In this document: piece after piece, positions 1 through 64,000 of the stretch
How positions within the stretch are numbered: the stretch's first letter is position 1
How the letters are laid out: every line of letters starts with the position of its first letter
NCBI RefSeq assembly: GCF_943181405.1
Contig: NZ_CALPBY010000007.1
Span: 310,001 to 374,000 of the forward strand
Direction of reading: 5' to 3'
DNA from: Cellulosimicrobium sp. Marseille-Q4280
GTDB lineage: Bacteria; Actinomycetota; Actinomycetes; Actinomycetales; Cellulomonadaceae
Length of the DNA stretch: 64,000 nt
Translations under genes and position numbers: made by a program
Notes under the pieces: model-generated
What the model was told of the DNA's origin: nothing
What the model saw: the letters and a program-made list of their open reading frames with translations, nothing else
Databases searched by the model: none

Positions 1-1
1 C

Positions 2-397
2 TTCTCGAAGATCCCCAACGGCATCGGCGGGGTCGAGCACCGGCTCGACCTCCTGTACCAGGGCGTCGTCGACGGGAGGATCTCGCGCGAGCGCTGGGTC
101 GAGCTGTGCTGCACGACGCCGGCCCGCATGTTCGGGCTCGACGGCCGCAAGGGCGTGCTCGCGCCGGGCGCCGACGCCGACGTGGTGGTCTACGACCCCG
201 CCGGGCACACCTCGATCGGGTACGAGCGGACGCACCACATGAACCTCGACCACTCCGCGTGGGAGGGCTTCGAGGTGGACGGACACGTCGACCTCGTCAT
301 GTCGCGCGGGCGCGTGCTCGTCGAGGACGGCGCCTACCACGGGAGCCCCGGTCACGGGCAGTTCCTGAAGCGCGGGCTGTCGGCGTACCTGCGCTGA
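2..397 (+). CDS. hydA: Dihydropyrimidinase (hydantoinase), C-terminal part
   Basis: Only the last 131 residues are present; the gene begins before the window. The reading frame starts at base 2 and ends at a TGA at 395-397. The visible part has the end of the amidohydrolase barrel and the C-terminal beta domain. It includes a SKIPNGIGGVEHRLDLLY segment and the GxLAPGADADVVVYDP motif typical of cyclic-amidohydrolase family ends. The family opens dihydropyrimidines or hydantoins in reductive pyrimidine breakdown, in the cytoplasm. The F420-type oxidoreductase gene starts 59 bases downstream on the same strand, so the two are probably co-transcribed. The metal-binding half cannot be checked here, so the exact substrate is inferred from family likeness. 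Confidence 0.88.
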   Translation, partial: FSKIPNGIGGVEHRLDLLYQGVVDGRISRERWVELCCTTPARMFGLDGRKGVLAPGADADVVVYDPAGHTSIGYERTHHMNLDHSAWEGFEVDGHVDLVMSRGRVLVEDGAYHGSPGHGQFLKRGLSAYLR

Positions 398-456
398 GGG
401 CGGAGCCGGGCGTCGTCCGCCGGGCGCAGCCGCATCGGACCGATCGGGGAGGGCTC

Positions 457-1524
457 GTGGACCTGGGAGTGGTGCTGCAGAACGACCCGCCCGCGTGGCG
501 GGTCGTCGACCTCGCGCGGCAGGCGGAGACCTACGGGTTCAGCCACGTGTGGACGTTCGACTCGCACCTGCTGTGGGAGGAGCCGTTCGTCGTCTACTCC
601 CAGATCCTCTCGGCCACGCACCGCGTCACCGTCGGGCCGATGGTCACCAACCCCGCGACGCGCGACGTCACCGTCACCGCGTCGCTCTTCGCGACCCTCA
701 ACGAGATGTTCGGCAACCGGACGGTCTGCGGCATCGGGCGCGGCGACTCCGCGGTGCGCGTCATCAACGGGCGGCCCGTGACGGTCGCCGAGCTGCGCGA
801 CGCGATCGCCGTGATCCGCGGCCTCGCGTCGGGCGAGGCCGTCGAGTACCGCGGCTCGACGCTCCGCCTGCCGTGGAGCCCGGGGTCGCGCCTGCCCGTG
901 TGGGTCGCGGCCTACGGGCCGCGGATGCTCGCGCTGACCGGCGAGGTCGGCGACGGGTTCATCCTCCAGCTCGCCGACCCCGACGTCGTCGCGTGGTCCG
1001 TCGCGGCCGTCCGCGCCGCGGCCGAGCGCGCCGGCCGCGACCCCGACGCCGTGAGCATCTGCGTCGCAGCGCCCGCCTACGTGACCGACGGCGCGGCGTC
1101 GAGCCGGGCCGGGCGTCGCTCGCTCGCCCACGCGTACGACCAGTGCCGGTGGTTCGGGGGGATGGTGGGGAACCACGTCGCCGAGATCGTCGCGCGCTAC
1201 GGGCCCGGCGGCGCGGAGGAGTCCGCGGGCGTGTCGATCCCCGAGGCGCTGACGGCGTTCGTCGCGGGCCGCGAGGGCTACGACTACAACGAGCACGGGC
1301 GCGCCGGGAACACGCACACCGCGTTCGTCACGGACGAGATCGTCGACCGGTTCTGTCTCGTCGGTCCGGCGGAGCGTCACGTCGAGCGCCTGCGCGAGCT
1401 CGCCGCGCTCGGCGTCGACCAGTTCGCGGTCTACCTCCAGCACGACGCGAAGGACGAGACCCTGCGTGCGTACGGCGAGACGATCGGCCCGGCCGTCCGC
1501 GACCTGGCTCCTACCCGGGAGTAG
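457..1524 (+). CDS. LLM-class F420-dependent oxidoreductase
   Basis: This 355-residue protein has a luciferase-like monooxygenase barrel. It begins VDLGVVLQNDPPAWRVVDLA and contains TFDSHLLWEEPFVVYSQI near the start and GNRTVCGIGRGDSAVRV in the middle. These features match the F420-dependent subgroup usually found beside dihydropyrimidinase, so a role in pyrimidine or related ring metabolism is likely. The GTG at 457 was chosen because it follows a purine-rich GGGGAGGG site and gives the family N-terminus. An in-frame extension back to base 106 overlaps the preceding gene and is not credible. The true substrate is unknown. Confidence 0.88.
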   Translation: MDLGVVLQNDPPAWRVVDLARQAETYGFSHVWTFDSHLLWEEPFVVYSQILSATHRVTVGPMVTNPATRDVTVTASLFATLNEMFGNRTVCGIGRGDSAVRVINGRPVTVAELRDAIAVIRGLASGEAVEYRGSTLRLPWSPGSRLPVWVAAYGPRMLALTGEVGDGFILQLADPDVVAWSVAAVRAAAERAGRDPDAVSICVAAPAYVTDGAASSRAGRRSLAHAYDQCRWFGGMVGNHVAEIVARYGPGGAEESAGVSIPEALTAFVAGREGYDYNEHGRAGNTHTAFVTDEIVDRFCLVGPAERHVERLRELAALGVDQFAVYLQHDAKDETLRAYGETIGPAVRDLAPTRE

Positions 1525-1539
1525 GACGGGCGGCGCCGG

Positions 1540-2082
1540 TCAGGTGGACGGAGCGCCGTCGAGCAGATCGTGCAGCGTCGGCCAGGCGTCGGCGAAGGCG
1601 GGGAGCAGGGGGAGCCCGGCGACGTCGTCGACCGGGACCCACCGCACCTCGACGCTCTCCGCGTCGGTCGCGGTCGGCGCGAGGTCGACCCCGTCGGCCA
1701 CCTCCGCCACGACGGTCGTGTACCGCCACGGCCCGTGGTCGAGCACGCGCTCCCCGAGGACCCGCACGGTCGCCGGGTCGATCCCCGCCTCCTCGTGGGC
1801 CTCGCGCAGCGCGCCCTGCTCGGGCGTCTCGTCGGGCCCGACGGCGCCGCCCGGCACGCCCCACGTCCCGCCCTGGTCGCTCCACGGGGCGCGGTGCTGC
1901 AGGACGACGTGGGTCGCCCGGCCGTCGTCGCCGCGCCGTGCGAGGAGCAGCCCGGCGGCCCCGAAAAGACCCCAGTGGCGCCGGCCGCACGCGCACTCGA
2001 CCCACCCGTCGCCGGGCTGCAGGTGGCGGGGGAGGCGCGGCGCGGGGTCGCCCGGGTCGCGAGGAGCGGTGGGGATCGTCAC
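1540..2082 (-). CDS. Nudix hydrolase
   Basis: This 180-residue protein carries a complete Nudix box: GGAVGPDETPEQGALREAHE followed by EAGI, matching GX5EX7REUXEEXGU at about residues 97-120. Members hydrolyse nucleoside diphosphates linked to another group, with the box glutamates binding Mg2+ or Mn2+. A short CACGRRHWG segment near residue 31 precedes the Nudix domain and could be a metal-binding or recognition patch. The gene converges on the upstream oxidoreductase with only 15 bases between stops and is divergent from the MFS gene at 2177. The sequence does not show the substrate; a housecleaning or ADP-ribose-type role is possible. Confidence 0.9.
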   Translation of the reverse strand: MTIPTAPRDPGDPAPRLPRHLQPGDGWVECACGRRHWGLFGAAGLLLARRGDDGRATHVVLQHRAPWSDQGGTWGVPGGAVGPDETPEQGALREAHEEAGIDPATVRVLGERVLDHGPWRYTTVVAEVADGVDLAPTATDAESVEVRWVPVDDVAGLPLLPAFADAWPTLHDLLDGAPST

Positions 2083-2176
2083 GGGGCCATGCTGCCAGGC
2101 GGGGGCGGGCAGGAGGCACGCGCGTCACCCCGCGGCGTGCCGCGGCGTCGTCCGGGACACGTAGGATCTCCCCCTT

Positions 2177-3445
2177 GTGAGCGAAGGGCGTGGCGCGGGC
2201 AGGGTCGTGGAGGTCGTGTTCCCCCGGCGCATGGGGGCGAGCTTCCGCTGGCTCGTCGGGTCGTCGTGGACGAGCAACGTCGGCGACGGGATCGCGCTGG
2301 CCGCCGGTCCGCTCCTCGTGCAGTCCCAGACGGACTCCGCGTTCCTCGTCGCGCTCGCCGCGCTCGTCCAGCGCCTGCCGTGGCTCCTGTTCGGGCTCTG
2401 GGCCGGCGCGATCGCCGACCGGGTCGACCGCCGCCTCCTCGTCGTCGGCGCGAACCTCGTGCGGGCAGGGGTCGTCGGCGTGCTGTGCGCGTTCGTCGCC
2501 ACGGGGCACGTGAGCATCGGCGTCGTGCTCGCCGCGCTGTTCTGCCTCGGCGTCGCCGAGGTCTTCGTCGACACGACGGCGAGCACGCTCCTGCCGATGC
2601 TCGTCGACCGCAGAGACCTCGGCACCGGCAACGCGCGCCTGCAGGCGGGCTACCTCGTGGGCAACCAGCTCGTCGGCCCGCCGGTCGGCGCGTTCCTCTT
2701 CGCGGCCGGCATGGTCTGGCCGTTCGTCGTCCAGGCGGTGAGCATCCTGCTCGCCGTCCTGCTCGTGGCGCGCATCACGACGACGCCGGTCCCGGCGCGC
2801 GCAGGGCGCACGCACGTGCGCCAGGACATCGCCGAGGGCGTGCGCTGGATCCTCGGCAACGCCCCGGTGCGCACCCTCGCGCTCGTCATCCTCGCCTTCA
2901 ACATCACGTGGGCCGCGCCCTGGGCGGTCCTCGTCAAGTACGCGATCGACCACCTCGACATGGGCGAGGTGGGGTTCGGGCTGCTCACGACGGCGTCGGC
3001 CGTCGGCGGGGCCGTCGCGATCGGGTGCTACGGGTGGCTCGAGCGGCACGTGCGCCTCGCGACGCTCATGCGTGCGTGCCTCACGCTCGAGGTGCTCATG
3101 CACGCGGCGCTCGCGCTCACCACGTCCGGCGCGGTCGCGATCGTCCTCATGGGCGTCTTCGGGCTCTACGCGTTCGTGTGGGGGACGGTGTCGAGCACCG
3201 TGCGCCAGCGTGCCGTGCCGACCGAGCTGCAGGGCCGCGTCTCGGCCGCCTACATGGTCTGCGTCTACGGCGGCGTCGTGGTCGGGCAGCTCCTCGGCGG
3301 GATCCTCGCCGAGGCCTGGGGGGTCACCGCGCCGTTCTGGTTCGCGTTCGCGGGCGCCGGCCTGACCCTGGCGCTCGTGTGGCGCCAGCTCGCGAACGTC
3401 GCCCACGCGGGCGAGGTCGACCCCGCACCCCCACCGGCCGCGTGA
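2177..3445 (+). CDS. MFS transporter, EntS/MFS_3-like
   Basis: This is a 422-residue, 12-helix major facilitator carrier. It has the loop 2-3 motif GLWAGAIADRVDRRLLVV and long hydrophobic segments throughout. Overall layout resembles the MFS_3 group that includes the enterobactin exporter EntS and macrolide pumps, so export of a small molecule is likely but the substrate is not known. The GTG at 2177 lies 9 bases after a TAGGAT box (2162-2167) with no Shine-Dalgarno site, suggesting a leaderless message. A second MFS gene follows in the same direction. Confidence 0.88.
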   Translation: MSEGRGAGRVVEVVFPRRMGASFRWLVGSSWTSNVGDGIALAAGPLLVQSQTDSAFLVALAALVQRLPWLLFGLWAGAIADRVDRRLLVVGANLVRAGVVGVLCAFVATGHVSIGVVLAALFCLGVAEVFVDTTASTLLPMLVDRRDLGTGNARLQAGYLVGNQLVGPPVGAFLFAAGMVWPFVVQAVSILLAVLLVARITTTPVPARAGRTHVRQDIAEGVRWILGNAPVRTLALVILAFNITWAAPWAVLVKYAIDHLDMGEVGFGLLTTASAVGGAVAIGCYGWLERHVRLATLMRACLTLEVLMHAALALTTSGAVAIVLMGVFGLYAFVWGTVSSTVRQRAVPTELQGRVSAAYMVCVYGGVVVGQLLGGILAEAWGVTAPFWFAFAGAGLTLALVWRQLANVAHAGEVDPAPPPAA

Positions 3446-3566
3446 CCGTCGACCGACCGCGCGACGACCATCCGGTCGGCGGTCGGAAAGGCGTGGTCGG
3501 CCGGCCCGGTGCCTGGCTCCGGGAAAGTCGTGGACCGGTGTCGGTGGCTCGGGTGAGGATGTGGGG

Positions 3567-4940
3567 GTGAGTCATACGCCGTACGAGAACGACGCCCCGA
3601 CCGACGAGGTCCAGACCGACGGACCCTCGTCGCACGCCGCCGACGGGGCACCGGACGACGTCGCCGCCCTGCCGCGGTGGCGGCGCGACGCCACGATCTT
3701 CCTCTCCGGTCAGACCGTCTCGCTGTTCGGGTCGATGCTCGTGCAGTACGCGGTCCTGTGGCACCTGACGATCGAGACCAAGTCGGGGTCCGTGCTCGCG
3801 CTGAGCACGGTCTTCGGCTTCCTGCCGCAGGCCGTCGTGTCGATCTTCGGCGGTGTGTGGGCCGACCGCGTCAACCGCAAGGTGCTCATCGTCGCGGCGG
3901 ACGCGACGATCGCCCTCACGACCCTCGCGCTCGCGCTGCTCATGCTCGGGGGCGCCGACGACCTGTGGCTCATCTACGCGGCGCTGGCGATCCGCTCGAC
4001 CGGCGCGGGCATCCAGACGCCCGCCGTCGCCGCGCTCCTGCCGCAGATCGTGCCGACGAGCAAGCTCCTGCGCGTCAACGGCATCAACCAGTCGATCCAG
4101 TCCGCCATGATGCTCCTCGCCCCGGCCGTGGCGGCCGCGGTCTACGCGAGCGCGTCGCTCGTCGCGGTGTTCTTCGTGGACGTCGTCACCGCCGCGATCG
4201 GCATCGGCCTGCTCCTGCTCGTCCCCGTGCCGACGCTCGCGCACGCCCGCGCGACGGCGGACCGCGCCGGGTACTTCGACGACCTCGTGGAGGGGTTCCG
4301 GTACCTCGGCTCGCACGCGTTCGTCCGGTGGGTGCTCGGCCTGTACGCGGCGATCTTCCTGCTCATCGTCGCGCCGTCGTACCTCACGCCCCTCATGGTC
4401 GCGCGGTCGTTCGGCGAGGAGGTGTGGAAGCTGACCGTCAACGAGGTCGCGTTCTCCGTCGGCATGCTGCTCGGCGGCGTGCTTCTCGCCACGTGGGGCG
4501 GGCTGAAGAACCGCATCGCGATGATGGTCGGCGCGACGTTCGTCTTCGGGATCCTGTCCGTCGCGATGGGCCTGTCGACCAACATGTGGGTGTTCTTCAC
4601 CTTCATGTTCCTGCTCGGCCTGGCGGTCCCGCCGTTCTCGACGACGTCCATGACGATCCTGCAGGAGACGGTCGAGCCGGAGCGGCAGGGGCGCGTCTTC
4701 GGGTTCGTCGGGATCGTCATGGCGGTGTCGATGCCGCTCGGCATGATCGTCTTCGGCCCGCTCGCCGACCGTTTCACCGTCGAGTCGCTGCTCGTGGTGT
4801 CGGGCGTGCTCATGTTCGCCGTCATCGGCATCGCCGTCGCGCTCCCGTCGGGGCGTCGGGCGATGCGCGCGGCGGCGCAGCACGGGAACTCGGCCGAACC
4901 GGTGGCCGAGGTGCGTGCAGCGTCCGGCGACGGCGCCTGA
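3567..4940 (+). CDS. MFS transporter
   Basis: This 457-residue major facilitator protein has an acidic, unstructured first 35 residues, then 12 predicted helices. Loop 2-3 reads GGVWADRVNRKVLIVAADA, and a matching ADRFTVESLLVV loop lies in the second half. It resembles the MFS_3 type and its upstream neighbour, so the pair may form a two-gene export unit. An in-frame GTG at 3561 exists, but 3567 is preferred because GAGGAT lies 6 bases before it. The substrate is unknown. The stop is 20 bases before the convergent end of the carboxylase alpha gene. Confidence 0.87.
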   Translation: MSHTPYENDAPTDEVQTDGPSSHAADGAPDDVAALPRWRRDATIFLSGQTVSLFGSMLVQYAVLWHLTIETKSGSVLALSTVFGFLPQAVVSIFGGVWADRVNRKVLIVAADATIALTTLALALLMLGGADDLWLIYAALAIRSTGAGIQTPAVAALLPQIVPTSKLLRVNGINQSIQSAMMLLAPAVAAAVYASASLVAVFFVDVVTAAIGIGLLLLVPVPTLAHARATADRAGYFDDLVEGFRYLGSHAFVRWVLGLYAAIFLLIVAPSYLTPLMVARSFGEEVWKLTVNEVAFSVGMLLGGVLLATWGGLKNRIAMMVGATFVFGILSVAMGLSTNMWVFFTFMFLLGLAVPPFSTTSMTILQETVEPERQGRVFGFVGIVMAVSMPLGMIVFGPLADRFTVESLLVVSGVLMFAVIGIAVALPSGRRAMRAAAQHGNSAEPVAEVRAASGDGA

Positions 4941-4960
4941 CAGGCGTCAGGCGGTGACGG

Positions 4961-6766
4961 TCAGTCGACGATCTCGCAGATCGAGGTCCCCGCGCTGACG
5001 CTCGCGCCCGCGCTCGCGGCCAGCGAGCGCACGGTGCCGGCGCGGTGCGCGAGCAGCGGCTGCTCCATCTTCATCGCCTCGAGCACGACGACGAGGTCGC
5101 CCTCGGCGACCTGCGCCCCGTCCTCGACGGCGACCTTGACGATCGTGCCCTGCATCGGGGAGGCGAGCGTGGTGCCGGACGTGCCGCCGTTGGTGCGAGC
5201 CGCAGCGCGACGGGCAGGTCGGCGTGCGGCGTTCGCCGTGCGTGCGCGGCCCGCAGCCATGCCGAGCCCGGCGGGGAGGACGACCTCGAGACGCTTGCCG
5301 CCGACCTCGACGACCACGCGCTCCGTCGCGACGGGCTCGTCCGCGTCGTCGTCCGTGGGCGCCGACCCGGCCTTGCGGGCAAGGGTCGCGAGCGTGTCCG
5401 CGAACTCGGTCTCGATCCACCGCGTGTGCACCCGGAACGGCTCGTCGCCCGCGGGTACGAACGCCTCGGCGTCGAGCACGGCGCGGTGGAACGGCACGAC
5501 GGTCGGGATGCCCTCGATCTCGAGCTCGCGCAGCGCGCGGCGTGACCGCTCGACGGCCTGCTGCCGCGTGGCGCCCGTGACGATGACCTTGGCGATCATC
5601 GAGTCGAACGCGCCGGAGATCGTGTCGCCCTCCACGACGCCCGAGTCGACGCGCACGCCCGGTCCGGACGGGAAGCGCAGGGTCGAGATGCGGCCCGGCG
5701 CGGGCAGGAAGTTCGCGGCCGGGTCCTCGCCGTTGATGCGGAACTCGATGGAGTGCCCGCGCGTGGCGACGGACGAGTAGCCGAGCGGCTCTCCCGCGGC
5801 GATGCGGAGCTGCTCGCGCACGAGGTCGATGCCGCTGATCTCCTCGGAGACGGGGTGCTCGACCTGCAGGCGCGTGTTGACCTCGAGGAACGAGATGGTC
5901 CCGTCGGCGCCCACGAGGAACTCGCACGTGCCTGCGCCGACGTACCCGGCCTCCCGCAGGATCGCCTCGGACGCCTTGTAGAGCTCGGCCTCCTGCTCGG
6001 GCGTGAGGAAGGGTGCGGGTGCCTCCTCGACGAGCTTCTGGTGCCGCCGCTGGAGCGAGCAGTCGCGCGTGGAGACCACGACGACGGTGCCGTGCTCGTC
6101 GGCGAGGCACTGGGTCTCGACGTGGCGCGGGGTGTCGAGGTAGCGCTCGACGAAGCACTCGCCCCGCCCGAACGCCGCCACGGCCTCGCGGACCGCGGAC
6201 TCGTAGAGCTCGTCGATCTCCTCGGCGACCCGCGCGACCTTGAGGCCGCGGCCGCCGCCCCCGAACGCAGCCTTGATCGCGATCGGCAGGCCGTGCTCGG
6301 CCGCGAAGGCGTGCACCTCGCTCGCGTCGGCGACGGGGTCGGACGTGCCCGGGACGAGCGGCGCGCCGGCGCGCTGCGCGATGTGGCGCGCGCTCACCTT
6401 GTCGCCGAGCGCGTCGATCGCGGCAGGCGGCGGCCCGATCCACACCAGCCCCGCGTCGATGACGGCCTGCGCGAAGCCGGCGTTCTCGGCGAGGAAGCCG
6501 TACCCCGGGTGTACCGCGTCGGCGCCGGAGCGGCGGGCGACGTCGAGCAGCTTGTCGACGTCGAGGTAGGTCTCGGCCGCGCGCGCACCGCCCAGCGCGA
6601 AGGCCTCGTCGGCGACGCGCACGTGCAGGGCCTGGCGGTCCGGGTCCGCGTAGACCGCGACCGACGCGACGCCGGCGTCGGCGCACGCGCGGGCGATCCG
6701 GACGGCGATCTCGCCGCGGTTCGCGATGAGGACCTTGCTCAGGGGGCGTGAGGGGTTCGCGGGCAC
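4961..6766 (-). CDS. Acyl-CoA carboxylase alpha subunit (biotin carboxylase + biotin carrier)
   Basis: This 601-residue protein joins a biotin carboxylase to a biotin carrier domain. It starts with [20 protein letters not shown], has a glycine loop [10 protein letters not shown] at about 168-177, the catalytic [14 protein letters not shown] at about 295-308, and the biotinylation motif EAMKM with the target lysine near residue 566. It makes carboxybiotin from ATP and bicarbonate and passes CO2 to a beta subunit, giving malonyl- or methylmalonyl-CoA for lipid synthesis. The beta (13742-15373) and epsilon (12896-13150) partners and the biotin ligase (15556) are all in this window. Its length matches actinobacterial AccA-type subunits. 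Confidence 0.95.
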
Positions 6767-6947
6767 GGCTCACGGTAACGCGTGCCCGGACCGCCGATCA
6801 CGCTCCGACGCCCGGTACCGGACAAGATTGGAGATGCGGCCAAGGCGCGCGCGGGGCGGTTGGAGGAAACCTCTATAGCGAGGCCGCTGCGCGGTGCTCC
6901 TGCGACGCCGGGTTGTCCGGCACCCACAAGTCCGCCGCCGGTGGCCC

Positions 6948-7619
6948 TCAGCCGCGGAGCTCGTGCCAGGCCACGCCGACCTCGTCGAGCAGCTCGCGCA
7001 CGAGCGGCAGGCTGATGCCGACGACGTTGTGGTGGTCGCCCTCGATGCGCTCGACGTACGGACCGCCGAGCCCGTCGACGGTGAAGGCCCCGGCGACGTG
7101 CAGCGGCTCGCCCGTCGCGACGTAGGCGTCGATCTCCGCGTCGGAGAGGTCGGCGAAGTGGACGGTCGTCGAGGCGGTCGCGCCGAGCGTCGCGCCGGTG
7201 CCGTCGTCGTCGTGGTGGCGCAGGTCGATGAGCCAGTGGCCGGTGTGCAGCACGCCCGCGCGTCCGCGCATCGCTCGCCACCGCTCGCGCGCGTCGTCGG
7301 CGTCCCGCGGCTTGCCCAGGATGTCGCCGTCGAGCTCGAGCATCGAGTCGCAGCCGACCAGCAGGTCGGCGTCCGTGCCGTCGTCCACCGGCTCGTCCGC
7401 GTCGGCCTCGGCGTCGAGCACGCGTGCGACCTCCTCGGCCTTGGCGCGCGCCAGCACGAGCACGGCGTCGACGGGGGCGAGATCGCCGTAGCGCTCCGCC
7501 GCGTCCCGCAGGACGGCGTCCTCGTCGACGTCGGACACGCGGACCGCCGGCTCCACACCGGCGGAGCGCAGGGTCGTCAGACGGGCGGGGGAGCGCGAGG
7601 CGAGCACGAGTCGGAGCAC
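6948..7619 (-). CDS. maf: Maf family nucleotide pyrophosphatase
   Basis: This 223-residue protein opens LVLASRSPARLTTLRSAGV, the Maf substrate loop with the SxSPRR-like signature. It also has VGCDSMLELDG and the KPRDADDARERW stretch typical of the family. Maf proteins remove pyrophosphate from modified or canonical nucleotides (dTTP/UTP-type) and are linked to septum formation. In actinobacteria maf usually sits between the carboxylase alpha gene and accE; here it is next to the alpha gene but separated from accE by inserted genes. The GTG start at 7619 follows a TAGTCT box at 7629-7624, so the message may be leaderless. Confidence 0.92.
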   Translation of the reverse strand: MLRLVLASRSPARLTTLRSAGVEPAVRVSDVDEDAVLRDAAERYGDLAPVDAVLVLARAKAEEVARVLDAEADADEPVDDGTDADLLVGCDSMLELDGDILGKPRDADDARERWRAMRGRAGVLHTGHWLIDLRHHDDDGTGATLGATASTTVHFADLSDAEIDAYVATGEPLHVAGAFTVDGLGGPYVERIEGDHHNVVGISLPLVRELLDEVGVAWHELRG

Positions 7620-7817
7620 CCGCGCAGACTACCCGCCGTGCCAGCGCCACGAGCTGCCGTCAGCCGGCGTCAGCGGTCGGTGCCCAGCCGCCAAGCTGGA
7701 GGGGAGCGAGCCGTGGAACGTCTCGACGCGGCACTCGCCCAGCCGATCTCTCGCGTTCTCACGAGGCGCCGAGACCGAGTCCGAGGCGCTGGCCGACGAG
7801 ACGCTCCCGGGGGATCG

Positions 7818-8291
7818 CTAGATCGGGGGAAACTCGAGCACCCCCTGCCGAAGTCGTCGGAGGCGCAGACGCCAGGCCAGCTCGGTGGTCAGACGATGGA
7901 CCCAGATGCCGTCGCTGTGCTCGTCGGGCGAGTCGGGTGCGAGCACGAGCTGGCTGCTCGTCTGCTTGTCGCCCGCGTACGTCAGGACAAGTCGACTAGG
8001 CCCGCGGAGTGCAGACACCGCGGTCGCGAGCCGATCGCGAAGCTCGTTCGGCTTCTCGTCCTCGTCGTACTCGAACGTCACCCCGAGGTAGGTACCGAGC
8101 TCCACCACGAACACTTCCTCACCGCGGTGCACCAGCAGGCTCGCGACCCGCTCGGGCGCTGCGGTGGGGCTCAGCACGACACGGAGGCCGTCGACGTGGT
8201 CGTCGAAGCGCCACACGATGTCGGCATGCTCCGCCATGATGTCCGGCACGAGCGCCCGGAGGGCCGCGCCGGAGGGCGTTCGGGTGTTCAC
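7818..8291 (-). CDS. Hypothetical protein, 157 aa
   Basis: No family was recognised. The product is a soluble, mixed-charge protein with no signal peptide or membrane segment. The middle has an acidic FEYDEDEKPNEL stretch and the C-terminus reads LRRLRQGVLEFPPI. Codon use is typical of a real high-GC gene. It starts with GTG at 8291. It lies between maf and the NADAR gene, in the accessory stretch that interrupts the carboxylase gene order, and could be recent cargo. Function is unknown. Confidence 0.65.
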   Translation of the reverse strand: MNTRTPSGAALRALVPDIMAEHADIVWRFDDHVDGLRVVLSPTAAPERVASLLVHRGEEVFVVELGTYLGVTFEYDEDEKPNELRDRLATAVSALRGPSRLVLTYAGDKQTSSQLVLAPDSPDEHSDGIWVHRLTTELAWRLRLRRLRQGVLEFPPI

Positions 8292-8482
8292 AGCGCCATT
8301 GCATCAGATCCCACGACGGAAATCGGGTCCTTACCACCCCGGCGGGAAGGTGACCGGCAAGACGACCCGACATAGCGCTCGCCCGCGCAGAGCCGCGGAC
8401 GTAGCCACCTCGAAGACTGCTGAGAGCAGTCGCGCGCGTGGCCGCTCGGCTTCCCGCGAGACGGTTCGGGCCAGGGTGTCGA

Positions 8483-9058
8483 TCAACTTCTGGCTTCGAT
8501 CGAGTCGCGTGCTTCCATCAGGGCGAATCCGAGCAGGTTCAGTCCTGGCCAGCTATCAGGGTTGGCGATCGCGGGACTATCGACGGGGAGCCCTGCTCCC
8601 CAGATGCGATCGACTGGTGATGCTTCCACCAGAACCCTGTTTCGGGTGGACCGCAGGTAGGTGCAGAGGTTCTCGTCAGAGCGGAACTTGGCGACGGATG
8701 CTGCCACGACGATGTCCCAGCGGTACTCGTGCCAGACGGTTTCGTCGAAGCCTCGGACAGCACGGCCGAGTGCCTTGGCGTGGGCCGGTGAACGGGCTGT
8801 CAAGATGGCCTCTGCGGTGGGAGCGTCGGCGAACAAGCGCGCTTTGCGCCACATCATGTACTGCTCGGCCGATCCGAAGGATGCTCCGTCAGCCTCGAAC
8901 GGGGCGGGCCACCACTGGCTAAGACAGGACTGGTCGAGCTGACCGTCGCGGCGTGGCCGATGACCCCAGAAGAAGATGAACCGAGGCGTTTCCCCTGGCC
9001 GGGTAGCGGCGCTCAGTTCGCTGACAGAGCGGGCACCCTGGATTGGGGACGTGTTCAC
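8483..9058 (-). CDS. NADAR family protein (YbiA-like)
   Basis: This 191-residue protein matches the NADAR family. It has IFFWGHRP, then CLSQWWPAPFEADGASFGSA leading into EQYMMWRKARLF, and near the end the conserved DRIWGAGLPVDSPA and LNLLGFALM. NADAR proteins act as N-glycosidases on riboflavin-pathway intermediates or on ADP-ribosylated nucleobases, and some reverse ADP-ribosylation in conflict systems. The key W-G and E-Q-Y-M-M residues are present, so it is probably active. The gene has lower GC than its core neighbours and sits next to a transposase remnant, consistent with transfer. No ADP-ribosyltransferase partner is visible nearby. Confidence 0.88.
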   Translation of the reverse strand: MNTSPIQGARSVSELSAATRPGETPRFIFFWGHRPRRDGQLDQSCLSQWWPAPFEADGASFGSAEQYMMWRKARLFADAPTAEAILTARSPAHAKALGRAVRGFDETVWHEYRWDIVVAASVAKFRSDENLCTYLRSTRNRVLVEASPVDRIWGAGLPVDSPAIANPDSWPGLNLLGFALMEARDSIEARS

Positions 9059-9091
9059 GCGAGGATTCTTCCATCACGACAATGGCCGCGG

Positions 9092-9439
9092 TCAAAGAGA
9101 TTCGCGACGCTCACGTGGGTCGGCGCTGGTCGATGCAACGCCAGCGCGCGCAGCCCTGATGTCTGTCCTGACCCTCACGAGGACAGCGGCGAGGGTGATC
9201 GCGGCGTTGTAAGAGCGGGCGGTCTTGTCTGTACGCATCGCGATGCCTCGCCCGGTCTTGAGGCGGTTGAAGCAGCGTTCGACGACGTTGCGTAGGCGCG
9301 AGCGTGCTTGCTGGTCGGTTTCGAAGTCGATGGGGAAACCGGGCCCTGTGCGACGGGCGATCTGGTCGTCTCGTTCGGGGATCGTGGCAGCGATGCGGAG
9401 CTCGCAGGGTCGAGCGTCGACGTGCGTGAGTGCGCGCAC
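9092..9439 (-). pseudogene. IS5-type transposase remnant (C-terminal end)
   Basis: The open frame holds RIAATIPERDDQIAR, then NVVERCFNRLKTGRGIAMRT and a hydrophobic AAITLAAVLV tail. These are the C-terminal signatures of IS5-group DDE transposases, including the final catalytic glutamate in the NVVERCFN motif. The catalytic aspartates and the N-terminal two thirds are absent, and the usual glycine-arginine linker is shortened, so this is a fragment. The last residues before the stop are not family-like. No terminal repeats were found. It marks a scar of mobile-element activity between the NADAR and AEC transporter genes. Confidence 0.78.
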
Positions 9440-9467
9440 CCGACACGCTCGTGACCGTGAGCGCTCC

Positions 9468-10388
9468 TCAGGACAGCAGCACCGCCGCGACGACGAGCAC
9501 GACCGGTGACGCGAGAGTCGTGACGAGGATCGTGTCCCGCGCGAGGATCTCGCCGCGGCCGAACCGCGCCGCGTAGTTGTAGACGTTCTGGGCCGACGGC
9601 AGCGCGGCGAGCGTCACGGCCGCGGCGACCGCGGCGTCGTCGAACCCGAACGCGAACCGCGCGACGACGAACACGACGAGCGGCATGACGAACAGCTTCA
9701 CGCCGCTCGCGACCCAGACCGCCGCGCGCGCCTCGCCGCGCCGCAACGGCCGCGTCCCGTGCAGCGACATGCCGAACGCGAGCAGGATCATCGGGATGGC
9801 CGCGCCGCCGAGGATGTCGAGCGGTGCCATGACGGCGACCGGTAGGGTCCAGCCCGTCAGCGAGACGACGGCGCCCGCGGCCGACCCGAGGATGATCGGG
9901 TTGCGCACCGGCTGCGCGAGGACGAACCGCCACGACATCCGGCCGCTCGTCGTCGCATCGAGCACGAGCAGGGCCACGGGCGCGAGGACGAGCAGCTGCA
10001 GCAGGATGACCGGCACGACGGCCGTCGCGTCGCCGAGCACGTAGACCGCGACGGGCAGGCCGATGTTGTTCGCGTTCACGTAGCCGGCGCCGACGGCACC
10101 GACCGTCGCCTCCGGCGCGGGCAGGCGCAGCCACAGGCGATTCACGAGGACGAACACGCCGGCGGCCACGACGGCGCCCACCGCCGCGACCGCCAGCGGC
10201 GCCTGGACGAGCGCCGCGACGTCGGCCCGCGCGAGCACCGTGAACAGCAGGGCCGGGCTCGCGACGAAGAACCCCACCTGGTTGAGCGCGGTCCTCGCGT
10301 CCGGGCCCCCGATGCGCAGCCGCGCGCACAGGTACCCAGCCGCGACGACCACGGCGATGATCGCGAAGCCGACCAGGACGTCCGTCAC
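9468..10388 (-). CDS. AEC family transporter (auxin efflux carrier type)
   Basis: This 306-residue membrane protein has about ten hydrophobic helices in two halves. Each half has a proline or asparagine break typical of the AEC family: GYVNANNIGLPVAVYVLG in the first and LAALPSAQNVYNYAARFG in the second. Bacterial AEC proteins move small carboxylates such as malate or malonate, or organic anions; the substrate here is not shown. The stop of the upstream DUF885 gene is 3 bases away, so the two are probably one transcript. Confidence 0.88.
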   Translation of the reverse strand: MTDVLVGFAIIAVVVAAGYLCARLRIGGPDARTALNQVGFFVASPALLFTVLARADVAALVQAPLAVAAVGAVVAAGVFVLVNRLWLRLPAPEATVGAVGAGYVNANNIGLPVAVYVLGDATAVVPVILLQLLVLAPVALLVLDATTSGRMSWRFVLAQPVRNPIILGSAAGAVVSLTGWTLPVAVMAPLDILGGAAIPMILLAFGMSLHGTRPLRRGEARAAVWVASGVKLFVMPLVVFVVARFAFGFDDAAVAAAVTLAALPSAQNVYNYAARFGRGEILARDTILVTTLASPVVLVVAAVLLS

Positions 10389-10391
10389 GCG

Positions 10392-12131
10392 TCAGGCCAG
10401 CGCGCCGCGCAGCACGTCCAGACCGACGGAGCCGAGGTTGAGCGCGCGCTCGTGGAACGCCTTGACGTCGAACGTCTCGCCGCGCGCCTCGGCGGCCGCA
10501 CGGGCGGCGTCGCGGGTCTGCTCCCACAGGCGCTGACCGACCTTGTACGACGGCGCCTGGCCCGCCCACCCGAGGTAGCGGTCGAGCTCGAAGCGGACGA
10601 ACGACTCGGGCATGTTGACGTTGGCCCGGAGGAACGTCCACGCCTTGTCCGCGTCCCAGGTCCCGCCACCCCACTCCTCGGGCGCCGGCAGACCGAGGTG
10701 GACCCCGATGTCGAGCACGACGCGCGCCGCGCGCATGCGCTGGGCGTCGAGCATCCCGAGCCGGTCGCCGTCGTCCTCGAGGAAGCCGAGGTCGGCCATG
10801 AGGCGCTCCGCGTACAGCGCCCAGCCCTCGCCGTGACCGGAGACCCAGCACGCGAGGCGGCGCCACGTGTTGAGCGTGGCGCGCGCGTACACCGCCTGGC
10901 CGCACTGGAGGTGGTGGCCGGGGACGCCCTCGTGGAAGACCGTCGTCTTCTCGCGCCACGTGTTGAACTCCGTGACGTCGGCGGGCACCGACCACCACAT
11001 GCGGCCCGGGCGCGAGAAGTCGTCGCTCGGGGGCGTGTAGTAGATCCCGCCGGTCTGGGTGGGCGCGATCATGCATTCGAGGTCGAGGACCGGTGCGGGG
11101 ATGTCGAAGTGCGTCCCGTTCAGCGCGGTGATCGCGGCGTCCGAGGTCTCCTGCATCCACGACCGGAGGGCGTCCGTCCCGCGCAGCGTCCGGGCGGGGT
11201 CGGCGTCGAGCGCGGCGACGGCGTCCTCGACGCTCGCGCCCGGACCCGCGATGCGCTGAGCGATCTCCTCCTGCTCCGCGACGACGCGCGCGAGCTCCTC
11301 GAGCCCCCACGCGTACGTCTCGTCGAGGTCGACCTCGGCACCGAGGAACGTGCGCGAGAGGAGCGCGTACCGCTCGCGCCCGACGGCGTCCTCGGTGCGC
11401 GCCTGCGGGGCGAGCGTCGTCTCGAGGAAGTCGGCGAGCCGCCCGTAGGCCTCGCGCGCCGCGGTGGCGCCGCGCTCGAGCTCGGCGCGCACGAGCGAGC
11501 ACGCCGAGGAGTCGTCGAGGACGGCCGCGGCCTCCTCGCCCTGGACGAAGGTCGTGAAGAACGAGGTCTGCGCGTCGGCGAGCTCGCGTGACTGCTGCAC
11601 GCCGATCCGCACCTGGCGGATCGCGGCGACGTTGCCACGGGACGCGGCCTCGGCGAGCGACGCCATGTACCCGTCCACCGCGCCGGGCAGCCCGTTGAGG
11701 CGCGCCGCGACGTTCTCCCACGCCTCGACCGTGCCCGTCGGCATGAGGTCGAACACGTCGCGCAGCTCCTGCACGGGTGACGCGATGTTGTTGAGGCTCG
11801 CGAGCGTCTCGCCGGCGTCGTGCAGCTCGAGCTGGAGACCGACGCGCTCGCGCATCGCGGCCAGGGTCACGCGGTCGACGTCGTCGACCGGCTCGAGGCC
11901 GTCGAGCTCGCGCAGCACCGCGCGGTCGGCCTCGGCGCGGGCCTCGTGGCCGGCGGGGGACAGGTCGGTCACGAGGTGGTCGTACCCGGTGAGGCCCATC
12001 GCCGTCGCCTGGAACGGGTCGAGCTCCGCGAGACGTGTCGTGTAGGCCTCGGCGACGGCGTCGATCGCGGTCGGCTCGCGGGTCACGGCGGGAGCGGCGG
12101 CAGGGTTACCGGAAGGGGTGGTGTCGGTCAC
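10392..12131 (-). CDS. DUF885 domain protein, predicted metallopeptidase-like
   Basis: This 579-residue protein fits the DUF885 family, which has a metallopeptidase-like fold. A zinc-binding type motif HEGVPGHHLQ lies at about residues 402-411, followed by a helix with SGHGEGWALYAERLM that supplies the expected third ligand glutamate region. It lacks a signal peptide and is probably cytoplasmic. The first 20 residues are a low-complexity tail. The GTG start at 12131 is 7 bases after a TAGGCT box (12144-12139), so transcription may be leaderless. Actual peptidase activity in this family is largely inferred. Confidence 0.9.
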   Translation of the reverse strand: MTDTTPSGNPAAAPAVTREPTAIDAVAEAYTTRLAELDPFQATAMGLTGYDHLVTDLSPAGHEARAEADRAVLRELDGLEPVDDVDRVTLAAMRERVGLQLELHDAGETLASLNNIASPVQELRDVFDLMPTGTVEAWENVAARLNGLPGAVDGYMASLAEAASRGNVAAIRQVRIGVQQSRELADAQTSFFTTFVQGEEAAAVLDDSSACSLVRAELERGATAAREAYGRLADFLETTLAPQARTEDAVGRERYALLSRTFLGAEVDLDETYAWGLEELARVVAEQEEIAQRIAGPGASVEDAVAALDADPARTLRGTDALRSWMQETSDAAITALNGTHFDIPAPVLDLECMIAPTQTGGIYYTPPSDDFSRPGRMWWSVPADVTEFNTWREKTTVFHEGVPGHHLQCGQAVYARATLNTWRRLACWVSGHGEGWALYAERLMADLGFLEDDGDRLGMLDAQRMRAARVVLDIGVHLGLPAPEEWGGGTWDADKAWTFLRANVNMPESFVRFELDRYLGWAGQAPSYKVGQRLWEQTRDAARAAAEARGETFDVKAFHERALNLGSVGLDVLRGALA

Positions 12132-12173
12132 GCCGCAGAGCCTACTCGCGCCGGCCCGGCCGCCTGCAGGTGG

Positions 12174-12899
12174 TCAGGCGCCGGGGCCCTGGTCCGGCGG
12201 CGCCTCGTGCCCGGCCGTGTGCGCGTCGCCGTCCCCGTCGGGCGTCCCCAGCGCGGCGAGGAGGTCGTCCGCCCAGTCCCGGTGGTAGCGCACGAGCAGG
12301 ACGCCCGTGGCGTCCTCGTCGTCCCGAGCGTGCCAGACGGCGAGCGGGTCGCCTGCGCGCGGGCCGACGACCCCCGCCGGCACGACGACGCGCACCGGCC
12401 GGGAGAAGGTGTCGCCCGACGCGGGGGTCACGGTGAGAAGGCCGGCGACCGGAGCGGTCGTCGGTGGTGCCGACGGCGACGGCTCGGCGTCGCGTCGAGC
12501 GTCCGTGCCTCTGCCCGGCACCGGGCCCGTGGGCGTGAACGTGCCCGTCGCGCGGACCGGTGCGTCGAGCAGCGCCCGACGTCCCCGTCCGAACGCGGCC
12601 GCGCCGCGGTCGTCCAGGTAGCGCACGAGCGCGAGGAGCGCGGTCACGGCCAGCCCGATCGTCGCGGCGACGACGACGGCCTCAGGCACGGGCCAGTCGC
12701 GGCCGGCCGCGAGGCGCTGGTAGACGATGAGGGCGACCGTGGGGACGAACGCGACCGCCCAGCCCCAGCGCCGCCAGGCGGCGACCCGGTCGGGCGTGGG
12801 GAGCGACGTCGGGTCGGTCTCCACCGCGTCCGGGGACGCCGGGAGCTCGACCAGGACCGAGCGCACGGGCAGCCGGCGGACGCGCGCGCCGGCGCTCAC
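12174..12899 (-). CDS. Hypothetical membrane protein
   Basis: This 241-residue protein has two predicted membrane helices at about residues 45-62 and 72-95, then a soluble C-terminal half. The C-terminal half has a proline-rich linker and a segment RPVRVVVPAGVVGPRAGDPL that may form a small beta domain. The GTG start at 12899 overlaps the accE stop (GTGA), which indicates translational coupling; an upstream ATG would run through accE and was rejected. No family was recognised. Its coupling to accE may be chance operon growth rather than a shared function. Confidence 0.72.
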   Translation of the reverse strand: MSAGARVRRLPVRSVLVELPASPDAVETDPTSLPTPDRVAAWRRWGWAVAFVPTVALIVYQRLAAGRDWPVPEAVVVAATIGLAVTALLALVRYLDDRGAAAFGRGRRALLDAPVRATGTFTPTGPVPGRGTDARRDAEPSPSAPPTTAPVAGLLTVTPASGDTFSRPVRVVVPAGVVGPRAGDPLAVWHARDDEDATGVLLVRYHRDWADDLLAALGTPDGDGDAHTAGHEAPPDQGPGA

Positions 12900-13150
12900 G
12901 AGTGCAGGCTCCAGCGCCACGCGTCCGCGTTGTGACGGCCCGACCGGCCGCCGAAGTTCTTCGCCGTCGCCCCGGCCCCGGTGCCGCGCAGCCCGCGGAC
13001 GCGGTTGGTCCACTCCGCGACGGGTGCGACGTCGTCGGGCAGGTCCGACGCCGCGGCAGCGGCCGCGAGGCCCGCGACCAGCGCCGCGACCTCGACCTCG
13101 TCAGGCGTGCCGCGCACGACGCGCACGCTGGCACCGCGCTCCTCGGTCAC
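12896..13150 (-). CDS. accE: Acyl-CoA carboxylase epsilon subunit
   Basis: This 84-residue protein has the short epsilon-subunit pattern: an N-terminal SVRVVRGTPDEVEVAALVAG segment and a C-terminal W-rich tail, NADAWRWSLHS. Epsilon subunits bind the beta subunit and stimulate actinobacterial acetyl/propionyl-CoA carboxylases. The tail tryptophans and the V-R-G-x-P-x-x-E-E-like start are the basis of the call. It begins at GTG 13150 and overlaps the preceding gene by 4 bases and the following one by 4 bases. In related genomes accE lies directly after the beta gene; here one hypothetical gene intervenes. Confidence 0.88.
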   Translation of the reverse strand: MTEERGASVRVVRGTPDEVEVAALVAGLAAAAAASDLPDDVAPVAEWTNRVRGLRGTGAGATAKNFGGRSGRHNADAWRWSLHS

Positions 13151-13692
13151 CGGCCGCCCTCCGTCCCGTCGTCCTCGTCGTCCAGGTCGTCGAGCGCGTC
13201 GCCGCGCGACGCCGTCCACTCCACGACGTCGAAGCCCGAGTCCACGAGCCGCGCGACCACGGCGGAGCCGGCGTCGTCGAGGAGGCCGACCACGTCGTCG
13301 AGACCGACGTCCGTCGTCCCCGCCGGCGGTGCGACGACGAACCCGAGGTAGAACTCCTCCGCCACCTCGTCGCGCGACGTCTCGTCCCGCGGCGCGGCGT
13401 CCTCCTCGCCCTCCTCGGGCTCCCACACCGACGACGTGAGGTCGGGGTGCATGCCGAGCGACCCGTGCAGCGCGTCGAACAGGCGCGCGTTGAGCGTCCC
13501 GACCCGCTCCTCGAGCGCGAGGATGCGCGGGTCCTCGTCGGCCTCGTGCGCGCCGAACTCCGCGCGCACACCGACCGCTGCCCCGACGTACTCGTGCAGC
13601 GCCGCCGCGAGAGCGTCGACCGCTGCGTGCATCGGCGCCGGGTCGACCGAACCCAGCGGGGCCGGTCCGTGCGTCGCGTCCTCGTGGCTCAT
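13147..13692 (-). CDS. Hypothetical acidic protein between accD-type gene and accE
   Basis: This 181-residue, strongly acidic protein has no membrane segment. The N-terminal half is helical (MHAAVDALAAALHEYVGAAV). The C-terminal half has EEFYLGFVVAPPAGTTDVG and ends with a low-complexity aspartate run. It is coupled to accE by a 4-base overlap (GTGA-type) and follows the beta-subunit gene after a 49-base gap, so it is likely part of the carboxylase transcript. No family was recognised, and a structural or regulatory role with the carboxylase is only a suggestion. Confidence 0.72.
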   Translation of the reverse strand: MSHEDATHGPAPLGSVDPAPMHAAVDALAAALHEYVGAAVGVRAEFGAHEADEDPRILALEERVGTLNARLFDALHGSLGMHPDLTSSVWEPEEGEEDAAPRDETSRDEVAEEFYLGFVVAPPAGTTDVGLDDVVGLLDDAGSAVVARLVDSGFDVVEWTASRGDALDDLDDEDDGTEGGR

Positions 13693-13741
13693 GCGTGCTC
13701 CCTCCGCGTCGTGCGTCCGTCGTCCAGGTTCCCGGCGGCGC

Positions 13742-15373
13742 TCACAGCGGGATGTTCCCGTGCTTCTTCGGGGGCAGGCTCGCGCGCTTCGTGCGCAGCG
13801 CCCGCAGCGCGCGCACGACCTGCACGCGCGTCTCCGACGGCCGGATCACCGCGTCGACGTAGCCGCGCTCCGCGGCGTCCCACGGGTTGACGATCGCGTC
13901 CTCGTACTCCGCGACGAGGCGCGCGCGCTCGGCGTCCACGTCCTCGCCGGCGTCGGCCGCCCGCTTGAGCGCCGCACGCTGGAGGATGTTCACCGCGCCG
14001 CCGGCGCCCATGACGGCGACCTGCGCCGTCGGCCACGCGAGGTTGACGTCCGCGCCCAGCTGCTTGGAGCCCATGACGATGTACGCGCCGCCGTACGCCT
14101 TGCGCGTGATGACCGTGACGAGCGGGACGGTGGCCTCGGCGTACGCGTAGATGAGCTTCGCGCCGCGGCGGATGATGCCCTGGTGCTCCTGGTCGACGCC
14201 CGGGAGGAACCCGGGGACGTCGACGAGCGTGAGCACCGGGATGTTGAACGCGTCGCACGTCCGCACGAACCGCGCCGCCTTCTCCGCGGCGTCGATGTCG
14301 AGCGTCCCGGCCATCGACAGCGGCTGGTTCGCGACCACGCCCACCGACTGGCCCTCGACGTGCCCGAACCCGACGACGACGTTCTTCGCGAACAGAGGCT
14401 GCACCTCGAGGAACGCGCCCTCGTCGAGCACGTGCTCGATCACCGTGCGCATGTCGTACGGCTGGGAGTCCGAGTCCGGGACCAGGGCGTCGAGCTCGAG
14501 GTCCTCGTCGGTGACCTCGAGCTCGGTGTCCTCCGGCGGGAACGACGGCGCGTCCGACAGGTTGTTCTGCGGCAGGTACGAGACGAGGTGGCGCACGTAG
14601 TCGATCGCGTCGTCCTCGTCGGCCCCCAGGTAGTGCGCGACACCGGACGTCGAGTTGTGCGTCAGCGCGCCGCCGAGCTCCTCGAAGCCCACGTCCTCGC
14701 CCGTCACGGCCCGGATCACGTCGGGGCCCGTGATGAACATGTTCGACGTCTTGTCCGCCATGACGATGAAGTCCGTCAGGGCGGGGGAGTAGACGGCACC
14801 GCCCGCGCTCGGGCCGAGGATGAGCGAGATCTGCGGGATCACGCCCGACGACGCGACGTTGCGCCGGAAGATCTCCGCGAACTGCGTGAGCGCCGCGACG
14901 CCCTCCTGGATGCGTGCGCCGCCGCCGTCGCTGATGCCGATCAGGGGGACGCCCGTCCGCAGCGCGAGGTCCTGCACCTTCGTGATCTTCTGGCCGTGCA
15001 CCTCGCCGAGGCTCCCGCCGAACACCGTGAAGTCCTGGCTGTAGACGCACACCTGGCGGCCGTCGATCGTGCCGTGCCCGACGACGACGCCGTCGCCCGC
15101 GAGCCGCTTCTTCTCCAGACCGAAGTTGACGGAGCGGTGCTTCGCGAACGCGTCGAGCTCGACGAAGCTCCCCTCGTCGAGCAGCGCATCGATGCGCTCG
15201 CGCGCCGTCTTCTTGCCGCGCGCGTGCTGCTTCTCCCGCGCCGCCTCCTCGGGGACTGTCGTCGCCTCGGCGCGGCGGCGGTCCAGGTCGGCGAGCTTCG
15301 CCGCCGTCCCGGTGAGGTGCGAGGCGTCGCCGTCGGTCGTCACGTGCGCGTCGGTCGTGGCAGGTTCGGTCAC
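13742..15373 (-). CDS. pccB: Acyl-CoA carboxylase beta subunit (propionyl/acetyl-CoA)
   Basis: This 543-residue carboxyltransferase has both halves of the crotonase-like fold. The oxyanion-hole glycine motifs are visible: [20 protein letters not shown] and [17 protein letters not shown] in the N half, and [13 protein letters not shown] in the C half. It moves CO2 from carboxybiotin to acetyl- or propionyl-CoA. The GTG at 15373 was chosen because it gives the family N-terminus and is 7 bases after a TAGGCT box (15386-15381). Partners in the window are the alpha subunit (4961-6766) and epsilon subunit (12896-13150). Substrate preference cannot be told from motifs alone. Confidence 0.95.
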
Positions 15374-15555
15374 GACGTCGAGCCTAGTTGGTGGGTCCGA
15401 CCACCTCGATGCGGTCGTCACCAGCGCGATGGGGGCGGGCGTTGGTGGGTCTCGACAAGCGGGAAGGTCGGGTCCCGCCCACCCCGACCTCGTCCGTCGG
15501 CTCGCTCTCAGGACCGTCGACGTGCCCGCAGCCGCTGGTGAGGGAGGATGGCGGG

Positions 15556-16536
15556 ATGGTGAGCGTGCCCGACGGCGAGTCCCGGCAGGACGACGCGGTC
15601 CGCCCCGCGCTGCGGGCGGAGTTCCTGCGCGAGCTGCTCGTCCGGCCCGCGGGCCCGCTCGCACGGCTCGAGGTCGTCGAGGAGTCGACGTCGACGAACG
15701 CCGAGCTCGCGAAGGCCGTCGCCGCGGACCCGGGCGCGTGGCCGGCGCCGGCGCTGCTCGTCGCGGAGCACCAGGGCGTCGGGCGGGGCCGGCTCGGGCG
15801 GTCGTGGACGACGCCGCCCCGAGCGGCGCTCCTCGGCTCGCTGCTCCTGCGCCCCGACGTGCCGCGCGAGGCGCTGAGCTGGCTGCCGCTGCTCGCCGGG
15901 CTGGCGACGGTCCGGGCGCTGCGCGCGACGGCCGGCGTCGACGCCGTCGTGAAGTGGCCCAACGACGTGCTCGTCCCGGACCCCGGCGCCGTGTCAGGGC
16001 CCCAGGTCACCCCGGTGTCGTCCCGTCCTGACACCACGGCGGACCTCGGTGGCGTGTCAGGGCCGAAGGTCACCCCGGTGTCGTCCCGCCCTGACACGCC
16101 GCGGCCGTTGCTCAAGGTCGCCGGGATCCTCGCCGAGGTCCTGCCCGACGGGGGCGTCGTCGTCGGCGTCGGCCTCAACGTGACCCAGGCGCGGGACGAG
16201 CTGCCCGTGCCGACGGCGACGTCGCTCGCTCTCGCCGGCGCCGCGACGACAGATCGCGAGGTGCTCCTCGTCGCGCTCGAGGAGGCGTTCCACGAGGTCG
16301 TGGTCCGCTGGCAGGACGCCGGCGGGGACGCGGCCGCCGCGGGCCTCGACGCCGATCTCCTCCGGGTCTGCGCCACGATCGGCACGCGCGTCCGCGTCGA
16401 GCGCGTCGGCGGGGACGAGTCCGTCGGGACCGCGACCGGGCTCGCTCCCGACGGCGGACTCGTCGTCCGGCACGACGACGGCACCACGAGCGTCCAGCAC
16501 AGCGGCGACGTCCACCACCTGCGGCCACACGCCTGA
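15556..16536 (+). CDS. birA: Biotin--[acetyl-CoA-carboxylase] ligase with repeat-derived insertion
   Basis: This 326-residue biotin protein ligase shows the family motifs [10 protein letters not shown], the biotinyl-AMP loop [11 protein letters not shown], and KWPNDVLV at about residues 135-142. It attaches biotin to the carrier lysine of the carboxylase alpha subunit. There is no N-terminal DNA-binding domain, so it is the monofunctional type. Between KWPNDVLV and the conserved KVAGILAEV there is an unusual insert of about 36 residues (about 146-181). The insert is encoded by two copies of a 44-bp palindrome and reads [15 protein letters not shown] twice. The AGGGAGG site 8 bases before the ATG supports the start. 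Confidence 0.93.
15991..16097 (+). repeat. Two in-frame 44-bp palindromic repeats inside birA
   Basis: Copy 1 is 15991-16034 and copy 2 is 16054-16097, separated by 19 bases. Copy 2 has perfect 9-bp ends, GTGTCAGGG and CCCTGACAC; copy 1 differs at one base in the right end. The copies share most of their 26-bp centre, including GGTCACCCCGGTGTCGTCCC. The start-to-start distance is 63 bases, an exact number of codons, so the ligase frame is kept. The shape fits a REP/MITE-like repeat that has entered a coding loop and duplicated. No other copy was noticed by eye in the window. Confidence 0.85.
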
Positions 16537-16601
16537 CCGGCCGTGACCCGCGGCCGCAGGGTCCGATCACCGCCGGGACTGCCCGGTCGTAGGATCGCGG
16601 G

Positions 16602-17699
16602 GTGCCCGAGGAGAACGACGCCGCAGCCCGGAACGACGAGACGACCGCCGACGATGCCACCGCCCCTGCCGACGCCGACGTCGCCGACGGCGGGGGCGCG
16701 GCGACGGAGGCCGTCCTCGACGAGGCGCTGCTCGGCGGTCCCCGCACCCTCACGCTCGAGCGTCTCGCACAGCGTGCCGGCGTCGACGAGACCCGGGTGC
16801 GTGCCTACTGGCAAGCCCTCGGACTGCCGATCACGGAGGGCGAGGAACGCGCCTTCACCGAGCTGGACGCGCAGGCGCTCGCGGACGTCTTCGCGTTCTC
16901 CGGGTCCGAGCAGCTCGACGACCGCGCGCTGACGACCCTCATCCGCTCCACCGGGCACACGACCGAACGCCTCGTGCTGTGGCAGGTCGAGGCCCTCGTC
17001 GAGCACCTGACACGCCGGTTCGACCTCGACGACACGAGCGCGCGGCTGCTCGTCCTCGACCGCCTGCCCGACCTCGCCCCGGTCCTGGAGGAGCAGCTCC
17101 TGCACGCGTGGCGGCGCCAGCTCGCCGCGGTCGCGGGGCGGTTCGCGGTCGAGTTCTCGCAGGCACGCGACACGGCCGTCGACGAGCACGCGCTCCCGCT
17201 GCCGCGCGCCGTCGGGTTCGCGGACATCGTGTCGTTCACGCAGCGCACGCGCGGCCTCGGGTCGAGCGAGCTCGCCGAGTTCGTCCAGCTCTTCGAGACC
17301 AGCGCGCGCGACGTCATCACGGCCGCCGGCGGCCGGGTCGTCAAGACGATCGGCGACGCGGTCCTCTACGTCGCGGACGACGTCGCCACGGGTGCGCGGG
17401 TCGCGCTCGGCCTGGCGGCGGCGGGAGGGCGCGAGGAGGACGTCGACGTGCCGCCGGTCCGTGTGAGCCTCGTGTGGGGGCGCGTGCTGTCGCGCTTCGG
17501 CGACGTGTTCGGGCCGAGCGTGAACCTCGCGGCCCGCCTCGTGGACATCGCCGACCCGACGACGGTGCTCGTCGACCGCGACACCGCGGGCATGCTCGCG
17601 CGCGACCAGCGGTTCGCGCTCACCGCGCAGCCCGAGCGCGAGGTCCAGGGACTCGGCACGATCGAGCCCGTCCGGCTCCAGTGGGCCTACCGGGGCTGA
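16602..17699 (+). CDS. Class III adenylate/guanylate cyclase domain protein
   Basis: This 365-residue protein has an N-terminal helical region (about 45-190) and a C-terminal class III cyclase domain. The metal-binding FADIVSFTQRTRG, the VKTIGDAVLYVADD hairpin and the FGPSVNLAARLVDIADP substrate segment are present, so both metal aspartates and the transition-state asparagine/arginine region look intact. It should make cAMP from ATP in the cytoplasm; the N-terminal part resembles a MerR-like or autoinhibitory module. It follows birA, as it does in other actinobacteria. The GTG start is 6 bases after TAGGAT (16590-16595), suggesting a leaderless message. Confidence 0.9.
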   Translation: MPEENDAAARNDETTADDATAPADADVADGGGAATEAVLDEALLGGPRTLTLERLAQRAGVDETRVRAYWQALGLPITEGEERAFTELDAQALADVFAFSGSEQLDDRALTTLIRSTGHTTERLVLWQVEALVEHLTRRFDLDDTSARLLVLDRLPDLAPVLEEQLLHAWRRQLAAVAGRFAVEFSQARDTAVDEHALPLPRAVGFADIVSFTQRTRGLGSSELAEFVQLFETSARDVITAAGGRVVKTIGDAVLYVADDVATGARVALGLAAAGGREEDVDVPPVRVSLVWGRVLSRFGDVFGPSVNLAARLVDIADPTTVLVDRDTAGMLARDQRFALTAQPEREVQGLGTIEPVRLQWAYRG

Positions 17700-17703
17700 G
17701 AGC

Positions 17704-18468
17704 TCAGACCGGGGCGAGCAGCCCGGGGCCGTCGTTCGCGACGGTGTTGACCAGGGTCGGCACCTCGCGCGCCACCATCGGGACGTCGTCGTGCGGACCG
17801 CCGAGGCCGAGCAGGTCGGCGGCGCCCTTCGCGTCGACCGCCGGGTCGAGCCACGCGTCCCAGGCGTCCGGGGGCAGGACGAGCGGCATCCGGTCGTGGA
17901 TCTCGGCGAGGTACGGCGCGGCGTCGGTCGTCACGATGGTCGTCGACACGAGCCAGCGGTCGGGGTCGTCGTCCGCCTTGGTCCGGTCGCGCCAGAACTC
18001 GTACAGGCCGGCGAACGCCGCGCCGCGCCCCTCGCCGGGCTCGATGTAGTACGGCTGCTTGGGGGTCTTCCCGCGCCGTGGGCGGGCCTCGTCGCCCGCC
18101 GGGGACGCGCCGTCGGGCAGGGGACGCCACTCGTAGTAGCCGTCGGCGGGGACGAGGCAGCGGCGGACGCCGAAGGGCTTCGCGAACGCGGGCTTGTCGA
18201 GGATCGTCTCGGCCCGCGCGTTGATCATGCGCGCGCCGCCCGCGGGGCTCTTCGACCACGACGGCACGAGCCCCCAGCGGGCGACGCGCAGCGAGCGCCG
18301 CACCTCGCCCGTGTCCTTGGCGGCGCGCTCGACGACGATCCGCACGGGATCCGTCGGGGCGAGGTTCCACGACGGGGGCAGGAGCCGGGCGTCGTCGGCC
18401 AGGTCGGCGACGGCGAACTCGTCGGCGAGGTCCTGGGCGTCCCGGAAGGAGGCGTAGCGTCCGCACAT
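17704..18468 (-). CDS. SRAP domain protein (HMCES/YedK-like)
   Basis: This 254-residue protein begins MCGRYASF, with the catalytic cysteine at position 2 that crosslinks to abasic sites in single-stranded DNA. Other family elements are WNLAPTDPVRIV, the NARAETI segment and RCLVPADGYYEW. The active-site His region is EIHDRMPLVL. SRAP proteins shield abasic sites during replication. An in-frame upstream extension to 18822 would place the cysteine internally, so the ATG at 18468 is right. The stop is only 4 bases from the convergent cyclase gene. Confidence 0.93.
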   Translation of the reverse strand: MCGRYASFRDAQDLADEFAVADLADDARLLPPSWNLAPTDPVRIVVERAAKDTGEVRRSLRVARWGLVPSWSKSPAGGARMINARAETILDKPAFAKPFGVRRCLVPADGYYEWRPLPDGASPAGDEARPRRGKTPKQPYYIEPGEGRGAAFAGLYEFWRDRTKADDDPDRWLVSTTIVTTDAAPYLAEIHDRMPLVLPPDAWDAWLDPAVDAKGAADLLGLGGPHDDVPMVAREVPTLVNTVANDGPGLLAPV

Positions 18469-18568
18469 GCTTCCAGGGTGCCGCACGGCGCCCACACCCG
18501 GCACACACCCGGCACGGCCGCGGCCGCTCGGCCGCTCGGCAGGGAGAGGCGAATCACGTCGCCCGGGG

Positions 18569-18585
18569 CGATCATGTCGTGATCG
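18569..18585. promoter_or_regulatory. Inverted repeat upstream of the Bcr/CflA-type exporter gene
   Basis: The sequence CGATCA-TGTCG-TGATCG is a perfect 6-bp inverted repeat. It lies 19 bases before the start codon at 18605 and just before the probable -10 box TACGAT (18592-18597). The position fits an operator for a repressor of the exporter, but no regulator gene is adjacent. This is an inference from symmetry and position only. Confidence 0.4.
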
Positions 18586-18604
18586 AATCGATACGATACC
18601 CCCC

Positions 18605-19840
18605 ATGCCCTCCTCCTCGGCCGAGTCCGTCATGCCCCGACCGAGGTCCTCCGCACGCTGGGTCCTGCTGCTCGGTGCGCTCGCGACGCTCCCCGCGCTG
18701 ACCGTCGACATGTACCTGCCGCTCCTGCCCGAGGTCGGCGCCGAGCTCGGGGCCCCGGACTCGCTCGCGCAGCTCACGCTCTCGGGCATGCTCGTCGGCG
18801 GCGCGGTGGGGCAGCTCGTCATCGGACCGCTCTCGGACCGCTACGGCCGCCGCCTGCCCGTGATGATCGGCCTGACCCTCCACGTCGTCACGTCGCTGCT
18901 GTGCGCGCTCGCGCCCAACATCGGCATGCTCATCGCGCTGCGCGTCCTCCAGGGCTTCTTCAACGCCTCCGCGTCGGTCGTCGCGATCGCCGCCATCCGC
19001 GACCGGTTCACCGGGTCCGACGCCGCGCGCGTGCTCTCGCGGCTGATGCTCGTCATCGGTCTCGCGCCGCTCCTCGCGCCGTCGATCGGCTCCTTCATCG
19101 GGGCGCACGCGTCGTGGCGGGCCGTGTTCTGGGTGCCCGCGCTGGGCGGGATCGTGCTCGCCGCGATCGTCGCGCTCTGGATGCCGGAGTCCCTGCCGCT
19201 CGAGCGCCGCCGCCCCGCGGGAGCCCGGACCGTGCTGCGCGGCTACCGGAGCCTGCTGCGCGACCGGCATTTCGTCGCGCTCGCGGTCCTGCCCGGCCTC
19301 GGGCAGGCGGTGCTCATGAGCTACGTCGTCGGGTCGCCCTTCGTGCTCCAGGAGGGCTACGGGCTCAGCCACGGGCAGTTCGCCGCCCTCTTCGCGGTCA
19401 ACGGCATCGGCCTCGTGCTGTCCGCGCAGCTCAACGCGTCTCTCGTCCGTCGCGTCGCGCCGATCCGCCTCCTGCGGACGGCGCTCGTCGTGCAGGGAGT
19501 CTTCGCGGTCGGGCTCGTCGTCGTCGCCGTCTCCGGTGCGGGCGGTCTCGGCGGGATCCTCGTGGCGCTCTTTCTCGTGCTCTCCCTCCAGGGGCTCATC
19601 CCGGCGAACGCGTCCGCGCTCGCACTCTCGCGCCACGGCGAGATCGCCGGGACCGCGGCCGCGGTCATCGGCGCGTTCCAGTCGGGCGTGGCGGGCCTCG
19701 TGAGCCCGCTCGTCGGCGTCCTCGGGGGCGACGCCGTCGCCATGTCGACCGTCATGCTGGGCGCGGTCGTCGCCTCCCTGCTCGTCCTCGGGCTCGCCAC
19801 GCCCGCCTTCCGCAAGGGCGGCTGGCACACGCCGGTCTGA
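18605..19840 (+). CDS. Bcr/CflA-type multidrug MFS exporter
   Basis: This 411-residue carrier has 12 predicted helices and the drug:H+ antiporter-1 signatures. It reads LPALTVDMYLPLLPEVGAEL in helix 1, which is typical of Bcr/CflA, then GPLSDRYGRRLPVMIG in loop 2-3 and LQGFFNASASVVAIAAIRDR in helices 4-5. It should export drugs such as bicyclomycin or chloramphenicol, or a sulfur compound. The ATG at 18605 is 7 bases after TACGAT, so the message may be leaderless; it is divergent from the SRAP gene, and the intergenic region holds an inverted repeat at 18569-18585. Confidence 0.9.
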   Translation: MPSSSAESVMPRPRSSARWVLLLGALATLPALTVDMYLPLLPEVGAELGAPDSLAQLTLSGMLVGGAVGQLVIGPLSDRYGRRLPVMIGLTLHVVTSLLCALAPNIGMLIALRVLQGFFNASASVVAIAAIRDRFTGSDAARVLSRLMLVIGLAPLLAPSIGSFIGAHASWRAVFWVPALGGIVLAAIVALWMPESLPLERRRPAGARTVLRGYRSLLRDRHFVALAVLPGLGQAVLMSYVVGSPFVLQEGYGLSHGQFAALFAVNGIGLVLSAQLNASLVRRVAPIRLLRTALVVQGVFAVGLVVVAVSGAGGLGGILVALFLVLSLQGLIPANASALALSRHGEIAGTAAAVIGAFQSGVAGLVSPLVGVLGGDAVAMSTVMLGAVVASLLVLGLATPAFRKGGWHTPV

Positions 19841-19926
19841 CGTCGTCACCCGGCGGCCACCGAGTCGTCGTCGGCGCGACGCCCACCGGACATGCGGGCG
19901 ACGCCCGGCGGCGTTCTGCTGTTCTC

Positions 19927-22215
19927 ATGAGACCCACAGCCGTGCTCAAGGTCGTCGCCGCCGCGGTCGCCGCGACGCTCCTCCTCCCCGTGACCGCCAG
20001 CGCCGCGCCGGTTCCCGGCGCCCCCTCCGACGCAGCGCAGGGCCACGGCTCCGCCGAGCAGGTCGGCGGGCACAACGGCGGGCACGGCTCCGGCCGCACC
20101 TGGACGACCGTCCCCACCCTGGTCGCCCGCGCCACCCTGTCGGCGGACCACCTCGAGGAGGGGCCGCCGTCGGGCGCCCTCGTGACGCCCGCCAACGGGC
20201 GGCAGGGGCCGTTCGCCGGGCAGGTCGTCCCCGGCTTCTCGGCGATGATCGACAACGGCGACGGCACGTTCTGGGCGCAGCCGGACAACGGGTTCGGCGC
20301 CAAGGGCAACTCGGCGGACTTCCTCCTGCGCCTGTACAAGGTGACGCCGCACTGGGAGACGGCTCGGGGCGGGCCCGGAGAGATCGAGGTCGGCGAGCAC
20401 ATCTCCCTGCGCGACCCCGACCACCGGTTCGACTTCCCGATCGTCCACGAGGACACCGACGAGCGGCTCCTCACCGGGGCCGACCTCGACATCGAGTCCG
20501 TCGTGCGCGCGAAGGACGGCAGCTTCTGGATCGGCGAGGAGTTCGGGCCGTTCCTCGTGCACGTCGACGCGACCGGCAAGGTCCTGTCCGCGCCCGTCCC
20601 GTCCCCCGACGGCAAGTCGCCCGCCAACCCGTACCTCGCTCCGGGCGAGACGCCGCGCGTCGGGTCGAGCCGGGGCTTCGAGGCGCTCGCCGGCTCGCGC
20701 GACGGCCGCTACCTCTACCCGGTGCTCGAGGGCGCGCTCGTCGGCGACGACCCGCGCGACCGCGTCGTGCGCCAGTTCGACACGCGCGCCGGCCGCTACA
20801 CCGACCGGACCTGGACCTACCGCGTCGACACCGACGCGAACGTCGTGGGCGACGCGTTCCTGGTCGGCAAGGACGAGCTGCTCCTCGTCGAGCGCGACGA
20901 CTTCGAGGGCGAGCAGTCCGTCATCAAGCGCGTGTACCGCGTCGACCTGAGCGAGCGCGACCGGTCCGGGAACCTCGAGAAGGAGCTCGTGCTCGACGCG
21001 CTGAAGATCGCCAACCCGCACGGCATCGGTGCCGGCGACGGCTACGGCACGGGCGACCCGTTCTCCCTGCCCGTGCAGTCGTTCGAGACCGTCGTCCAGC
21101 TCCGCGACGGGCGCCTGCTCATCGGCAACGACAACAACTACCCGGGCAACGACGCACGCGTCCCGGGCACTCCCGACGACACGGAGCTGGCGGTCGTCGA
21201 GCTGCGCCGCGAGAAGGTCGCGACCGACGACGTCACGGTCGTCGCGCACCGCGGCGCGAGCGGCTACCGCCCGGAGCACACGCTCGCCGCCTACGAGCTC
21301 GCCATCCAGCAGTGCGCCGACTACATCGAGCCGGACGTCGTCTCCACGAAGGACGGCGTGCTCGTCGCCCGTCACGAGAACGAGATCGGCGGCACGACGG
21401 ACGTCGGCACCCGTGCCGAGTTCGCCGATCGCCGCACGACCAAGGTGATCGACGGCGCGAGCCTCACCGGGTGGTTCACGGAGGACTTCACGCTCGCCGA
21501 GCTCCGCACGCTGCGCGCGAAGGAGCGCATCCCCGCGGTCCGCCCCGGCAACACCGCGTTCGACGGCCTCTACCCCGTGCCGACGCTCGCCGAGGTCCTC
21601 GACCTCGCGCGCCACTCCGAGACGTGCGACGGCGAGCAGGTCGGGGTCTACCCGGAGACCAAGCACCCGACGTACTTCGACTCGATCGGGCTCTCGCTCG
21701 AGGAGCCGCTCGTCGCGGCGCTGCGCGAGGCGGGTCTCGACTCGTCGAGGGCCCCGGTGATCCTCCAGTCCTTCGAGACCGGCAACCTGCGCGAGCTCGA
21801 CCGCATGACGAAGGTCGACATCGCCCAGCTCGTGAGCAGCTCCGGCGCACCGTACGACCTCGTCGCGGCCGGCGACCCCCGCACGTACGCCGACCTCGTC
21901 ACCCGCTCCGGGCTGCGGGAGATCGCGCGCTACGCCGACGGCGTGGGCCTCGAGAAGAACGTCATGATCCCGCGCCGCGCCGACGGCACCCTGGGCGAGC
22001 CCACGAGCGTGATCCGCGACGCGCACCGCGCCGGGCTCGAGGTCCACGGCTGGACGTTCCGCGCCGAGAACCAGTTCCTCCCCGCCGAGTTCCGCTCGGG
22101 CACCGACCCTGCCGCGCACGGAGACCTGGCGGGGGAGATCCAGCGGTTCCTCGACGCGGGCATGGACGGGTTCTTCACCGACCAGCCCGACCTCGGCGTG
22201 GCCGCGGCACGCTGA
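19927..22215 (+). CDS. Secreted esterase-like phytase domain fused to glycerophosphodiester phosphodiesterase
   Basis: This 762-residue protein has a signal peptide (VAAAVAATLLLPVTASAAP, cleavage near 27). An esterase-like phytase beta-propeller domain covers roughly residues 60-430, with AMIDNGDGTFWAQPDNGFG, IGEEFGPFLVHVDATGK and IGNDNNYPGN. A GDPD barrel follows at about 440-760. The GDPD part has VVAHRGASGYRPEHTLAAYE, the metal site EPDVVSTKDGVLVARHE and GFFTDQPDLG at the end, so its catalytic residues are present. The protein probably releases phosphate from organic phosphodiesters outside the cell. No repressor or phosphate box was identified upstream. Confidence 0.9.
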   Translation: MRPTAVLKVVAAAVAATLLLPVTASAAPVPGAPSDAAQGHGSAEQVGGHNGGHGSGRTWTTVPTLVARATLSADHLEEGPPSGALVTPANGRQGPFAGQVVPGFSAMIDNGDGTFWAQPDNGFGAKGNSADFLLRLYKVTPHWETARGGPGEIEVGEHISLRDPDHRFDFPIVHEDTDERLLTGADLDIESVVRAKDGSFWIGEEFGPFLVHVDATGKVLSAPVPSPDGKSPANPYLAPGETPRVGSSRGFEALAGSRDGRYLYPVLEGALVGDDPRDRVVRQFDTRAGRYTDRTWTYRVDTDANVVGDAFLVGKDELLLVERDDFEGEQSVIKRVYRVDLSERDRSGNLEKELVLDALKIANPHGIGAGDGYGTGDPFSLPVQSFETVVQLRDGRLLIGNDNNYPGNDARVPGTPDDTELAVVELRREKVATDDVTVVAHRGASGYRPEHTLAAYELAIQQCADYIEPDVVSTKDGVLVARHENEIGGTTDVGTRAEFADRRTTKVIDGASLTGWFTEDFTLAELRTLRAKERIPAVRPGNTAFDGLYPVPTLAEVLDLARHSETCDGEQVGVYPETKHPTYFDSIGLSLEEPLVAALREAGLDSSRAPVILQSFETGNLRELDRMTKVDIAQLVSSSGAPYDLVAAGDPRTYADLVTRSGLREIARYADGVGLEKNVMIPRRADGTLGEPTSVIRDAHRAGLEVHGWTFRAENQFLPAEFRSGTDPAAHGDLAGEIQRFLDAGMDGFFTDQPDLGVAAAR

Positions 22216-22240
22216 CAGGTCAGGGCCTCCGCGGGGCGTC

Positions 22241-22258
22241 GTCGGGCACCCGCCCGAC
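22241..22258 (+). terminator. Hairpin after the phytase/GDPD gene
   Basis: GTCGGGC and GCCCGAC form a perfect 7-bp stem around ACCC, and flanking bases extend the stem with mismatches. It lies 25 bases after the stop codon and before the LCP gene's own promoter-like box. There is no T-tract, as is common in actinobacteria. Confidence 0.45.
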
Positions 22259-22348
22259 GGCGTCCCGCGGCGTCGTCTTCGCGTCACCTTCACCGGTTCG
22301 GCGAGACGTCGCGCGCATGCCTCCCCGTGCTGGCTCTACCCTCAGGGG

Positions 22349-23668
22349 GTGCCCAAGTCTTCCGAGCCGTCCGCGCCCCGCGCGTCGGGCGGCCCGCACC
22401 ACGCCCGCAGGCTCGCCTCCCACCGCGTCGCGCGGACCGTCGGCCTCGTCCTCACCGGCGCCCTGAGCTTCGCCGCCGTCGGTGCCGGGGCCGTCTATCT
22501 CGACCTCAAGTCGAAGATCACGGTGAGCGACGTCTCCGACCTCGTGGTCGGCGGACCGGCCGTCGAGCCGCCGAAGGACCCCGACGACCCCTTCGCCGGG
22601 CGCGCCCTCAACATCCTGGTCATGGGCACCGACTACCGCGACGAGGAGAACGCCGCCCTCGCCGGCGAGGAGGAGGGCATGCGTTCCGACACGACCTTCA
22701 TCGCGCACGTGTCCGGCGACCGCACGCGCATGGAGGTCGTCTCGATCCCGCGCGACTCACTCGTCGAGATCCCCTCCTGCACCCTGCCCGACGGGTCGAT
22801 GTCCTCGCCGCAGTACGGCATGTTCAACTCCGCTTTCGAGATCGGGTCCGGCGGGGTCGACGACCTCGACCACGCCGCGGCGTGCACCATCACGGCCGTG
22901 CAGGAGCTCACCGGCATCCCCGTCACGAACCACGTCGTCGTGAAGATGTCGGGCGTCATCGGCGTCGTCGACGCCATCGGCGGCGTGACGATGTGCTTCC
23001 CCGAGGACGTCGTGGGCGGTGTCCACTCGCCCGCCCTCAACATCCCCGCCGGTCAGCGCGACCTCGACGGCAGGACGTCGATCGAGTTCCTCCGTGCGCG
23101 CAAGGGCCAGGGCATGGGTCTCGAGATGGGCAGCGACCTCGCCCGGATCCAGCGCCAGCAGGCGTTCATCGACTCCGCCGTGCGCGAGATCCTGTCGAAG
23201 GACCTCATCACCAACTCGCCGCAGCTCTACGGCATGATCCAGGCCGTGCTCAGCTCGATCAGCGCCGACCAGACCATCGCGGACCCGACGGCGCTCGCCG
23301 GCCTCGCGTTCAGCCTGCGGAACATCGACCCGTCCGAGGTCGTGTTCACCGAGCTGCCGGTGGTCACGGCCAGCAGCGACGCCAACCGCGTCGAGTGGAC
23401 CTCCGCCGCCGACGAGATCTGGCAGCGCATCGTCGCCGACGAGCCGCCGCCTGGCCACGAGGCGCCCGTCGACCCGCGCGACGACGCGACGACCGGTGAC
23501 GGGACCCAGGAACCCGGCACCGACCCGGCACCCCCCGCGGACGCGGGTCAGCCTCCGGCGGACGCCGGTCAGCCCCCGGCCGACGGCGGCGCGACCGACC
23601 CGGGCGCGGCCCCCACGGAGCCCGCCCCCGAGGAGACGCTGCTCCCCGGCGTGTGCCCGCCCTCCTGA
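22349..23668 (+). CDS. LCP family (LytR-CpsA-Psr) cell-wall ligase
   Basis: This 439-residue protein has one membrane helix near residues 30-50, then the LCP catalytic domain outside the cell. It shows NILVMGTDYRDE, GMRSDTTFIAHV and VVSIPRDSLVEIP, which hold the arginines and aspartates that bind the polyprenyl-phosphate donor. LCP enzymes attach teichoic acid-like or capsular polymers to peptidoglycan. The C-terminal 70 residues are a proline-alanine-rich tail with repeated GQPPADA units, likely wall-spanning. The GTG start is 6 bases after TACCCT (22337-22342). Confidence 0.92.
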   Translation: MPKSSEPSAPRASGGPHHARRLASHRVARTVGLVLTGALSFAAVGAGAVYLDLKSKITVSDVSDLVVGGPAVEPPKDPDDPFAGRALNILVMGTDYRDEENAALAGEEEGMRSDTTFIAHVSGDRTRMEVVSIPRDSLVEIPSCTLPDGSMSSPQYGMFNSAFEIGSGGVDDLDHAAACTITAVQELTGIPVTNHVVVKMSGVIGVVDAIGGVTMCFPEDVVGGVHSPALNIPAGQRDLDGRTSIEFLRARKGQGMGLEMGSDLARIQRQQAFIDSAVREILSKDLITNSPQLYGMIQAVLSSISADQTIADPTALAGLAFSLRNIDPSEVVFTELPVVTASSDANRVEWTSAADEIWQRIVADEPPPGHEAPVDPRDDATTGDGTQEPGTDPAPPADAGQPPADAGQPPADGGATDPGAAPTEPAPEETLLPGVCPPS

Positions 23669-23730
23669 CGACCCCGCTCCGGCACGGCCGCCGCCGACAC
23701 CGTCGTCGGGGTGCAAGGGTGTCAGAGGCG

Positions 23731-24960
23731 TCAGGGGCGTCTCGCCCGCCGCAGCCGGTCCACCGCCTCGCGCAGCACGTCCTCGCGCTTGACGAACGTG
23801 AACCGGACGCGCGAGGCGAGGGCGCGCGCCGTCGTCGAACCGGGGGTGCAGAACGCGCTCACCGGGACGGCGACGACGCCCGCGAGCGCCGGCAGCTCCC
23901 GGCACAGGGCGATGCCGTCGTCGAAGCCCAGGGGGGCGCCGTCGGCCACGACGAAGTACGTCCCCTGCGGCACGACGACCTCGAACCCCGCGGAGACGAG
24001 CCCCGAGCACAGCAGGTCGCGGCGCGCGGAGAGGGAGTCGGCGAGGGCGCGGGGCGTCTCGTCGTCGGACAGCGCGTCGGCGATCGCGGGCTGGAAGGGC
24101 GCGCCGGACGTGTAGGTGAGGAACTGCTTGACCGTGCGGACCGCCGTGACGAGCGGTGCCGGGCCGTGCAGCCAGCCGATCTTCCAGCCGGTGAACGAGA
24201 ACGTCTTACCCGCGGACGAGATGGTGATCGTGCGGTCCCGCATGCCGGGGAGCGTCGCGATCGGCACGTGCTCCGTGTCGTCGAACGTCAGGTGCTCGTA
24301 GACCTCGTCCGTGACGACGACGGCGTCGTGACGGCGCGCGACGGCGGCGATCGCGTCGAGCTCGTCGAGGTCCAGCACCGTGCCCGTCGGGTTGTGCGGG
24401 GTGTTGACGAGGATCAGGCGCGTGCGGTCGGTGACGGCAGCGCGCAGGGCCTCCGTGTCGAGGCGGAACCGGTCGGTGCCCGGCAGCAGCGGCACCGTGA
24501 CGTGCCGTGCTCCCGCGAGCGCGATGCACGCGGCGTGGGAGTCGTAGAACGGCTCGAGCGTCACGACGTCGTCGCCCGGGCCCGCGAGCGCGAGGACCGT
24601 CGCGGCGATCGCCTCGGTCGCGCCCGTGGTCACGAGGACCTCGGTGTCCGGGTCCGGGTCGAGCCCGTAGTGGCGGTACTGGTGAGCCGCGATCGCGTTG
24701 CGCAGCTCGAGGATCCCGGGTCCCGGCGGGTACTGGTTGTGCCCCTCCTCGATCGCACGCTGAGCCGCGTGCTTGACCGTCGAGGGGCCGTCGACGTCGG
24801 GGAAGCCCTGCCCCAGGTTGATCGCGCCCGTGCGCCGCGCGAGCTCGGTCATCTCGGCGAAGATCGTCGACGCGACCGTGCCGTCGGCGCGCAGGAGCCC
24901 CGTCGCGCGCGCGGCGTCCTGCCAGCGGCCGGGCGGGAGGGAGCCGGTCGAGTGAGTCAT
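23731..24960 (-). CDS. PLP-dependent aminotransferase, class I/II
   Basis: This 409-residue fold-type I aminotransferase has the N-terminal INLGQGFPDVDGP, NTPHNPTG, DEVYEHLTFD and the PLP lysine in ISSAGKTFSFTGWKIGW. This subgroup includes kynurenine/methionine aminotransferases and the actinobacterial N-succinyldiaminopimelate aminotransferase DapC, so a lysine-pathway or amino-acid transamination role is likely; the sequence alone does not decide. The ATG start is 6 bases after TAGGGT (24972-24967), a leaderless arrangement. It converges on the LCP gene. Confidence 0.92.
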   Translation of the reverse strand: MTHSTGSLPPGRWQDAARATGLLRADGTVASTIFAEMTELARRTGAINLGQGFPDVDGPSTVKHAAQRAIEEGHNQYPPGPGILELRNAIAAHQYRHYGLDPDPDTEVLVTTGATEAIAATVLALAGPGDDVVTLEPFYDSHAACIALAGARHVTVPLLPGTDRFRLDTEALRAAVTDRTRLILVNTPHNPTGTVLDLDELDAIAAVARRHDAVVVTDEVYEHLTFDDTEHVPIATLPGMRDRTITISSAGKTFSFTGWKIGWLHGPAPLVTAVRTVKQFLTYTSGAPFQPAIADALSDDETPRALADSLSARRDLLCSGLVSAGFEVVVPQGTYFVVADGAPLGFDDGIALCRELPALAGVVAVPVSAFCTPGSTTARALASRVRFTFVKREDVLREAVDRLRRARRP

Positions 24961-25162
24961 GCGCCGACCCTACTGGGCGTCCTCGCGACCAGGATGTGGG
25001 ACGCGCGGTGGCGTGACCTCGCGAGGATCCGCGGGATTCCGCGGCTCGGACGGCCTTGTCCACAGGGGGCCTGCCGCGGGCGTCCGAGATGCCCTACTCT
25101 CTGGCGCAGTTCGATCGGTGCGCGGCAACGGTTGCCGGGCAGGGGGAGCGGGGGACGCTCGG

Positions 25163-25579
25163 ATGGCTGTCGACGCGCACGGCATCGCCGTGCTCGAGAG
25201 CGAGGTGCGCGAGCTCGTCCGACGCCGCGGTGTCGACCCGGCGCGGGACCGGGCCGCGGTCGACCGGCTCGTCCGCGACGCGATCGCCGACTACGAGACA
25301 CGCAGCACCATCGGCGCCGTCGTCCCGCTCGTCGACCCGACCGGCGCGAGCCGTGCGGTCGTCGACGCCGTCGCCGGGCTCGGACCGCTCGAGCAGTACC
25401 TCGACGACCCGGCGGTCGAGGAGATCTGGATCAACGCCCCGCACCAGGTGTTCGTCGCGCGCGGTGGCGAGTCGGAGCTCACGACGACGATCCTCACGGG
25501 CCAGCAGGCGCGCGACCTCGTCGAGCAGATGCTGCGCTCCTCCGGCAGGCGGCGCGACCTGTCAGAGCCGCAGACTTGA
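25163..25579 (+). pseudogene. tadA: Tad ATPase TadA/CpaF, N-terminal fragment
   Basis: The 138-residue frame matches the N-terminal part of a TadA/CpaF secretion ATPase: VAGLGPLEQYLDDPAVEEIW, then VFVARGGESELTTTIL and VEQMLRSSGRRRDLS. The family would continue with the RxLDLSxPFVDAxLP stretch and the Walker A motif. Here the frame runs into unrelated sequence after DLSEP (near 25572) and stops. The C-terminal part resumes at about 33432, so an island split the gene and about 100 codons, including Walker A, are missing. TadA powers Flp pilus assembly; this copy cannot. Confidence 0.88.
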
Positions 25580-25624
25580 CATATGACACCGGTCACAGTC
25601 GGTGCAAGGGGTACGTCGAGGCGT

Positions 25625-26275
25625 CTACGAATGCAGCAGCGGCGGGGTCTTCCGGCGGACGGCACCAGCACCGATCGACACGAGACCGACACCGAGCACG
25701 GCGGTCAAGAGTCCGACGAGGCTGGAGCGGGACTCGATAACTTCGGCAGTGCCGAGGGATGCGGTGCACAGACCTACGGCGAGCAGGATGGCCCATACGA
25801 ACTCGGAGCGCGTCCCGCCCTCCACCTGGTAAAGCATGGTCAGTTTCGGGGGCGAGACCTCCTCGCCGCGCCAGTACTCGGCGGCGATGCGGTACCGCTC
25901 CAGGTGCACGCGAATGCCGCGACGCAGCGTGAGCCATGAGGCGGCGACTCCCGAGAGGAAGACCCCAACGACGTCCGTCGAGTCGTAGGTCCGGATCACG
26001 ACGAACGGAACGGCAACGACCATGAGGATGGTTTCCACGTAATAGCGTGGCGGGACCATCACGCTCGCGACCATGTGAGCGGTAGCCATGGCGCGGAGTT
26101 GCTGGAGCGCCTCCGTGCGATGGTCGTTGGCCTCGCCGTCTGCAAGTTGCTTCGTCCATTCGGCCACTCGGCGCATGCGTGACCGCTGGGTAAGTTGGTC
26201 GACGGCGACGAGCAGGGCCACGATCGAGGCGACGGCCGCGACGACAGGAGCCACGACGTCTAGCACTTCGTCCAC
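25625..26275 (-). CDS. Hypothetical multi-pass membrane protein
   Basis: This 216-residue protein has about five hydrophobic segments: VVAPVVAAVASIVALLVAV at the N-terminus, one near residue 85, one near 105, one near 165 and a C-terminal LVGLLTAVLGVGLVSIGAG. The soluble loop after the first helix is basic and helical (QRSRMRRVAEWTKQLADGE). No family was recognised. It is the first gene inside the island, reading toward the tadA N-terminal fragment. Lower GC than the flanks supports transfer. A membrane-sensing or killing role is only a guess. Confidence 0.7.
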   Translation of the reverse strand: MDEVLDVVAPVVAAVASIVALLVAVDQLTQRSRMRRVAEWTKQLADGEANDHRTEALQQLRAMATAHMVASVMVPPRYYVETILMVVAVPFVVIRTYDSTDVVGVFLSGVAASWLTLRRGIRVHLERYRIAAEYWRGEEVSPPKLTMLYQVEGGTRSEFVWAILLAVGLCTASLGTAEVIESRSSLVGLLTAVLGVGLVSIGAGAVRRKTPPLLHS

Positions 26276-26617
26276 GTGTCTCCCCAGAGTTCAGCCGTGC
26301 AGCGATCGGTTCAGAACTATCCCGAAGTGTGGGTCTCTCCCTCCTCTCGGCGCGCCGCGTCGAGCGAACTCGTCGCCGAGCCGGACGACGGCGAGCCGCC
26401 GTCCTGACGTACGCCAGGAAGACCCTGCCCGTGCACCTCGAGCGAGGTCGGGACACCTCGGCCTAGGTGGCGCGAGTTGGGGGGCACATTGGGCGGCATC
26501 GAGGGAGTTCGACAGTTTGTACTGACACACATAAGTGCGTCGCGGGATGTTTCCGCCACCGCTCCCGTGTCAAGAAAGTCTCTTGGTGAGCGCCGTCGCG
26601 CCTTCTCGCCCACAACC
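26276..26617. other. Island spacer without a recognisable gene
   Basis: This 342-base stretch has short open frames in several phases, but none has a good start site or a protein-like composition. It may hold promoters for the leftward gene at 26275 or decayed sequence. No repeat or RNA gene was recognised. Confidence 0.5.
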
Positions 26618-27163
26618 TCAGAGCGCATCCATTAGATCGGTCTTCATCGTCACGACGAGCCTGTCAAAACGAATCTGAACCCTCTCGACGTCGTCGCTGA
26701 CGACGGCCCTATATCGTCGAGCGTTCGCATCAACACCGTTGAGAACATGGAGCATGTCTTGCGCAGCATCGTTCACTTCCACAGGTCCGACGAGTCGCGT
26801 CGTAGCCACGCATCGCGCGACCCGCGTGCGGAACCCCTCACCAGCCGAGTCAGCCGCCAGCCCTTCTGGCGCGGTTAGCACCGCAGCGCCGAGGCTTAGG
26901 CCCGCCCTGTGGTTCATGACGTCGATCCATTCGGACGCGGCGACCGTGAGTTGAAGGTAGGCATCTCGCCGTTCCTCAAGTAGATGCACCCGTCGTGCCG
27001 CCTCGGCCTCGCGCTCGGCGGTCTCGCGGCGCTCGGTTGCGGCATCGATGTCGCGCCGCTTCTGGGCGGCGAGATTCGAGAGGTTGCCCCACAGCGTGGC
27101 GGCGATGCCCGCGAGTCCGACAGCACCGGTGATTGCGAGCGGTAGCCATTCCCCGGGTTCCAT
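26618..27163 (-). CDS. Hypothetical membrane-anchored coiled-coil protein
   Basis: This 181-residue protein has one N-terminal membrane helix (LPLAITGAVGLAGIAATLW). A charged coiled coil follows at about residues 30-75 (AATERRETAEREAEAARRVH), then a soluble helical domain. The layout is common in actinobacterial mobile elements, but no named family was recognised. The gene sits alone between an intergenic spacer and small ORFs, on the reverse strand. Its function is unknown; a membrane-tethered structural or sensor role is suggested only by topology. Confidence 0.72.
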   Translation of the reverse strand: MEPGEWLPLAITGAVGLAGIAATLWGNLSNLAAQKRRDIDAATERRETAEREAEAARRVHLLEERRDAYLQLTVAASEWIDVMNHRAGLSLGAAVLTAPEGLAADSAGEGFRTRVARCVATTRLVGPVEVNDAAQDMLHVLNGVDANARRYRAVVSDDVERVQIRFDRLVVTMKTDLMDAL

Positions 27164-27293
27164 GCCGGGAACCTAGCGCCCCGCGCCCACGACGAGGCGG
27201 CGCCGCGCCCCACCCGAGACACGCGACGCCGCCCCTGCCTCGACGGCAGCGCTCGGCGGCCGGCTCTAGCTCCACGATGGGAAGGTCGCACTG

Positions 27294-27488
27294 ATGGCGT
27301 TTTCACTCGATGCGTGGCTGACCAAGCTCGAGCACGGTGCTGATGAGGCAGAGGCGTGGGCCAAGGACGTCGAAGCACTCATCGACGCCGGTGCACTAAG
27401 AGATCTCGTCAAGCAGCTCGTCGACCGAGGCAAGCACGAGACGAGCCCGTGCCGCCGAGCGCGACCGCAGTCGAATGCGCAGCAGTAA
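27294..27488 (+). CDS. Small hypothetical protein, 64 aa
   Basis: The ATG follows a GGAAGG site by 8 bases. The first 50 residues are helical and acidic (LEHGADEAEAWAKDVEALID), and the last 14 are basic and low-complexity. The end overlaps the 3' end of the reverse-strand HNH remnant. Around 27440 both reading frames lose protein-like character, so the C-terminus may be foreign sequence joined by recombination. Confidence 0.5.
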   Translation: MAFSLDAWLTKLEHGADEAEAWAKDVEALIDAGALRDLVKQLVDRGKHETSPCRRARPQSNAQQ

Positions 27489-27711
27489 TGTCATGAGAGG
27501 GATGCGCCGGACGCTCCCAGCCGGGGCACACCCAACCGTTCTCAGCGACCCACGCCGCGATGGCACGCTTCCGACGTTCACGCTCACGGGGGTCACGAGC
27601 TGCGCGCGACCTCCGCGACAAGGGCCGCTGCGAGTGCTCAGGGCAGTACGTCCGCCCAGTCACCCGAGCCTCACAGCCCGTCCGACCGCACCGCTTCGGA
27701 GCCCTTAGCAT
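27409..27711 (-). pseudogene. Truncated HNH endonuclease-like gene
   Basis: The frame has a phage-type HNH N-terminus: RCGRTGCEARVTGRTYCPEH, a charged linker, WVCPGW, then HDITAAHSTAVALGGTG, which matches the first half of an HNH core. The second half, with the C-x-x-C and final histidine/asparagine of the family, is missing. The frame ends in an unrelated RACLGRRAA tail. The start at 27711 is supported by GGGAGG 4 bases upstream. It would be inactive as a nuclease. Confidence 0.6.
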
Positions 27712-27745
27712 CCAGCCTCCCAACGAGCGCCGATATTGTTCCGCC

Positions 27746-28336
27746 ATGGAGCCCGTGTCCTGGTGGACCATCATCCCGATCAGCGCGATCGTCTCCGCGC
27801 TCGTCACTCTGACGATCCGCTACCTCGACAAACCCCGCCCGCACCTCGTTGTGGTACGCCGGGGACTCCTGCTGCCCACGTCAGAGACCAAGATGTTGGA
27901 TATCTACGGCAAGCCCACCACGATCCACAACTACGGGAACGGCACCGCGTACGGCGTCCGCATCGTCGGGTCCAGCTGTGTCGTCGGTGTCCGGATGCCG
28001 AAGGCTCACGCCTTCGGCGGGGATTCGTGGAACGACTACCTACCAGCGATCGAGCCCGGTGAGACGGTCGTTCTCGACGTCCACAACCTCGATGAGAACA
28101 GCACCCCGCGGATCGTAATCACCCGCGACCGGTTTCCCTCGCTGCCAGCACTCAGGGGACTGCGACGAGTGCAGGTCTTTCGTTTGGACCGGATGCTCGT
28201 CGAGAACCCGTTGCCGCCGGGGGGCTTCGAACCACGCGCCATCCCGGCATTACGTCGTCGCCTGGGGATCGTCGCGCCCTACGGGCTCACGGCGCGCGTG
28301 AACTCCAATAATCCGGGGTCATTCCTCGACGAGTAA
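27746..28336 (+). CDS. Hypothetical single-pass membrane protein
   Basis: This 196-residue protein has an N-terminal membrane helix (SWWTIIPISAIVSALVTLTI). A soluble domain follows with TTIHNYGNGTAYGVRIVG, a beta-rich stretch of the kind found in small sensor or effector domains, and IEPGETVVLDVHNLDEN. No family was named. It is divergent from the HNH remnant, with 34 bases between the starts. Its beta-rich domain after a tether resembles other membrane-tethered island proteins, but the function is unknown. Confidence 0.7.
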   Translation: MEPVSWWTIIPISAIVSALVTLTIRYLDKPRPHLVVVRRGLLLPTSETKMLDIYGKPTTIHNYGNGTAYGVRIVGSSCVVGVRMPKAHAFGGDSWNDYLPAIEPGETVVLDVHNLDENSTPRIVITRDRFPSLPALRGLRRVQVFRLDRMLVENPLPPGGFEPRAIPALRRRLGIVAPYGLTARVNSNNPGSFLDE

Positions 28337-28472
28337 TGACCAGCACCAGAAGGCCCAGACCCTGGCAGATGAAAGTTTGCAGACCCCTGCGGTACTGGGC
28401 GCCGACCGGGGAGGGGGTGGTGGCAGTGGCGGACGCCAAGAAGTGTCGGTGGTTCGTGCGACGATCCGCGAC

Positions 28473-28823
28473 ATGGAGCCTCTGTACGACCGAACTGGCG
28501 TCGTTGTAGCGTGGATCTACTCGGATCGGGTGCTGGACCTGCATGGCCAGACCCTTGGCTGGGCGAGGGGCGACTCCGTGTACTCCCGGCGTGGGTCGCA
28601 CCGTGCGTGGTTCGACCGCGGCGTGGTGTATGACCACTCGGGTCGCGCGCTCGCGTTCGCTGCAGGTGCGACGGGTGGGCCGGCCAAGCCTGGTCGGGCC
28701 GGACAGCCGGGGCGCCCGGGTGTGTCGGCGTCACCCGGTCGTCCTGGGTTCAGTGCGAAGCCTGGTCGATCCGGTCTCACGGGTTCGTGGTCGTCGCAGT
28801 CGCTGCCTGACCTGCTGGGGTAG
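28473..28823 (+). CDS. 4-fold beta-flower domain protein with collagen-like tail
   Basis: This 116-residue protein has a repeated beta-hairpin pattern at about residues 1-66. Units such as PLYDRTGVVVAWIYSD, VLDLHGQTLGWARGDSVYS and VVYDHSGRALAF match the 4-fold beta-flower fold. A tail of G-x-P repeats follows (PGRAGQPGRPG and similar), ending in GSWSSQSLPDLLG. Collagen-like tails of this kind are known in the family. The ATG at 28473 gives the usual family start; in-frame codons lie upstream. The role of the family is not established. Confidence 0.75.
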   Translation: MEPLYDRTGVVVAWIYSDRVLDLHGQTLGWARGDSVYSRRGSHRAWFDRGVVYDHSGRALAFAAGATGGPAKPGRAGQPGRPGVSASPGRPGFSAKPGRSGLTGSWSSQSLPDLLG

Positions 28824-28927
28824 CGGGGGGTGTGTGGTGGCACCGGCGACCTAGTAGGCCATCCCCCGCGAGCAACGCGCTAGCTGTACCCGGCCACAAG
28901 GTTGGTGGCAGTTCCGGTTGTCGACGG

Positions 28928-28981
28928 GAGGACCTCCGGGCTTAGTGGAGATGTCGAAGTCTTCACAACCCGGAGGTCCTC
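28928..28981 (+). promoter_or_regulatory. Hairpin that can hide the transposase ribosome-binding site
   Basis: GAGGACCTCCGGG (28928-28940) and CCCGGAGGTCCTC (28969-28981) form a perfect 13-bp stem with a 28-base loop. The right arm contains the GGAGG site that serves the GTG start at 28982. In a long transcript entering from outside the stem would form and block translation; a message starting inside the element would lack the left arm. Several IS elements use this trick, so a similar control is likely here. Confidence 0.65.
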
Positions 28982-29934
28982 GTGTCCCACGCAAATGCCC
29001 GGTTGACGGTCCGGGGCAAGATGCTGATCGTCGAGCGTCGCGGTCAGGGCTGGAAGCAGGCGCATATCGCTGCGGCGATGGGCGTCTCGCGCAAGACCGT
29101 GCGGTACTGGCTGGCCCGATCCGCTACTGAGGGCGAGCGGGCCTGCACGACCGCTCCTCACGGCCGCACCGTTGCCCGACCAGGACGCCGCCGCAGGTCG
29201 AGGCCAGGGTCGTCGCCCTGCGACGGGCCGAGCGGCGCGGGCGCGACCAGATCGCCGCTGAGCTCGCCATGCCGGCCTGGACCGTCTCGCGGATCCTGGC
29301 CCGCCACCACATGCCGCACCTGGCCGTGCTGGACCCGATGACCGGTGAACGTCTGAGGGCCTCCAAGACGACCGCGGTCCGCTACGAACGCGACCGGCCC
29401 GGCGAACTGGTCCACATGGACGTCAAGAAGCTCGGGCGCATCCCCGACGGCGGCGGCTGGCGCGCCCACGGCCGCGGCCCCGGCGACAACCGCGACCGCA
29501 AGCACGGCACCGGCTACGACTACGTCCACTCGCTCGTCGACGACCACTCCCGCCTGGCGTACTCCGAGATCCTGCCCGACGAGAAGGGCACCACCTGCGC
29601 CGCCTTCCCGACCCGCGCGATCGCCTACTTCGCCACGCACGGCATCACCACGATCGAGCGCCTCATGACCGACAACGCCTGGGCCTACCGCTGGTCACTG
29701 CGGGACCTGTGCGCTGCTCACGGCATCCGGCAGAAGTTCATCAAGCCCCACTGCCCCTGGCAGAACGGGAAGGTAGAACCCCTCAACCGAACCCTCACAA
29801 CCGAATGGGCCTACCGCCAGATCTTCATCAGCAATGCCGAGCGCGCCGCCGCACTGGCACCCTGGATCGAGTACTACAACACCCGACGCCGCCACCACGC
29901 ACTCGGCGGCCTGCCACCGACCAGCCGGCTGTAA
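28982..29934 (+). pseudogene. IS481 family transposase, frameshifted
   Basis: The N-terminal part (28982 to about 29140) has the helix-turn-helix of IS481 transposases: WKQAHIAAAMGVSRKTVRYW. The rest (about 29130-29934, a different frame) has the DDE core: VHMDVKKLGRIPDGGGWRAH, LVDDHSRLAYSEIL, MTDNAWAY, then KPHCPWQNGKVEPLNRTLTT. The frame changes near GAGGGCGAGCGGG, where one G seems to be missing. An in-frame TGA lies just upstream of the downstream frame. The GTG start has GGAGG 5 bases upstream. No programmed frameshift is known for this family, so the gene is probably dead. Confidence 0.85.
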
Positions 29935-29961
29935 CCAACCTCCTGGCCGGGTATAGCTAGC

Positions 29962-30111
29962 GCGGTAATTCAGTGGGGGACTGCTGGCGAGTGGGTCGGC
30001 GGCGTGGGCGCAATCATCGCGGCCGGCGTGCCGCTTGTGCTCTACCTGATCGAGCGACGGGAGCGCATCGCAGGCGTACCTGATCTGACTCTCGACGACG
30101 TCGACGACTGA
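29962..30111 (+). other. Possible remnant of a small membrane protein, start cut by the IS
   Basis: After the IS right end the frame reads through to TGA at 30109-30111. It encodes GGVGAIIAAGVPLVLYLIER, a good membrane helix with a basic end, like small phage membrane proteins. No ATG lies in frame after the IS. The upstream half is blocked by stops before the IS, so the original start may be lost. The remnant is uncertain. Confidence 0.35.
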
Positions 30112-30237
30112 ACTGGCGCGGGACGGATCGTCGCAGTCTCTTGCATTCCGAGCCCGTCGCGAGCGCGCACCCCGGGTGCCCCCCACCCCACCCCCACGGC
30201 GACCGCCGGTGCAGAGCGCCTGTCTCTCTCCGTGAAT

Positions 30238-30269
30238 CGAAAAACCCCCGGCAGGTCGCCGAGGCCGGG
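30238..30269 (-). terminator. Hairpin with T-run on the reverse strand
   Basis: CCCGGC (30247-30252) and GCCGGG (30264-30269) form a 6-bp stem with an 11-base loop. On the reverse strand the stem is followed by GGTTTTT, a typical Rho-independent layout. It would stop transcription coming from the right toward the IS, but no close reverse-strand gene ends here. Confidence 0.45.
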
Positions 30270-30306
30270 CGCGATACGCGGCCAGCGAGGTCTATAGGAT
30301 CGTTTG

Positions 30307-30723
30307 GTGGCCGACTGGACTACGCCTAAGGCACTCGCGGGGGATCTCGGGGTAACGGCGTCGGCCGTGCGCCGCTGGCTGCGCGACAACGTCGTCCGCG
30401 TCGAGTCGGGCCCCTGGGTGATCGACGACGACGTCGCTTCCCGAGTTCGAGCCCGCTTCGAGGCAACACGGCCGGCGCGTGAGCGCGGCCGGGGAGAGTG
30501 CGCGACCGACGACTGCGACCGGACGGCCGTCGGACGCGGTTGGTGCCGCATGCACTACAACCGGTGGTATCGAACCGGGCGAGTCGACGGCGTCGTCTCG
30601 GGCGCACACCAACTCGCGAAGACGCACTGTCCGCACGGGCACGAGTACACGCCCGAGAACACCATCGTCTACCCCTCGGATGGACGGCGACGGTGTCGGA
30701 CATGCCGGAGCTCTACGGGGTAG
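30307..30723 (+). CDS. Phage-type HTH/zinc-ribbon protein, HNH-like
   Basis: This 138-residue protein has an N-terminal HTH-like segment (PKALAGDLGVTASAVRRWLR). Two Cys-rich units follow: CATDDCDRTAVGRGWCRMHY and CPHGHEYTPENTIVYPSDGR with a final C-x-x-C. The units resemble those at the ends of actinophage HNH nucleases and zinc-ribbon regulators, but the HNH core itself is not seen. The GTG at 30307 follows an AGGA by about 8 bases. It may be a DNA-binding part of an older element. Confidence 0.6.
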   Translation: MADWTTPKALAGDLGVTASAVRRWLRDNVVRVESGPWVIDDDVASRVRARFEATRPARERGRGECATDDCDRTAVGRGWCRMHYNRWYRTGRVDGVVSGAHQLAKTHCPHGHEYTPENTIVYPSDGRRRCRTCRSSTG

Positions 30724-30806
30724 CAGAAGTGGGCGGCTCAACCCCACTATGAGCCCGTCGGCTACCCTGTCCTTGGCATCTGGTCGACCGTTAACGAGGG
30801 GGTTCG

Positions 30807-31466
30807 GTGGGTACGTGGCGTGGGCCCGCCGATAGGTGGCCGGAGCACAGCAAGCAGTGGTTCCAGGACGCTCTGGCCGAGGCGCGTAGTGCCGGCTGGC
30901 ACTTTCTCGACTTTTCGTCGCATTCGTTCGGTTTGGTCGCCTGTCGGGTCGACCTTGAGGACCGATGTGAGTTCCCAATCTTCAGTACAGGTCGAGCCGG
31001 CGAGGATGCCGCCCAGACCCTGCAGAAGATGGTGCGGCGCTGCCCTCATCGCGCACCGGAGGCGAAGCCCTTCGGAGCCGCAGCCCACCTCGGCAGAGCG
31101 GAAGACTCTCTCAAGAAGGGGCAGCGGCTCGCGAGCGCGGCCGAGGTTTGTCTCGCCGCGCAAGACGCAAGCAACCACGCGCAGGAGCTTCTCGAGCAGG
31201 CCATGGAGGTCGTTGAGCATGCGCAGCGGAACTTCGACGAGGCTCTGGAAGAGGAACGGGCCGCCTCTGAGCTCCTGAAGACGGTCGACCCCGATCTGGC
31301 TGCCATGCCTACCGTCGCCGTCGTTGAAGGTGCCGCAGAGCATCACCGTGATGCCACTCGCTCGTTACGTCGTGTCACCAAGGAGAGCCCGCGCAAGCGC
31401 GCGGTCGGGAAGGCGCTCGGAGAGCTCCGAGCCCAAATTGAGGCCCTCCAGAGAGCCGACCTGTAG
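30807..31466 (+). CDS. HicA-like fold plus coiled coil, candidate toxin of a TAC-like set
   Basis: This 219-residue protein has an N-terminal domain of about 80 residues. Its pattern WFQDALAEARSAGWHFLDF, then SSHSFGLVACR with a central histidine, then CEFPIFSTGRAGEDAAQTLQ, resembles the small double-stranded-RNA-binding-like fold of HicA toxins. A long helical coiled-coil region follows (about 95-215). Start GTG at 30807 has GAGGGGG 7 bases upstream. The HTH gene starts 85 bases downstream and a SecB-like gene follows. A HicA-type RNA cleavage activity is a hypothesis; it rests on residue pattern only. Confidence 0.55.
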   Translation: MGTWRGPADRWPEHSKQWFQDALAEARSAGWHFLDFSSHSFGLVACRVDLEDRCEFPIFSTGRAGEDAAQTLQKMVRRCPHRAPEAKPFGAAAHLGRAEDSLKKGQRLASAAEVCLAAQDASNHAQELLEQAMEVVEHAQRNFDEALEEERAASELLKTVDPDLAAMPTVAVVEGAAEHHRDATRSLRRVTKESPRKRAVGKALGELRAQIEALQRADL

Positions 31467-31493
31467 CGCGGAACGCCGCCCCTACCAGTAGGG

Positions 31494-31523
31494 TTGGCAG
31501 ATGGCAACACTAGGCTGTACGAT
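31494..31523 (+). promoter_or_regulatory. Promoter of the HTH-SecB pair
   Basis: TTGGCA (31494-31499) and TACGAT (31518-31523) are spaced 18 bases apart, close to a sigma-70-type consensus. Transcription would begin near 31530, 20-25 bases before the GTG at 31552. A separate promoter here suggests that the HTH and chaperone genes are expressed without the upstream coiled-coil gene, as antitoxin operons often are. Confidence 0.5.
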
Positions 31524-31551
31524 CCTCGGACGCCACCCCCAAGGAGTGCCA

Positions 31552-32268
31552 GTGCGTACAAAGTTCAGCGTGGTAGTCGACGGCATCAAACTCTCTGACG
31601 TCCCAACGCTGATGGTCATGCAGGATCAGCTCGATGATCTCGTTTGGTCGTCGATCAATGGCCGTGTCACGTTTTCTTCCAGCGTTGCAGAGGGCGTGGA
31701 CGTCGTATGTGCCGCCTCAGAGGCTGCGCGCCGGGTTCTCTATGCGCTTCCCGGCTCGAACATCGTTGGGGCCGAGCGCGATATCGTGTCCGCGGCGGAC
31801 GTCGCCGAACGCATCGGGGTGTCGCGCGAAACGGTCCGCACCTGGGCGCGAGGAATGCGTGGACCAGGAGGCTTTCCTATGCCTGTTGGAACGGTCGGAG
31901 GCGGGGCCCGTGGCGGTACTGATATTTGGTACTGGTGCGAGGTTCAGGCGTGGCTTGAGGCGAAGCGCGGCTTTGTGTTCGATGAGCGGTCGCCAAGCGT
32001 CGTAGAAATGGCCGCAATGGATGGTCATTTCAAGCATGCGCCGACTGTGCTCGATCATCAGTTCCGGAGCGCGCAAAGCGCCTGGACTTCGCAAGCAGAG
32101 GCCACGACCTTCAAGCAAAAGTCTACGGTACTGCGCAACGGCTCTCCCGAGGGCTGGGCGACCGTCTCGCCCTTGATCGCGAGAAGGTCAGGGTCTGTGC
32201 CCGGCACCAGGGGGTTGAAGGTTGACGTGTCCGTGGTCTACATGCACCAGCGGATGAAAGCGCAATGA
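31552..32268 (+). CDS. HTH DNA-binding protein, candidate antitoxin
   Basis: This 238-residue protein has a helix-turn-helix at about residues 80-101 (AADVAERIGVSRETVRTWAR), with a following GGTDIWYWCEVQAWLE wing. An unrecognised N-terminal domain precedes it and a C-terminal extension of about 100 residues follows. AAGGAG lies 5 bases before the GTG at 31552, which is preferred over an ATG at 31501 that has no ribosome site. The stop overlaps the SecB-like start (ATGA), so they are translationally coupled. In TAC systems the antitoxin has a C-terminal chaperone-dependence tail; the extension here could serve that role. Confidence 0.72.
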   Translation: MRTKFSVVVDGIKLSDVPTLMVMQDQLDDLVWSSINGRVTFSSSVAEGVDVVCAASEAARRVLYALPGSNIVGAERDIVSAADVAERIGVSRETVRTWARGMRGPGGFPMPVGTVGGGARGGTDIWYWCEVQAWLEAKRGFVFDERSPSVVEMAAMDGHFKHAPTVLDHQFRSAQSAWTSQAEATTFKQKSTVLRNGSPEGWATVSPLIARRSGSVPGTRGLKVDVSVVYMHQRMKAQ

Positions 32269-32735
32269 GCGAGCGAACTGACGAAAGCGTCTTGGATGGC
32301 ATGTCGCGGCTTGTCGAGGAGAGTATTCTCCGCAACATTCGGCCCGTCGCGATTTCAGCTGAGCTCCCGTTCAACGCCCCCTTCCCTTATGGCGATATCC
32401 GCTATGAGGCGGTCGATCCCGAGTACCGTGTAGAGGGTGGTGAACTTCAGTACCGCCTGGGATTCGGGGTATCTCTAGTCGATGAGGACGAGGATGTAGT
32501 CGCCGAGTTGGCGTGCACATTCCTTGTGGCCTTTGAACTCAAAGATGCAAGCGTTGCTGAAGACCGGGAGGCGGTTTTCGCGTTTGCAGAGACCAATGTT
32601 CTTTTCATTGTTTGGCCATATGTGCGAGAGATCTTTTCATCTCTAGCTATTCGGCTTGAACTGGATAAGCTTGTGCTCGGCGTTCTTCGTCGCGGGACAA
32701 ACGCCCCTGATGGTGTGACTCGTGTTATCAAGTGA
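32265..32735 (+). CDS. SecB-like chaperone protein
   Basis: This 156-residue protein matches the SecB fold. Its core reads ELQYRLGFGVSLVDEDEDVV and CTFLVAFELKD, and a C-terminal helix-containing stretch NVLFIVWPYVREIFSSLAIR aligns with the SecB region that has F-P-Y-A-R-E. Classical SecB is absent in actinobacteria except in toxin-antitoxin-chaperone loci, where it protects an unstable antitoxin. The gene has the lowest GC of the window and overlaps the HTH gene by 4 bases. These facts support a horizontally acquired TAC-type chaperone. Confidence 0.85.
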   Translation: MSERTDESVLDGMSRLVEESILRNIRPVAISAELPFNAPFPYGDIRYEAVDPEYRVEGGELQYRLGFGVSLVDEDEDVVAELACTFLVAFELKDASVAEDREAVFAFAETNVLFIVWPYVREIFSSLAIRLELDKLVLGVLRRGTNAPDGVTRVIK

Positions 32736-33053
32736 TGCAACTGCACGGGACGCCCGCATCCGGACCCACAAGGACTGAGTGTGGCTCGGAGGTGACCGCG
32801 AGGGGGGACGTGGTGGGGGGAGCGAACTAGGAGCCAGCCGCCGGTATTGGGCGCGAGCTTCGCTTGAACCGTCGCGAACCGTGCACTGCTCAGCGTCGGG
32901 TGCCCGTGTCGTTCACGGGACGAACTGTCTGCCGGACCCCATCGGTTAGCGGCTGAGGGGCAGGAGCGCCGTAGTGTGTAGGTCGGCCGCGTCGGGCGTC
33001 CTGCCCTGTTCACGGACCCGCTAAAGGGGCCGTGAGCGAGCCGGGACGACCGA
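32736..33053. other. Noncoding stretch after the SecB-like gene
   Basis: These 318 bases have no credible open frame on either strand. They are higher in GC than the preceding genes. I saw only weak inverted repeats. They could hold the downstream end of the SecB-like transcript and regulatory sites. Confidence 0.55.
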
Positions 33054-33284
33054 TCAGCGGCAGTAGGTTCCTGCACTGTCGCCGACCGCGTGCGCGACCA
33101 GGTACACGTCGGACGCCCTGAGCGAGCCGATGCGGTGCAGGCGCGCCCATAGGGCCAGCGACGAACGGTCCGTGCCTCGGGTCGCGTCGCGGGTGCTCAA
33201 GCCGGCAGCCGCCAGCCGCCTGCGAGCGACCTTGGCCGTGTCACGGACGGACTTGCGCATGGTGGCGTTGCTGATGGTGCTCAT
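33054..33284 (-). CDS. Small hypothetical protein, 76 aa
   Basis: The ATG at 33284 follows GAGAGGAA by about 6 bases, a strong ribosome site. The product is basic: RKSVRDTAKVARRRLAAAGL in the first half and SDVYLVAHAVGDSAGTYCR at the end. No family was recognised. It is the last gene of the island, read toward the SecB-like gene. An antisense frame across it lacks a ribosome site. Confidence 0.65.
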   Translation of the reverse strand: MSTISNATMRKSVRDTAKVARRRLAAAGLSTRDATRGTDRSSLALWARLHRIGSLRASDVYLVAHAVGDSAGTYCR

Positions 33285-33378
33285 GATGCTGTTCCTCTCG
33301 TTCGTGCCGCCGTCGTTGGCGGTCTTCTCAGGCTCCTGCGGCCGGGTGGTCGCGGGACCTCCAACTAGGTGACGGCCT

Positions 33379-33410
33379 GGCCCGTTCGGTGTTCCAGCAC
33401 CGGGCGGGCC
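33379..33410 (+). terminator. Hairpin at the right edge of the island
   Basis: GGCCCG-tt-CGGTG and CACCG-gg-CGGGCC form an 11-bp stem with a small internal mismatch and a 6-base loop, followed by TCTTGTGTG. It lies about 20 bases before the point where tadA coding resumes, and would stop rightward transcripts from the island. Confidence 0.6.
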
Positions 33411-33431
33411 TCTTGTGTGTCTACCAGCGTG

Positions 33432-34018
33432 GCGCTTGCTGCGGTTCGCCGTACGCGACCTGGTGTCGATGCAGTGCTGCCAGCCGAGCCTCGAGGCGAC
33501 GGGCAAGATCCCGCTTCGTCGCCTCGTGAAGGAGGCGCTGCGCATGCAGCTCGACCGCATCGTCATCGGCGAGGTCCGGGAGGCGGAGAGCTTCGACCTG
33601 CTGATCGCCCTCAACGCTGGAGTTCCGGGCGCGTGCACGATCCACGCGAACTCGGCGCGCGAGGCGCTCGCGAAGATGTGCACGCTGCCGCTGCTCGCGG
33701 GGGAGAACGTGTCCGACAGGTTCGTCGTGCCGACGGTCGCGTCAGCGATCGACGTGGTCGTCCACCTCGGTGTCGACGTGGACGGGCGCCGGCGGGTCCG
33801 CGAGATCCTCGGTGTCCCGGGCCGGGTCGAGGAGGGCGTCGTCGAGACGTCCGAGCTCTTCGTGCGCTCCGGCGACCGGCTCGTGCGGGCGGACGGGTAC
33901 CCGCCCGTCGCGGACAGGTTCGCCCGGGCGGGGATCGACCTCGGAGCGGTGTTGCGCCATGCCCGGCCCGAGGAGCCGGGCACCCTGCCCGACGTCGCGT
34001 GGTCGGGGGGGTCGCTGA
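33432..34018 (+). pseudogene. tadA: Tad ATPase TadA, C-terminal fragment
   Basis: Coding resumes with LRFAVRDLVSMQCCQPSLEA and has the TadA signatures LRRLVKEALRMQLDRIVIGE and NAGVPGACTIHANSAREALA, so the Walker B and HIS-box part is here. Walker A and about 100 preceding codons are missing, and no start codon is credible. Unusual residues (CC, ATGK) fit relaxed selection. A run of seven G at 34005-34011 shifts the frame so that the natural stop (TGA 34016-34018) is missed and the frame reads into tadB. Confidence 0.85.
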
Positions 34019-34030
34019 CGTGGGGTCGTC

Positions 34031-34878
34031 GTGGGTCTGCTGCTCGGTGCCGGGCTCTTCAGCGTGTGGTGGTCGTTCTGGGAACCGTCGCCCGACGTCC
34101 GCGCCGCGACGACGGCTGGTACGCCCGGGCACAGGACCTCCTCGTGCAGGCCGGTGCGCCGTCGGTCACGCCGGGTGCGCTCGTCGCGAGCAGCGTCGGG
34201 ATCGGGCTGGTCGTCGTGCTCGTGGCCGGCGTCCTGACGCGGTCGCTGACCATCGCGGCGTGCTTCGCCCTCATCGCCGCGTCGGCGCCTGCCATGCTCG
34301 TCCGGTCCCGCGCCCGCCGGCGCCGCGCGCGGCTGCGTGACGTGTGGCCCGAGGTTGTGGACCATCTCGCCTCGGGCGTCCGGGCGGGACTGTCGCTGCC
34401 GGAGGCCGTCGGGCAGCTCGGCGACCGCGGACCGGTCGAGCTCCGGGCACCGTTCCTCCGCTTCGCGCAGGACTACCGCGCGAGCGGGCGGTTCGGCGAC
34501 TGCCTGGACGCGCTCAAGGGCCGCCTGGCGGACCCCGTGGCCGACCGCATCGTCGAGGCGCTGCGCCTGACGCGCGACGTCGGCGGGACGGATCTCGGGC
34601 GGCTGCTGCGCACGCTGTCGGCGTTCCTCCGGGAGGACGCGCGGACGCGCGGCGAGCTCGAGGCGCGCCAGTCGTGGACGATCAACGGCGCGCGCCTCGC
34701 CGTGACGGGACCGTGGGTGGTCCTCGCCTTCCTCGCGACCCGCCCCGAGACCGCCGCGGCGTACAACTCCGTGACCGGCGCGCTCGTCCTCGCCGGTGGC
34801 GCGGCGTGCACCGTCGTCGCCTACCAGCTCATGCTGCGGATCGGTCGGCTGCCGGAGGAAGAGAGGGTCCTGCGATGA
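34031..34878 (+). pseudogene. tadB: Tad inner-membrane protein TadB, frameshifted
   Basis: The start region reads GTG GGT CTG CTG in one frame and gives VGLLLGAGLFSVWWSFW, the usual TadB N-terminus. From about 34100 the family sequence continues in another frame: YARAQDLLVQAGAPSVTPGA, then VDHLASGVRAGLSLPEAVGQ and LRLTRDVGGTDLGRLLRTLS. The shift is equivalent to one lost base. TadB and TadC form the membrane platform of the Flp pilus. The gene lies directly after the broken tadA, and its end overlaps tadC (ATGA). Confidence 0.75.
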
Positions 34879-35812
34879 CCGGGGTCGGGATCTCCTGGGT
34901 CGGTGCCGCCGTCGGAGCGCTCGGCGGTCTCGGGATCCTGCTCGTCGTCTCCGGCCTGCGTGGTCGCGCGATCCGGCTCGACGAGCGTCTCGCACCGTAC
35001 CTGCGCACGCACGACGCGACGTCGGCCCTGCTGCGGGACCAGCCGGTGCACACGCCGTTCCCGACGCTCGAGCGACTCGTCGCACCCTGGCTCGCGGACG
35101 CCGGACGGGCGCTCGACAGGTTCGGGTCCACGAGAGCGGAGACACGGCGCCGGCTCGACCGGGCCGGGCGCTCCGAGAGCGTCGACCAGTTCCGTGCGCG
35201 CCAGCTCGTCTGGGGCGTCCTCGGGCTGGCGGCCGGCACGCTGCTCGCGGTGCTCCTGGCGGCGACGCGCGGCTCCTCCGTCGTCGCGCTCCTCCTCGTC
35301 GCCCTGCTGTGCGGTATCGGTGGGCTGCTGGCGTGCGACCAGCACCTCGCTCGAGCGGTCCGCCGTCGCGAGGAGCGCATGCTCGCGGAGTTCCCCACGG
35401 TGGCCGAGCTGCTCGCCCTCGCGGTGAGCGCGGGTGAGCGCCCGGTGGCTGCGCTCGAGCGGGTCGCGACGACGGCGCGGGGAGCTCTGGCGAGCTGGCG
35501 ACGACCCTCGCGTCGGTTCGCGCCGGGACCCCGCTCACCCGCGCGCTCGAGGAGCTGGCCGACAGGACGTCGCTCGCCAGCCTCACGCGCTTCGCCGAAG
35601 GAGTCGCGGTGGCCGTGGAGCGCGGGACGCCGCTCGCGGAGGTCCTGCGCGCCCAGGCGCAGGACGTCAGGGAGACCGGTCGCCGGGCGCTCATGGAGTC
35701 CGGGGGGCGCAAGGAGGTGCTCATGATGGTCCCGGTCGTGTTCCTGATCCTGCCGGTGACGGTCGTGTTCGCCGTCTTCCCGTCCATCGCGACGTTGCGG
35801 ATCGGCTTCTGA
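34875..35812 (+). pseudogene. tadC: Tad inner-membrane protein TadC, frameshifted
   Basis: The first 200 residues read in one frame: ISWVGAAVGALGGLGILLVV, then VDQFRARQLVWGVLGLAAGT and LAEFPTVAELLALAVSAGERP. From about 35489 the match continues in another frame: GELATTLASVRAGTPLTRAL, VAVAVERGTPLAEVLRAQAQ and KEVLMMVPVVFLILPVTVVF. The change is equivalent to one missing base near 35485. The ATG overlaps the tadB stop. With tadA and tadB it makes three damaged genes in a row. Confidence 0.78.
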
Positions 35813-35928
35813 CGAGCACGGGACGGCGGACCGGGCGAACCGGACGCCAGGCGGAGGGCGTCGCACGGACGACGTCGGTGGGACCAACGGACGGCTGAGA
35901 GACGGCCGCCGCGACGAAGGGACACGAG

Positions 35929-36147
35929 ATGCAGGGGCTGGTCGGCAGGATCGCAGGTGCTACGTCCACGTTGGCGCGGCGAGGGTTGCGCCGCGTGGCG
36001 GGGAGCGACGTCGAGCGCGGCGACGTCCCGGGATGGGTGCTCATCACGCTCATGACGGCGGGCCTCGTCATCGCGCTCTGGGCGGTCGCCGGACCGGCGC
36101 TGACGGCGGCGTTCAGCGAGGCGATCAGCAGCGTCAGCGGCCCCTGA
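35929..36147 (+). CDS. Flp pilin-like small membrane protein
   Basis: This 72-residue protein has a basic N-terminal half and one C-terminal membrane helix, VLITLMTAGLVIALWAVAG. The size, single helix and position after tadC fit a Flp-type pilin or the similar DUF4244 proteins of actinobacterial tad loci. The ATG follows GAAGGGACACGAG, with GAAGG about 8 bases upstream. It is open, unlike the three genes before it. Confidence 0.65.
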   Translation: MQGLVGRIAGATSTLARRGLRRVAGSDVERGDVPGWVLITLMTAGLVIALWAVAGPALTAAFSEAISSVSGP

Positions 36148-36149
36148 CC

Positions 36150-36545
36150 GTGGAGCCGTTCGCGCCCGCACCGCCCGGCGACCGTGGGTCGGCCGTCGTG
36201 GACTTCACCCTCGTCTCGATCCTCGTGCTCGTCCTCTTCCTGGGCGTGGTCCAGGTGTCGCTCGCGGTGCACGTGCGCTCGACGCTGGTCGACTGCGCCG
36301 CCGAGGGGGCGAGAGTCGCTGGACGCGCCGACCGCGGCGTCGCCGACGGTGTGGCCCGGACGAGGGAGCTCGTCGCGGCGTCGTTGTCGGAGCGCTACGC
36401 GCAGGACGTGACGGCGCGGGCGACCACGCTCGACGGGTTGCCGGTCGTCGAGGTGACCGCCTCGGCACCGCTGCCGGTGGTCGGGCTGCTCGGTCCGTCG
36501 GGAGCGATCACGGTCGAGGGGCACGCGCTCGAGGAGGGCTCGTGA
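36150..36545 (+). CDS. tadE: TadE-like pseudopilin
   Basis: This 131-residue protein has a short cytoplasmic start, then GDRGSAVVDFTLVSILVLVL, the TadE processing-like site and membrane helix, and an extracellular tail. TadE/TadF proteins are minor pseudopilins of the Flp pilus. The GTG at 36150 is 2 bases after the pilin stop, and the gene overlaps the next by 4 bases, so these genes form a tight operon. No frameshift is seen. Confidence 0.8.
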   Translation: MEPFAPAPPGDRGSAVVDFTLVSILVLVLFLGVVQVSLAVHVRSTLVDCAAEGARVAGRADRGVADGVARTRELVAASLSERYAQDVTARATTLDGLPVVEVTASAPLPVVGLLGPSGAITVEGHALEEGS

Positions 36546-37114
36546 GGCGGTCGGCACGGTCGATGCGCTCGCCGCTGTCGACGACCGGCGCACGGGTCCG
36601 TGGAGCGGTGCGCGCGGTCCGTCGCGCGGCGGGCGCCATGGTCGGCCGTGCGGACGGCCGGCGCCGCGCTGCCGACGATCTCGCGGAGCGCGGCAACGCC
36701 GTCGTGGAGTTCCTCGGTGTCGCGCTCGTGCTGCTCGTGCCCGTCCTGTATCTCGTGCTCACGCTGGGCCGGGTGCAGGCGGCGACGTTCGCCGTGGAGG
36801 GTTCGGCCCGGGAGGCGGCGCGCGCGTTCGTCACCGCGCCGTCGAGCGCGGACGGCGCGTCGAGGGCCGTCGCGGCCGTCGGGATCGCCCTCGGCGACCA
36901 GGGCTTCACGGAGGTCGACCCTGCGGCGGCGCTCTCGGTGACGTGCTCCGCGCAGCCGTGTCTCCTGCCCGGGAGCGAGGTCGCGGCCCACGTCCGGGTC
37001 GAGGTCCCGCTGCCGCTCGTCCCGGCGTTCGTCCGGGACGCCGTGCCGCTCGCCGTACCGGTCGAGGCGCGCTACGTGGCCGCGGTGGACGAGTACGCAG
37101 CGAGGCGACCGTGA
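36542..37114 (+). CDS. TadE/TadF-like pilus assembly protein
   Basis: This 190-residue protein has a long arginine-rich N-terminal region of about 50 residues, then RGNAVVEFLGVALVLLVPVL, which is the same processing and membrane pattern as TadE, and a soluble tail. The GTG at 36542 overlaps the TadE-like stop. It is likely a second minor pseudopilin. The last bases overlap the next gene (GTGA). Confidence 0.78.
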   Translation: MRRSARSMRSPLSTTGARVRGAVRAVRRAAGAMVGRADGRRRAADDLAERGNAVVEFLGVALVLLVPVLYLVLTLGRVQAATFAVEGSAREAARAFVTAPSSADGASRAVAAVGIALGDQGFTEVDPAAALSVTCSAQPCLLPGSEVAAHVRVEVPLPLVPAFVRDAVPLAVPVEARYVAAVDEYAARRP

Positions 37115-37662
37115 CGGGCCACGCCGAGCGCGGGTGGCGACGGGCCGCTGCGCCGACGCGGGCAGACCCCCCGGCGGATCCCGACGGCGGCGCGCCGACG
37201 GGCGACGCACGCGACGGCCGGGAGAGCGGCCAGATCATGCTCCTCACGTCGGCGTTCGTCGCGTTCGCGCTGCTGCTCGTGACGGTCGTCGTGAGCGCGA
37301 CGCAGGTGCACCTCGAGCGCAAGCGCCTGTTCGACCTCGCCGACGCGCTCGCTCTGACCGCGGCGGACTCGATGACGCACGAGACGTTCTACCGCGGCGA
37401 CGCGGACCGGCCGGAACAGGGTGCCGTCCTCACGCTCTCGGACGCCCAGATCAGGACGGATGTCCAGGAGTACCTGGGCCGTCACCCCGACGCCGTCGCG
37501 GGTCTCCACGGCGTGCGCGTGGTGGGCGCATCGACCCCGGACGGGCGGACCGCGGAGGTCTCGCTCGTCGCCGTCGCGCGACCCGCGATGGTCACCTGGG
37601 TGACTCAGCTCTGGTCAGATGGCATCATCGTGCGTGCGGAGTCACGCGCAAGGGCGTGGTAG
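37111..37662 (+). CDS. TadG-like pilus-associated protein (Rv3660c/TadG type)
   Basis: This 183-residue protein has a polar start, the ESGQIMLLTSAFVAFALLLV membrane helix typical of TadG-like or helicase-secretion-associated proteins, and a soluble domain that starts TQVHLERKRLFDLADALALT. It should sit in the membrane with its tail outside. The GTG at 37111 overlaps the preceding stop. It closes the tad operon. Confidence 0.75.
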   Translation: MTGHAERGWRRAAAPTRADPPADPDGGAPTGDARDGRESGQIMLLTSAFVAFALLLVTVVVSATQVHLERKRLFDLADALALTAADSMTHETFYRGDADRPEQGAVLTLSDAQIRTDVQEYLGRHPDAVAGLHGVRVVGASTPDGRTAEVSLVAVARPAMVTWVTQLWSDGIIVRAESRARAW

Positions 37663-37792
37663 CCGTCGACCCGTTCGACGACGAACGATCAGGGAGAGGA
37701 CAGTGCGCAAGGGTGCGCGAGCGATCGCCCACCCGTCCGTTCACTTCCTTAACCTTGGTCGACCACCCACGTTCTTCTCTGTGCATCCGCGT

Positions 37793-37813
37793 GGTTCACC
37801 GTTATGGTGATCC
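37793..37813. promoter_or_regulatory. Imperfect inverted repeat before the surface-protein gene
   Basis: GGTTCACC and GGTGATCC form an inverted repeat (7 of 8 positions) around GTTAT, 38 bases before the ATG at 37852. Its position fits an operator near the promoter. No regulator was identified. Confidence 0.3.
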
Positions 37814-37851
37814 GGTCCGACAACACCACTCCAACGATGGAGATCAACAAC

Positions 37852-38490
37852 ATGAATGCACGAGCAAGGAAGCAGCTCGTCGCCGGGGGTGCCCTCGGTG
37901 CGATGCTCATCGGCACGGTCGCTCTGTCGTCCGCCGCCACGGCCGACCCGGGCGACACCACCGACGTCGAGGTCTCCGTCTCGATCGAGTCGACCGTCGA
38001 GCCGGGCAACCTCGCGTTCAGCGTGGCCGCCGACTCGACGTCGCTGAGCGAGGTCGACTCGACGGTCGAGGGGACCCGCGAGTTCACGGGCACCCTCCCC
38101 ACCGTCACGGTGACCGACACCCGCACGGCCGAGGAGGTCCCCGAGGGTGCCGCCTGGGCCGTCCTGGGCCAGGCATCCGACTTCACGGGCACCGAGGGCC
38201 AGGAGGCCATCGGCGCCGAGAACCTCGGCTGGACGCCGGTGCTGGAGGACGGCGGCGAGACCGGTCTGGTCGAGGCCGGCGAGCCGGTCGACCCGGCGCT
38301 CGAGGGCGACGACGACGACTTCAACAACGTCGGGCTCGAGAACCAGGAGCTCCTCGTCTCGACCTTCGACTCCGCCGAGGTCAACCCCGAGGGCTCGTGG
38401 AGCGCGAACGCGGACCTCACGCTGCGCACCGTCGAGGACGTCGAGGGCGGCGACTACACGTCGACCGTCACGCTCTCCCTCTTCGAGTGA
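37852..38490 (+). CDS. Secreted WxL-like surface protein
   Basis: This 212-residue protein has a signal peptide (KQLVAGGALGAMLIGTVALS, cleavage near SAATA). The rest is acidic and beta-rich, with VEVSVSIESTVEPGNLAFSV and a C-terminal GDYTSTVTLSLFE typical of WxL-type or camelysin-like surface proteins. It pairs with the next gene, a DUF916-type protein, as such genes do in other Gram-positives. The ATG at 37852 has GGAGAT about 8 bases upstream. Its ligand is unknown. Confidence 0.72.
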   Translation: MNARARKQLVAGGALGAMLIGTVALSSAATADPGDTTDVEVSVSIESTVEPGNLAFSVAADSTSLSEVDSTVEGTREFTGTLPTVTVTDTRTAEEVPEGAAWAVLGQASDFTGTEGQEAIGAENLGWTPVLEDGGETGLVEAGEPVDPALEGDDDDFNNVGLENQELLVSTFDSAEVNPEGSWSANADLTLRTVEDVEGGDYTSTVTLSLFE

Positions 38491-38635
38491 GCGTCGGCTG
38501 ACCACCGACCGCCCGGTCCCTGACCGGGCACGCACCGCCTGAGCGACGGCGGGTCGGGTCTCCTGTCGGCCACGTGCCGAACGGAGCATCCGGCCCGCCG
38601 TTCGCATGACCCCAGCACCGAGAAGGCACTTCCCC

Positions 38636-39862
38636 GTGAGCACTGCACGAACCGTCCCCGCACGACCCGCTCCCGAACGAGACCGCGTCGTCGCGCGCGG
38701 CGCGACCATCCGCCGTCGTGCCGCAGCGGCCCTTGCCGCGCTCGTCGTGACTCTCCTCCCCGCCGCGCCGGCGCTCGCGAACCCGTCGGCGGACGCGGGC
38801 ACGACGATGCCGCGCGACGTCGACGACACCATCACCTGGAGCGTGGCCCCCGCTGATGCGGACGGGCTCGACGGACGGCGCTGGGTCGAGCAGACGGTGG
38901 ACCCCGGCGAGACGGTCGACGAGCACCTCGCCGTGACGAACTTCGGCGACGTCCCGGCGACGTTCGCCCTGATCGCGGCCGACGGGTACCTGACGGACAG
39001 GGGCCGTTTCAACATGCTCCCTGCCGACCGGGAGTCCGTCGACGCAGGCACCTGGATCACGATCCAGGAGGACGTCGAGGTCGGCCCGGGTGAGACCGTC
39101 GTCGTGCCGTACACCGTCGCCGTCCCCGGCAACGCGACCCCCGGCGACCACCCTGCGGGCATCGCGGCCTCGGTGAGCAGCACCGGGACCGACGCGGGCG
39201 GTAACAGCGTCGGGGTCACGAGCCGCGTCGGCTTCCGCGTCATGACGCGCGTGACGGGCGAGGTGCAGCCCACGCTGACGGTTCCCGACGTCAGCGCCTC
39301 CTACACGCCGTCGTGGAACCCGTTCGCGCCGGGCGAGGTGCGCGTCACCTACGACGTCGCGAACGACGGCAACATCCGCCTCGGTGCCGACAGCACCGTC
39401 GAGACGTCCGCGCTCTTCGGTCTCGCGACGCGGGACGCCGCGGCGGAGCCGATGGCCGAGATCCTGCCGGGCGGCTCGCTGACCCGCACGGTCGAGATCG
39501 ACCAGGTCTGGCCGCTCGGCCCGGTGACCACCACGGTCACCGTCACGCCCGTCCCGGTCGCGGAGGACGAGATCGACGCCGCCCAGCTCGAGCCGGTCAC
39601 CACGACGGTGACCACGTGGGCCATCCCGCTCCCGCAGCTCCTGCTCCTCGCGATCCTGCTGGTCCTCTTCCTCGGCATCCGCGACGAGCGCCGTCGCCGC
39701 CGCAAGCGCCTCGAGGACATGCTCTCGAAGGCGCGCGACGAGGGTCGCCGGGCCGCTGCCGAGCGGGAGCGGGGCGACGGGGGCTCCGCGACGACGGCCG
39801 GTGCGGCGTCCGGCGAGAGCACCGGCACGGGTGGCGCCGCGAAGGGCGACACGACGGCCTGA
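38636..39862 (+). CDS. DUF916/WxL-interacting-type membrane protein
   Basis: This 408-residue protein has a signal peptide, then a beta-rich region. That region includes DITWSVAPADADG-type repeats and a VDEHLAVTNFGDVPATFALI segment as in WxL-protein-interacting peptidoglycan-binding domains (DUF916). One C-terminal membrane helix, PLPQLLLLAILLVLFLGI, is followed by a basic coiled tail. It should hold a partner surface protein at the wall. The GTG at 38636 follows AGAAGG by 9 bases; the ATG at 38606 is less likely. Confidence 0.78.
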   Translation: MSTARTVPARPAPERDRVVARGATIRRRAAAALAALVVTLLPAAPALANPSADAGTTMPRDVDDTITWSVAPADADGLDGRRWVEQTVDPGETVDEHLAVTNFGDVPATFALIAADGYLTDRGRFNMLPADRESVDAGTWITIQEDVEVGPGETVVVPYTVAVPGNATPGDHPAGIAASVSSTGTDAGGNSVGVTSRVGFRVMTRVTGEVQPTLTVPDVSASYTPSWNPFAPGEVRVTYDVANDGNIRLGADSTVETSALFGLATRDAAAEPMAEILPGGSLTRTVEIDQVWPLGPVTTTVTVTPVPVAEDEIDAAQLEPVTTTVTTWAIPLPQLLLLAILLVLFLGIRDERRRRRKRLEDMLSKARDEGRRAAAERERGDGGSATTAGAASGESTGTGGAAKGDTTA

Positions 39863-39957
39863 GCCGCGCGTCGCCGTCGGGCAGCCGCCGGTGCACCCAC
39901 CGGCACCCGGCACCCGGCGGCGACCCGCGCCCGTGAGGTCGCGTAACCTTGAACCTC

Positions 39958-41082
39958 GTGGCCACCATCGACTTTCCCGCCGAGATCAAGGCGCTGCGCA
40001 GCACGCTCGAGTCCATCGAGAGCGTGAGCGACCCGGAGGTGCTGCGCGCGAAGATCGCCGACCTCTCCGAGAAGGCGTCGGCGCCCGACCTGTGGGACGA
40101 CCCGGACGCGGCGCAGAAGGTGACCTCCGCGCTCTCGGCCGCGCAGTCGGAGCTGGACCGGGTGAAGAAGCTCGGGCAGCGCATCGACGACGTCGAGACG
40201 CTCGTCGAGATGGGTCAGGAGGCGGGCGATGACCCGGACCTCGCCGCAGCGCTCGAGGAGGCGGAGGGGGAGATCGCCGCGATCCGCAAGGACCTCGACC
40301 TTCTCGAGGTCCGGACGCTCCTCGCGGGCGAGTACGACGCCCGCGAGGCGGTCGTGACGATCCGCTCGGGCGCCGGGGGCGTGGACGCCGCCGACTTCGC
40401 CGAGATGCTCCTGCGCATGTACCTGCGCTGGGCCGAGCGCCACGGGTACCCGACGACCGTGCTCGACACCTCCTACGCGGAGGAGGCGGGCCTGAAGTCC
40501 GCGACCTTCGAGGTCAAGGCGCCCTACGCGTTCGGGCACCTGTCGGTCGAGGCCGGCACGCACCGCCTCGTGCGCATCTCGCCGTTCGACAACCAGGGCC
40601 GCCGCCAGACGTCCTTCGCCGCGGTCGAGGTCATCCCGCTCATCGAGCAGACGGACTCGATCGAGATCCCCGAGTCGGAGATCAAGGTCGACGTGTTCCG
40701 CTCGTCGGGCCCGGGTGGTCAGTCCGTCAACACGACCGACTCGGCGGTGCGCATGACGCACATTCCGACGGGCATCGTCGTGTCGATGCAGAACGAGAAG
40801 TCGCAGATCCAGAACCGCGCCGCCGCCCTGCGCGTGCTCCAGTCCCGCCTGCTGCTCGTGCGCCAGGAGGAGGAGAGCGCGAAGAAGAAGGAGCTCGCGG
40901 GCGACATCAAGGCGAGCTGGGGCGACCAGATGCGCTCGTACGTGCTGCACCCGTACCAGATGGTCAAGGACCTGCGCACGGAGCACGAGGTGGGCAACAC
41001 CTCCGGGGTGTTCGACGGCGACATCGACGGCTTCATCGAGGCCGGGATCCGCTGGCGTCGCGGTGCGCAGATCGAGGCCTGA
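39958..41082 (+). CDS. prfB: Peptide chain release factor 2
   Basis: This 374-residue protein is RF2. It has the SPF stop-codon motif in [15 protein letters not shown] and the catalytic GGQ loop in [17 protein letters not shown]. It releases proteins at UGA and UAA. The classical internal UGA frameshift near codon 25 is not present; the frame is open from the start. The GTG at 39958 gives the usual MATIDF-type start and lies 8 bases after TAACCT (39944-39949), suggesting a leaderless message. Confidence 0.96.
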
Positions 41083-41092
41083 CCTCCGCACG

Positions 41093-41109
41093 CACCCGCC
41101 GAGCGGGTG
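41093..41109 (+). terminator. Hairpin after prfB
   Basis: CACCCGC and GCGGGTG form a perfect 7-bp stem with a CGA loop, 10 bases after the prfB stop. It lacks a T-run. It separates prfB from the ftsEX operon. Confidence 0.5.
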
Positions 41110-41232
41110 ACTCGGGCAACGATCAGATGCGCATGACCGCGGCGTGTCCGCCGCGGCGGGCCGCACGGCCGTGCCTACTCTCGATCGTCCGGCGAACCTG
41201 GTTCGCTCCCTGACCCGAGAGTTGTGCCTGCC

Positions 41233-42126
41233 GTGATCCGCTTCGAGAACGTCTCCAAGGTCTACGCGCGCGGCGCGCGACCCGCGGTCGACGACGTGTC
41301 CCTGGAGGTCCGGCGCGGCGAGTTCGTGTTCCTCGTCGGGGCGTCGGGTTCCGGGAAGTCGACGTGCCTGCACCTCATCCTGCGCGAGGAGCGGCCCACG
41401 AAGGGCAAGGTCTTCGTCGCCGGTCGCGACCTCGGCCGGCTGTCGAGCTGGAAGGTGCCGCACCTGCGGCGCCAGATCGGCGTCGTCTTCCAGGACTTCC
41501 GGCTCCTGCCCAACAAGACGGTCTTCGAGAACGTCGCGTTCGCGCTCCAGGTCATCGGGACACCGCGGCACACCATCGCGATCACTGTGCCCGAGACGCT
41601 CGAGATGGTCGGGCTCAAGGGCAAGGAGAAGCGGCGCCCGCACGAGCTGTCCGGCGGCGAGCAGCAGCGCGTCGCCATCGCCCGCGCGATGGTCAACCGG
41701 CCGCCCATCCTCCTCGCCGACGAGCCGACCGGGAACCTCGACCCCACGACGTCGCTCGGGATCATGCGCCTGCTCGACCGGATCAACCGCACCGGCACCA
41801 CCGTCGTCATGGCGACGCACGACGAGGAGATCGTCAACCAGATGCGCAAGCGCGTGCTCGAGCTCGACACGGGATCCCTCGTGCGCGACCAGGCGCACGG
41901 GGCGTACGGCGCACGCGGCCAGGTGATCCCCGACCCCACCGTCCCGCCCGCGCAGGACGCGCCCGAAGGGGTCCCCGAGCCACCGCTCGGCGACCCGGAC
42001 CCCGTCACCGGGGCGACCGGCACCCAGCCGGGGGCTGCGCCCGCGTCCGCACCGACGAGCGTCGTCGTCCGCCGCGAGAGCGCCCTGAAGGCCCGGCGGC
42101 ACGCCGAGGCCGCGGCGGGGGAGTGA
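41233..42126 (+). CDS. ftsE: Cell-division ABC ATPase FtsE
   Basis: This 297-residue ATPase has Walker A GASGSGKS at about residues 36-43, the ABC signature [16 protein letters not shown], and Walker [13 protein letters not shown]. FtsE with FtsX controls septal peptidoglycan hydrolases. A C-terminal proline-rich tail of about 70 residues is longer than usual. GTG codons at 41224 and 41233 are both possible; 41233 gives the family start [11 protein letters not shown]. The stop overlaps the ftsX region. Confidence 0.95.
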
Positions 42127-42131
42127 GCGTC

Positions 42132-43043
42132 GTGCGCCTCCAGTTCATCCTCACCGAGATCGGCCAGGGCCTGCGCCGCAACCTGTCCATGACGGTGTCG
42201 GTCGTGCTCGTGACGTTCGTGTCCCTGACGTTCGTCGGTGCCTCCATGCTGCTGCAGACGCAGATCGACAAGCTGAAGGACGACTGGTACGACAAGGTCG
42301 AGGTCTCCGTCTTCCTCTGCCCCGTCGGCTCGCCGGAGCCGACGTGCGCCGCCGGCGAGGCCTCACCTGAGCAGATCGCGGCTCTCGAGGACGTGTTCGA
42401 GTCCGAGCTCGGCGACGAGATCCAGACCGTGTACTTCGAGTCCAAGGACGACGCGTTCGAGGCGTTCACCGAGCGCTACCCCGACGGCTACCTCGGCACG
42501 GAGCTCACGGTCGAGGACATGCAGGCCTCGTTCCGGCTCAAGCTCACCAACCCCGAGAACTACGAGGTCGTCAACGACGTCGTCACCGGGCGGCCGGGCG
42601 TCGAGGTGGTCGAGGACCAGCGCCGCATCTTCGACTCGCTGTTCCTCGCGCTCAACCGGGCGTCGCTGCTCTCGGCCGGTCTCGCGGCGGTCATGCTGCT
42701 CGCCGCGGTCCTGCTCATCACGACGACGATCCGGCTCTCCGCGCTCAGCCGACGGCGCGAGACGGGCATCATGCGCCTCGTCGGCGCGTCCAACCTCTTC
42801 ATCCAGCTCCCGTTCCTGCTCGAGGGGGCGATCGCGGCCGTCGTGGGTGCGCTGCTCGCCGTCGGCGGGCTGTGGGTGGGGGTGAAGTACCTCGTGACCG
42901 ACTGGCTCTCGCAGTCCGTCACGTGGGTGGCCTACGTCGACGAGTCGGACGTCCTGGCGATCGCGCCGGTCCTCGTCGGCATCGCGTTCCTGCTGGCGGC
43001 CATCTCCTCGGTCGTCACGCTCAACCGGCACACGAGGGTGTGA
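42132..43043 (+). CDS. ftsX: Cell-division protein FtsX
   Basis: This 303-residue membrane protein has one N-terminal helix (SMTVSVVLVTFVSLTFVGAS), an extracellular domain of about 140 residues with two cysteines (FLCPVGSPEPTCAAG), and three C-terminal helices. It transmits FtsE ATP hydrolysis across the membrane. GTG 42132 has GGGGGA about 9 bases upstream; GTG 42123 overlaps the ftsE stop and is the alternative. The M23 peptidase gene follows at once. Confidence 0.94.
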   Translation: MRLQFILTEIGQGLRRNLSMTVSVVLVTFVSLTFVGASMLLQTQIDKLKDDWYDKVEVSVFLCPVGSPEPTCAAGEASPEQIAALEDVFESELGDEIQTVYFESKDDAFEAFTERYPDGYLGTELTVEDMQASFRLKLTNPENYEVVNDVVTGRPGVEVVEDQRRIFDSLFLALNRASLLSAGLAAVMLLAAVLLITTTIRLSALSRRRETGIMRLVGASNLFIQLPFLLEGAIAAVVGALLAVGGLWVGVKYLVTDWLSQSVTWVAYVDESDVLAIAPVLVGIAFLLAAISSVVTLNRHTRV

Positions 43044-43044
43044 G

Positions 43045-44520
43045 ATGACCCCGACGAACAAGCCCGCACACGGCGCTGCGGTCCGCGCCGCCCGCCCGGC
43101 ACGGACCACCCGCTCGCCACGTGGCCTCCGTTCGCCGCGCCGCGTCCTCGCCGCGGTCCTCGCCACGGTGGTCCTCGTCACCGGTGTCGTCACGGGTGCG
43201 AGCGCCGACGACATCGACGACCGGAGAGCGGCGGCCGAGCGGCGGCAGCAGGAGATCCTCGGCAACCGTGAGCAGCTCGCGGCGGAGCTCGAGGGCACCG
43301 ACGCCGAGCTGCAGCAGGCCGTGCTCGACCTCCAGGAGATCGAGGCGCGGCTGCCCGTCGCCCAGGCGGAGCTCGAGGCGGCCCAGGCCGAGGTCGAGCG
43401 CACGCAGCGCGAGGCAGAGCTGCTCGCGCAGCGCCTCGAGGACGCGCTCGCCCAGGAGGCGTCGATCGCGCAGGAGATCGCGCAGAGCGCGACGCAGGTC
43501 GCCGACGCGCGGTCGAGCATCGCCGAGATGGCGCGCAGCGCGTACCGGGGCCAGGGCGACGTGTCGAGCCTCGGCATCGTCACCGGGGCCGAGAGCACCG
43601 AGGAGTTCATCGAGGAGTACGCCGCCTCGTCGACCGCGGCCCGCAGCCAGTCCCGGACCCTCCAGGACCTCCAGGAGGCCGAGGCGGTCGGGCGCAACCG
43701 CGAGGCCCGGCTCGAGGCCGTCCGGGAGACGATCACCGACCTCAAGGCGCAGGCCGACCAGAACGTGGTCGAGGCGGAGGCGGCGCGCAAGGCCGCCGCC
43801 GACCGCAAGGCCGAGGTCGAGCAGCTCATCGTCGAGCAGCAGGCCAAGAAGGCGACGATCGAGGACCGCAAGGCGGCCGCCCTCGCGCAGGTCGAGCAGA
43901 ACGAGAAGGACCAGGCGGCGCTGCAGAGCGAGCTCAAGGGCATCATCGCCGAGCAGGCGGAGCGCGACCGCCGGATCGCCGAGGAGGCCGAGCGTCGTCG
44001 TCAGGAGGAGGAGCGCCGCCGGCAGGAGCAGCAGAACCAGCAGAACCAGGGCGGTGGAGGTGGAGGTGGCGGTGGCGGCGGAGGAGGCGGCAGCGTCGCG
44101 CCGGCCCCGCCGCCCCCGACGTCGAGCGGGCTGTCCTACCCGACGGCCGTCCCGCACATCACGTCGGGCTACGGCATGCGCCTGCACCCGACGCTCGGGA
44201 TCTGGCGCCTGCACGCCGGGACGGACTTCCGCGCCTACTGCGGCACCCCGATCATCGCGTCGGCGTCCGGCACGGTGCTCTTCGCCCGGCGCTACGGCGG
44301 CCTGGGCAACCAGGTCCTCGTCAACCACGGCATCATGGGTGGGCAGAGCGTCATGACGAGCTACAACCACCTCTCGCGGTTCGCGGTCTCGTCGGGGCAG
44401 TGGGTCGACAAGGGCACGATCGTCGGGTACTCGGGCAACACCGGGACCTCGAGCGCGTGCCACCTCCACTTCGAGGTCTACGTCGACGGGAACACCGTCG
44501 ACCCGATGAGCCGGCTGTAG
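43045..44520 (+). CDS. M23 peptidase with coiled coil, FtsEX-linked hydrolase
   Basis: This 491-residue secreted protein has a signal anchor (LAAVLATVVLVTGVVTGASA). A long coiled coil at about residues 50-330 contains many EAQAEV-type heptads, then a run of 14 glycines, then an M23 (LytM-type) domain. The zinc site is RLHAGTDF and CHLHFEVYVDG, so it is probably an active endopeptidase. The layout matches FtsX-activated hydrolases such as RipC or the EnvC-like activators. It starts 1 base after ftsX ends. Confidence 0.93.
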   Translation: MTPTNKPAHGAAVRAARPARTTRSPRGLRSPRRVLAAVLATVVLVTGVVTGASADDIDDRRAAAERRQQEILGNREQLAAELEGTDAELQQAVLDLQEIEARLPVAQAELEAAQAEVERTQREAELLAQRLEDALAQEASIAQEIAQSATQVADARSSIAEMARSAYRGQGDVSSLGIVTGAESTEEFIEEYAASSTAARSQSRTLQDLQEAEAVGRNREARLEAVRETITDLKAQADQNVVEAEAARKAAADRKAEVEQLIVEQQAKKATIEDRKAAALAQVEQNEKDQAALQSELKGIIAEQAERDRRIAEEAERRRQEEERRRQEQQNQQNQGGGGGGGGGGGGGGSVAPAPPPPTSSGLSYPTAVPHITSGYGMRLHPTLGIWRLHAGTDFRAYCGTPIIASASGTVLFARRYGGLGNQVLVNHGIMGGQSVMTSYNHLSRFAVSSGQWVDKGTIVGYSGNTGTSSACHLHFEVYVDGNTVDPMSRL

Positions 44521-44684
44521 CCGCACCTGCGGGATAATCGGTACCGGGCGGCGTCGTACACCCGTAGCCTGACGAGCCGGCGCGCACCGGGGAACCGGCG
44601 CAGCGGGCGTCGCGCACCCCGCGGGCTCGCGCGCACGCGCTGGCTCGACGAGCATCATCAGACCCACGAGGACGGTAGGACGAC

Positions 44685-45155
44685 ATGGCGAAGGACAACG
44701 GGCGCAAGGTCGTCGCCAGCAACCGCAAGGCACGGCACGACTACGTCATCGAGGACGTGCTCGAGGCGGGGATCGTCCTCAGCGGCACCGAGGTCAAGGC
44801 GCTGCGCATGGGGCGGGCTTCGCTCGTCGACGGATACGTCGACGTCGACCGGGGCGAGGCGTGGCTCGAGAACGTGCACATCCCCGAGTACACCGAGGGC
44901 ACGTGGAACAACCACGCGCCGCGGCGCAAGCGCAAACTCCTCCTGCACAAGGAGGAGATCCTGCGGCTCGAGGCGAAGACCCGCGAGAAGGGCCACACGG
45001 TGGTCCCGCTCCAGCTCTACTTCCTCGACGGCCGCGCCAAGGTCGAGATCGCGCTCGCACGCGGCAAGAAGGAGTATGACAAGCGCCAGGCGCTGCGGGA
45101 GAAGCAGGACAACCGCGAGGCGCTGCGCGCGATGCGTCAGCGCGAGATGCGCTGA
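44685..45155 (+). CDS. smpB: SsrA-binding protein SmpB
   Basis: This 156-residue protein has the SmpB core: [20 protein letters not shown], then [20 protein letters not shown] and the basic tail [20 protein letters not shown]. It binds tmRNA and is needed for ribosome rescue. The ssrA gene lies about 660 bases downstream. The ATG at 44685 has GGTAGGAC upstream, with AGGA 6-7 bases away. Confidence 0.95.
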
Positions 45156-45246
45156 CGCCGGGGCTGGTGGGCGCGCGCGCGGCGTCGTACGGTCGAGACC
45201 GGTCGCCGGCAACGGGCGGCGACAGGTCACGTCGACAGGAGGACCC

Positions 45247-45660
45247 ATGGTCAAGCTGCGCCAGTACATCCCGCGTCTCGCGGCAGGGGCGTTCATCCTC
45301 AACTCCGGGCTGAGCAAGCGCGACGCCGACGACGAGGCGGCGCAGGGCTATCACGGCATGGCCGCGGGGACGTACCCGTTCCTCGGTGAGATCGAGCCCA
45401 AGCAGTTCGCCAAGACGCTGTCGACCGCCGAGATCGCGCTCGGCACCGCGCTCGTCACGCCGTTCGTCCCGACGGCGCTCGTCGCACCTGCGCTCGGCGC
45501 CTTCGCCGCCGGCCTCGTGGGCATGTACCTCAAGACACCCGGCATGACGCGTGAGGACGGGATCCGTCCGAGCGACCAGGGCATCGGGCTCGCGAAGGAC
45601 GTGTTCCTGCTCGGCATCGCCGGCGGCCTCCTCGCGGACGTCCTGAGCCGCAAGAAGTAG
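45247..45660 (+). CDS. Small membrane protein, DoxX-like
   Basis: This 137-residue protein has four weak helices, including AEIALGTALVTPFVPTALVA and VFLLGIAGGLLADVLSRKK at the end. It resembles small actinobacterial membrane proteins of the DoxX type. The ATG has AGGAGG 5 bases upstream, a strong site. It lies between smpB and ssrA on the same strand. The function is not known. Confidence 0.7.
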   Translation: MVKLRQYIPRLAAGAFILNSGLSKRDADDEAAQGYHGMAAGTYPFLGEIEPKQFAKTLSTAEIALGTALVTPFVPTALVAPALGAFAAGLVGMYLKTPGMTREDGIRPSDQGIGLAKDVFLLGIAGGLLADVLSRKK

Positions 45661-45812
45661 GGCGGCGAGCGGACCACCGCACCCACGCACCCCGCGGCGC
45701 GACGGGCCGGACGGAAATACGCGGGCGGCCGCCGGTGTTGATCCCGTAGGCTGTACCTGCTGCACCGCGCACGGGCTCGTCCCGGGCAGGGGCAGTGGTT
45801 GACAACTGCACA

Positions 45813-46178
45813 GGGGGTGATCGGTTTCGACGGTGGTCGTGCTTCGAGGAGAAGCGGGCCGAGGATGCAGGCTTATCTCGTAAACGATGTCTGCAAACTA
45901 CAGGTGCCGATAACAAGCGCACCGACTTCGCACTCGCCGCCTGAGCGAGTCCTGAAGTCCGTCAGCCCGAGCTAGCTCTCGACTCGGATCCTGGCGTCAT
46001 CTAGAGAGCCACTGCTCGCAGTCCTCGTCACCGGGGCTGCGGGGACACCTTGGTGACTGAGCCCGTCCGCACCTTGTCTGCGTGAGTGCGGGGGCCGAGA
46101 AAATCTGCAGCAGACTGCGCCCGGAGAAGTCCTCGATCGGCGTCACCGGACCGGGGTTCGATTCCCCGCACCTCCACC
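45813..46178 (+). ncRNA. ssrA: Transfer-messenger RNA (tmRNA)
   Basis: The 5' end GGGGGTGATCGGTTTCGAC and the 3' tRNA-like end GGTTCGATTCCCCGCACCTC pair through a 7-bp acceptor (45813-45819 with 46169-46175). The tag frame runs from 45906 to a TGA at 45942-45944 and encodes ADNKRTDFALAA, the actinobacterial type of degradation tag. It frees stalled ribosomes with SmpB. A very strong hairpin follows. Confidence 0.95.
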
Positions 46179-46183
46179 CCTGC

Positions 46184-46221
46184 GACGGACGGCCCGCACC
46201 TCTCGGTGCGGGCCGTCCGTC
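46184..46221 (+). terminator. Strong hairpin terminator of ssrA
   Basis: GACGGACGGCCCGCACC (46184-46200) and GGTGCGGGCCGTCCGTC (46205-46221) form a perfect 17-bp stem around TCTC. It starts 6 bases after the tmRNA end and can also serve the convergent gene at 46236-46874. Confidence 0.85.
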
Positions 46222-46235
46222 GTCACACCCCTGGC

Positions 46236-46874
46236 TCACGGGATCCCGGGGTCCGGCGTCTCGGGCTCCAGGTCGCCCAGCGGGGCCGTGTGCTCCCGCA
46301 CGGCGACCCATGACCCGTCGTGCATCTCGTAGAGGACGGTGCTGAGCGTCGGCGTACCGAACGTCCCCGTGTCGGCGATCGTGATCGTGGTCGACGACCG
46401 GTGGCGGACCTGCGCGGAGTCGCCGCGGACCCTGACGTCCACAGGACCGGTGGCCTCGAAGGTCGTGAAGTCCCACACGCCGGCGATGACGTCGTCCAGA
46501 TAGGAGTCCCGGGACAGCACGTCGCCCGTCGGGGTGACCAGCTCGAAACCGGGTGCGTGGAGCCGCTCGAGGACGTCGGCGTCGGCGTCGACGAGAGCGG
46601 CGAGCCGCTGATCCTGGATGCGTCGCAGCTCCTCGACCACTGCTCCCTCGACGACGGCGGGCGGGGACGGTTCGGTGAGACGCACCACCACGACCGTGCC
46701 TACGCACCCCAGCGCGAGTCCGACGAGCGCGGCCACCGTCGCCGTCCGTCCGGTCCGCGAGCCAGGACGAGCTCCACCGTCGTGCGGTGCGATACCGGGC
46801 TCAGGATCCGGTCCGCCGACGAGGTCCACGGTGACGGTGTCCGGTCGCGACGGCCCACGACGGTGCCTGGACAT
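46236..46874 (-). CDS. Membrane-anchored SnoaL/NTF2-like protein
   Basis: This 212-residue protein has a charged N-terminus, one helix (TATVAALVGLALGCVGTVVV) and an extracellular domain with a DUF4440/NTF2-like cone fold. That domain begins IQDQRLAALVDADADVLERL and has the HAPGFELVTPTGDVLSRDSY segment. ATG at 46874 has GGGAGGGGG about 8 bases upstream. The ligand is unknown. Confidence 0.75.
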   Translation of the reverse strand: MSRHRRGPSRPDTVTVDLVGGPDPEPGIAPHDGGARPGSRTGRTATVAALVGLALGCVGTVVVVRLTEPSPPAVVEGAVVEELRRIQDQRLAALVDADADVLERLHAPGFELVTPTGDVLSRDSYLDDVIAGVWDFTTFEATGPVDVRVRGDSAQVRHRSSTTITIADTGTFGTPTLSTVLYEMHDGSWVAVREHTAPLGDLEPETPDPGIP

Positions 46875-46992
46875 GTGGACCCCCTCCCGTCCCGCTGTGG
46901 GTGTCGCGCCGCGCCGGGCTCGGTCTGCGCCCACCTCAGTATCCGCCCACCGGCGGTCTGGAGGAGGGGCGACGACTGCCCGACCGGTGGGA

Positions 46993-47346
46993 TCACCAGC
47001 CGTGGTTCGCCCAGGCGGTCTCCGCGTCGGCGCCCTCGAGCCATCGGACGTGCAGGACGTCGCCCGAGATCGTCAGGGTGTCGTCCTGGCGCCCGACGCA
47101 CGGGGCGTCCGGGTCGTCGCAGTACACGTCGTCGCGCACCGGGTCGTCGAAGTGGGCCCGCCACTGCAGGCGCGGCTCGGGGTTCACGTGACGCGGAAAC
47201 GCGTGCGGACCGATGGTGTCCCAGTGGGTGCACTCGCGCGTCACCAGGTAGCCGACGGCGTGGCCGTCCGGAGCGTCCGGGTCCCCGTCCCAGAGCCGCC
47301 CCACCTCGCCGCGGGAACCGGCCGGGTCCGTGGGGCCGTCAGTCAC
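46993..47346 (-). CDS. Hypothetical protein, 117 aa
   Basis: The protein has two cysteines in YCDDPDAPCVGRQDD and a C-terminal DVLHVRWLEGADAETAWANH. No family was recognised, and there is no signal peptide. It starts with GTG at 47346 and overlaps the end of the lipoprotein gene by 8 bases, so they are in one transcript. Confidence 0.65.
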   Translation of the reverse strand: MTDGPTDPAGSRGEVGRLWDGDPDAPDGHAVGYLVTRECTHWDTIGPHAFPRHVNPEPRLQWRAHFDDPVRDDVYCDDPDAPCVGRQDDTLTISGDVLHVRWLEGADAETAWANHGW

Positions 47347-48349
47347 GCGTCGCCCCGACGAGCGGCTCGGCGCCGACCCCGGCGCCCTCGCCGGGCGCTG
47401 CGCCGGGTCCGCCGTCGGGCTCCGCCGGGTCGCCCGCCGAGGGCGGCGTCCCGCCCGCGCCGGCGCGCCGACGGCGACGCAGCACCCACCGCACGACGAG
47501 CGCGACGGCTGCGCCCACCACGAGCCACGGCAGCAGCGCCCCGACGACCACGACGAGGCCGTTGAGGGTCGCGAGCAGGGCGTTCCAGCCGTTCTCCAGC
47601 CCGCCGAGGAAGCCGCCGGGGGAGAGCTGCTCGACGGGTGCTACCTGGACGAGCGAGACGGTCACGGTCGACATCGCGACCTGGTCGGTGAGCGCCGCCC
47701 GCTGCGACTGGAGGGACTCGAGCTCCGCCTGCCGGGTGGTGAGCTCCTGCTCGGCGGCGAGCAGGTCCTCCGTGCTGCCGGCCGAGCCCATGAGGTCGCG
47801 CAGACGGTCCACGGACGTGGTGAGCGCCTCGACCCGGGCGTCGAGGTCGCGCGCGGTGCCGGTGACGTCGACCGCCTCGACCGACAGGTCGTCCACTTCG
47901 CCGATCTGCTCGAGCGCGTCGAGCGTGGCCGTGGTCCGGTCGGCGGGGACCCGGATCGTCAGCTCGGCGTGCGCGGTCCCCTCGGCGGCGTCGCCGGACT
48001 GGTTGCGGGTCTCGACCCGCCCGCCGGCGCTCTCCGCGAGGTCCGCGACCTCCGCCGCGCCCGCGACCGGGTCCGCGGTCACGACCGTGACCCACCCGGT
48101 CGTGACGATCTCCCGCGCGGCCTCCGCCTGGGCGGCCTCGTCGCCCGCCGCGATGCCCGACACGGCGTCGTCGGCGCCCCCCTGGGCGGCCTCGCCGCCG
48201 CCGTCGCCCTCCACCGCGCGGTCCTCGGCCGAGACGGGCGCCGCTCCGGACTCGGAGTCGGCTGCGCCGCCGGAGCACCCCGCGAGGAGAGCCCCGCCGA
48301 GGACGAGTGCGACGGCGAGGGCGGGGAGCCGACGGGTGCTGAGACGCAT
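47339..48349 (-). CDS. DUF4349 lipoprotein
   Basis: This 336-residue protein has a lipobox (VLGGALLAGC, cysteine near 23). The DUF4349 region follows, with VTTGWVTVVTADPVAGAAEV, TIRVPADRTTATLDALEQIG and a coiled coil LEALTTSVDRLRDL-like with TTRQAELESLQSQ. A C-terminal helix VVGALLPWLVVGAAVALVV and a polar tail end the protein. The family is a membrane-linked component of unknown role. The ATG is 7 bases after TACGCT (48362-48357). Confidence 0.85.
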   Translation of the reverse strand: MRLSTRRLPALAVALVLGGALLAGCSGGAADSESGAAPVSAEDRAVEGDGGGEAAQGGADDAVSGIAAGDEAAQAEAAREIVTTGWVTVVTADPVAGAAEVADLAESAGGRVETRNQSGDAAEGTAHAELTIRVPADRTTATLDALEQIGEVDDLSVEAVDVTGTARDLDARVEALTTSVDRLRDLMGSAGSTEDLLAAEQELTTRQAELESLQSQRAALTDQVAMSTVTVSLVQVAPVEQLSPGGFLGGLENGWNALLATLNGLVVVVGALLPWLVVGAAVALVVRWVLRRRRRAGAGGTPPSAGDPAEPDGGPGAAPGEGAGVGAEPLVGATRD

Positions 48350-48458
48350 GCTTGCGAGCGTAGGGGGCCAAGCGTGCGAACCGGACACGCGACCGGACAT
48401 CGTGACCGTGTTGTGAACTGGTCGTGACCTGACCGCCACACGACGGCAGGATGGGTGG

Positions 48459-49382
48459 GTGCTCGTGTGCTGCGGACTCCTGACGCTCGACGTGGTCCAG
48501 GTCGTCGACCACCTGCCCGGTCCCGACGAGAAGGTCGTGGCTCGCTCTCTCGACGCGACGTTCGGGGGGCCGGCCGCCAACGCGGCGGCGACGGCGGTCG
48601 CCCTCGGGGTGCCTGCCCGTCTGGTCGCTGCGGTCGGTACCGGTCCGGTGGCGGACGCGGTCCGCGCCGACGTCGTCGCGGCCGGCGTCGAGCTCGTCGA
48701 CGCGGTCCCGGCGCGGCGCCGGGACGCGGTGCAGCCCGCGCTCTCCACCGTCCTCGTCACGGCGGGGTCGGGGGAGCGCGCGGTGGTGAGCACGAACGCC
48801 GCGACGCTCGGCGACCTCGCGCGGGGGCGCGACGCGGACGACGTCGACGCCCTGCTCGGTCCGGTGGGTCCGGGCGACGTCCTGCTGCTCGACGGTCACC
48901 TCGCCCCGCTCGCGCTCGCGGTGGCGCGGCGCGCCCGGGAGGCCGGGTGCGTCGTCGTGCTCGACGGCGGCTCCTGGAAGCCGGACGCGCCGGAGCTGCT
49001 CGCGCTCTGCGACGCCGTCGTCCTGTCGGCGGACTTCCGCGTTCCCGGCGTGCCGGTCGACGACGAGGACGCGTCGGGGCGGGGGTCGGACGCGACCCTG
49101 ACGGACGTCGCACGACGCGGACCGCGCTTCGTCGCGCGGACGCGCGGCGCGCGGCCGGTCGAGGTGCTGCACGACGGGCGCCGGTCGCAGACCGCCGTGC
49201 CGTCGCCGCGCCGCGTCGTCGACACGCTGGGGGCGGGCGACGTCGTCCACGGGGCGTTCGCGGCCGCGCTCTGCGCGGGCGAGCCCTTCGCCGCGGCGCT
49301 CGAGCGAGCGGTCGTCGTCGCGACGCGCTCGGTCGAGCATCCGGGCGCGCGCGGCTGGATCGAGGCGGGGGCCGTCGGCTGA
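48459..49382 (+). CDS. PfkB family carbohydrate kinase
   Basis: This 307-residue kinase has the PfkB signatures: GGPAANAAATAVALGVPARL at the start and the catalytic DTLGAGDVVHGAFAAAL at the end, with the aspartate base in GAGD. It phosphorylates a sugar or nucleoside; the substrate is not given by the sequence. The GTG is 6 bases after CAGGAT, a weak -10-like box. It lies next to the amino-sugar operon but is separate. Confidence 0.88.
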   Translation: MLVCCGLLTLDVVQVVDHLPGPDEKVVARSLDATFGGPAANAAATAVALGVPARLVAAVGTGPVADAVRADVVAAGVELVDAVPARRRDAVQPALSTVLVTAGSGERAVVSTNAATLGDLARGRDADDVDALLGPVGPGDVLLLDGHLAPLALAVARRAREAGCVVVLDGGSWKPDAPELLALCDAVVLSADFRVPGVPVDDEDASGRGSDATLTDVARRGPRFVARTRGARPVEVLHDGRRSQTAVPSPRRVVDTLGAGDVVHGAFAAALCAGEPFAAALERAVVVATRSVEHPGARGWIEAGAVG

Positions 49383-49489
49383 CCGGAGGACCTGAGCCCC
49401 GGAAGGCGGCCGGCTCGTCCGCCTCCGGATCGCGACGTGTCGCCCGCGTTGCCGCTCGACAACGGTTCGGTCACGGAGCCTCGAGCGGG

Positions 49490-49521
49490 TTGACACACAC
49501 TTAGTAAAGGCGGTCTACTAA
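49490..49521 (+). promoter_or_regulatory. Promoter and operator of the ROK regulator gene
   Basis: TTGACA (49490-49495) is a good -35. TTAGTA (49501-49506) and TACTAA (49516-49521) form a perfect inverted repeat with a 9-base centre, which overlaps the expected -10 region. This is the kind of site used by ROK/NagC-type repressors, so autoregulation is likely. Confidence 0.65.
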
Positions 49522-49526
49522 CAAAC

Positions 49527-50687
49527 ATGACAACGGCAGTCACCGGGACCGGCGCACCGCGGAGGAGGCTGAGCTCCGGGCTCAGGCCCACCTCCAAGGT
49601 GCTCCCCGAGCACGCTCGGGCCCACAACCGCTCCCTCGTGCTGCAGCACCTCTTCCACGAGGGCCCCACCTCGCGCGCCGACCTCGCCCGGGCGACGTCG
49701 CTGACCCGCGTCACGATCTCCGACCTCGTCTCCGTGCTCATCGCCGAGGGGCTCGTCGAGGAGCTCGGCGTGCGGCCCGGCCAGCGGGTCGGCAAGCCGG
49801 CGATCCTCGTCGGGATGCGGACGAGCGCCTATCAGATCGTCTCGGTCGACCTCACCGACGACGAGGTCCTGCGCGGCGCCGTCCTCACCCTCACCGGCGA
49901 CTTCGTGGTGCGGCAGAGCCTCGCCGTCGACGGCCGGACTGGTTCCGAGCTCGTGGACCTGCTGACGCGCTTCTGCCGCGGGCTCATCGCGTCGGCCACC
50001 CAGCCCGTGATCGGCGTCGGCATCGGCTCCCCGGGGGTGGTCGACGCCGTCGGCCGCGTCGTCGAGGCACCGAACCGTCGCTGGTACGACGTGCCGCTCG
50101 CGGCACAGCTCACGGAGCAGCTCGGCCTCGCCGTGCACGTCGCGAACGACGCGAACATCGCCGCGCTCGGCGAGTTCACGTTCGGCGGCGCCGCGGGGGA
50201 CGGCCTGCTCGTCCTCACCGTGGGCGAGGGCGTGGGCGCCGGCATCATGGTCGACGGCGCGCGCGTGCGCGGTCACGGCGACGCGGCCGGCGAGCTGGGC
50301 CACGTGACCGTCGTCCACGACGGCGACCTGTGCGCCTGCGGGCGCCACGGGTGCCTGGAGACCGTCCTGTCCGTCCCGGCGCTGCGGCGCGCGGTCGACG
50401 GGCTCGACACCGAGACGTCCGATGCCGCCCTGGCGTCGGTCGGCAGGACGCTGGGCATCGCCCTCGCGCCTGTCGTCAGCGCGCTGAACCTCGCGGAGGT
50501 CCTGATCAGCGGTCCGGCGGACCTGCTCGACGGACCGCTGCGGGAGGCCGCGCTCGAGACCATCCGTGGCCGCACGATGCCCGTCATCGGCAGCGGGCTC
50601 CAGGTGCGGATGGCCACGCTCGACGAAGACGTCGTCCTCGCAGGGGCCGCCGTCCTCGTCCTGTCCGGACAGCTGGGGGTCTCGTGA
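49527..50687 (+). CDS. ROK family transcriptional regulator, NagC/XylR type
   Basis: This 386-residue protein has an N-terminal winged HTH (TSRADLARATSLTRVTISDL) and a ROK sugar-binding domain with the zinc motif CACGRHGCLETVLS. It probably represses the amino-sugar importer that follows and senses a sugar phosphate. The ATG is 5 bases after the inverted repeat at 49501-49521. Next is the substrate-binding gene, about 200 bases downstream. Confidence 0.92.
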   Translation: MTTAVTGTGAPRRRLSSGLRPTSKVLPEHARAHNRSLVLQHLFHEGPTSRADLARATSLTRVTISDLVSVLIAEGLVEELGVRPGQRVGKPAILVGMRTSAYQIVSVDLTDDEVLRGAVLTLTGDFVVRQSLAVDGRTGSELVDLLTRFCRGLIASATQPVIGVGIGSPGVVDAVGRVVEAPNRRWYDVPLAAQLTEQLGLAVHVANDANIAALGEFTFGGAAGDGLLVLTVGEGVGAGIMVDGARVRGHGDAAGELGHVTVVHDGDLCACGRHGCLETVLSVPALRRAVDGLDTETSDAALASVGRTLGIALAPVVSALNLAEVLISGPADLLDGPLREAALETIRGRTMPVIGSGLQVRMATLDEDVVLAGAAVLVLSGQLGVS

Positions 50688-50889
50688 GCGCCACGCCCAC
50701 CTGACCTTCCTGCCCGACCGGGGCGGGTCGACCACGAGACCCGTCCCCCCGCTCGCCCGGCGCCCCGGAGACCCCAGTGCTGCACCCTCCGGACGCGGGG
50801 CACCGCACACCCTGAATAACGCAGGACCCCTGCCACATCTCGTGCGCCGTCATCGACGACACCGCACAAGCACCGAGAGGAAGCACCCA

Positions 50890-52221
50890 GTGAAGAGGAA
50901 CCGCCTCGTCGCCACGTCCGTGGCGTCGACGATCACCCTGGCGCTCGCGCTGACCGCCTGCAGCTCCGGCGGCACCACGGGCGACGACGCCACCAGCAGC
51001 GGGGACGCGACTCCCGAGCCCGGTGACATCACGCTCTGGCTCGCGGGACCCGACACGCCCCAGGAGCTCCGCGACTACCTCGTCGAGACGTTCGAGACCG
51101 AGAACCCGGGCTCGACCCTCACCATCGAGCAGAAGGAGTGGCCGGACCTCGTCACGTCGCTCACCACGGCCCTGCCCGACGCGGCGAACACGCCCGACGT
51201 CACCGAGATCGGCAACACGCAGTCCTCGACCTTCAGCACGGTCGGCGCGTTCCACGACCTCACGCCCCTGTACGAGGAGCTCGGCGGCGACAACCTGCTG
51301 CCGTCGTTCGTCGAGGCTGGCAAGGTCGGCGACCAGAACTTCGCGCTCCCGTACTACTTCGGCTCGCGCTACATGTTCTACCGCAGCGACGTCTGGAGCG
51401 CCGCGGGCCTCGCGGTCCCCGAGACGCTCGCCGAGTTCACCGACTCGGTCAAGACGCTGCGCACGGACGCCCAGTCCGGCTTCGCGATGGGCGGCCAGGA
51501 CTGGCGCAACGGCATCTCCTGGGTCTTCGCGAACGACGGCGAGCTCGCCGTCGAGGAGGACGGCCAGTGGACGTCCACGCTGAGCGACCCGAACACGATC
51601 AAGGGCCTCGAGCAGTGGCAGGAGATCTTCGAGGGCGCCTCCAACGTCCCGGCGACCGCCAAGGACGTCGCGTACTGGGAGTTCCTCAACGACGGCCCGG
51701 AGGGCGAGGCCCCCGAGGCCGCGACGATCATGGCTCCGGGCTGGGCCCGCTGGTCGATCGGTGACCTCACCACGAACGACGACGGCGAGGAGGTCCGCGA
51801 CGGCATGGTCGACGAGGCCAAGTACGACATCTTCGCGCTCCCGGGCGTCGACGGTGGCGTGGCACCCGTCTTCGCCGGTGGGTCGAACATCGCGGTCTCG
51901 GCGAAGTCCGAGCACCCCGAGCTCTCCGAGAACCTGCTGCGGATCATCTTCTCCTCGACGTACCAGAGCATGCTCGGCGAGAACGGCCTCGGGCCGGCCA
52001 ACAGCGAGTACGTCTCGGCGCTCGGGGACGACAAGTTCGCCTCGACGATGATCGCGACCGCCGCCGACTCCAAGCTCACCCCGCCCGCCCCGGGCTGGGC
52101 CGCCGTCGAGGGCGCCCTCGTGTACGAGGAGCTGTTCCAGGCCATCGCCGAGGGCGGGGACGTCACGGAGCTCGCGGCGGAGTACGACGAGAAGATCACG
52201 CCGATGCTCAACAACGGCTGA
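50890..52221 (+). CDS. Sugar ABC transporter substrate-binding lipoprotein
   Basis: This 443-residue protein has a lipobox (LALALTACSS) and a family 1 binding fold with EPGDITLWLAGPDTPQELRD and YYFGSRYMFYRSDVWSAAGL. It binds a sugar outside the membrane. The downstream kinase and nagB suggest N-acetylglucosamine or a chito-oligosaccharide. The GTG follows GAGAGGAAG by about 5 bases. A strong hairpin follows the gene. Confidence 0.93.
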   Translation: MKRNRLVATSVASTITLALALTACSSGGTTGDDATSSGDATPEPGDITLWLAGPDTPQELRDYLVETFETENPGSTLTIEQKEWPDLVTSLTTALPDAANTPDVTEIGNTQSSTFSTVGAFHDLTPLYEELGGDNLLPSFVEAGKVGDQNFALPYYFGSRYMFYRSDVWSAAGLAVPETLAEFTDSVKTLRTDAQSGFAMGGQDWRNGISWVFANDGELAVEEDGQWTSTLSDPNTIKGLEQWQEIFEGASNVPATAKDVAYWEFLNDGPEGEAPEAATIMAPGWARWSIGDLTTNDDGEEVRDGMVDEAKYDIFALPGVDGGVAPVFAGGSNIAVSAKSEHPELSENLLRIIFSSTYQSMLGENGLGPANSEYVSALGDDKFASTMIATAADSKLTPPAPGWAAVEGALVYEELFQAIAEGGDVTELAAEYDEKITPMLNNG

Positions 52222-52257
52222 CGCCAGGCCTGATCGGACCTCGAGAATCCTGTACCT

Positions 52258-52292
52258 GCGCCGGTCCGGACGAAACCTGTCCGGACCGGCGC
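52258..52292 (+). promoter_or_regulatory. Long perfect hairpin between binding protein and permeases
   Basis: GCGCCGGTCCGGAC (52258-52271) and GTCCGGACCGGCGC (52279-52292) form a perfect 14-bp stem around GAAACCT, 37 bases after the stop. Such hairpins protect the 3' end of binding-protein messages and reduce read-through to permeases. The permease start is 21 bases downstream. Confidence 0.75.
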
Positions 52293-52312
52293 GGGCCGGG
52301 AGGAGCCCTCGC

Positions 52313-53278
52313 ATGAACACCACCGTCTCACCGCCCGTCGCAGCGGTCGCGCCCCTCGGCGACGGCGCGGGGCCGGCACCCCGGCGGACCCGCCGCCGGC
52401 CCCGGGCCCCCTACGCCCTCCTCGTCCCCGCGCTCCTCGTGATCCTGCTCGGCATGGGGTACCCCGTCTACTGGCAGGTCATCACCTCGCTCCAGGAGTA
52501 CGGGCTCGCCCAGCAGTTCGGGCAGCCGCCGACGTTCGTCGGCCTCGACAACTACGCGCGCATCTTCACGGACAGCACGATGTGGGCCGTCGTCTTCCGC
52601 TCGATCCTCTTCTGCCTGGTCAACGCCGCGCTGACCGTCGTGCTCGGCACGCTGATCGCCCTCCTCATGAAGGCAGCCGGCAGCGTGCCGCGCGTCCTCC
52701 TGCAGGTCGCGATGCTCCTCGCCTGGGCCATGCCCATGGTCGCCGCGGTGACCGTCTTCAAGTGGCTGTTCAACTACCGCTCGGGCGTCGTCAACTGGCT
52801 CCTCGTCCAGCTCGGGCTCGACCAGTTCCAGGGGTACGAGTGGCTCGCGCAGCCGCTGACGTTCTTCTTCGTGGCCACCCTCGTCATCGTCTGGATGTCG
52901 GTGCCGTTCGTCGCGCTGTCGGTCTACGCCGCGCTGACGCAGGTCTCCGACGAGGTCATGGAGGCCGCGTCGCTCGACGGCGCGAGCGGCTGGGGCAAGT
53001 TCTGGCACATCGTCGTCCCGATGATCCGTCCGGTGCTGGCGATCGTGCTGCTGCTCCAGATCATCTGGGACCTGCGCGTGTTCGCCCAGATCCGTCTCCT
53101 GCAGGACGGCGGCGCACCCATCTCCGAGACCAACCTGCTCGGGAACTACATCTACGAGCTCGGCGTCGGGCGTCAGGACTTCGCGAGCGCGGCCGCCGTG
53201 TCCATCTTCGTGCTCGCGCTCACCATCGCGCTGAGCTGGCCCTATGTCCGCAGCCTGCTGAAGGAGGACGAGGCATGA
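52313..53278 (+). CDS. Sugar ABC transporter permease
   Basis: This 321-residue protein has six helices and the EAA loop EAASLDGASGWGKFWHIVVP, as in MalF-type permeases. It is the first of two permeases of the importer. The ATG at 52313 has GGGAGGAG about 8 bases upstream. The stop overlaps the next start (ATGA). No ATPase gene is present; a shared MsiK-type ATPase is likely elsewhere. Confidence 0.93.
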   Translation: MNTTVSPPVAAVAPLGDGAGPAPRRTRRRPRAPYALLVPALLVILLGMGYPVYWQVITSLQEYGLAQQFGQPPTFVGLDNYARIFTDSTMWAVVFRSILFCLVNAALTVVLGTLIALLMKAAGSVPRVLLQVAMLLAWAMPMVAAVTVFKWLFNYRSGVVNWLLVQLGLDQFQGYEWLAQPLTFFFVATLVIVWMSVPFVALSVYAALTQVSDEVMEAASLDGASGWGKFWHIVVPMIRPVLAIVLLLQIIWDLRVFAQIRLLQDGGAPISETNLLGNYIYELGVGRQDFASAAAVSIFVLALTIALSWPYVRSLLKEDEA

Positions 53279-54189
53279 GTGCCGTCACGACCTCGACCGA
53301 CGCCGCACCCGTCCGCCACCGGGCGCCCGGTACCGCCTCGGGCCGTCCCGCCCGCACGTTCCGCCCGGGCAAGGTGGGGGCGGGGGTCCTCGCCGTCGCC
53401 GTCGCGCTGCTGTGGGTCTTCCCCGTCTACTGGATGATCAACACCTCGCTCCTGCCGCGGACGCAGGTGCAGTCGCGCACCCCTACGTTCTTCAGCGCCG
53501 ACGCGGGGATCTTCAACTACGCGCGCGTGCTCGACGGGGACTCGTTCCTCAACGCCCTGCGCATGAGCGTGGTCGTCACGCTCTCGACGGTGCTGTTCGT
53601 GCTGGTCTTCGCGTTCCTCGCGGCGCTCGCGATCAGCCGCTTCCGGTTCCGCGGGCGCAAGTCGTTCATCATCGCGATGCTCTTCATCCAGATGCTGCCG
53701 GCCGAGGGCCTGTTCATCGCGCAGTACCGCATGCTGTCGAGCGCGAACCTGCTCAACTCGGCCGTCGGGCTCACCGTGCTCTACACGGCCGCCGTCGTGC
53801 CCTTCACGGTGTGGATGCTGCGCGGGTTCGTGGCCGGAGTGCCGGCCGAGCTCGAGGAGGCGGCGATGGTCGACGGCCTGAGCAGGACGGGGGCGTTCAT
53901 CCGCATCACCTTCCCGCTCCTCGCCCCCGGCCTCGTCGCCGCCGGCGTGTACGCGTTCCTGCAGGCCTGGAACGAGTTCACGGTCGCTCTCGTCGCGCTG
54001 CCGTCCAACCAGGCGCAGACGCTCCCGCTCTGGCTGCGCGGGTTCCTCAACTCGAGCGTCAGCCAGGGGGTCAACTGGGGCGAGGTGATGGCGGCGTCGA
54101 CGCTCATCGCGGTCCCCGTCATCATCTTCTTCCTCATCGTCCAGGGCCGGATGACCGGCGGCCTGGTCTCGGGCGCGGTGAAGGGCTGA
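53275..54189 (+). CDS. Sugar ABC transporter permease
   Basis: This 304-residue MalG-type permease has six helices and the EAA motif EEAAMVDGLSRTGAFIRITF. It pairs with the preceding permease. The ATG overlaps its partner's stop, and AAGGAGGACG lies 5-8 bases upstream. The next gene starts 1 base after the stop. Confidence 0.93.
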   Translation: MSAVTTSTDAAPVRHRAPGTASGRPARTFRPGKVGAGVLAVAVALLWVFPVYWMINTSLLPRTQVQSRTPTFFSADAGIFNYARVLDGDSFLNALRMSVVVTLSTVLFVLVFAFLAALAISRFRFRGRKSFIIAMLFIQMLPAEGLFIAQYRMLSSANLLNSAVGLTVLYTAAVVPFTVWMLRGFVAGVPAELEEAAMVDGLSRTGAFIRITFPLLAPGLVAAGVYAFLQAWNEFTVALVALPSNQAQTLPLWLRGFLNSSVSQGVNWGEVMAASTLIAVPVIIFFLIVQGRMTGGLVSGAVKG

Positions 54190-54190
54190 C

Positions 54191-55228
54191 GTGAGCGACC
54201 TGACCACGGCCGCCTCGCTCTCCGGCGAGGCGGCCGCCCCGAGCGCCCTCGGCGCGACGCCACGGCCGAGACCTGCGACCGAGACCCTCGAGCGCCCCGG
54301 GCCCGGGTGGACGGCAGGGCTCGACATCGGCGGGACGAAGGTGCTCGCGACCGTCCTCGGGCCCGACGGCGTCGCGCACGAGGCCGTGCGGGTCCCCACG
54401 GTCCGGGGCCCGCAGGGCGTCGTGGCCAGCGCCGCGCGCGCCGTGCGCGAGGTCGCGAGCAGGGCCGGGGTCGACCTGGCCGTGCTCGACGGCGTCGGCG
54501 TGGGGGTACCGGGCCTCGTGGACCCCGACGACGGGTCCGTGACCCATGCGGTCAACCTCGGCATCGAGGGTGTCCGCTTCCCGTTGTCGCGCGCGCTGTC
54601 CGACGAGCTGGGCGGGACGCCCGTGCGCACGGACAACGACCTCAACGTCGCGGCCCTCGGGGCCTCGCACCTCCGGGGTCCGGACGGGGGCGACCTCGCG
54701 TTCCTCGCGCTCGGCACCGGGCTCGCCGCAGGCATCGTCCTGGGCGGCGAGCTCCGCCGCGGTGTGAGCGGGGCCGCGGGGGAGATCGGGCACATCCCGA
54801 TCGACCCACGGGGTCCGGTGTGCGCGTGCGGTCAGCGGGGCTGCGTCGAGGTGTACGCCTCGGGCTCCGCGCTCAGCGCGCGCTGGCCGTCGCGCCACGG
54901 GCGTCCCGCGCCGGCCGAGCTGTTCGAGGCCGCGGCGGCGGGGGACGCGGAGGCGGTGCGCATCAAGGCGGAGTTCGCGTCCGCGGTCGCGAGCGCCGTG
55001 CGCATCCTCGAGCTGACCGTCGACGTGCGCCATGTCGTCCTGGGAGGCGGGGTCTCCGCGCTCGGCGAGCCGCTGCTCGACGCCGTCCGCGCCGCCCTCG
55101 AGGACCAGTCGCGCACGTCCCCGTTCCTGTCGTCGTTGCGGCTCGCGGACCGTGTGTCCCTCGCGCCCGACGACGTCCCCGTCGCCGCCGTGGGTGCCGC
55201 CCTCGTCGGCCGTCGAGAGGTGTCCTGA
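54191..55228 (+). CDS. ROK family sugar kinase (GlcNAc kinase-like)
   Basis: This 345-residue kinase has the ROK ATP motif AGLDIGGTKVLATVLG, catalytic DNDLNVAALGASHLRG and the zinc motif CACGQRGCVEVYASGSALSA. Placed between the importer and nagB, it likely makes N-acetylglucosamine 6-phosphate or glucosamine 6-phosphate. About 35 residues precede the kinase domain. The stop overlaps the nagB start. Confidence 0.9.
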   Translation: MSDLTTAASLSGEAAAPSALGATPRPRPATETLERPGPGWTAGLDIGGTKVLATVLGPDGVAHEAVRVPTVRGPQGVVASAARAVREVASRAGVDLAVLDGVGVGVPGLVDPDDGSVTHAVNLGIEGVRFPLSRALSDELGGTPVRTDNDLNVAALGASHLRGPDGGDLAFLALGTGLAAGIVLGGELRRGVSGAAGEIGHIPIDPRGPVCACGQRGCVEVYASGSALSARWPSRHGRPAPAELFEAAAAGDAEAVRIKAEFASAVASAVRILELTVDVRHVVLGGGVSALGEPLLDAVRAALEDQSRTSPFLSSLRLADRVSLAPDDVPVAAVGAALVGRREVS

Positions 55229-56010
55229 TGGAAGTCGTGATCGCTCCCGCCACGAGGCTCGCCGAGCTGGCCGCCGACGCGGTCGACGCGCTCGTGCGCG
55301 CGCGGCCCGACGCCGTGCTGGGTCTCGCCACGGGGTCCAGCCCGCTGAAGGTGTACGACGAGCTGGCGCGTCGGCACGAGCAGGAGGGGTTGTCGTTCGC
55401 GCAGGCACGGGCCTTCATGCTCGACGAGTACGTCGGCCTGCCCGCCGAGCACCCGGAGCGGTACCGCAACGTCATCGAGACGGAGATCGCGTCCCGCGTG
55501 GACTTCGCCCCCGGGGCCGTGCAGGGGCCGGACGGCAACGCCGAGGACCTGCCCGCGGCGTGCGCCGCGTACGAGGCCGCGATCTCCGACGCCGGCGGGG
55601 TGGACCTGCAGATCCTGGGGATCGGCACCGACGGGCACATCGCGTTCAACGAGCCGGGGTCCTCGCTGGCGTCGCGCACGCGGATCAAGACGCTCACGGC
55701 CCAGACGCGCGAGGACAACGCGCGGTTCTTCGGCGACGACGTGGACCGGGTGCCACGACACTGCCTGACGCAGGGCCTGGCGACGATCATGTCCGCCCGG
55801 CACCTCGTGCTGCTCGCGACGGGCAAGGGCAAGGCCGAGGCCGTGCACCAGCTCGTGGAGGGCCCGATCAGCGCCCTGTGGCCCGCGACGATCATGCAGA
55901 TGCACCCGCACGCGACCGTGCTCGTGGACGACGCCGCGGCCTCGCGCCTGCAGCTCGCGGACTACTACCGCCAGACCTACGCCTCGAAGCCGGGGTGGCA
56001 GGGTCTCTGA
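55228..56010 (+). CDS. nagB: Glucosamine-6-phosphate deaminase
   Basis: This 260-residue enzyme has LGLATGSSPLKVYDEL, the FMLDEYVGLP segment and LGIGTDGHIAFNEPGSSLAS, with the catalytic aspartate and histidine. It converts glucosamine 6-phosphate to fructose 6-phosphate and ammonia. The ATG at 55228 shares a base with the kinase stop (TGATG), so coupling is tight. No nagA is next to it. Confidence 0.95.
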   Translation: MEVVIAPATRLAELAADAVDALVRARPDAVLGLATGSSPLKVYDELARRHEQEGLSFAQARAFMLDEYVGLPAEHPERYRNVIETEIASRVDFAPGAVQGPDGNAEDLPAACAAYEAAISDAGGVDLQILGIGTDGHIAFNEPGSSLASRTRIKTLTAQTREDNARFFGDDVDRVPRHCLTQGLATIMSARHLVLLATGKGKAEAVHQLVEGPISALWPATIMQMHPHATVLVDDAAASRLQLADYYRQTYASKPGWQGL

Positions 56011-56172
56011 GCATGCACGAGCGCACGCGCCCCGGGGTCCCCGGGCCGCGAGCGCCAGTCCTCCCGCTGGCCGCCCGTCGGCGCCGGTCACGCCCCTGAC
56101 CGGTGCCGGCGGGCTCATCTGCGCCCGGGACCGGCGGACGCGCTGTCGGCGCGGCGACGTAGACTGCTGGCC

Positions 56173-56508
56173 ATGACCGAACTCCGCGCGAGCACGCCCC
56201 CCGGCGGTCCCGAGGACCCGTTCCGGAGCCCTGCGACCGAGCCGACCACGGGCACGTCGACAGGCGTCCTCGAGCGCGAGGAGACCCACGAGCAGGCCGA
56301 GCCGGGCGACCACGAGCGCTTCGCGCACTACGTGCGCAAGGAGAAGATCATGGAGTCGGCGATGTCCGGCAAGCCGGTGATCGCGCTCTGCGGCAAGGTC
56401 TGGGTACCGGGCCGCGACCCGAACAAGTTCCCCGTGTGCCCCACGTGCAAGGAGATCTACGACGGTCTGCGGGAGCCGCAGGACGGCGAGGGTGACTCCG
56501 GCAAGTGA
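56173..56508 (+). CDS. DUF3039 family protein
   Basis: This 111-residue protein has a polar N-terminus and a conserved end with HYVRKEKIMESAMSGKPVIA and CGKVWVPGRDPNKFPVCPTC, two Cys-x-x-Cys-like sites likely for zinc. DUF3039 proteins are found before this helicase in actinobacteria. The ATG is 7 bases after TAGACT (56160-56165), a leaderless layout. The stop overlaps the helicase start (GTGA). Confidence 0.88.
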   Translation: MTELRASTPPGGPEDPFRSPATEPTTGTSTGVLEREETHEQAEPGDHERFAHYVRKEKIMESAMSGKPVIALCGKVWVPGRDPNKFPVCPTCKEIYDGLREPQDGEGDSGK

Positions 56509-58358
56509 GCGGCACGCCCCACTCGTCGTCCACCTCCCCGAACTCTCCTCGCGCCACCTCCGGCGCCGCTCCGGCCGCACCGCAGAGCCCGTCGTCCGCG
56601 GCGGCCTCGCACCTCTCCCCGGCGTTCCCGCGCCGCGCCCCGTGGGGCTCGGCGTCCAGGCTGCGCGCGTGGCAGGCGGAGGCCCTCGAGCTCTACCGCG
56701 GCCGCGCGCCGCGTGACTTCCTCGCGGTCGCCACGCCCGGCGCCGGCAAGACGACGTTCGCGCTGCGCGTGGCGACCGAGCTCCTCGAGCAGGGCGTCGT
56801 GCGTCGCGTCACGGTCGTCGCCCCGACGGAGCACCTCAAGCACCAGTGGGCCGACGCCGCCGCGCGCGTCGGCATCCGCATCGACCCCAACTTCCGCAAC
56901 AGCCAGGGGCGGCACGGGTCGCACTACGACGGCGTCGCGCTGACGTACGCGCAGGTCGCGGCGAAGCCCGCGCTGCACGCCGCGCGCACGACCGCCGAGC
57001 GCACGCTCGTCATCCTCGACGAGGTCCACCACGGCGGGGACGCCCTGTCCTGGGGCGAGGCGGTGCGCGAGGCGTTCGAGGACGCCACGCGGCGCCTGAG
57101 CCTCACGGGTACTCCGTTCCGGTCCGACACGGCCGCGATCCCGTTCGTCGAGTACGAGCGCGGCCCCGACGGGATCCGCCGCTCGAAGGCCGACTACACG
57201 TACGGGTACGGCGAGGCGCTGCGCGACCACGTCGTGCGGCCGGTGCTCTTCCTCACGTACTCCGGCCAGATGCGCTGGCGCACGAAGGCGGGCGACGAGG
57301 TGAGCGCACGCCTCGGGGAGCCGCTCACGAAGGACATGACCGGGCAGGCGTGGCGCACGGCGCTCGACCCGAACGGCGAGTGGATCCCCTCCGTCCTCGC
57401 GGCGGCGGACAAGCGCCTCTCCGAGGTCCGGCGCGCGATCCCGGACGCGGGGGGTCTCGTCATCGCGACGGACCAGACGGACGCGCGCGCCTACGCGGGC
57501 CACCTCGCGCGGCTCACGGGGAAGTCGCCGACGGTCGTGCTCTCCGACGACGAGGGCGCGAGCGGGCGCATCGAGGAGTTCTCCGACGGCGACCAGCGCT
57601 GGATGGTCGCGGTGCGGATGGTGTCCGAGGGAGTGGACGTCCCGCGCCTGGCCGTGGGCGTGTACGCGACCTCGACCTCGACGCCGCTGTTCTTCGCGCA
57701 GGCCGTCGGGCGCTTCGTGCGCGCGCGGCGGCGGGGCGAGACGGCGTCGGTGTTCCTCCCGAGCGTCGCGCCGCTGCTCGAGCTCGCGAACGGGCTCGAG
57801 GTCGAGCGGGACCACGCGCTCGACCGCCCGCTCACGGCGGAGGAGCAGGGCGAGGGGTTCGACCCGGAGGCGGCGGAGCTCGCCGCGGCCAACCGGGAGG
57901 ACAAGGCCTCGGGGGAGCTCGTCCAGGGCAGCTTCGAGGCGCTCGAGGCCCAGGCGTCGTTCGACCGCGTCCTCTTCGACGGCGGCGAGTTCGGCACGGG
58001 TGCGGACGTCGGCTCGGACGAGGAGCTCGACTTCCTCGGACTGCCGGGGCTGCTCGACGCGGACCAGGTGACGAGCCTCCTGCGTCAGCGGCAGGCCGAC
58101 CAGATCAGCGCACGGTCCAAGAACGGTGTCGCGGCCGAGCGCGCGCGGTCCGAGCTGGAGCACCGGCGGGCGGCCGACCTGCGCAAGGAGCTCCAGCAGC
58201 TGGTGTCCGCGTGGGCGCGGCGCAGCGGGCAGCCCCACGGGACGGTGCACAACGAGCTGCGCCGTCGCTGCGGCGGCCCGGAGGTCCCGCTCGCGACCGT
58301 GGAGCAGCTCGACGCGCGCGTCAGCCTCGTCCGGGGCTGGTTCGTCGGCAAGAAGTAG
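56505..58358 (+). CDS. DEAD/DEAH box helicase (SF2)
   Basis: This 617-residue helicase has Walker A ATPGAGKTTFALRVATEL, motif II ILDEVHHGGD, motif III LTGTPFRSD and motif VI QAVGRFVRARR. An N-terminal low-complexity Ser/Pro/Ala tail of about 45 residues is present. It resembles type-III-restriction-like or XPB-like helicases. The role is unknown; DUF3039 is coupled to it. It ends 1 base before the reverse-strand pncB gene stop. Confidence 0.92.
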   Translation: MSGTPHSSSTSPNSPRATSGAAPAAPQSPSSAAASHLSPAFPRRAPWGSASRLRAWQAEALELYRGRAPRDFLAVATPGAGKTTFALRVATELLEQGVVRRVTVVAPTEHLKHQWADAAARVGIRIDPNFRNSQGRHGSHYDGVALTYAQVAAKPALHAARTTAERTLVILDEVHHGGDALSWGEAVREAFEDATRRLSLTGTPFRSDTAAIPFVEYERGPDGIRRSKADYTYGYGEALRDHVVRPVLFLTYSGQMRWRTKAGDEVSARLGEPLTKDMTGQAWRTALDPNGEWIPSVLAAADKRLSEVRRAIPDAGGLVIATDQTDARAYAGHLARLTGKSPTVVLSDDEGASGRIEEFSDGDQRWMVAVRMVSEGVDVPRLAVGVYATSTSTPLFFAQAVGRFVRARRRGETASVFLPSVAPLLELANGLEVERDHALDRPLTAEEQGEGFDPEAAELAAANREDKASGELVQGSFEALEAQASFDRVLFDGGEFGTGADVGSDEELDFLGLPGLLDADQVTSLLRQRQADQISARSKNGVAAERARSELEHRRAADLRKELQQLVSAWARRSGQPHGTVHNELRRRCGGPEVPLATVEQLDARVSLVRGWFVGKK

Positions 58359-59789
58359 TCAGTCGAGCGTGCGGACGACCGTGGGGATCGCCGGGTCGCC
58401 CGCCGAGAGCCGGCGTGCGCCGCGGGGCAGCTCGGCGCGCGACTCGCGGTGCCGGTCCGCCGCGTTCTGCACGCCGTACGACCCGACCCAGCGCGAGTCC
58501 ACGGCGCCGTCGACCACGAGCGGCACGTGCAGGGGGCGCACGTCGCCCTCCTCGGCGTCCGGGTCCCAGTCCCGGACGGCGAGGTCGGCGCCCGTGACCA
58601 CGAGCTCCTCGACGGCGCGACCGTCGTCCCCGTAGCGCCGGGCGGCGACCTTCCGGCCGCCGGTGCTCGTCTTGGCCGTCGAGGCCTTGGCGACCGGCTG
58701 CAGCACGCCCGACGCGTCCTCGCGGGCGACGAGCTTGTAGACCATGCCGCACGTCGGCGCCCCGGACCCGGTGACGAGCGACGTGCCGACGCCGTACGAG
58801 TCGACCGGTGCCGCCGCCAGCGCCGCGATCGCGTACTCGTCGAGGTCGGACGTCACCGTGATCCTCGTGTCGCGTGCGCCGAGCGAGTCGAGCTGTCGGC
58901 GGACCTCGACGGCGAGGACGCCGAGGTCGCCCGAGTCGAGCCGCACCGCCCCGAGCCCGGTCCCCGCGGCGCGGACGGCGTTCGCGACGCCGCGGTGCAC
59001 GTCGTAGGTGTCGACGAGCAGCGTGGTTCCGGGTCCCAGGGAGGCGACCTGGGACGCGAAGGCCGACTCCTCGTCGTCGTGCAGGAGCGTGAAGGCGTGG
59101 GCCGCGGTGCCGATGGTCTCCAGGCCGTAGCGGCGCCCCGCCTCGAGGTTGGACGTCCCGGCGAAGCCCGCGACCACGGCGGCGCGTGCCGCGGCGACCG
59201 CCGCCTGCTCGTTGGCGCGGCGCGCACCCATCTCGAGGCACGGGCGGTCGACGGCCGCGCTCGTCATGCGGGACGCGGCGGACGCGATCGCGGAGTCGTA
59301 GTTGAGGATCGACAGCACGAGGGTCTCGAGCACGACCGCCTCGGCGAACGTGCCCTCCACGACCATCACCGGGGAGTGGGGGAAGAACACCTCGCCCTCG
59401 GCATACCCGTTGATCGAGCCCGTGAAGCGGTAGCCCGCGAGATAGTCGAGCGTGCGGTCGTCCACGACGGAGTGCGCGTGCAGCCAGTCGAGCTCGTGCG
59501 GCGAGAAGCGGAACGCGGCGAGCGCCTCGAGCACACGACCCGTCCCCGCGAGGACCCCGTAGCGCCGTCCGGCCGGGAGGCGCCGGGTGAACACCTCGAA
59601 CAGGCAGTGGCGGTGCGCGGTGCCGTCGGCGAGCGCCGCCTGGAGCATCGTCAGCTCGTAGCGGTCCGTGAGGAGGGCGGTCGACGTGCTGGGGCCGTTG
59701 CCCACGGGTGCGGTCGCGCCGAGGGCGGCGTCGAGTCCGGGCGCGAGGGCGGCCCGGAGGGCGGCGGTGCCCCGGTCGTTCAGGCTCAT
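58359..59789 (-). CDS. pncB: Nicotinate phosphoribosyltransferase
   Basis: This 476-residue enzyme has LLTDRYELTMLQAALADG at the start, RLDSGDLGVLAVEVRRQL and the phosphate-binding KASTAKTSTGGRKVAARRYG. It makes nicotinate mononucleotide for NAD salvage. The ATG is 6 bases after TACGGT (59801-59796), a leaderless layout. It is divergent from clpS. Confidence 0.93.
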   Translation of the reverse strand: MSLNDRGTAALRAALAPGLDAALGATAPVGNGPSTSTALLTDRYELTMLQAALADGTAHRHCLFEVFTRRLPAGRRYGVLAGTGRVLEALAAFRFSPHELDWLHAHSVVDDRTLDYLAGYRFTGSINGYAEGEVFFPHSPVMVVEGTFAEAVVLETLVLSILNYDSAIASAASRMTSAAVDRPCLEMGARRANEQAAVAAARAAVVAGFAGTSNLEAGRRYGLETIGTAAHAFTLLHDDEESAFASQVASLGPGTTLLVDTYDVHRGVANAVRAAGTGLGAVRLDSGDLGVLAVEVRRQLDSLGARDTRITVTSDLDEYAIAALAAAPVDSYGVGTSLVTGSGAPTCGMVYKLVAREDASGVLQPVAKASTAKTSTGGRKVAARRYGDDGRAVEELVVTGADLAVRDWDPDAEEGDVRPLHVPLVVDGAVDSRWVGSYGVQNAADRHRESRAELPRGARRLSAGDPAIPTVVRTLD

Positions 59790-59853
59790 GCGGACACCGT
59801 AGGGCAGACGACCCCGTCACGGGCGGTGACGGGCCCGCGAATACAGTGGTGGG

Positions 59854-60189
59854 GTGAACCTCCCCCCGATCTTCACCCGCGCCGCCGCGCCCCGGGCCTC
59901 CGTCGCGGTCCCCGACGAGGCGACCCGCACCGACCTCGACGTGGCCGCCGACAGCCCGTGGGTGACCCTCGTGTGGAACGACCCGGTGAACCTCATGAGC
60001 TACGTCGCCTACGTGTTCGAGTCGTACTTCGGGTACCCCACGTCGCGGGCGAACGAGCTCATGCTCCAGGTGCACCACGAGGGCCGCGCGGCCGTGTCGA
60101 CCGGGACGCGCGAGCGCATGGAGGTGGACGTGCAGGCCATGCACGGCTTCGGTCTCTGGGCCACGATGCAGCGGAGCGACGAGGCATGA
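59854..60189 (+). CDS. clpS: ATP-dependent Clp protease adapter ClpS
   Basis: This 111-residue protein has [20 protein letters not shown] and a helix with [15 protein letters not shown]; it delivers N-degron substrates to ClpA/ClpC. The GTG is 6 bases after TACAGT (59842-59847). The stop overlaps the DUF2017 start (ATGA), a standard actinobacterial pair. Confidence 0.93.
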
Positions 60190-60896
60190 GGCCGTTCCGC
60201 ACCGACGAGCTGGGGTACGTCGCCGAGCTCGAGCCGTCCGAGCGCATCGTGCTGGCGCAGCTCGCGGGCGACGTCGCGCAGATGCTGCAGGAGCACGCGC
60301 CGGTCGACGCGCCCGGGGCCCGGGACCTCGGGGGCGCGGGGGACGGGTCCGAGGACGGCGAGGCCTGGGCGCCGCCCGGGTGGACGGGTCCCGCCCCCCG
60401 CGCGACCGGGTCCGGCACGCCGCGGTCCGACCGCAGGGCGCCGCTCGACCCGGCGGTGCGCCGTCTGCTCCCGGCGGCGTCCGACGACGCCGCGGTCGCG
60501 GCCGAGTTCCGCCGGTTCACGCAGGACGACCTGGCGGGGGAGAAGATCGGCCGGCTCGTGCTGCTCGGCCAGATGCTCGTGGACGGGGAGCCGGCGCACG
60601 CCGCGCCCTTCGTCGTGCCGCGCGACACCGCCAAGCGGGTCGCGGGCGCCCTGACGGACGTGCGCCTCGTCCTCGCGGAGCGCCTCGACCTGCGGACCGA
60701 CGAGCAGGTCGAGGGCCTGTACGACGAGCTCGACGCGGAGGGCGACGACGGCCCGGACGACGCCTCCGACGTCGACGGGCTCGCGGCGCGACGGTTCCTC
60801 GTGAGCGTGTTCCTCCTGACCGGCCTGCTCCAGGAGTCGCTCGTCGACGGCATGCTCGCCGACCTGCGGGCGGGCCGCGGGGACGCCCGGGGCTGA
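60186..60896 (+). CDS. DUF2017 family protein
   Basis: This 236-residue protein has an N-terminal [20 protein letters not shown] helix, a variable low-complexity linker and a helical C-terminal domain with [20 protein letters not shown]. It is always next to clpS in actinobacteria, so a link to Clp proteolysis is likely; no activity is known. The ATG overlaps the clpS stop. Confidence 0.88.
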
Positions 60897-60986
60897 CGGT
60901 GCCGTGCCCGGTCTGTGGGCGCTGCCACAGCCCGACGGCGCGCGCACGGGGGGTCGTCCGGCGCCGGTCGCACTAGGCTCGGGCGC

Positions 60987-61790
60987 GTGAACGACGCTCC
61001 CATCGGCATCTTCGACTCGGGCGTGGGCGGGCTCACGGTGGCCCGCTCGATCCTCGACCAGCTGCCGAACGAGTCGCTCCTCTACATGGGGGATACCGCC
61101 AACGGCCCGTACGGCCCGAAGCCCCTCGCTGCGGTGCGCGCGATGGCGCTCGCCGTCATGGACCGGCTCGTCGACGACGGCGTGAAGATGCTCGTCATCG
61201 CGTGCAACTCGGCGTCGGCGGTCGTGCTGCCCGACGCCCGGGAGCGGTACACCGTGCGGCGCGGCATCCCCGTGGTCGAGGTCGTCCTGCCCGCGGCACG
61301 CCGGGCGGTGCTCGCTACGCGCTCGGGGCACATCGGGGTCATCGGCACCAAGGCGACGGTCGACTCCAAGGCGTACGACGACGCGTTCGCCGTCACGCCG
61401 GGGCTGCAGATCACGACGCGGGCGTGCCCCGCGTTCGTCCCGCTCATCGAGGACGGCGTGACGTCGGGCCCCGAGGTGATGGCGGTCGCGCACGAGTACC
61501 TCGACCCGGTCAAGGCGGCCGGCGTGGACACGCTGGTCCTCGGCTGCACGCACTACCCGCTCCTCACGGGCGCGATCTCCTACGTCATGGGGGAGGACGT
61601 CACGCTCGTGTCGAGCGCCGAGGAGACCGCGAAGGACGTCTACCGCACGCTCGTCGCGCACGACCTCGAGCGCTCGCGCGACGCCGGGCCGCCGCTGCAC
61701 CGCTTCCTCGCGACGGGCAGCGCCGAGCCGTTCGAGCACCTCGCGCGCCGGTTCCTCGGACCCGAGGTCCTCACCGTGGAGGCCGCCTGA
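60987..61790 (+). CDS. murI: Glutamate racemase
   Basis: This 267-residue enzyme has [17 protein letters not shown], and the two catalytic cysteines in VIACNSASA and LGCTHYPLL. It makes D-glutamate for peptidoglycan. The GTG at 60987 is 7 bases after TAGGCT (60974-60979). The stop overlaps the next start (TGATG). Confidence 0.95.
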
Positions 61791-62620
61791 TGCGCCTCGT
61801 CACGGTCGGCTGCTCCGGGTCGTTCGCGGGCCCGGCCTCGCCCGCGTCGTCGTACCTGGTCCAGGTGCCGGCCGCCGAGGCCGCTGCCGCGGGTCACGAG
61901 GAGCGCGACTGGAGCGTCGTGCTCGACCTCGGGAACGGCTCGCTCGGTGCGCTGCAGCGGTTCGTCGACCCGCTCGACCTCGACGCCGTCGCGCTCTCGC
62001 ACCTGCACCCCGACCACTTCGTCGACGTGTGCGGCCTGTACGTGTACCTGCGGTACCACCCGGCACGGGGCTCCGCCCGGACGGGGGTGCCGTCGCGGCT
62101 GCCCGTGCTCGGGCCGTCGGACACGGAGGCGCGCCTCGACGCCGCCTACGGGGCGGACCCCGGCGACGGGCTCGCCCACGAGCTCGACGTGCGGACCTGG
62201 GAGCCCGGGGCCGCGGTCACCGTGGGACCGCTGACGCTCGAGCCGTTCCGCGTGTTCCACCCCGTCGAGGCGTACGGCGTGCGCGTCACGGGACCGTCGA
62301 CGCTCCGGCCCGGGGAGCGGTCCGTGCTCGCGTACACGGGCGACACCGACGCGTGCGACGGTGTCGTCGAGCTCGCGCGCGACGCCGACCTGCTGCTGTC
62401 CGAGGCGGCGTTCCACGAAGGTCGCGACGACGCCGTCGAGCGGGGCATCCACCTCACCGGGAGGCGGGCGGGGGAGGTCGCGACCGCGGCGGGCGCACGT
62501 AGGCTCGTGCTCACGCACCTCCCGGCCTGGAACGACCCCGACCGTTCTCGCGACGAGGCGCGCGAGGTCTACGCCGGTCCGGTCGACGTCGCGACGACGG
62601 GCGCCGAGTTCCTTCTCTAG
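61790..62620 (+). CDS. MBL fold metallo-hydrolase
   Basis: This 276-residue protein has the metallo-beta-lactamase motif LSHLHPDHFVDVCGLY, an aspartate in YTGDTDACDG and the final LTHLPAWNDP, so its metal site is complete. It resembles RNase Z-like hydrolases found next to murI in actinobacteria. The ATG overlaps the murI stop. The substrate is unknown. Confidence 0.9.
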   Translation: MRLVTVGCSGSFAGPASPASSYLVQVPAAEAAAAGHEERDWSVVLDLGNGSLGALQRFVDPLDLDAVALSHLHPDHFVDVCGLYVYLRYHPARGSARTGVPSRLPVLGPSDTEARLDAAYGADPGDGLAHELDVRTWEPGAAVTVGPLTLEPFRVFHPVEAYGVRVTGPSTLRPGERSVLAYTGDTDACDGVVELARDADLLLSEAAFHEGRDDAVERGIHLTGRRAGEVATAAGARRLVLTHLPAWNDPDRSRDEAREVYAGPVDVATTGAEFLL

Positions 62621-62658
62621 CCGCTCAGCGGACGGGGTCCGGTCGGTAGGGTGGGCGC

Positions 62659-63423
62659 ATGACCTCCCCCCAGAACTCCGGCGGCTCCGTGCTGCGCGTC
62701 GACGGCCGCGCGCCCGACCAGCTCCGTCCCGTCACCATCACGCGGAACTGGCTCGACCAGGCCGAGGGCAGCGTCCTCGTCGAGTTCGGGCGCACGCGCG
62801 TGCTGTGCGCCGCGTCGTTCACCGAGGGCGTCCCGCGCTGGCGCAAGGGCTCGGGCGAGGGCTGGGTCACGGCCGAGTACGCGATGCTGCCGCGCGCGAC
62901 GAACGAGCGGAGCCAGCGCGAGTCGGTCAAGGGCAAGATCGGTGGCCGCACGCACGAGATCTCGCGGCTGATCGGCCGCTCGCTGCGCGCGGTCATCGAC
63001 GTCTCCGCGCTCGGCGAGAACACGATCGTCCTCGACTGCGACGTGCTCCAGGCCGACGGCGGGACGCGCACCGCCGCGATCACCGGCGCCTACGTCGCGC
63101 TCGCCGACGCGGTCGCGTGGGGCCAGCGCCACGGTCACGTGAAGTCGGGCGGCAAGCCGGTGCTGACGGACTCCGTGGCCGCCGTGAGCGTCGGGATCGT
63201 CGACGGCGTGCCGATGCTCGACCTCCCGTACGTCGAGGACGTGCGTGCCGAGACGGACATGAACGTCGTCACCACGGGTGCAGGGACCTTCGTCGAGGTG
63301 CAGGGGACGGCCGAGCACGCGCCGTTCGACCGCGCCGAGCTCGACGCGCTCCTCGACCTCGCGGTCGCCGGGACCGCGCAGCTCACCGCGATCCAGCGCG
63401 CGGCGCTCGAGGCGGGCGCGTGA
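62659..63423 (+). CDS. rph: Ribonuclease PH
   Basis: This 254-residue enzyme has [19 protein letters not shown], the phosphate-binding [20 protein letters not shown] and [20 protein letters not shown]. It trims tRNA 3' ends. The ATG is 6 bases after TAGGGT (62647-62652). The stop overlaps the rdgB start (GTGA). Confidence 0.95.
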
Positions 63424-64000
63424 GCGGGTCGACCGTCCAGGTGCCCGACGGCGCGCGCCTCGTCCTCGCGACGCACAACCGGGGCAAGCTCGCCGAGCTG
63501 CGCGCGATCCTCGCGGCCGAGCTCGACGCGCACCCGGGGCTCGCGCTCGCGCCCGAGCACGTCGTCAGCGCCGGCGACGTCGGCGCGCCCGAGCCCGTCG
63601 AGGACGGCGTGACGTTCGCCGAGAACGCGCTCGTCAAGGCGCGCGCGCTCGCGGCGGCCACGGGCCTGCCGGCCGTCGCGGACGACTCCGGTCTCGCCGT
63701 CGACGTCCTGGGCGGCGCGCCGGGCATCTTCAGCGCCCGGTGGGCGGGGCGGCACGGCGACGACGTCGCGAACCTCGAGCTCCTGCTCGCGCAGCTGCGC
63801 GACGTGCGCCCCGAGCACCGCGGTGCGGGTTTCGTGTGCGCGGCGGCGCTCGTCACGCCCGACGGCCACGAGGTCGTGCGGACGGGGGAGATGCGCGGCG
63901 TGCTCCTCGACGCGCCACGCGGCGAGAACGGGTTCGGCTACGACCCGGTCCTGGAACCGACGGACCAGCCGGGCGCCGCGTCGTCCGGCGCCGGTGCGGC
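63420..64000 (+). CDS. rdgB: Non-canonical purine NTP pyrophosphatase (RdgB/HAM1), 3' end outside
   Basis: The first 193 codons are present and the gene runs out of the window. It has [40 protein letters not shown] and [10 protein letters not shown]. It removes ITP and XTP from the nucleotide pool. The GTG overlaps the rph stop, as in related genomes. Confidence 0.93.

Follow-up and report, generated by a model that had tools for sequence, protein, structure and literature searches.

The chaperone of the toxin-antitoxin-chaperone (TAC) systems described in the available parts of PMC5105189 and PMC11618068 works via the antitoxin. The locus considered here comprises three consecutive genes, designated T, A and C, which are read in the same direction on the + strand of a 64-kb stretch of DNA (the window, whose ORF listing gives the gene order). 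It raises the question of whether they form such a system and, if so, whether chaperone control may extend to a toxin that carries a helical domain of its own. From sequence comparison, the three genes are read, with a probability of about 0.75, as a TAC module in which T would be RNase-like, C would guard the tail of A and an operator would lie between T and A. The features concerned are as follows.

25564–33437, unstranded: island that sits within a Tad-type ATPase gene and carries the module; three same-genus loci are homologous up to 25563 and again from 33438.
30807–31466, + strand: T, candidate toxin of 219 aa with a GTG start; PDC-M06A match over residues 13–83 (E=8e-9) and relatives with identical gene order.
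30837–31049, + strand: HicA-like N-terminal domain of T (about residues 11–81) with the invariant His39; structure model and alignment of 16 N-domains.
31077–31457, + strand: predicted three-helix C-terminal domain of T (residues 91–217); structure model, weak three-helix-bundle matches and heptad periodicity.
31493–31508, unstranded: candidate operator GTTGGCAGATGGCAAC, a GTTG-N8-CAAC palindrome.
31494–31523, + strand: promoter-like site before A and C (TTGGCA-18-TACGAT).
31552–32268, + strand: A, candidate antitoxin of 238 aa from GTG 31552; PDC-M06B match (E=1e-12), modelled ferredoxin-like N-domain and winged HTH.
31957–32265, + strand: 103-residue tail of A that follows the winged-HTH motif, a candidate region of chaperone addiction; longer than in 17 SecB-less relatives, pLDDT <50 from residue 163.
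32265–32735, + strand: C, SecB-like chaperone of 156 aa; matches to Rv1957 and PD-T4-9_C.

The layout agrees with the initial annotation, which had described three low-GC genes in a row, 85 bases between toxin and antitoxin, a promoter ahead of the HTH gene and a SecB-like gene overlapping the latter by 4 bases. The GC content is 65.5% in T, 61.1% in A and 53.7% in C, against 73.3% in the window outside the island, and A and C share the four bases ATGA (32265–32268). The middle ORF in its longest form covers 31501–32268 on the + strand, starting at an ATG (31501) that falls within the promoter-like site. The most plausible start of A is GTG 31552, which is preceded by AAGGAG (31541–31546) and leaves a T–A gap of 85 bases. 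The promoter-like site is the sole one in 30500–33200, where 50 shuffles gave a mean of 0.4.

That C is SecB-like, as first proposed, and that its product contains the residues WPYVRE is confirmed. C matches Rv1957, a TAC chaperone, with E=3e-4 as a single sequence and E=2e-14 as a four-row profile, and the PADLOC model PD-T4-9_C with E=1e-5; PD-T4-9 is a system that we take to be CmdTAC. Neither T, A nor C matched Pfam above cut-off, and the SecB family PF02556 was matched by one of four chaperone sequences (E=0.019), the C of the window not being that one. The nearest other SecB matches adjoin Gp49-like and HTH genes (HigBA-like) in four of six loci, and C is therefore placed in a TAC lineage. 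Those four, L012, L013, L014 and L016 (reverse strand), lie in other actinobacterial genomes with the SecB-like gene after the Gp49-like (HigB-type) and HTH genes; they are likely HigBA-type TAC loci, with the matches of L012 lying under the Pfam cut-offs.

T and A together correspond to PDC-M06, a candidate defence pair of PADLOC: the N-domain of T is PDC-M06A and A is PDC-M06B, adjacent and in the same gene order. The profiles, of 84–94 positions for PDC-M06A and 174 for PDC-M06B, span no more of T than its N-domain and no more of A than its core, so that both extensions, as well as C, are extra here. PDC-M06A is matched by all 16 N-domains aligned (T and its relatives), and PDC-M06B by four of four antitoxins from three-gene loci. 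A search of the open-access literature found no paper using the term PDC-M06.

The model of A, built from two sequences (pLDDT 62.7, pTM 0.55), has a ferredoxin-like N-domain of beta-alpha-beta-beta-alpha-beta order with a local pLDDT of about 72–85, followed by a MerR/excisionase-like winged HTH and a helix at residues 150–184. The HTH protein with a long C-terminal extension that had been noticed at the outset is thus recovered in the model, with a 103-residue tail. With Foldseek, A had weak fold matches, none of them at E of 0.001 or below. The partial RNase H fold is the hallmark of HicB antitoxins; the modelled ferredoxin-like N-domain is different, and A has no Pfam HicB match; a HicB-like or HigA-like identity of A was accordingly rejected on the Pfam, PADLOC and model results. 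In the antitoxins of the HigA, MqsA and HicB families found in TAC systems, variable C-terminal extensions impose a need for a SecB-like chaperone, and this need is transferable (PMC5105189, in the sections available). Among the antitoxins compared here, identity is 13–21% in the tail against 27–42% in the core, as expected for variable addiction regions of that description.

The nature of T is a harder matter. HicA has a double-stranded-RNA-binding fold and cleaves RNA in a His-dependent manner, and the initial annotation had seen a HicA-like N-terminus fused to a coiled coil. The model of T, built from two sequences (pLDDT 74.8, pTM 0.50), shows in its N-terminal part a helix (17–28), strands at 32–35, 41–45 and 55–59, and a helix (63–77), that is, an alpha-beta-beta-beta-alpha order. 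His39 is the sole invariant column across the 16 N-domains and is presumably the catalytic residue, by carry-over of its role from HicA; an RNase activity of T is suggested by this His and the modelled fold. A comparison of the predicted first 80 residues with HicA had been put forward beforehand, a missing HicA-like fold being named as counter-evidence, and the order of elements is that of the HicA fold as given in the available text of PMC10865869. Pfam HicA (PF07927), however, is matched neither by T nor by any of the 16 N-domains or 39 relatives.

It was therefore considered whether T could have another small alpha-beta domain, perhaps zinc-binding, and a non-HicA route. Alongside the negative Pfam result, no HicA occurs among the best 50 of 367 Foldseek matches, a ranking dominated by the helical part, and hhalign of the T N-domains against a HicA profile (28 HicA domains from the same phylum) gives a probability of 26%, with 7% for the four long toxins alone and 33% for the eleven short ones. 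A Cys at the C46 position, not seen in the HicA sequences compared, is present in 14 of 16 rows. Yet the hhalign score of 21.9, over 20 columns, exceeds the best of 100 column-shuffled controls (13.4) as well as the reversed profile (10.1); the aligned stretch is helix-GW-strand-(S/G)H and contains the invariant His. Together with the modelled element order, this makes the non-HicA reading unlikely, if by no means far-fetched. The HicA-like pattern of T is taken as real but distant, the resemblance being short and weak, and T is called HicA-like rather than HicA on account of the Pfam result (0/16) and of the Foldseek matches. A HigB-like identity of T was considered and rejected on the Pfam and PADLOC results. 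The N-domain profile matched PDB sequences at E of 0.27 or worse throughout, with no toxin among them, and a search of a viral structure library was uninformative for T. Residues Cys46, Cys54, Cys79 and His81 (within residues 46–81, 30942–31049) form a possible metal site.

The rest of T, an extension of about 135 residues, is modelled as helices 91–117, 122–158 and 170–217. Its Foldseek matches, among the best 50 of 367, are single-chain three-helix bundles at weak E-values of at least 0.16. Heptad periodicity occurs in the extension of four of five long toxins, that of the window included, and is missing in L036. As to the coiled coil of the initial annotation, the model shows three helices in place of a single long coil.

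The T–A–C order recurs in four further loci, one of them on a conjugative plasmid, which gives five triples with the window; the latter was given, L002 was reached via C, and L004, L018 and L036 via T. With C, a search of 59 genomes (own included) found one other, G045 (contig PDSI01000159, a Micrococcales MAG), with the same three genes. With T, seven of 394 class genomes were matched, with the full set in the own genome and in G152; 396 order genomes added G023 to G000 and G045; six of 150 family genomes were matched, with a long toxin in two (G000 and G023); and 12 of 396 phylum genomes, with a long toxin in the own genome only. Such few long-toxin matches indicate that the three-gene set is rare. 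A tblastn search with T against plasmids led to plasmid pA of Pseudarthrobacter defluvii, which has all three genes; A and C matched this plasmid only, and T matched two more records, both short toxins. The three plasmid relatives are annotated 'hypothetical protein'. Viral contigs, scanned with C by itself and with two-row alignments of all three proteins, yielded pattern matches but no relative, A and T matched nothing in phage records, and a scan of genome contigs gave no locus beyond the known G045. In L018, annotated A and C are separated by a 16-base gap rather than overlapping.

In the remaining loci, most of them pairs, the toxin is short, its frame stopping shortly past the N-domain. 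A SecB-like gene is present in five of five long-toxin loci versus none of 16 short-toxin loci (21 loci; Fisher 4.9e-5, ignoring kinship), as counted with a profile that contains the five positives and covered 0.65–5.3 kb beyond A per locus. Two matches with E of about 5e-4 were excluded from this count, L032 with two stops inside the match and L033 with no antitoxin found; L026 and L081 (one stop inside the toxin match) were counted as found, and in L019 and L023 the antitoxin was not detected by profile. Five further short-toxin loci also have no SecB-like gene, giving 0/21 for short toxins in total. Antitoxin tails after the winged-HTH motif measure 74–103 residues in the five triples versus 36–72 in 17 relatives without SecB, L005 included. 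The two extensions pointed out earlier, that of T and that of A, thus each accompany SecB in the relatives, and the genome survey that had been proposed for homologues of the three genes found them together in all long-toxin loci. However, the co-occurrence is not made of independent cases, because in the tree of antitoxin cores the five triples and L005 form one clade (100/99), over which the long/SecB label needs two changes. In L005, SecB is missing, the tail is the shortest observed, and the toxin is short, with a frame that seems disrupted towards the end. These comparisons suggest that helical domain, antitoxin tail and chaperone come and go together across the loci examined.

An ordinary toxin-antitoxin pair, with C co-transcribed with A without controlling it, would be a simpler account. 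Two-gene relatives without C outnumber the triples in the samples, and A and C share a promoter-like site, so that their co-transcription could have other reasons. Such a pair does not readily explain why C goes with a long T and a long A tail in all five triples in spite of a T identity of 25–35% to the window protein, nor why the chaperones nearest to C are those of TAC systems, and it is considered quite improbable. The claim that the three genes form a TAC system is supported by family matches of all three and by the order in five loci, and comparison supports well the reading of the locus as a conserved PDC-M06-type TAC module whose HicA-like toxin is extended and in which A and C have a putative operator of their own.

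This operator is proposed from the palindrome at 31493–31508, which covers the -35-like hexamer of the promoter-like site. GTTG-N8-CAAC has two matches in the window, this one and another at 49448. All five triples and L005 carry it in the T–A gap, and none of these six has it in the 150 bp preceding T. The T–A gaps of the five triples measure 62 to 103 bases by the chosen starts; all contain GTTGG-N6-CCAAC with at most one mismatch, which per-gap shuffles reach in 0.2–0.3%. Among 14 two-gene loci, of which L007 and L008 are near copies, the site is upstream of T in eight, at the T–A junction in none and missing in six; in three of the five further short-toxin loci it precedes the conserved toxin start, within the longest ORF. 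The other 86,283 bp examined in these loci contain it a single time. Given a partial likeness to TTGACA, the left half of the motif could belong to a promoter, which leaves the right half unaccounted for. Of the three proteins, A alone has a DNA-binding domain, and it is inferred to bind GTTG-N8-CAAC. The palindrome in all five gaps and its overlap with the promoter-like site suggest that A and C own a regulated operator-promoter, with T outside that unit. In L024, L026 and L029, two sites upstream of T are 21 bases apart, that is, two helical turns.

Several known systems help to place the module. Rv1955-Rv1956-Rv1957 of Mycobacterium tuberculosis (HigB1-HigA1-SecB-TA; PMC5105189) shares the gene order, a tailed antitoxin and a homologous chaperone, but its toxin and antitoxin belong to families other than those of T and A, and the available text mentions no helical domain of the toxin. 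Mmet-TAC of Methylomonas methanica (same source, in part) likewise combines a HicA-type toxin, a tailed antitoxin and a SecB-like chaperone, but it is of the HicAB family, from which the present set stands apart by description, T having no Pfam HicA match and A no HicB-like fold. With CmdTAC, the match of C to PD-T4-9_C is shared, as are the TAC logic and, from the parts of PMC11618068 at hand, phage sensing; CmdT, however, is an mRNA ADP-ribosyltransferase, and T and A here match PDC-M06 and unrelated models and no other PD-T4-9 model. According to the same parts, a capsid protein draws off CmdC, ClpP then degrades CmdA and CmdT is freed; a HigBAC set is triggered by the lambda major tail protein (PMC11980606, in part). 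As to the helical domain, the Class 6 HicA 'Shared Domain' proteins of PMC10865869, mostly from Actinomycetes, also join a HicA domain to a C-terminal three-helix domain. That domain has 55–60 aa, with the antitoxin gene first and of Phd/YefM type, in the portions available, whereas here the extension has about 135 aa, the toxin gene comes first, the antitoxin is a winged HTH protein and a SecB is present. The words SecB and chaperone are absent from the main text of this survey of HicA contexts. As far as the open-access literature searched goes, the helical domain of T, the placing of the candidate operator between T and A and the conserved palindrome are new here.

By analogy with Rv1955-1957 and CmdTAC, T would be a HicA-like RNase toxin extended by a domain modelled as three helices; A would bind and neutralise this toxin, the winged HTH of A binding the GTTG-N8-CAAC operator. 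C would cover the tail of A as the chaperone-addiction region. Once unfolded or phage proteins titrate C away, A would be degraded and T freed, leading to translation arrest. With the operator-promoter placed after T and before A, a loss of A would induce A and C without an increase in T; the circuit could thus reset by resynthesis of A and C, a function proposed for a site that is itself observed.

The role of the helical domain remains the most tentative part. Its presence or absence along with C and a long A tail suggests that it probably takes part in controlling T via the chaperone, by contacting A or C, selecting the target or sensing the trigger. This leads to the possibility, held with less than even confidence, that the toxin itself is under chaperone control: its three-helix domain, the antitoxin tail and C would form one chaperone-gated unit, T would stay outside the autoregulated unit, and its release would lead to resynthesis of A and C only. 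A TAC that works, with a helical domain that is neutral to the chaperone, stems from a single ancestor and serves oligomerisation or binding of ribosome, RNA or membrane, is a serious contender, albeit also a doubtful one. The five triples and L005 being one clade (100/99) with two changes, common descent alone could yield the pairing. However, a clade old enough for 25–35% identity has kept all three features, and L005 is without all three at once, with the reservation on its toxin frame given above. With a toxin domain that goes with the chaperone and a shared operator at a different position, the clade offers natural long and short versions for testing how a toxin-antitoxin pair gains chaperone dependence and how the circuit resets. 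The TAC reading would also link PDC-M06, an uncharacterised PADLOC candidate, to the TAC logic of phage sensing.

The module is probably mobile, given the island, the plasmid copy and a phage-integrase-like gene adjoining the G023 copy. At the island site, 306 bp of the Tad-type ATPase target are missing. The N-terminal ATPase part is matched in 17 of 17 genus genomes (own included), and the ATPase open frame has at least 421 aa in 15 of 16 other genomes, 192 in G011 and 207 in the window. The split (CpaF/TadA) gene occupies 24962–25563 and 33438–34000 around the 7.9-kb island, and its C-terminal part continues in frame into the tad gene that follows, one ORF matching both T2SSE and T2SSF. Near the plasmid copy (L018, NZ_CP066363.1 29545–42147) are a recombinase gene, at 0.9 kb, and a type II restriction endonuclease gene, at about 4 kb. 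Within the island, an IS481-like element (28876–29964) has 36-base inverted ends that are 86% complementary and a transposase in two overlapping frames, and a small ORF directly upstream of T (30304–30723) begins in an HTH-like manner and matches phage HNH endonuclease families.
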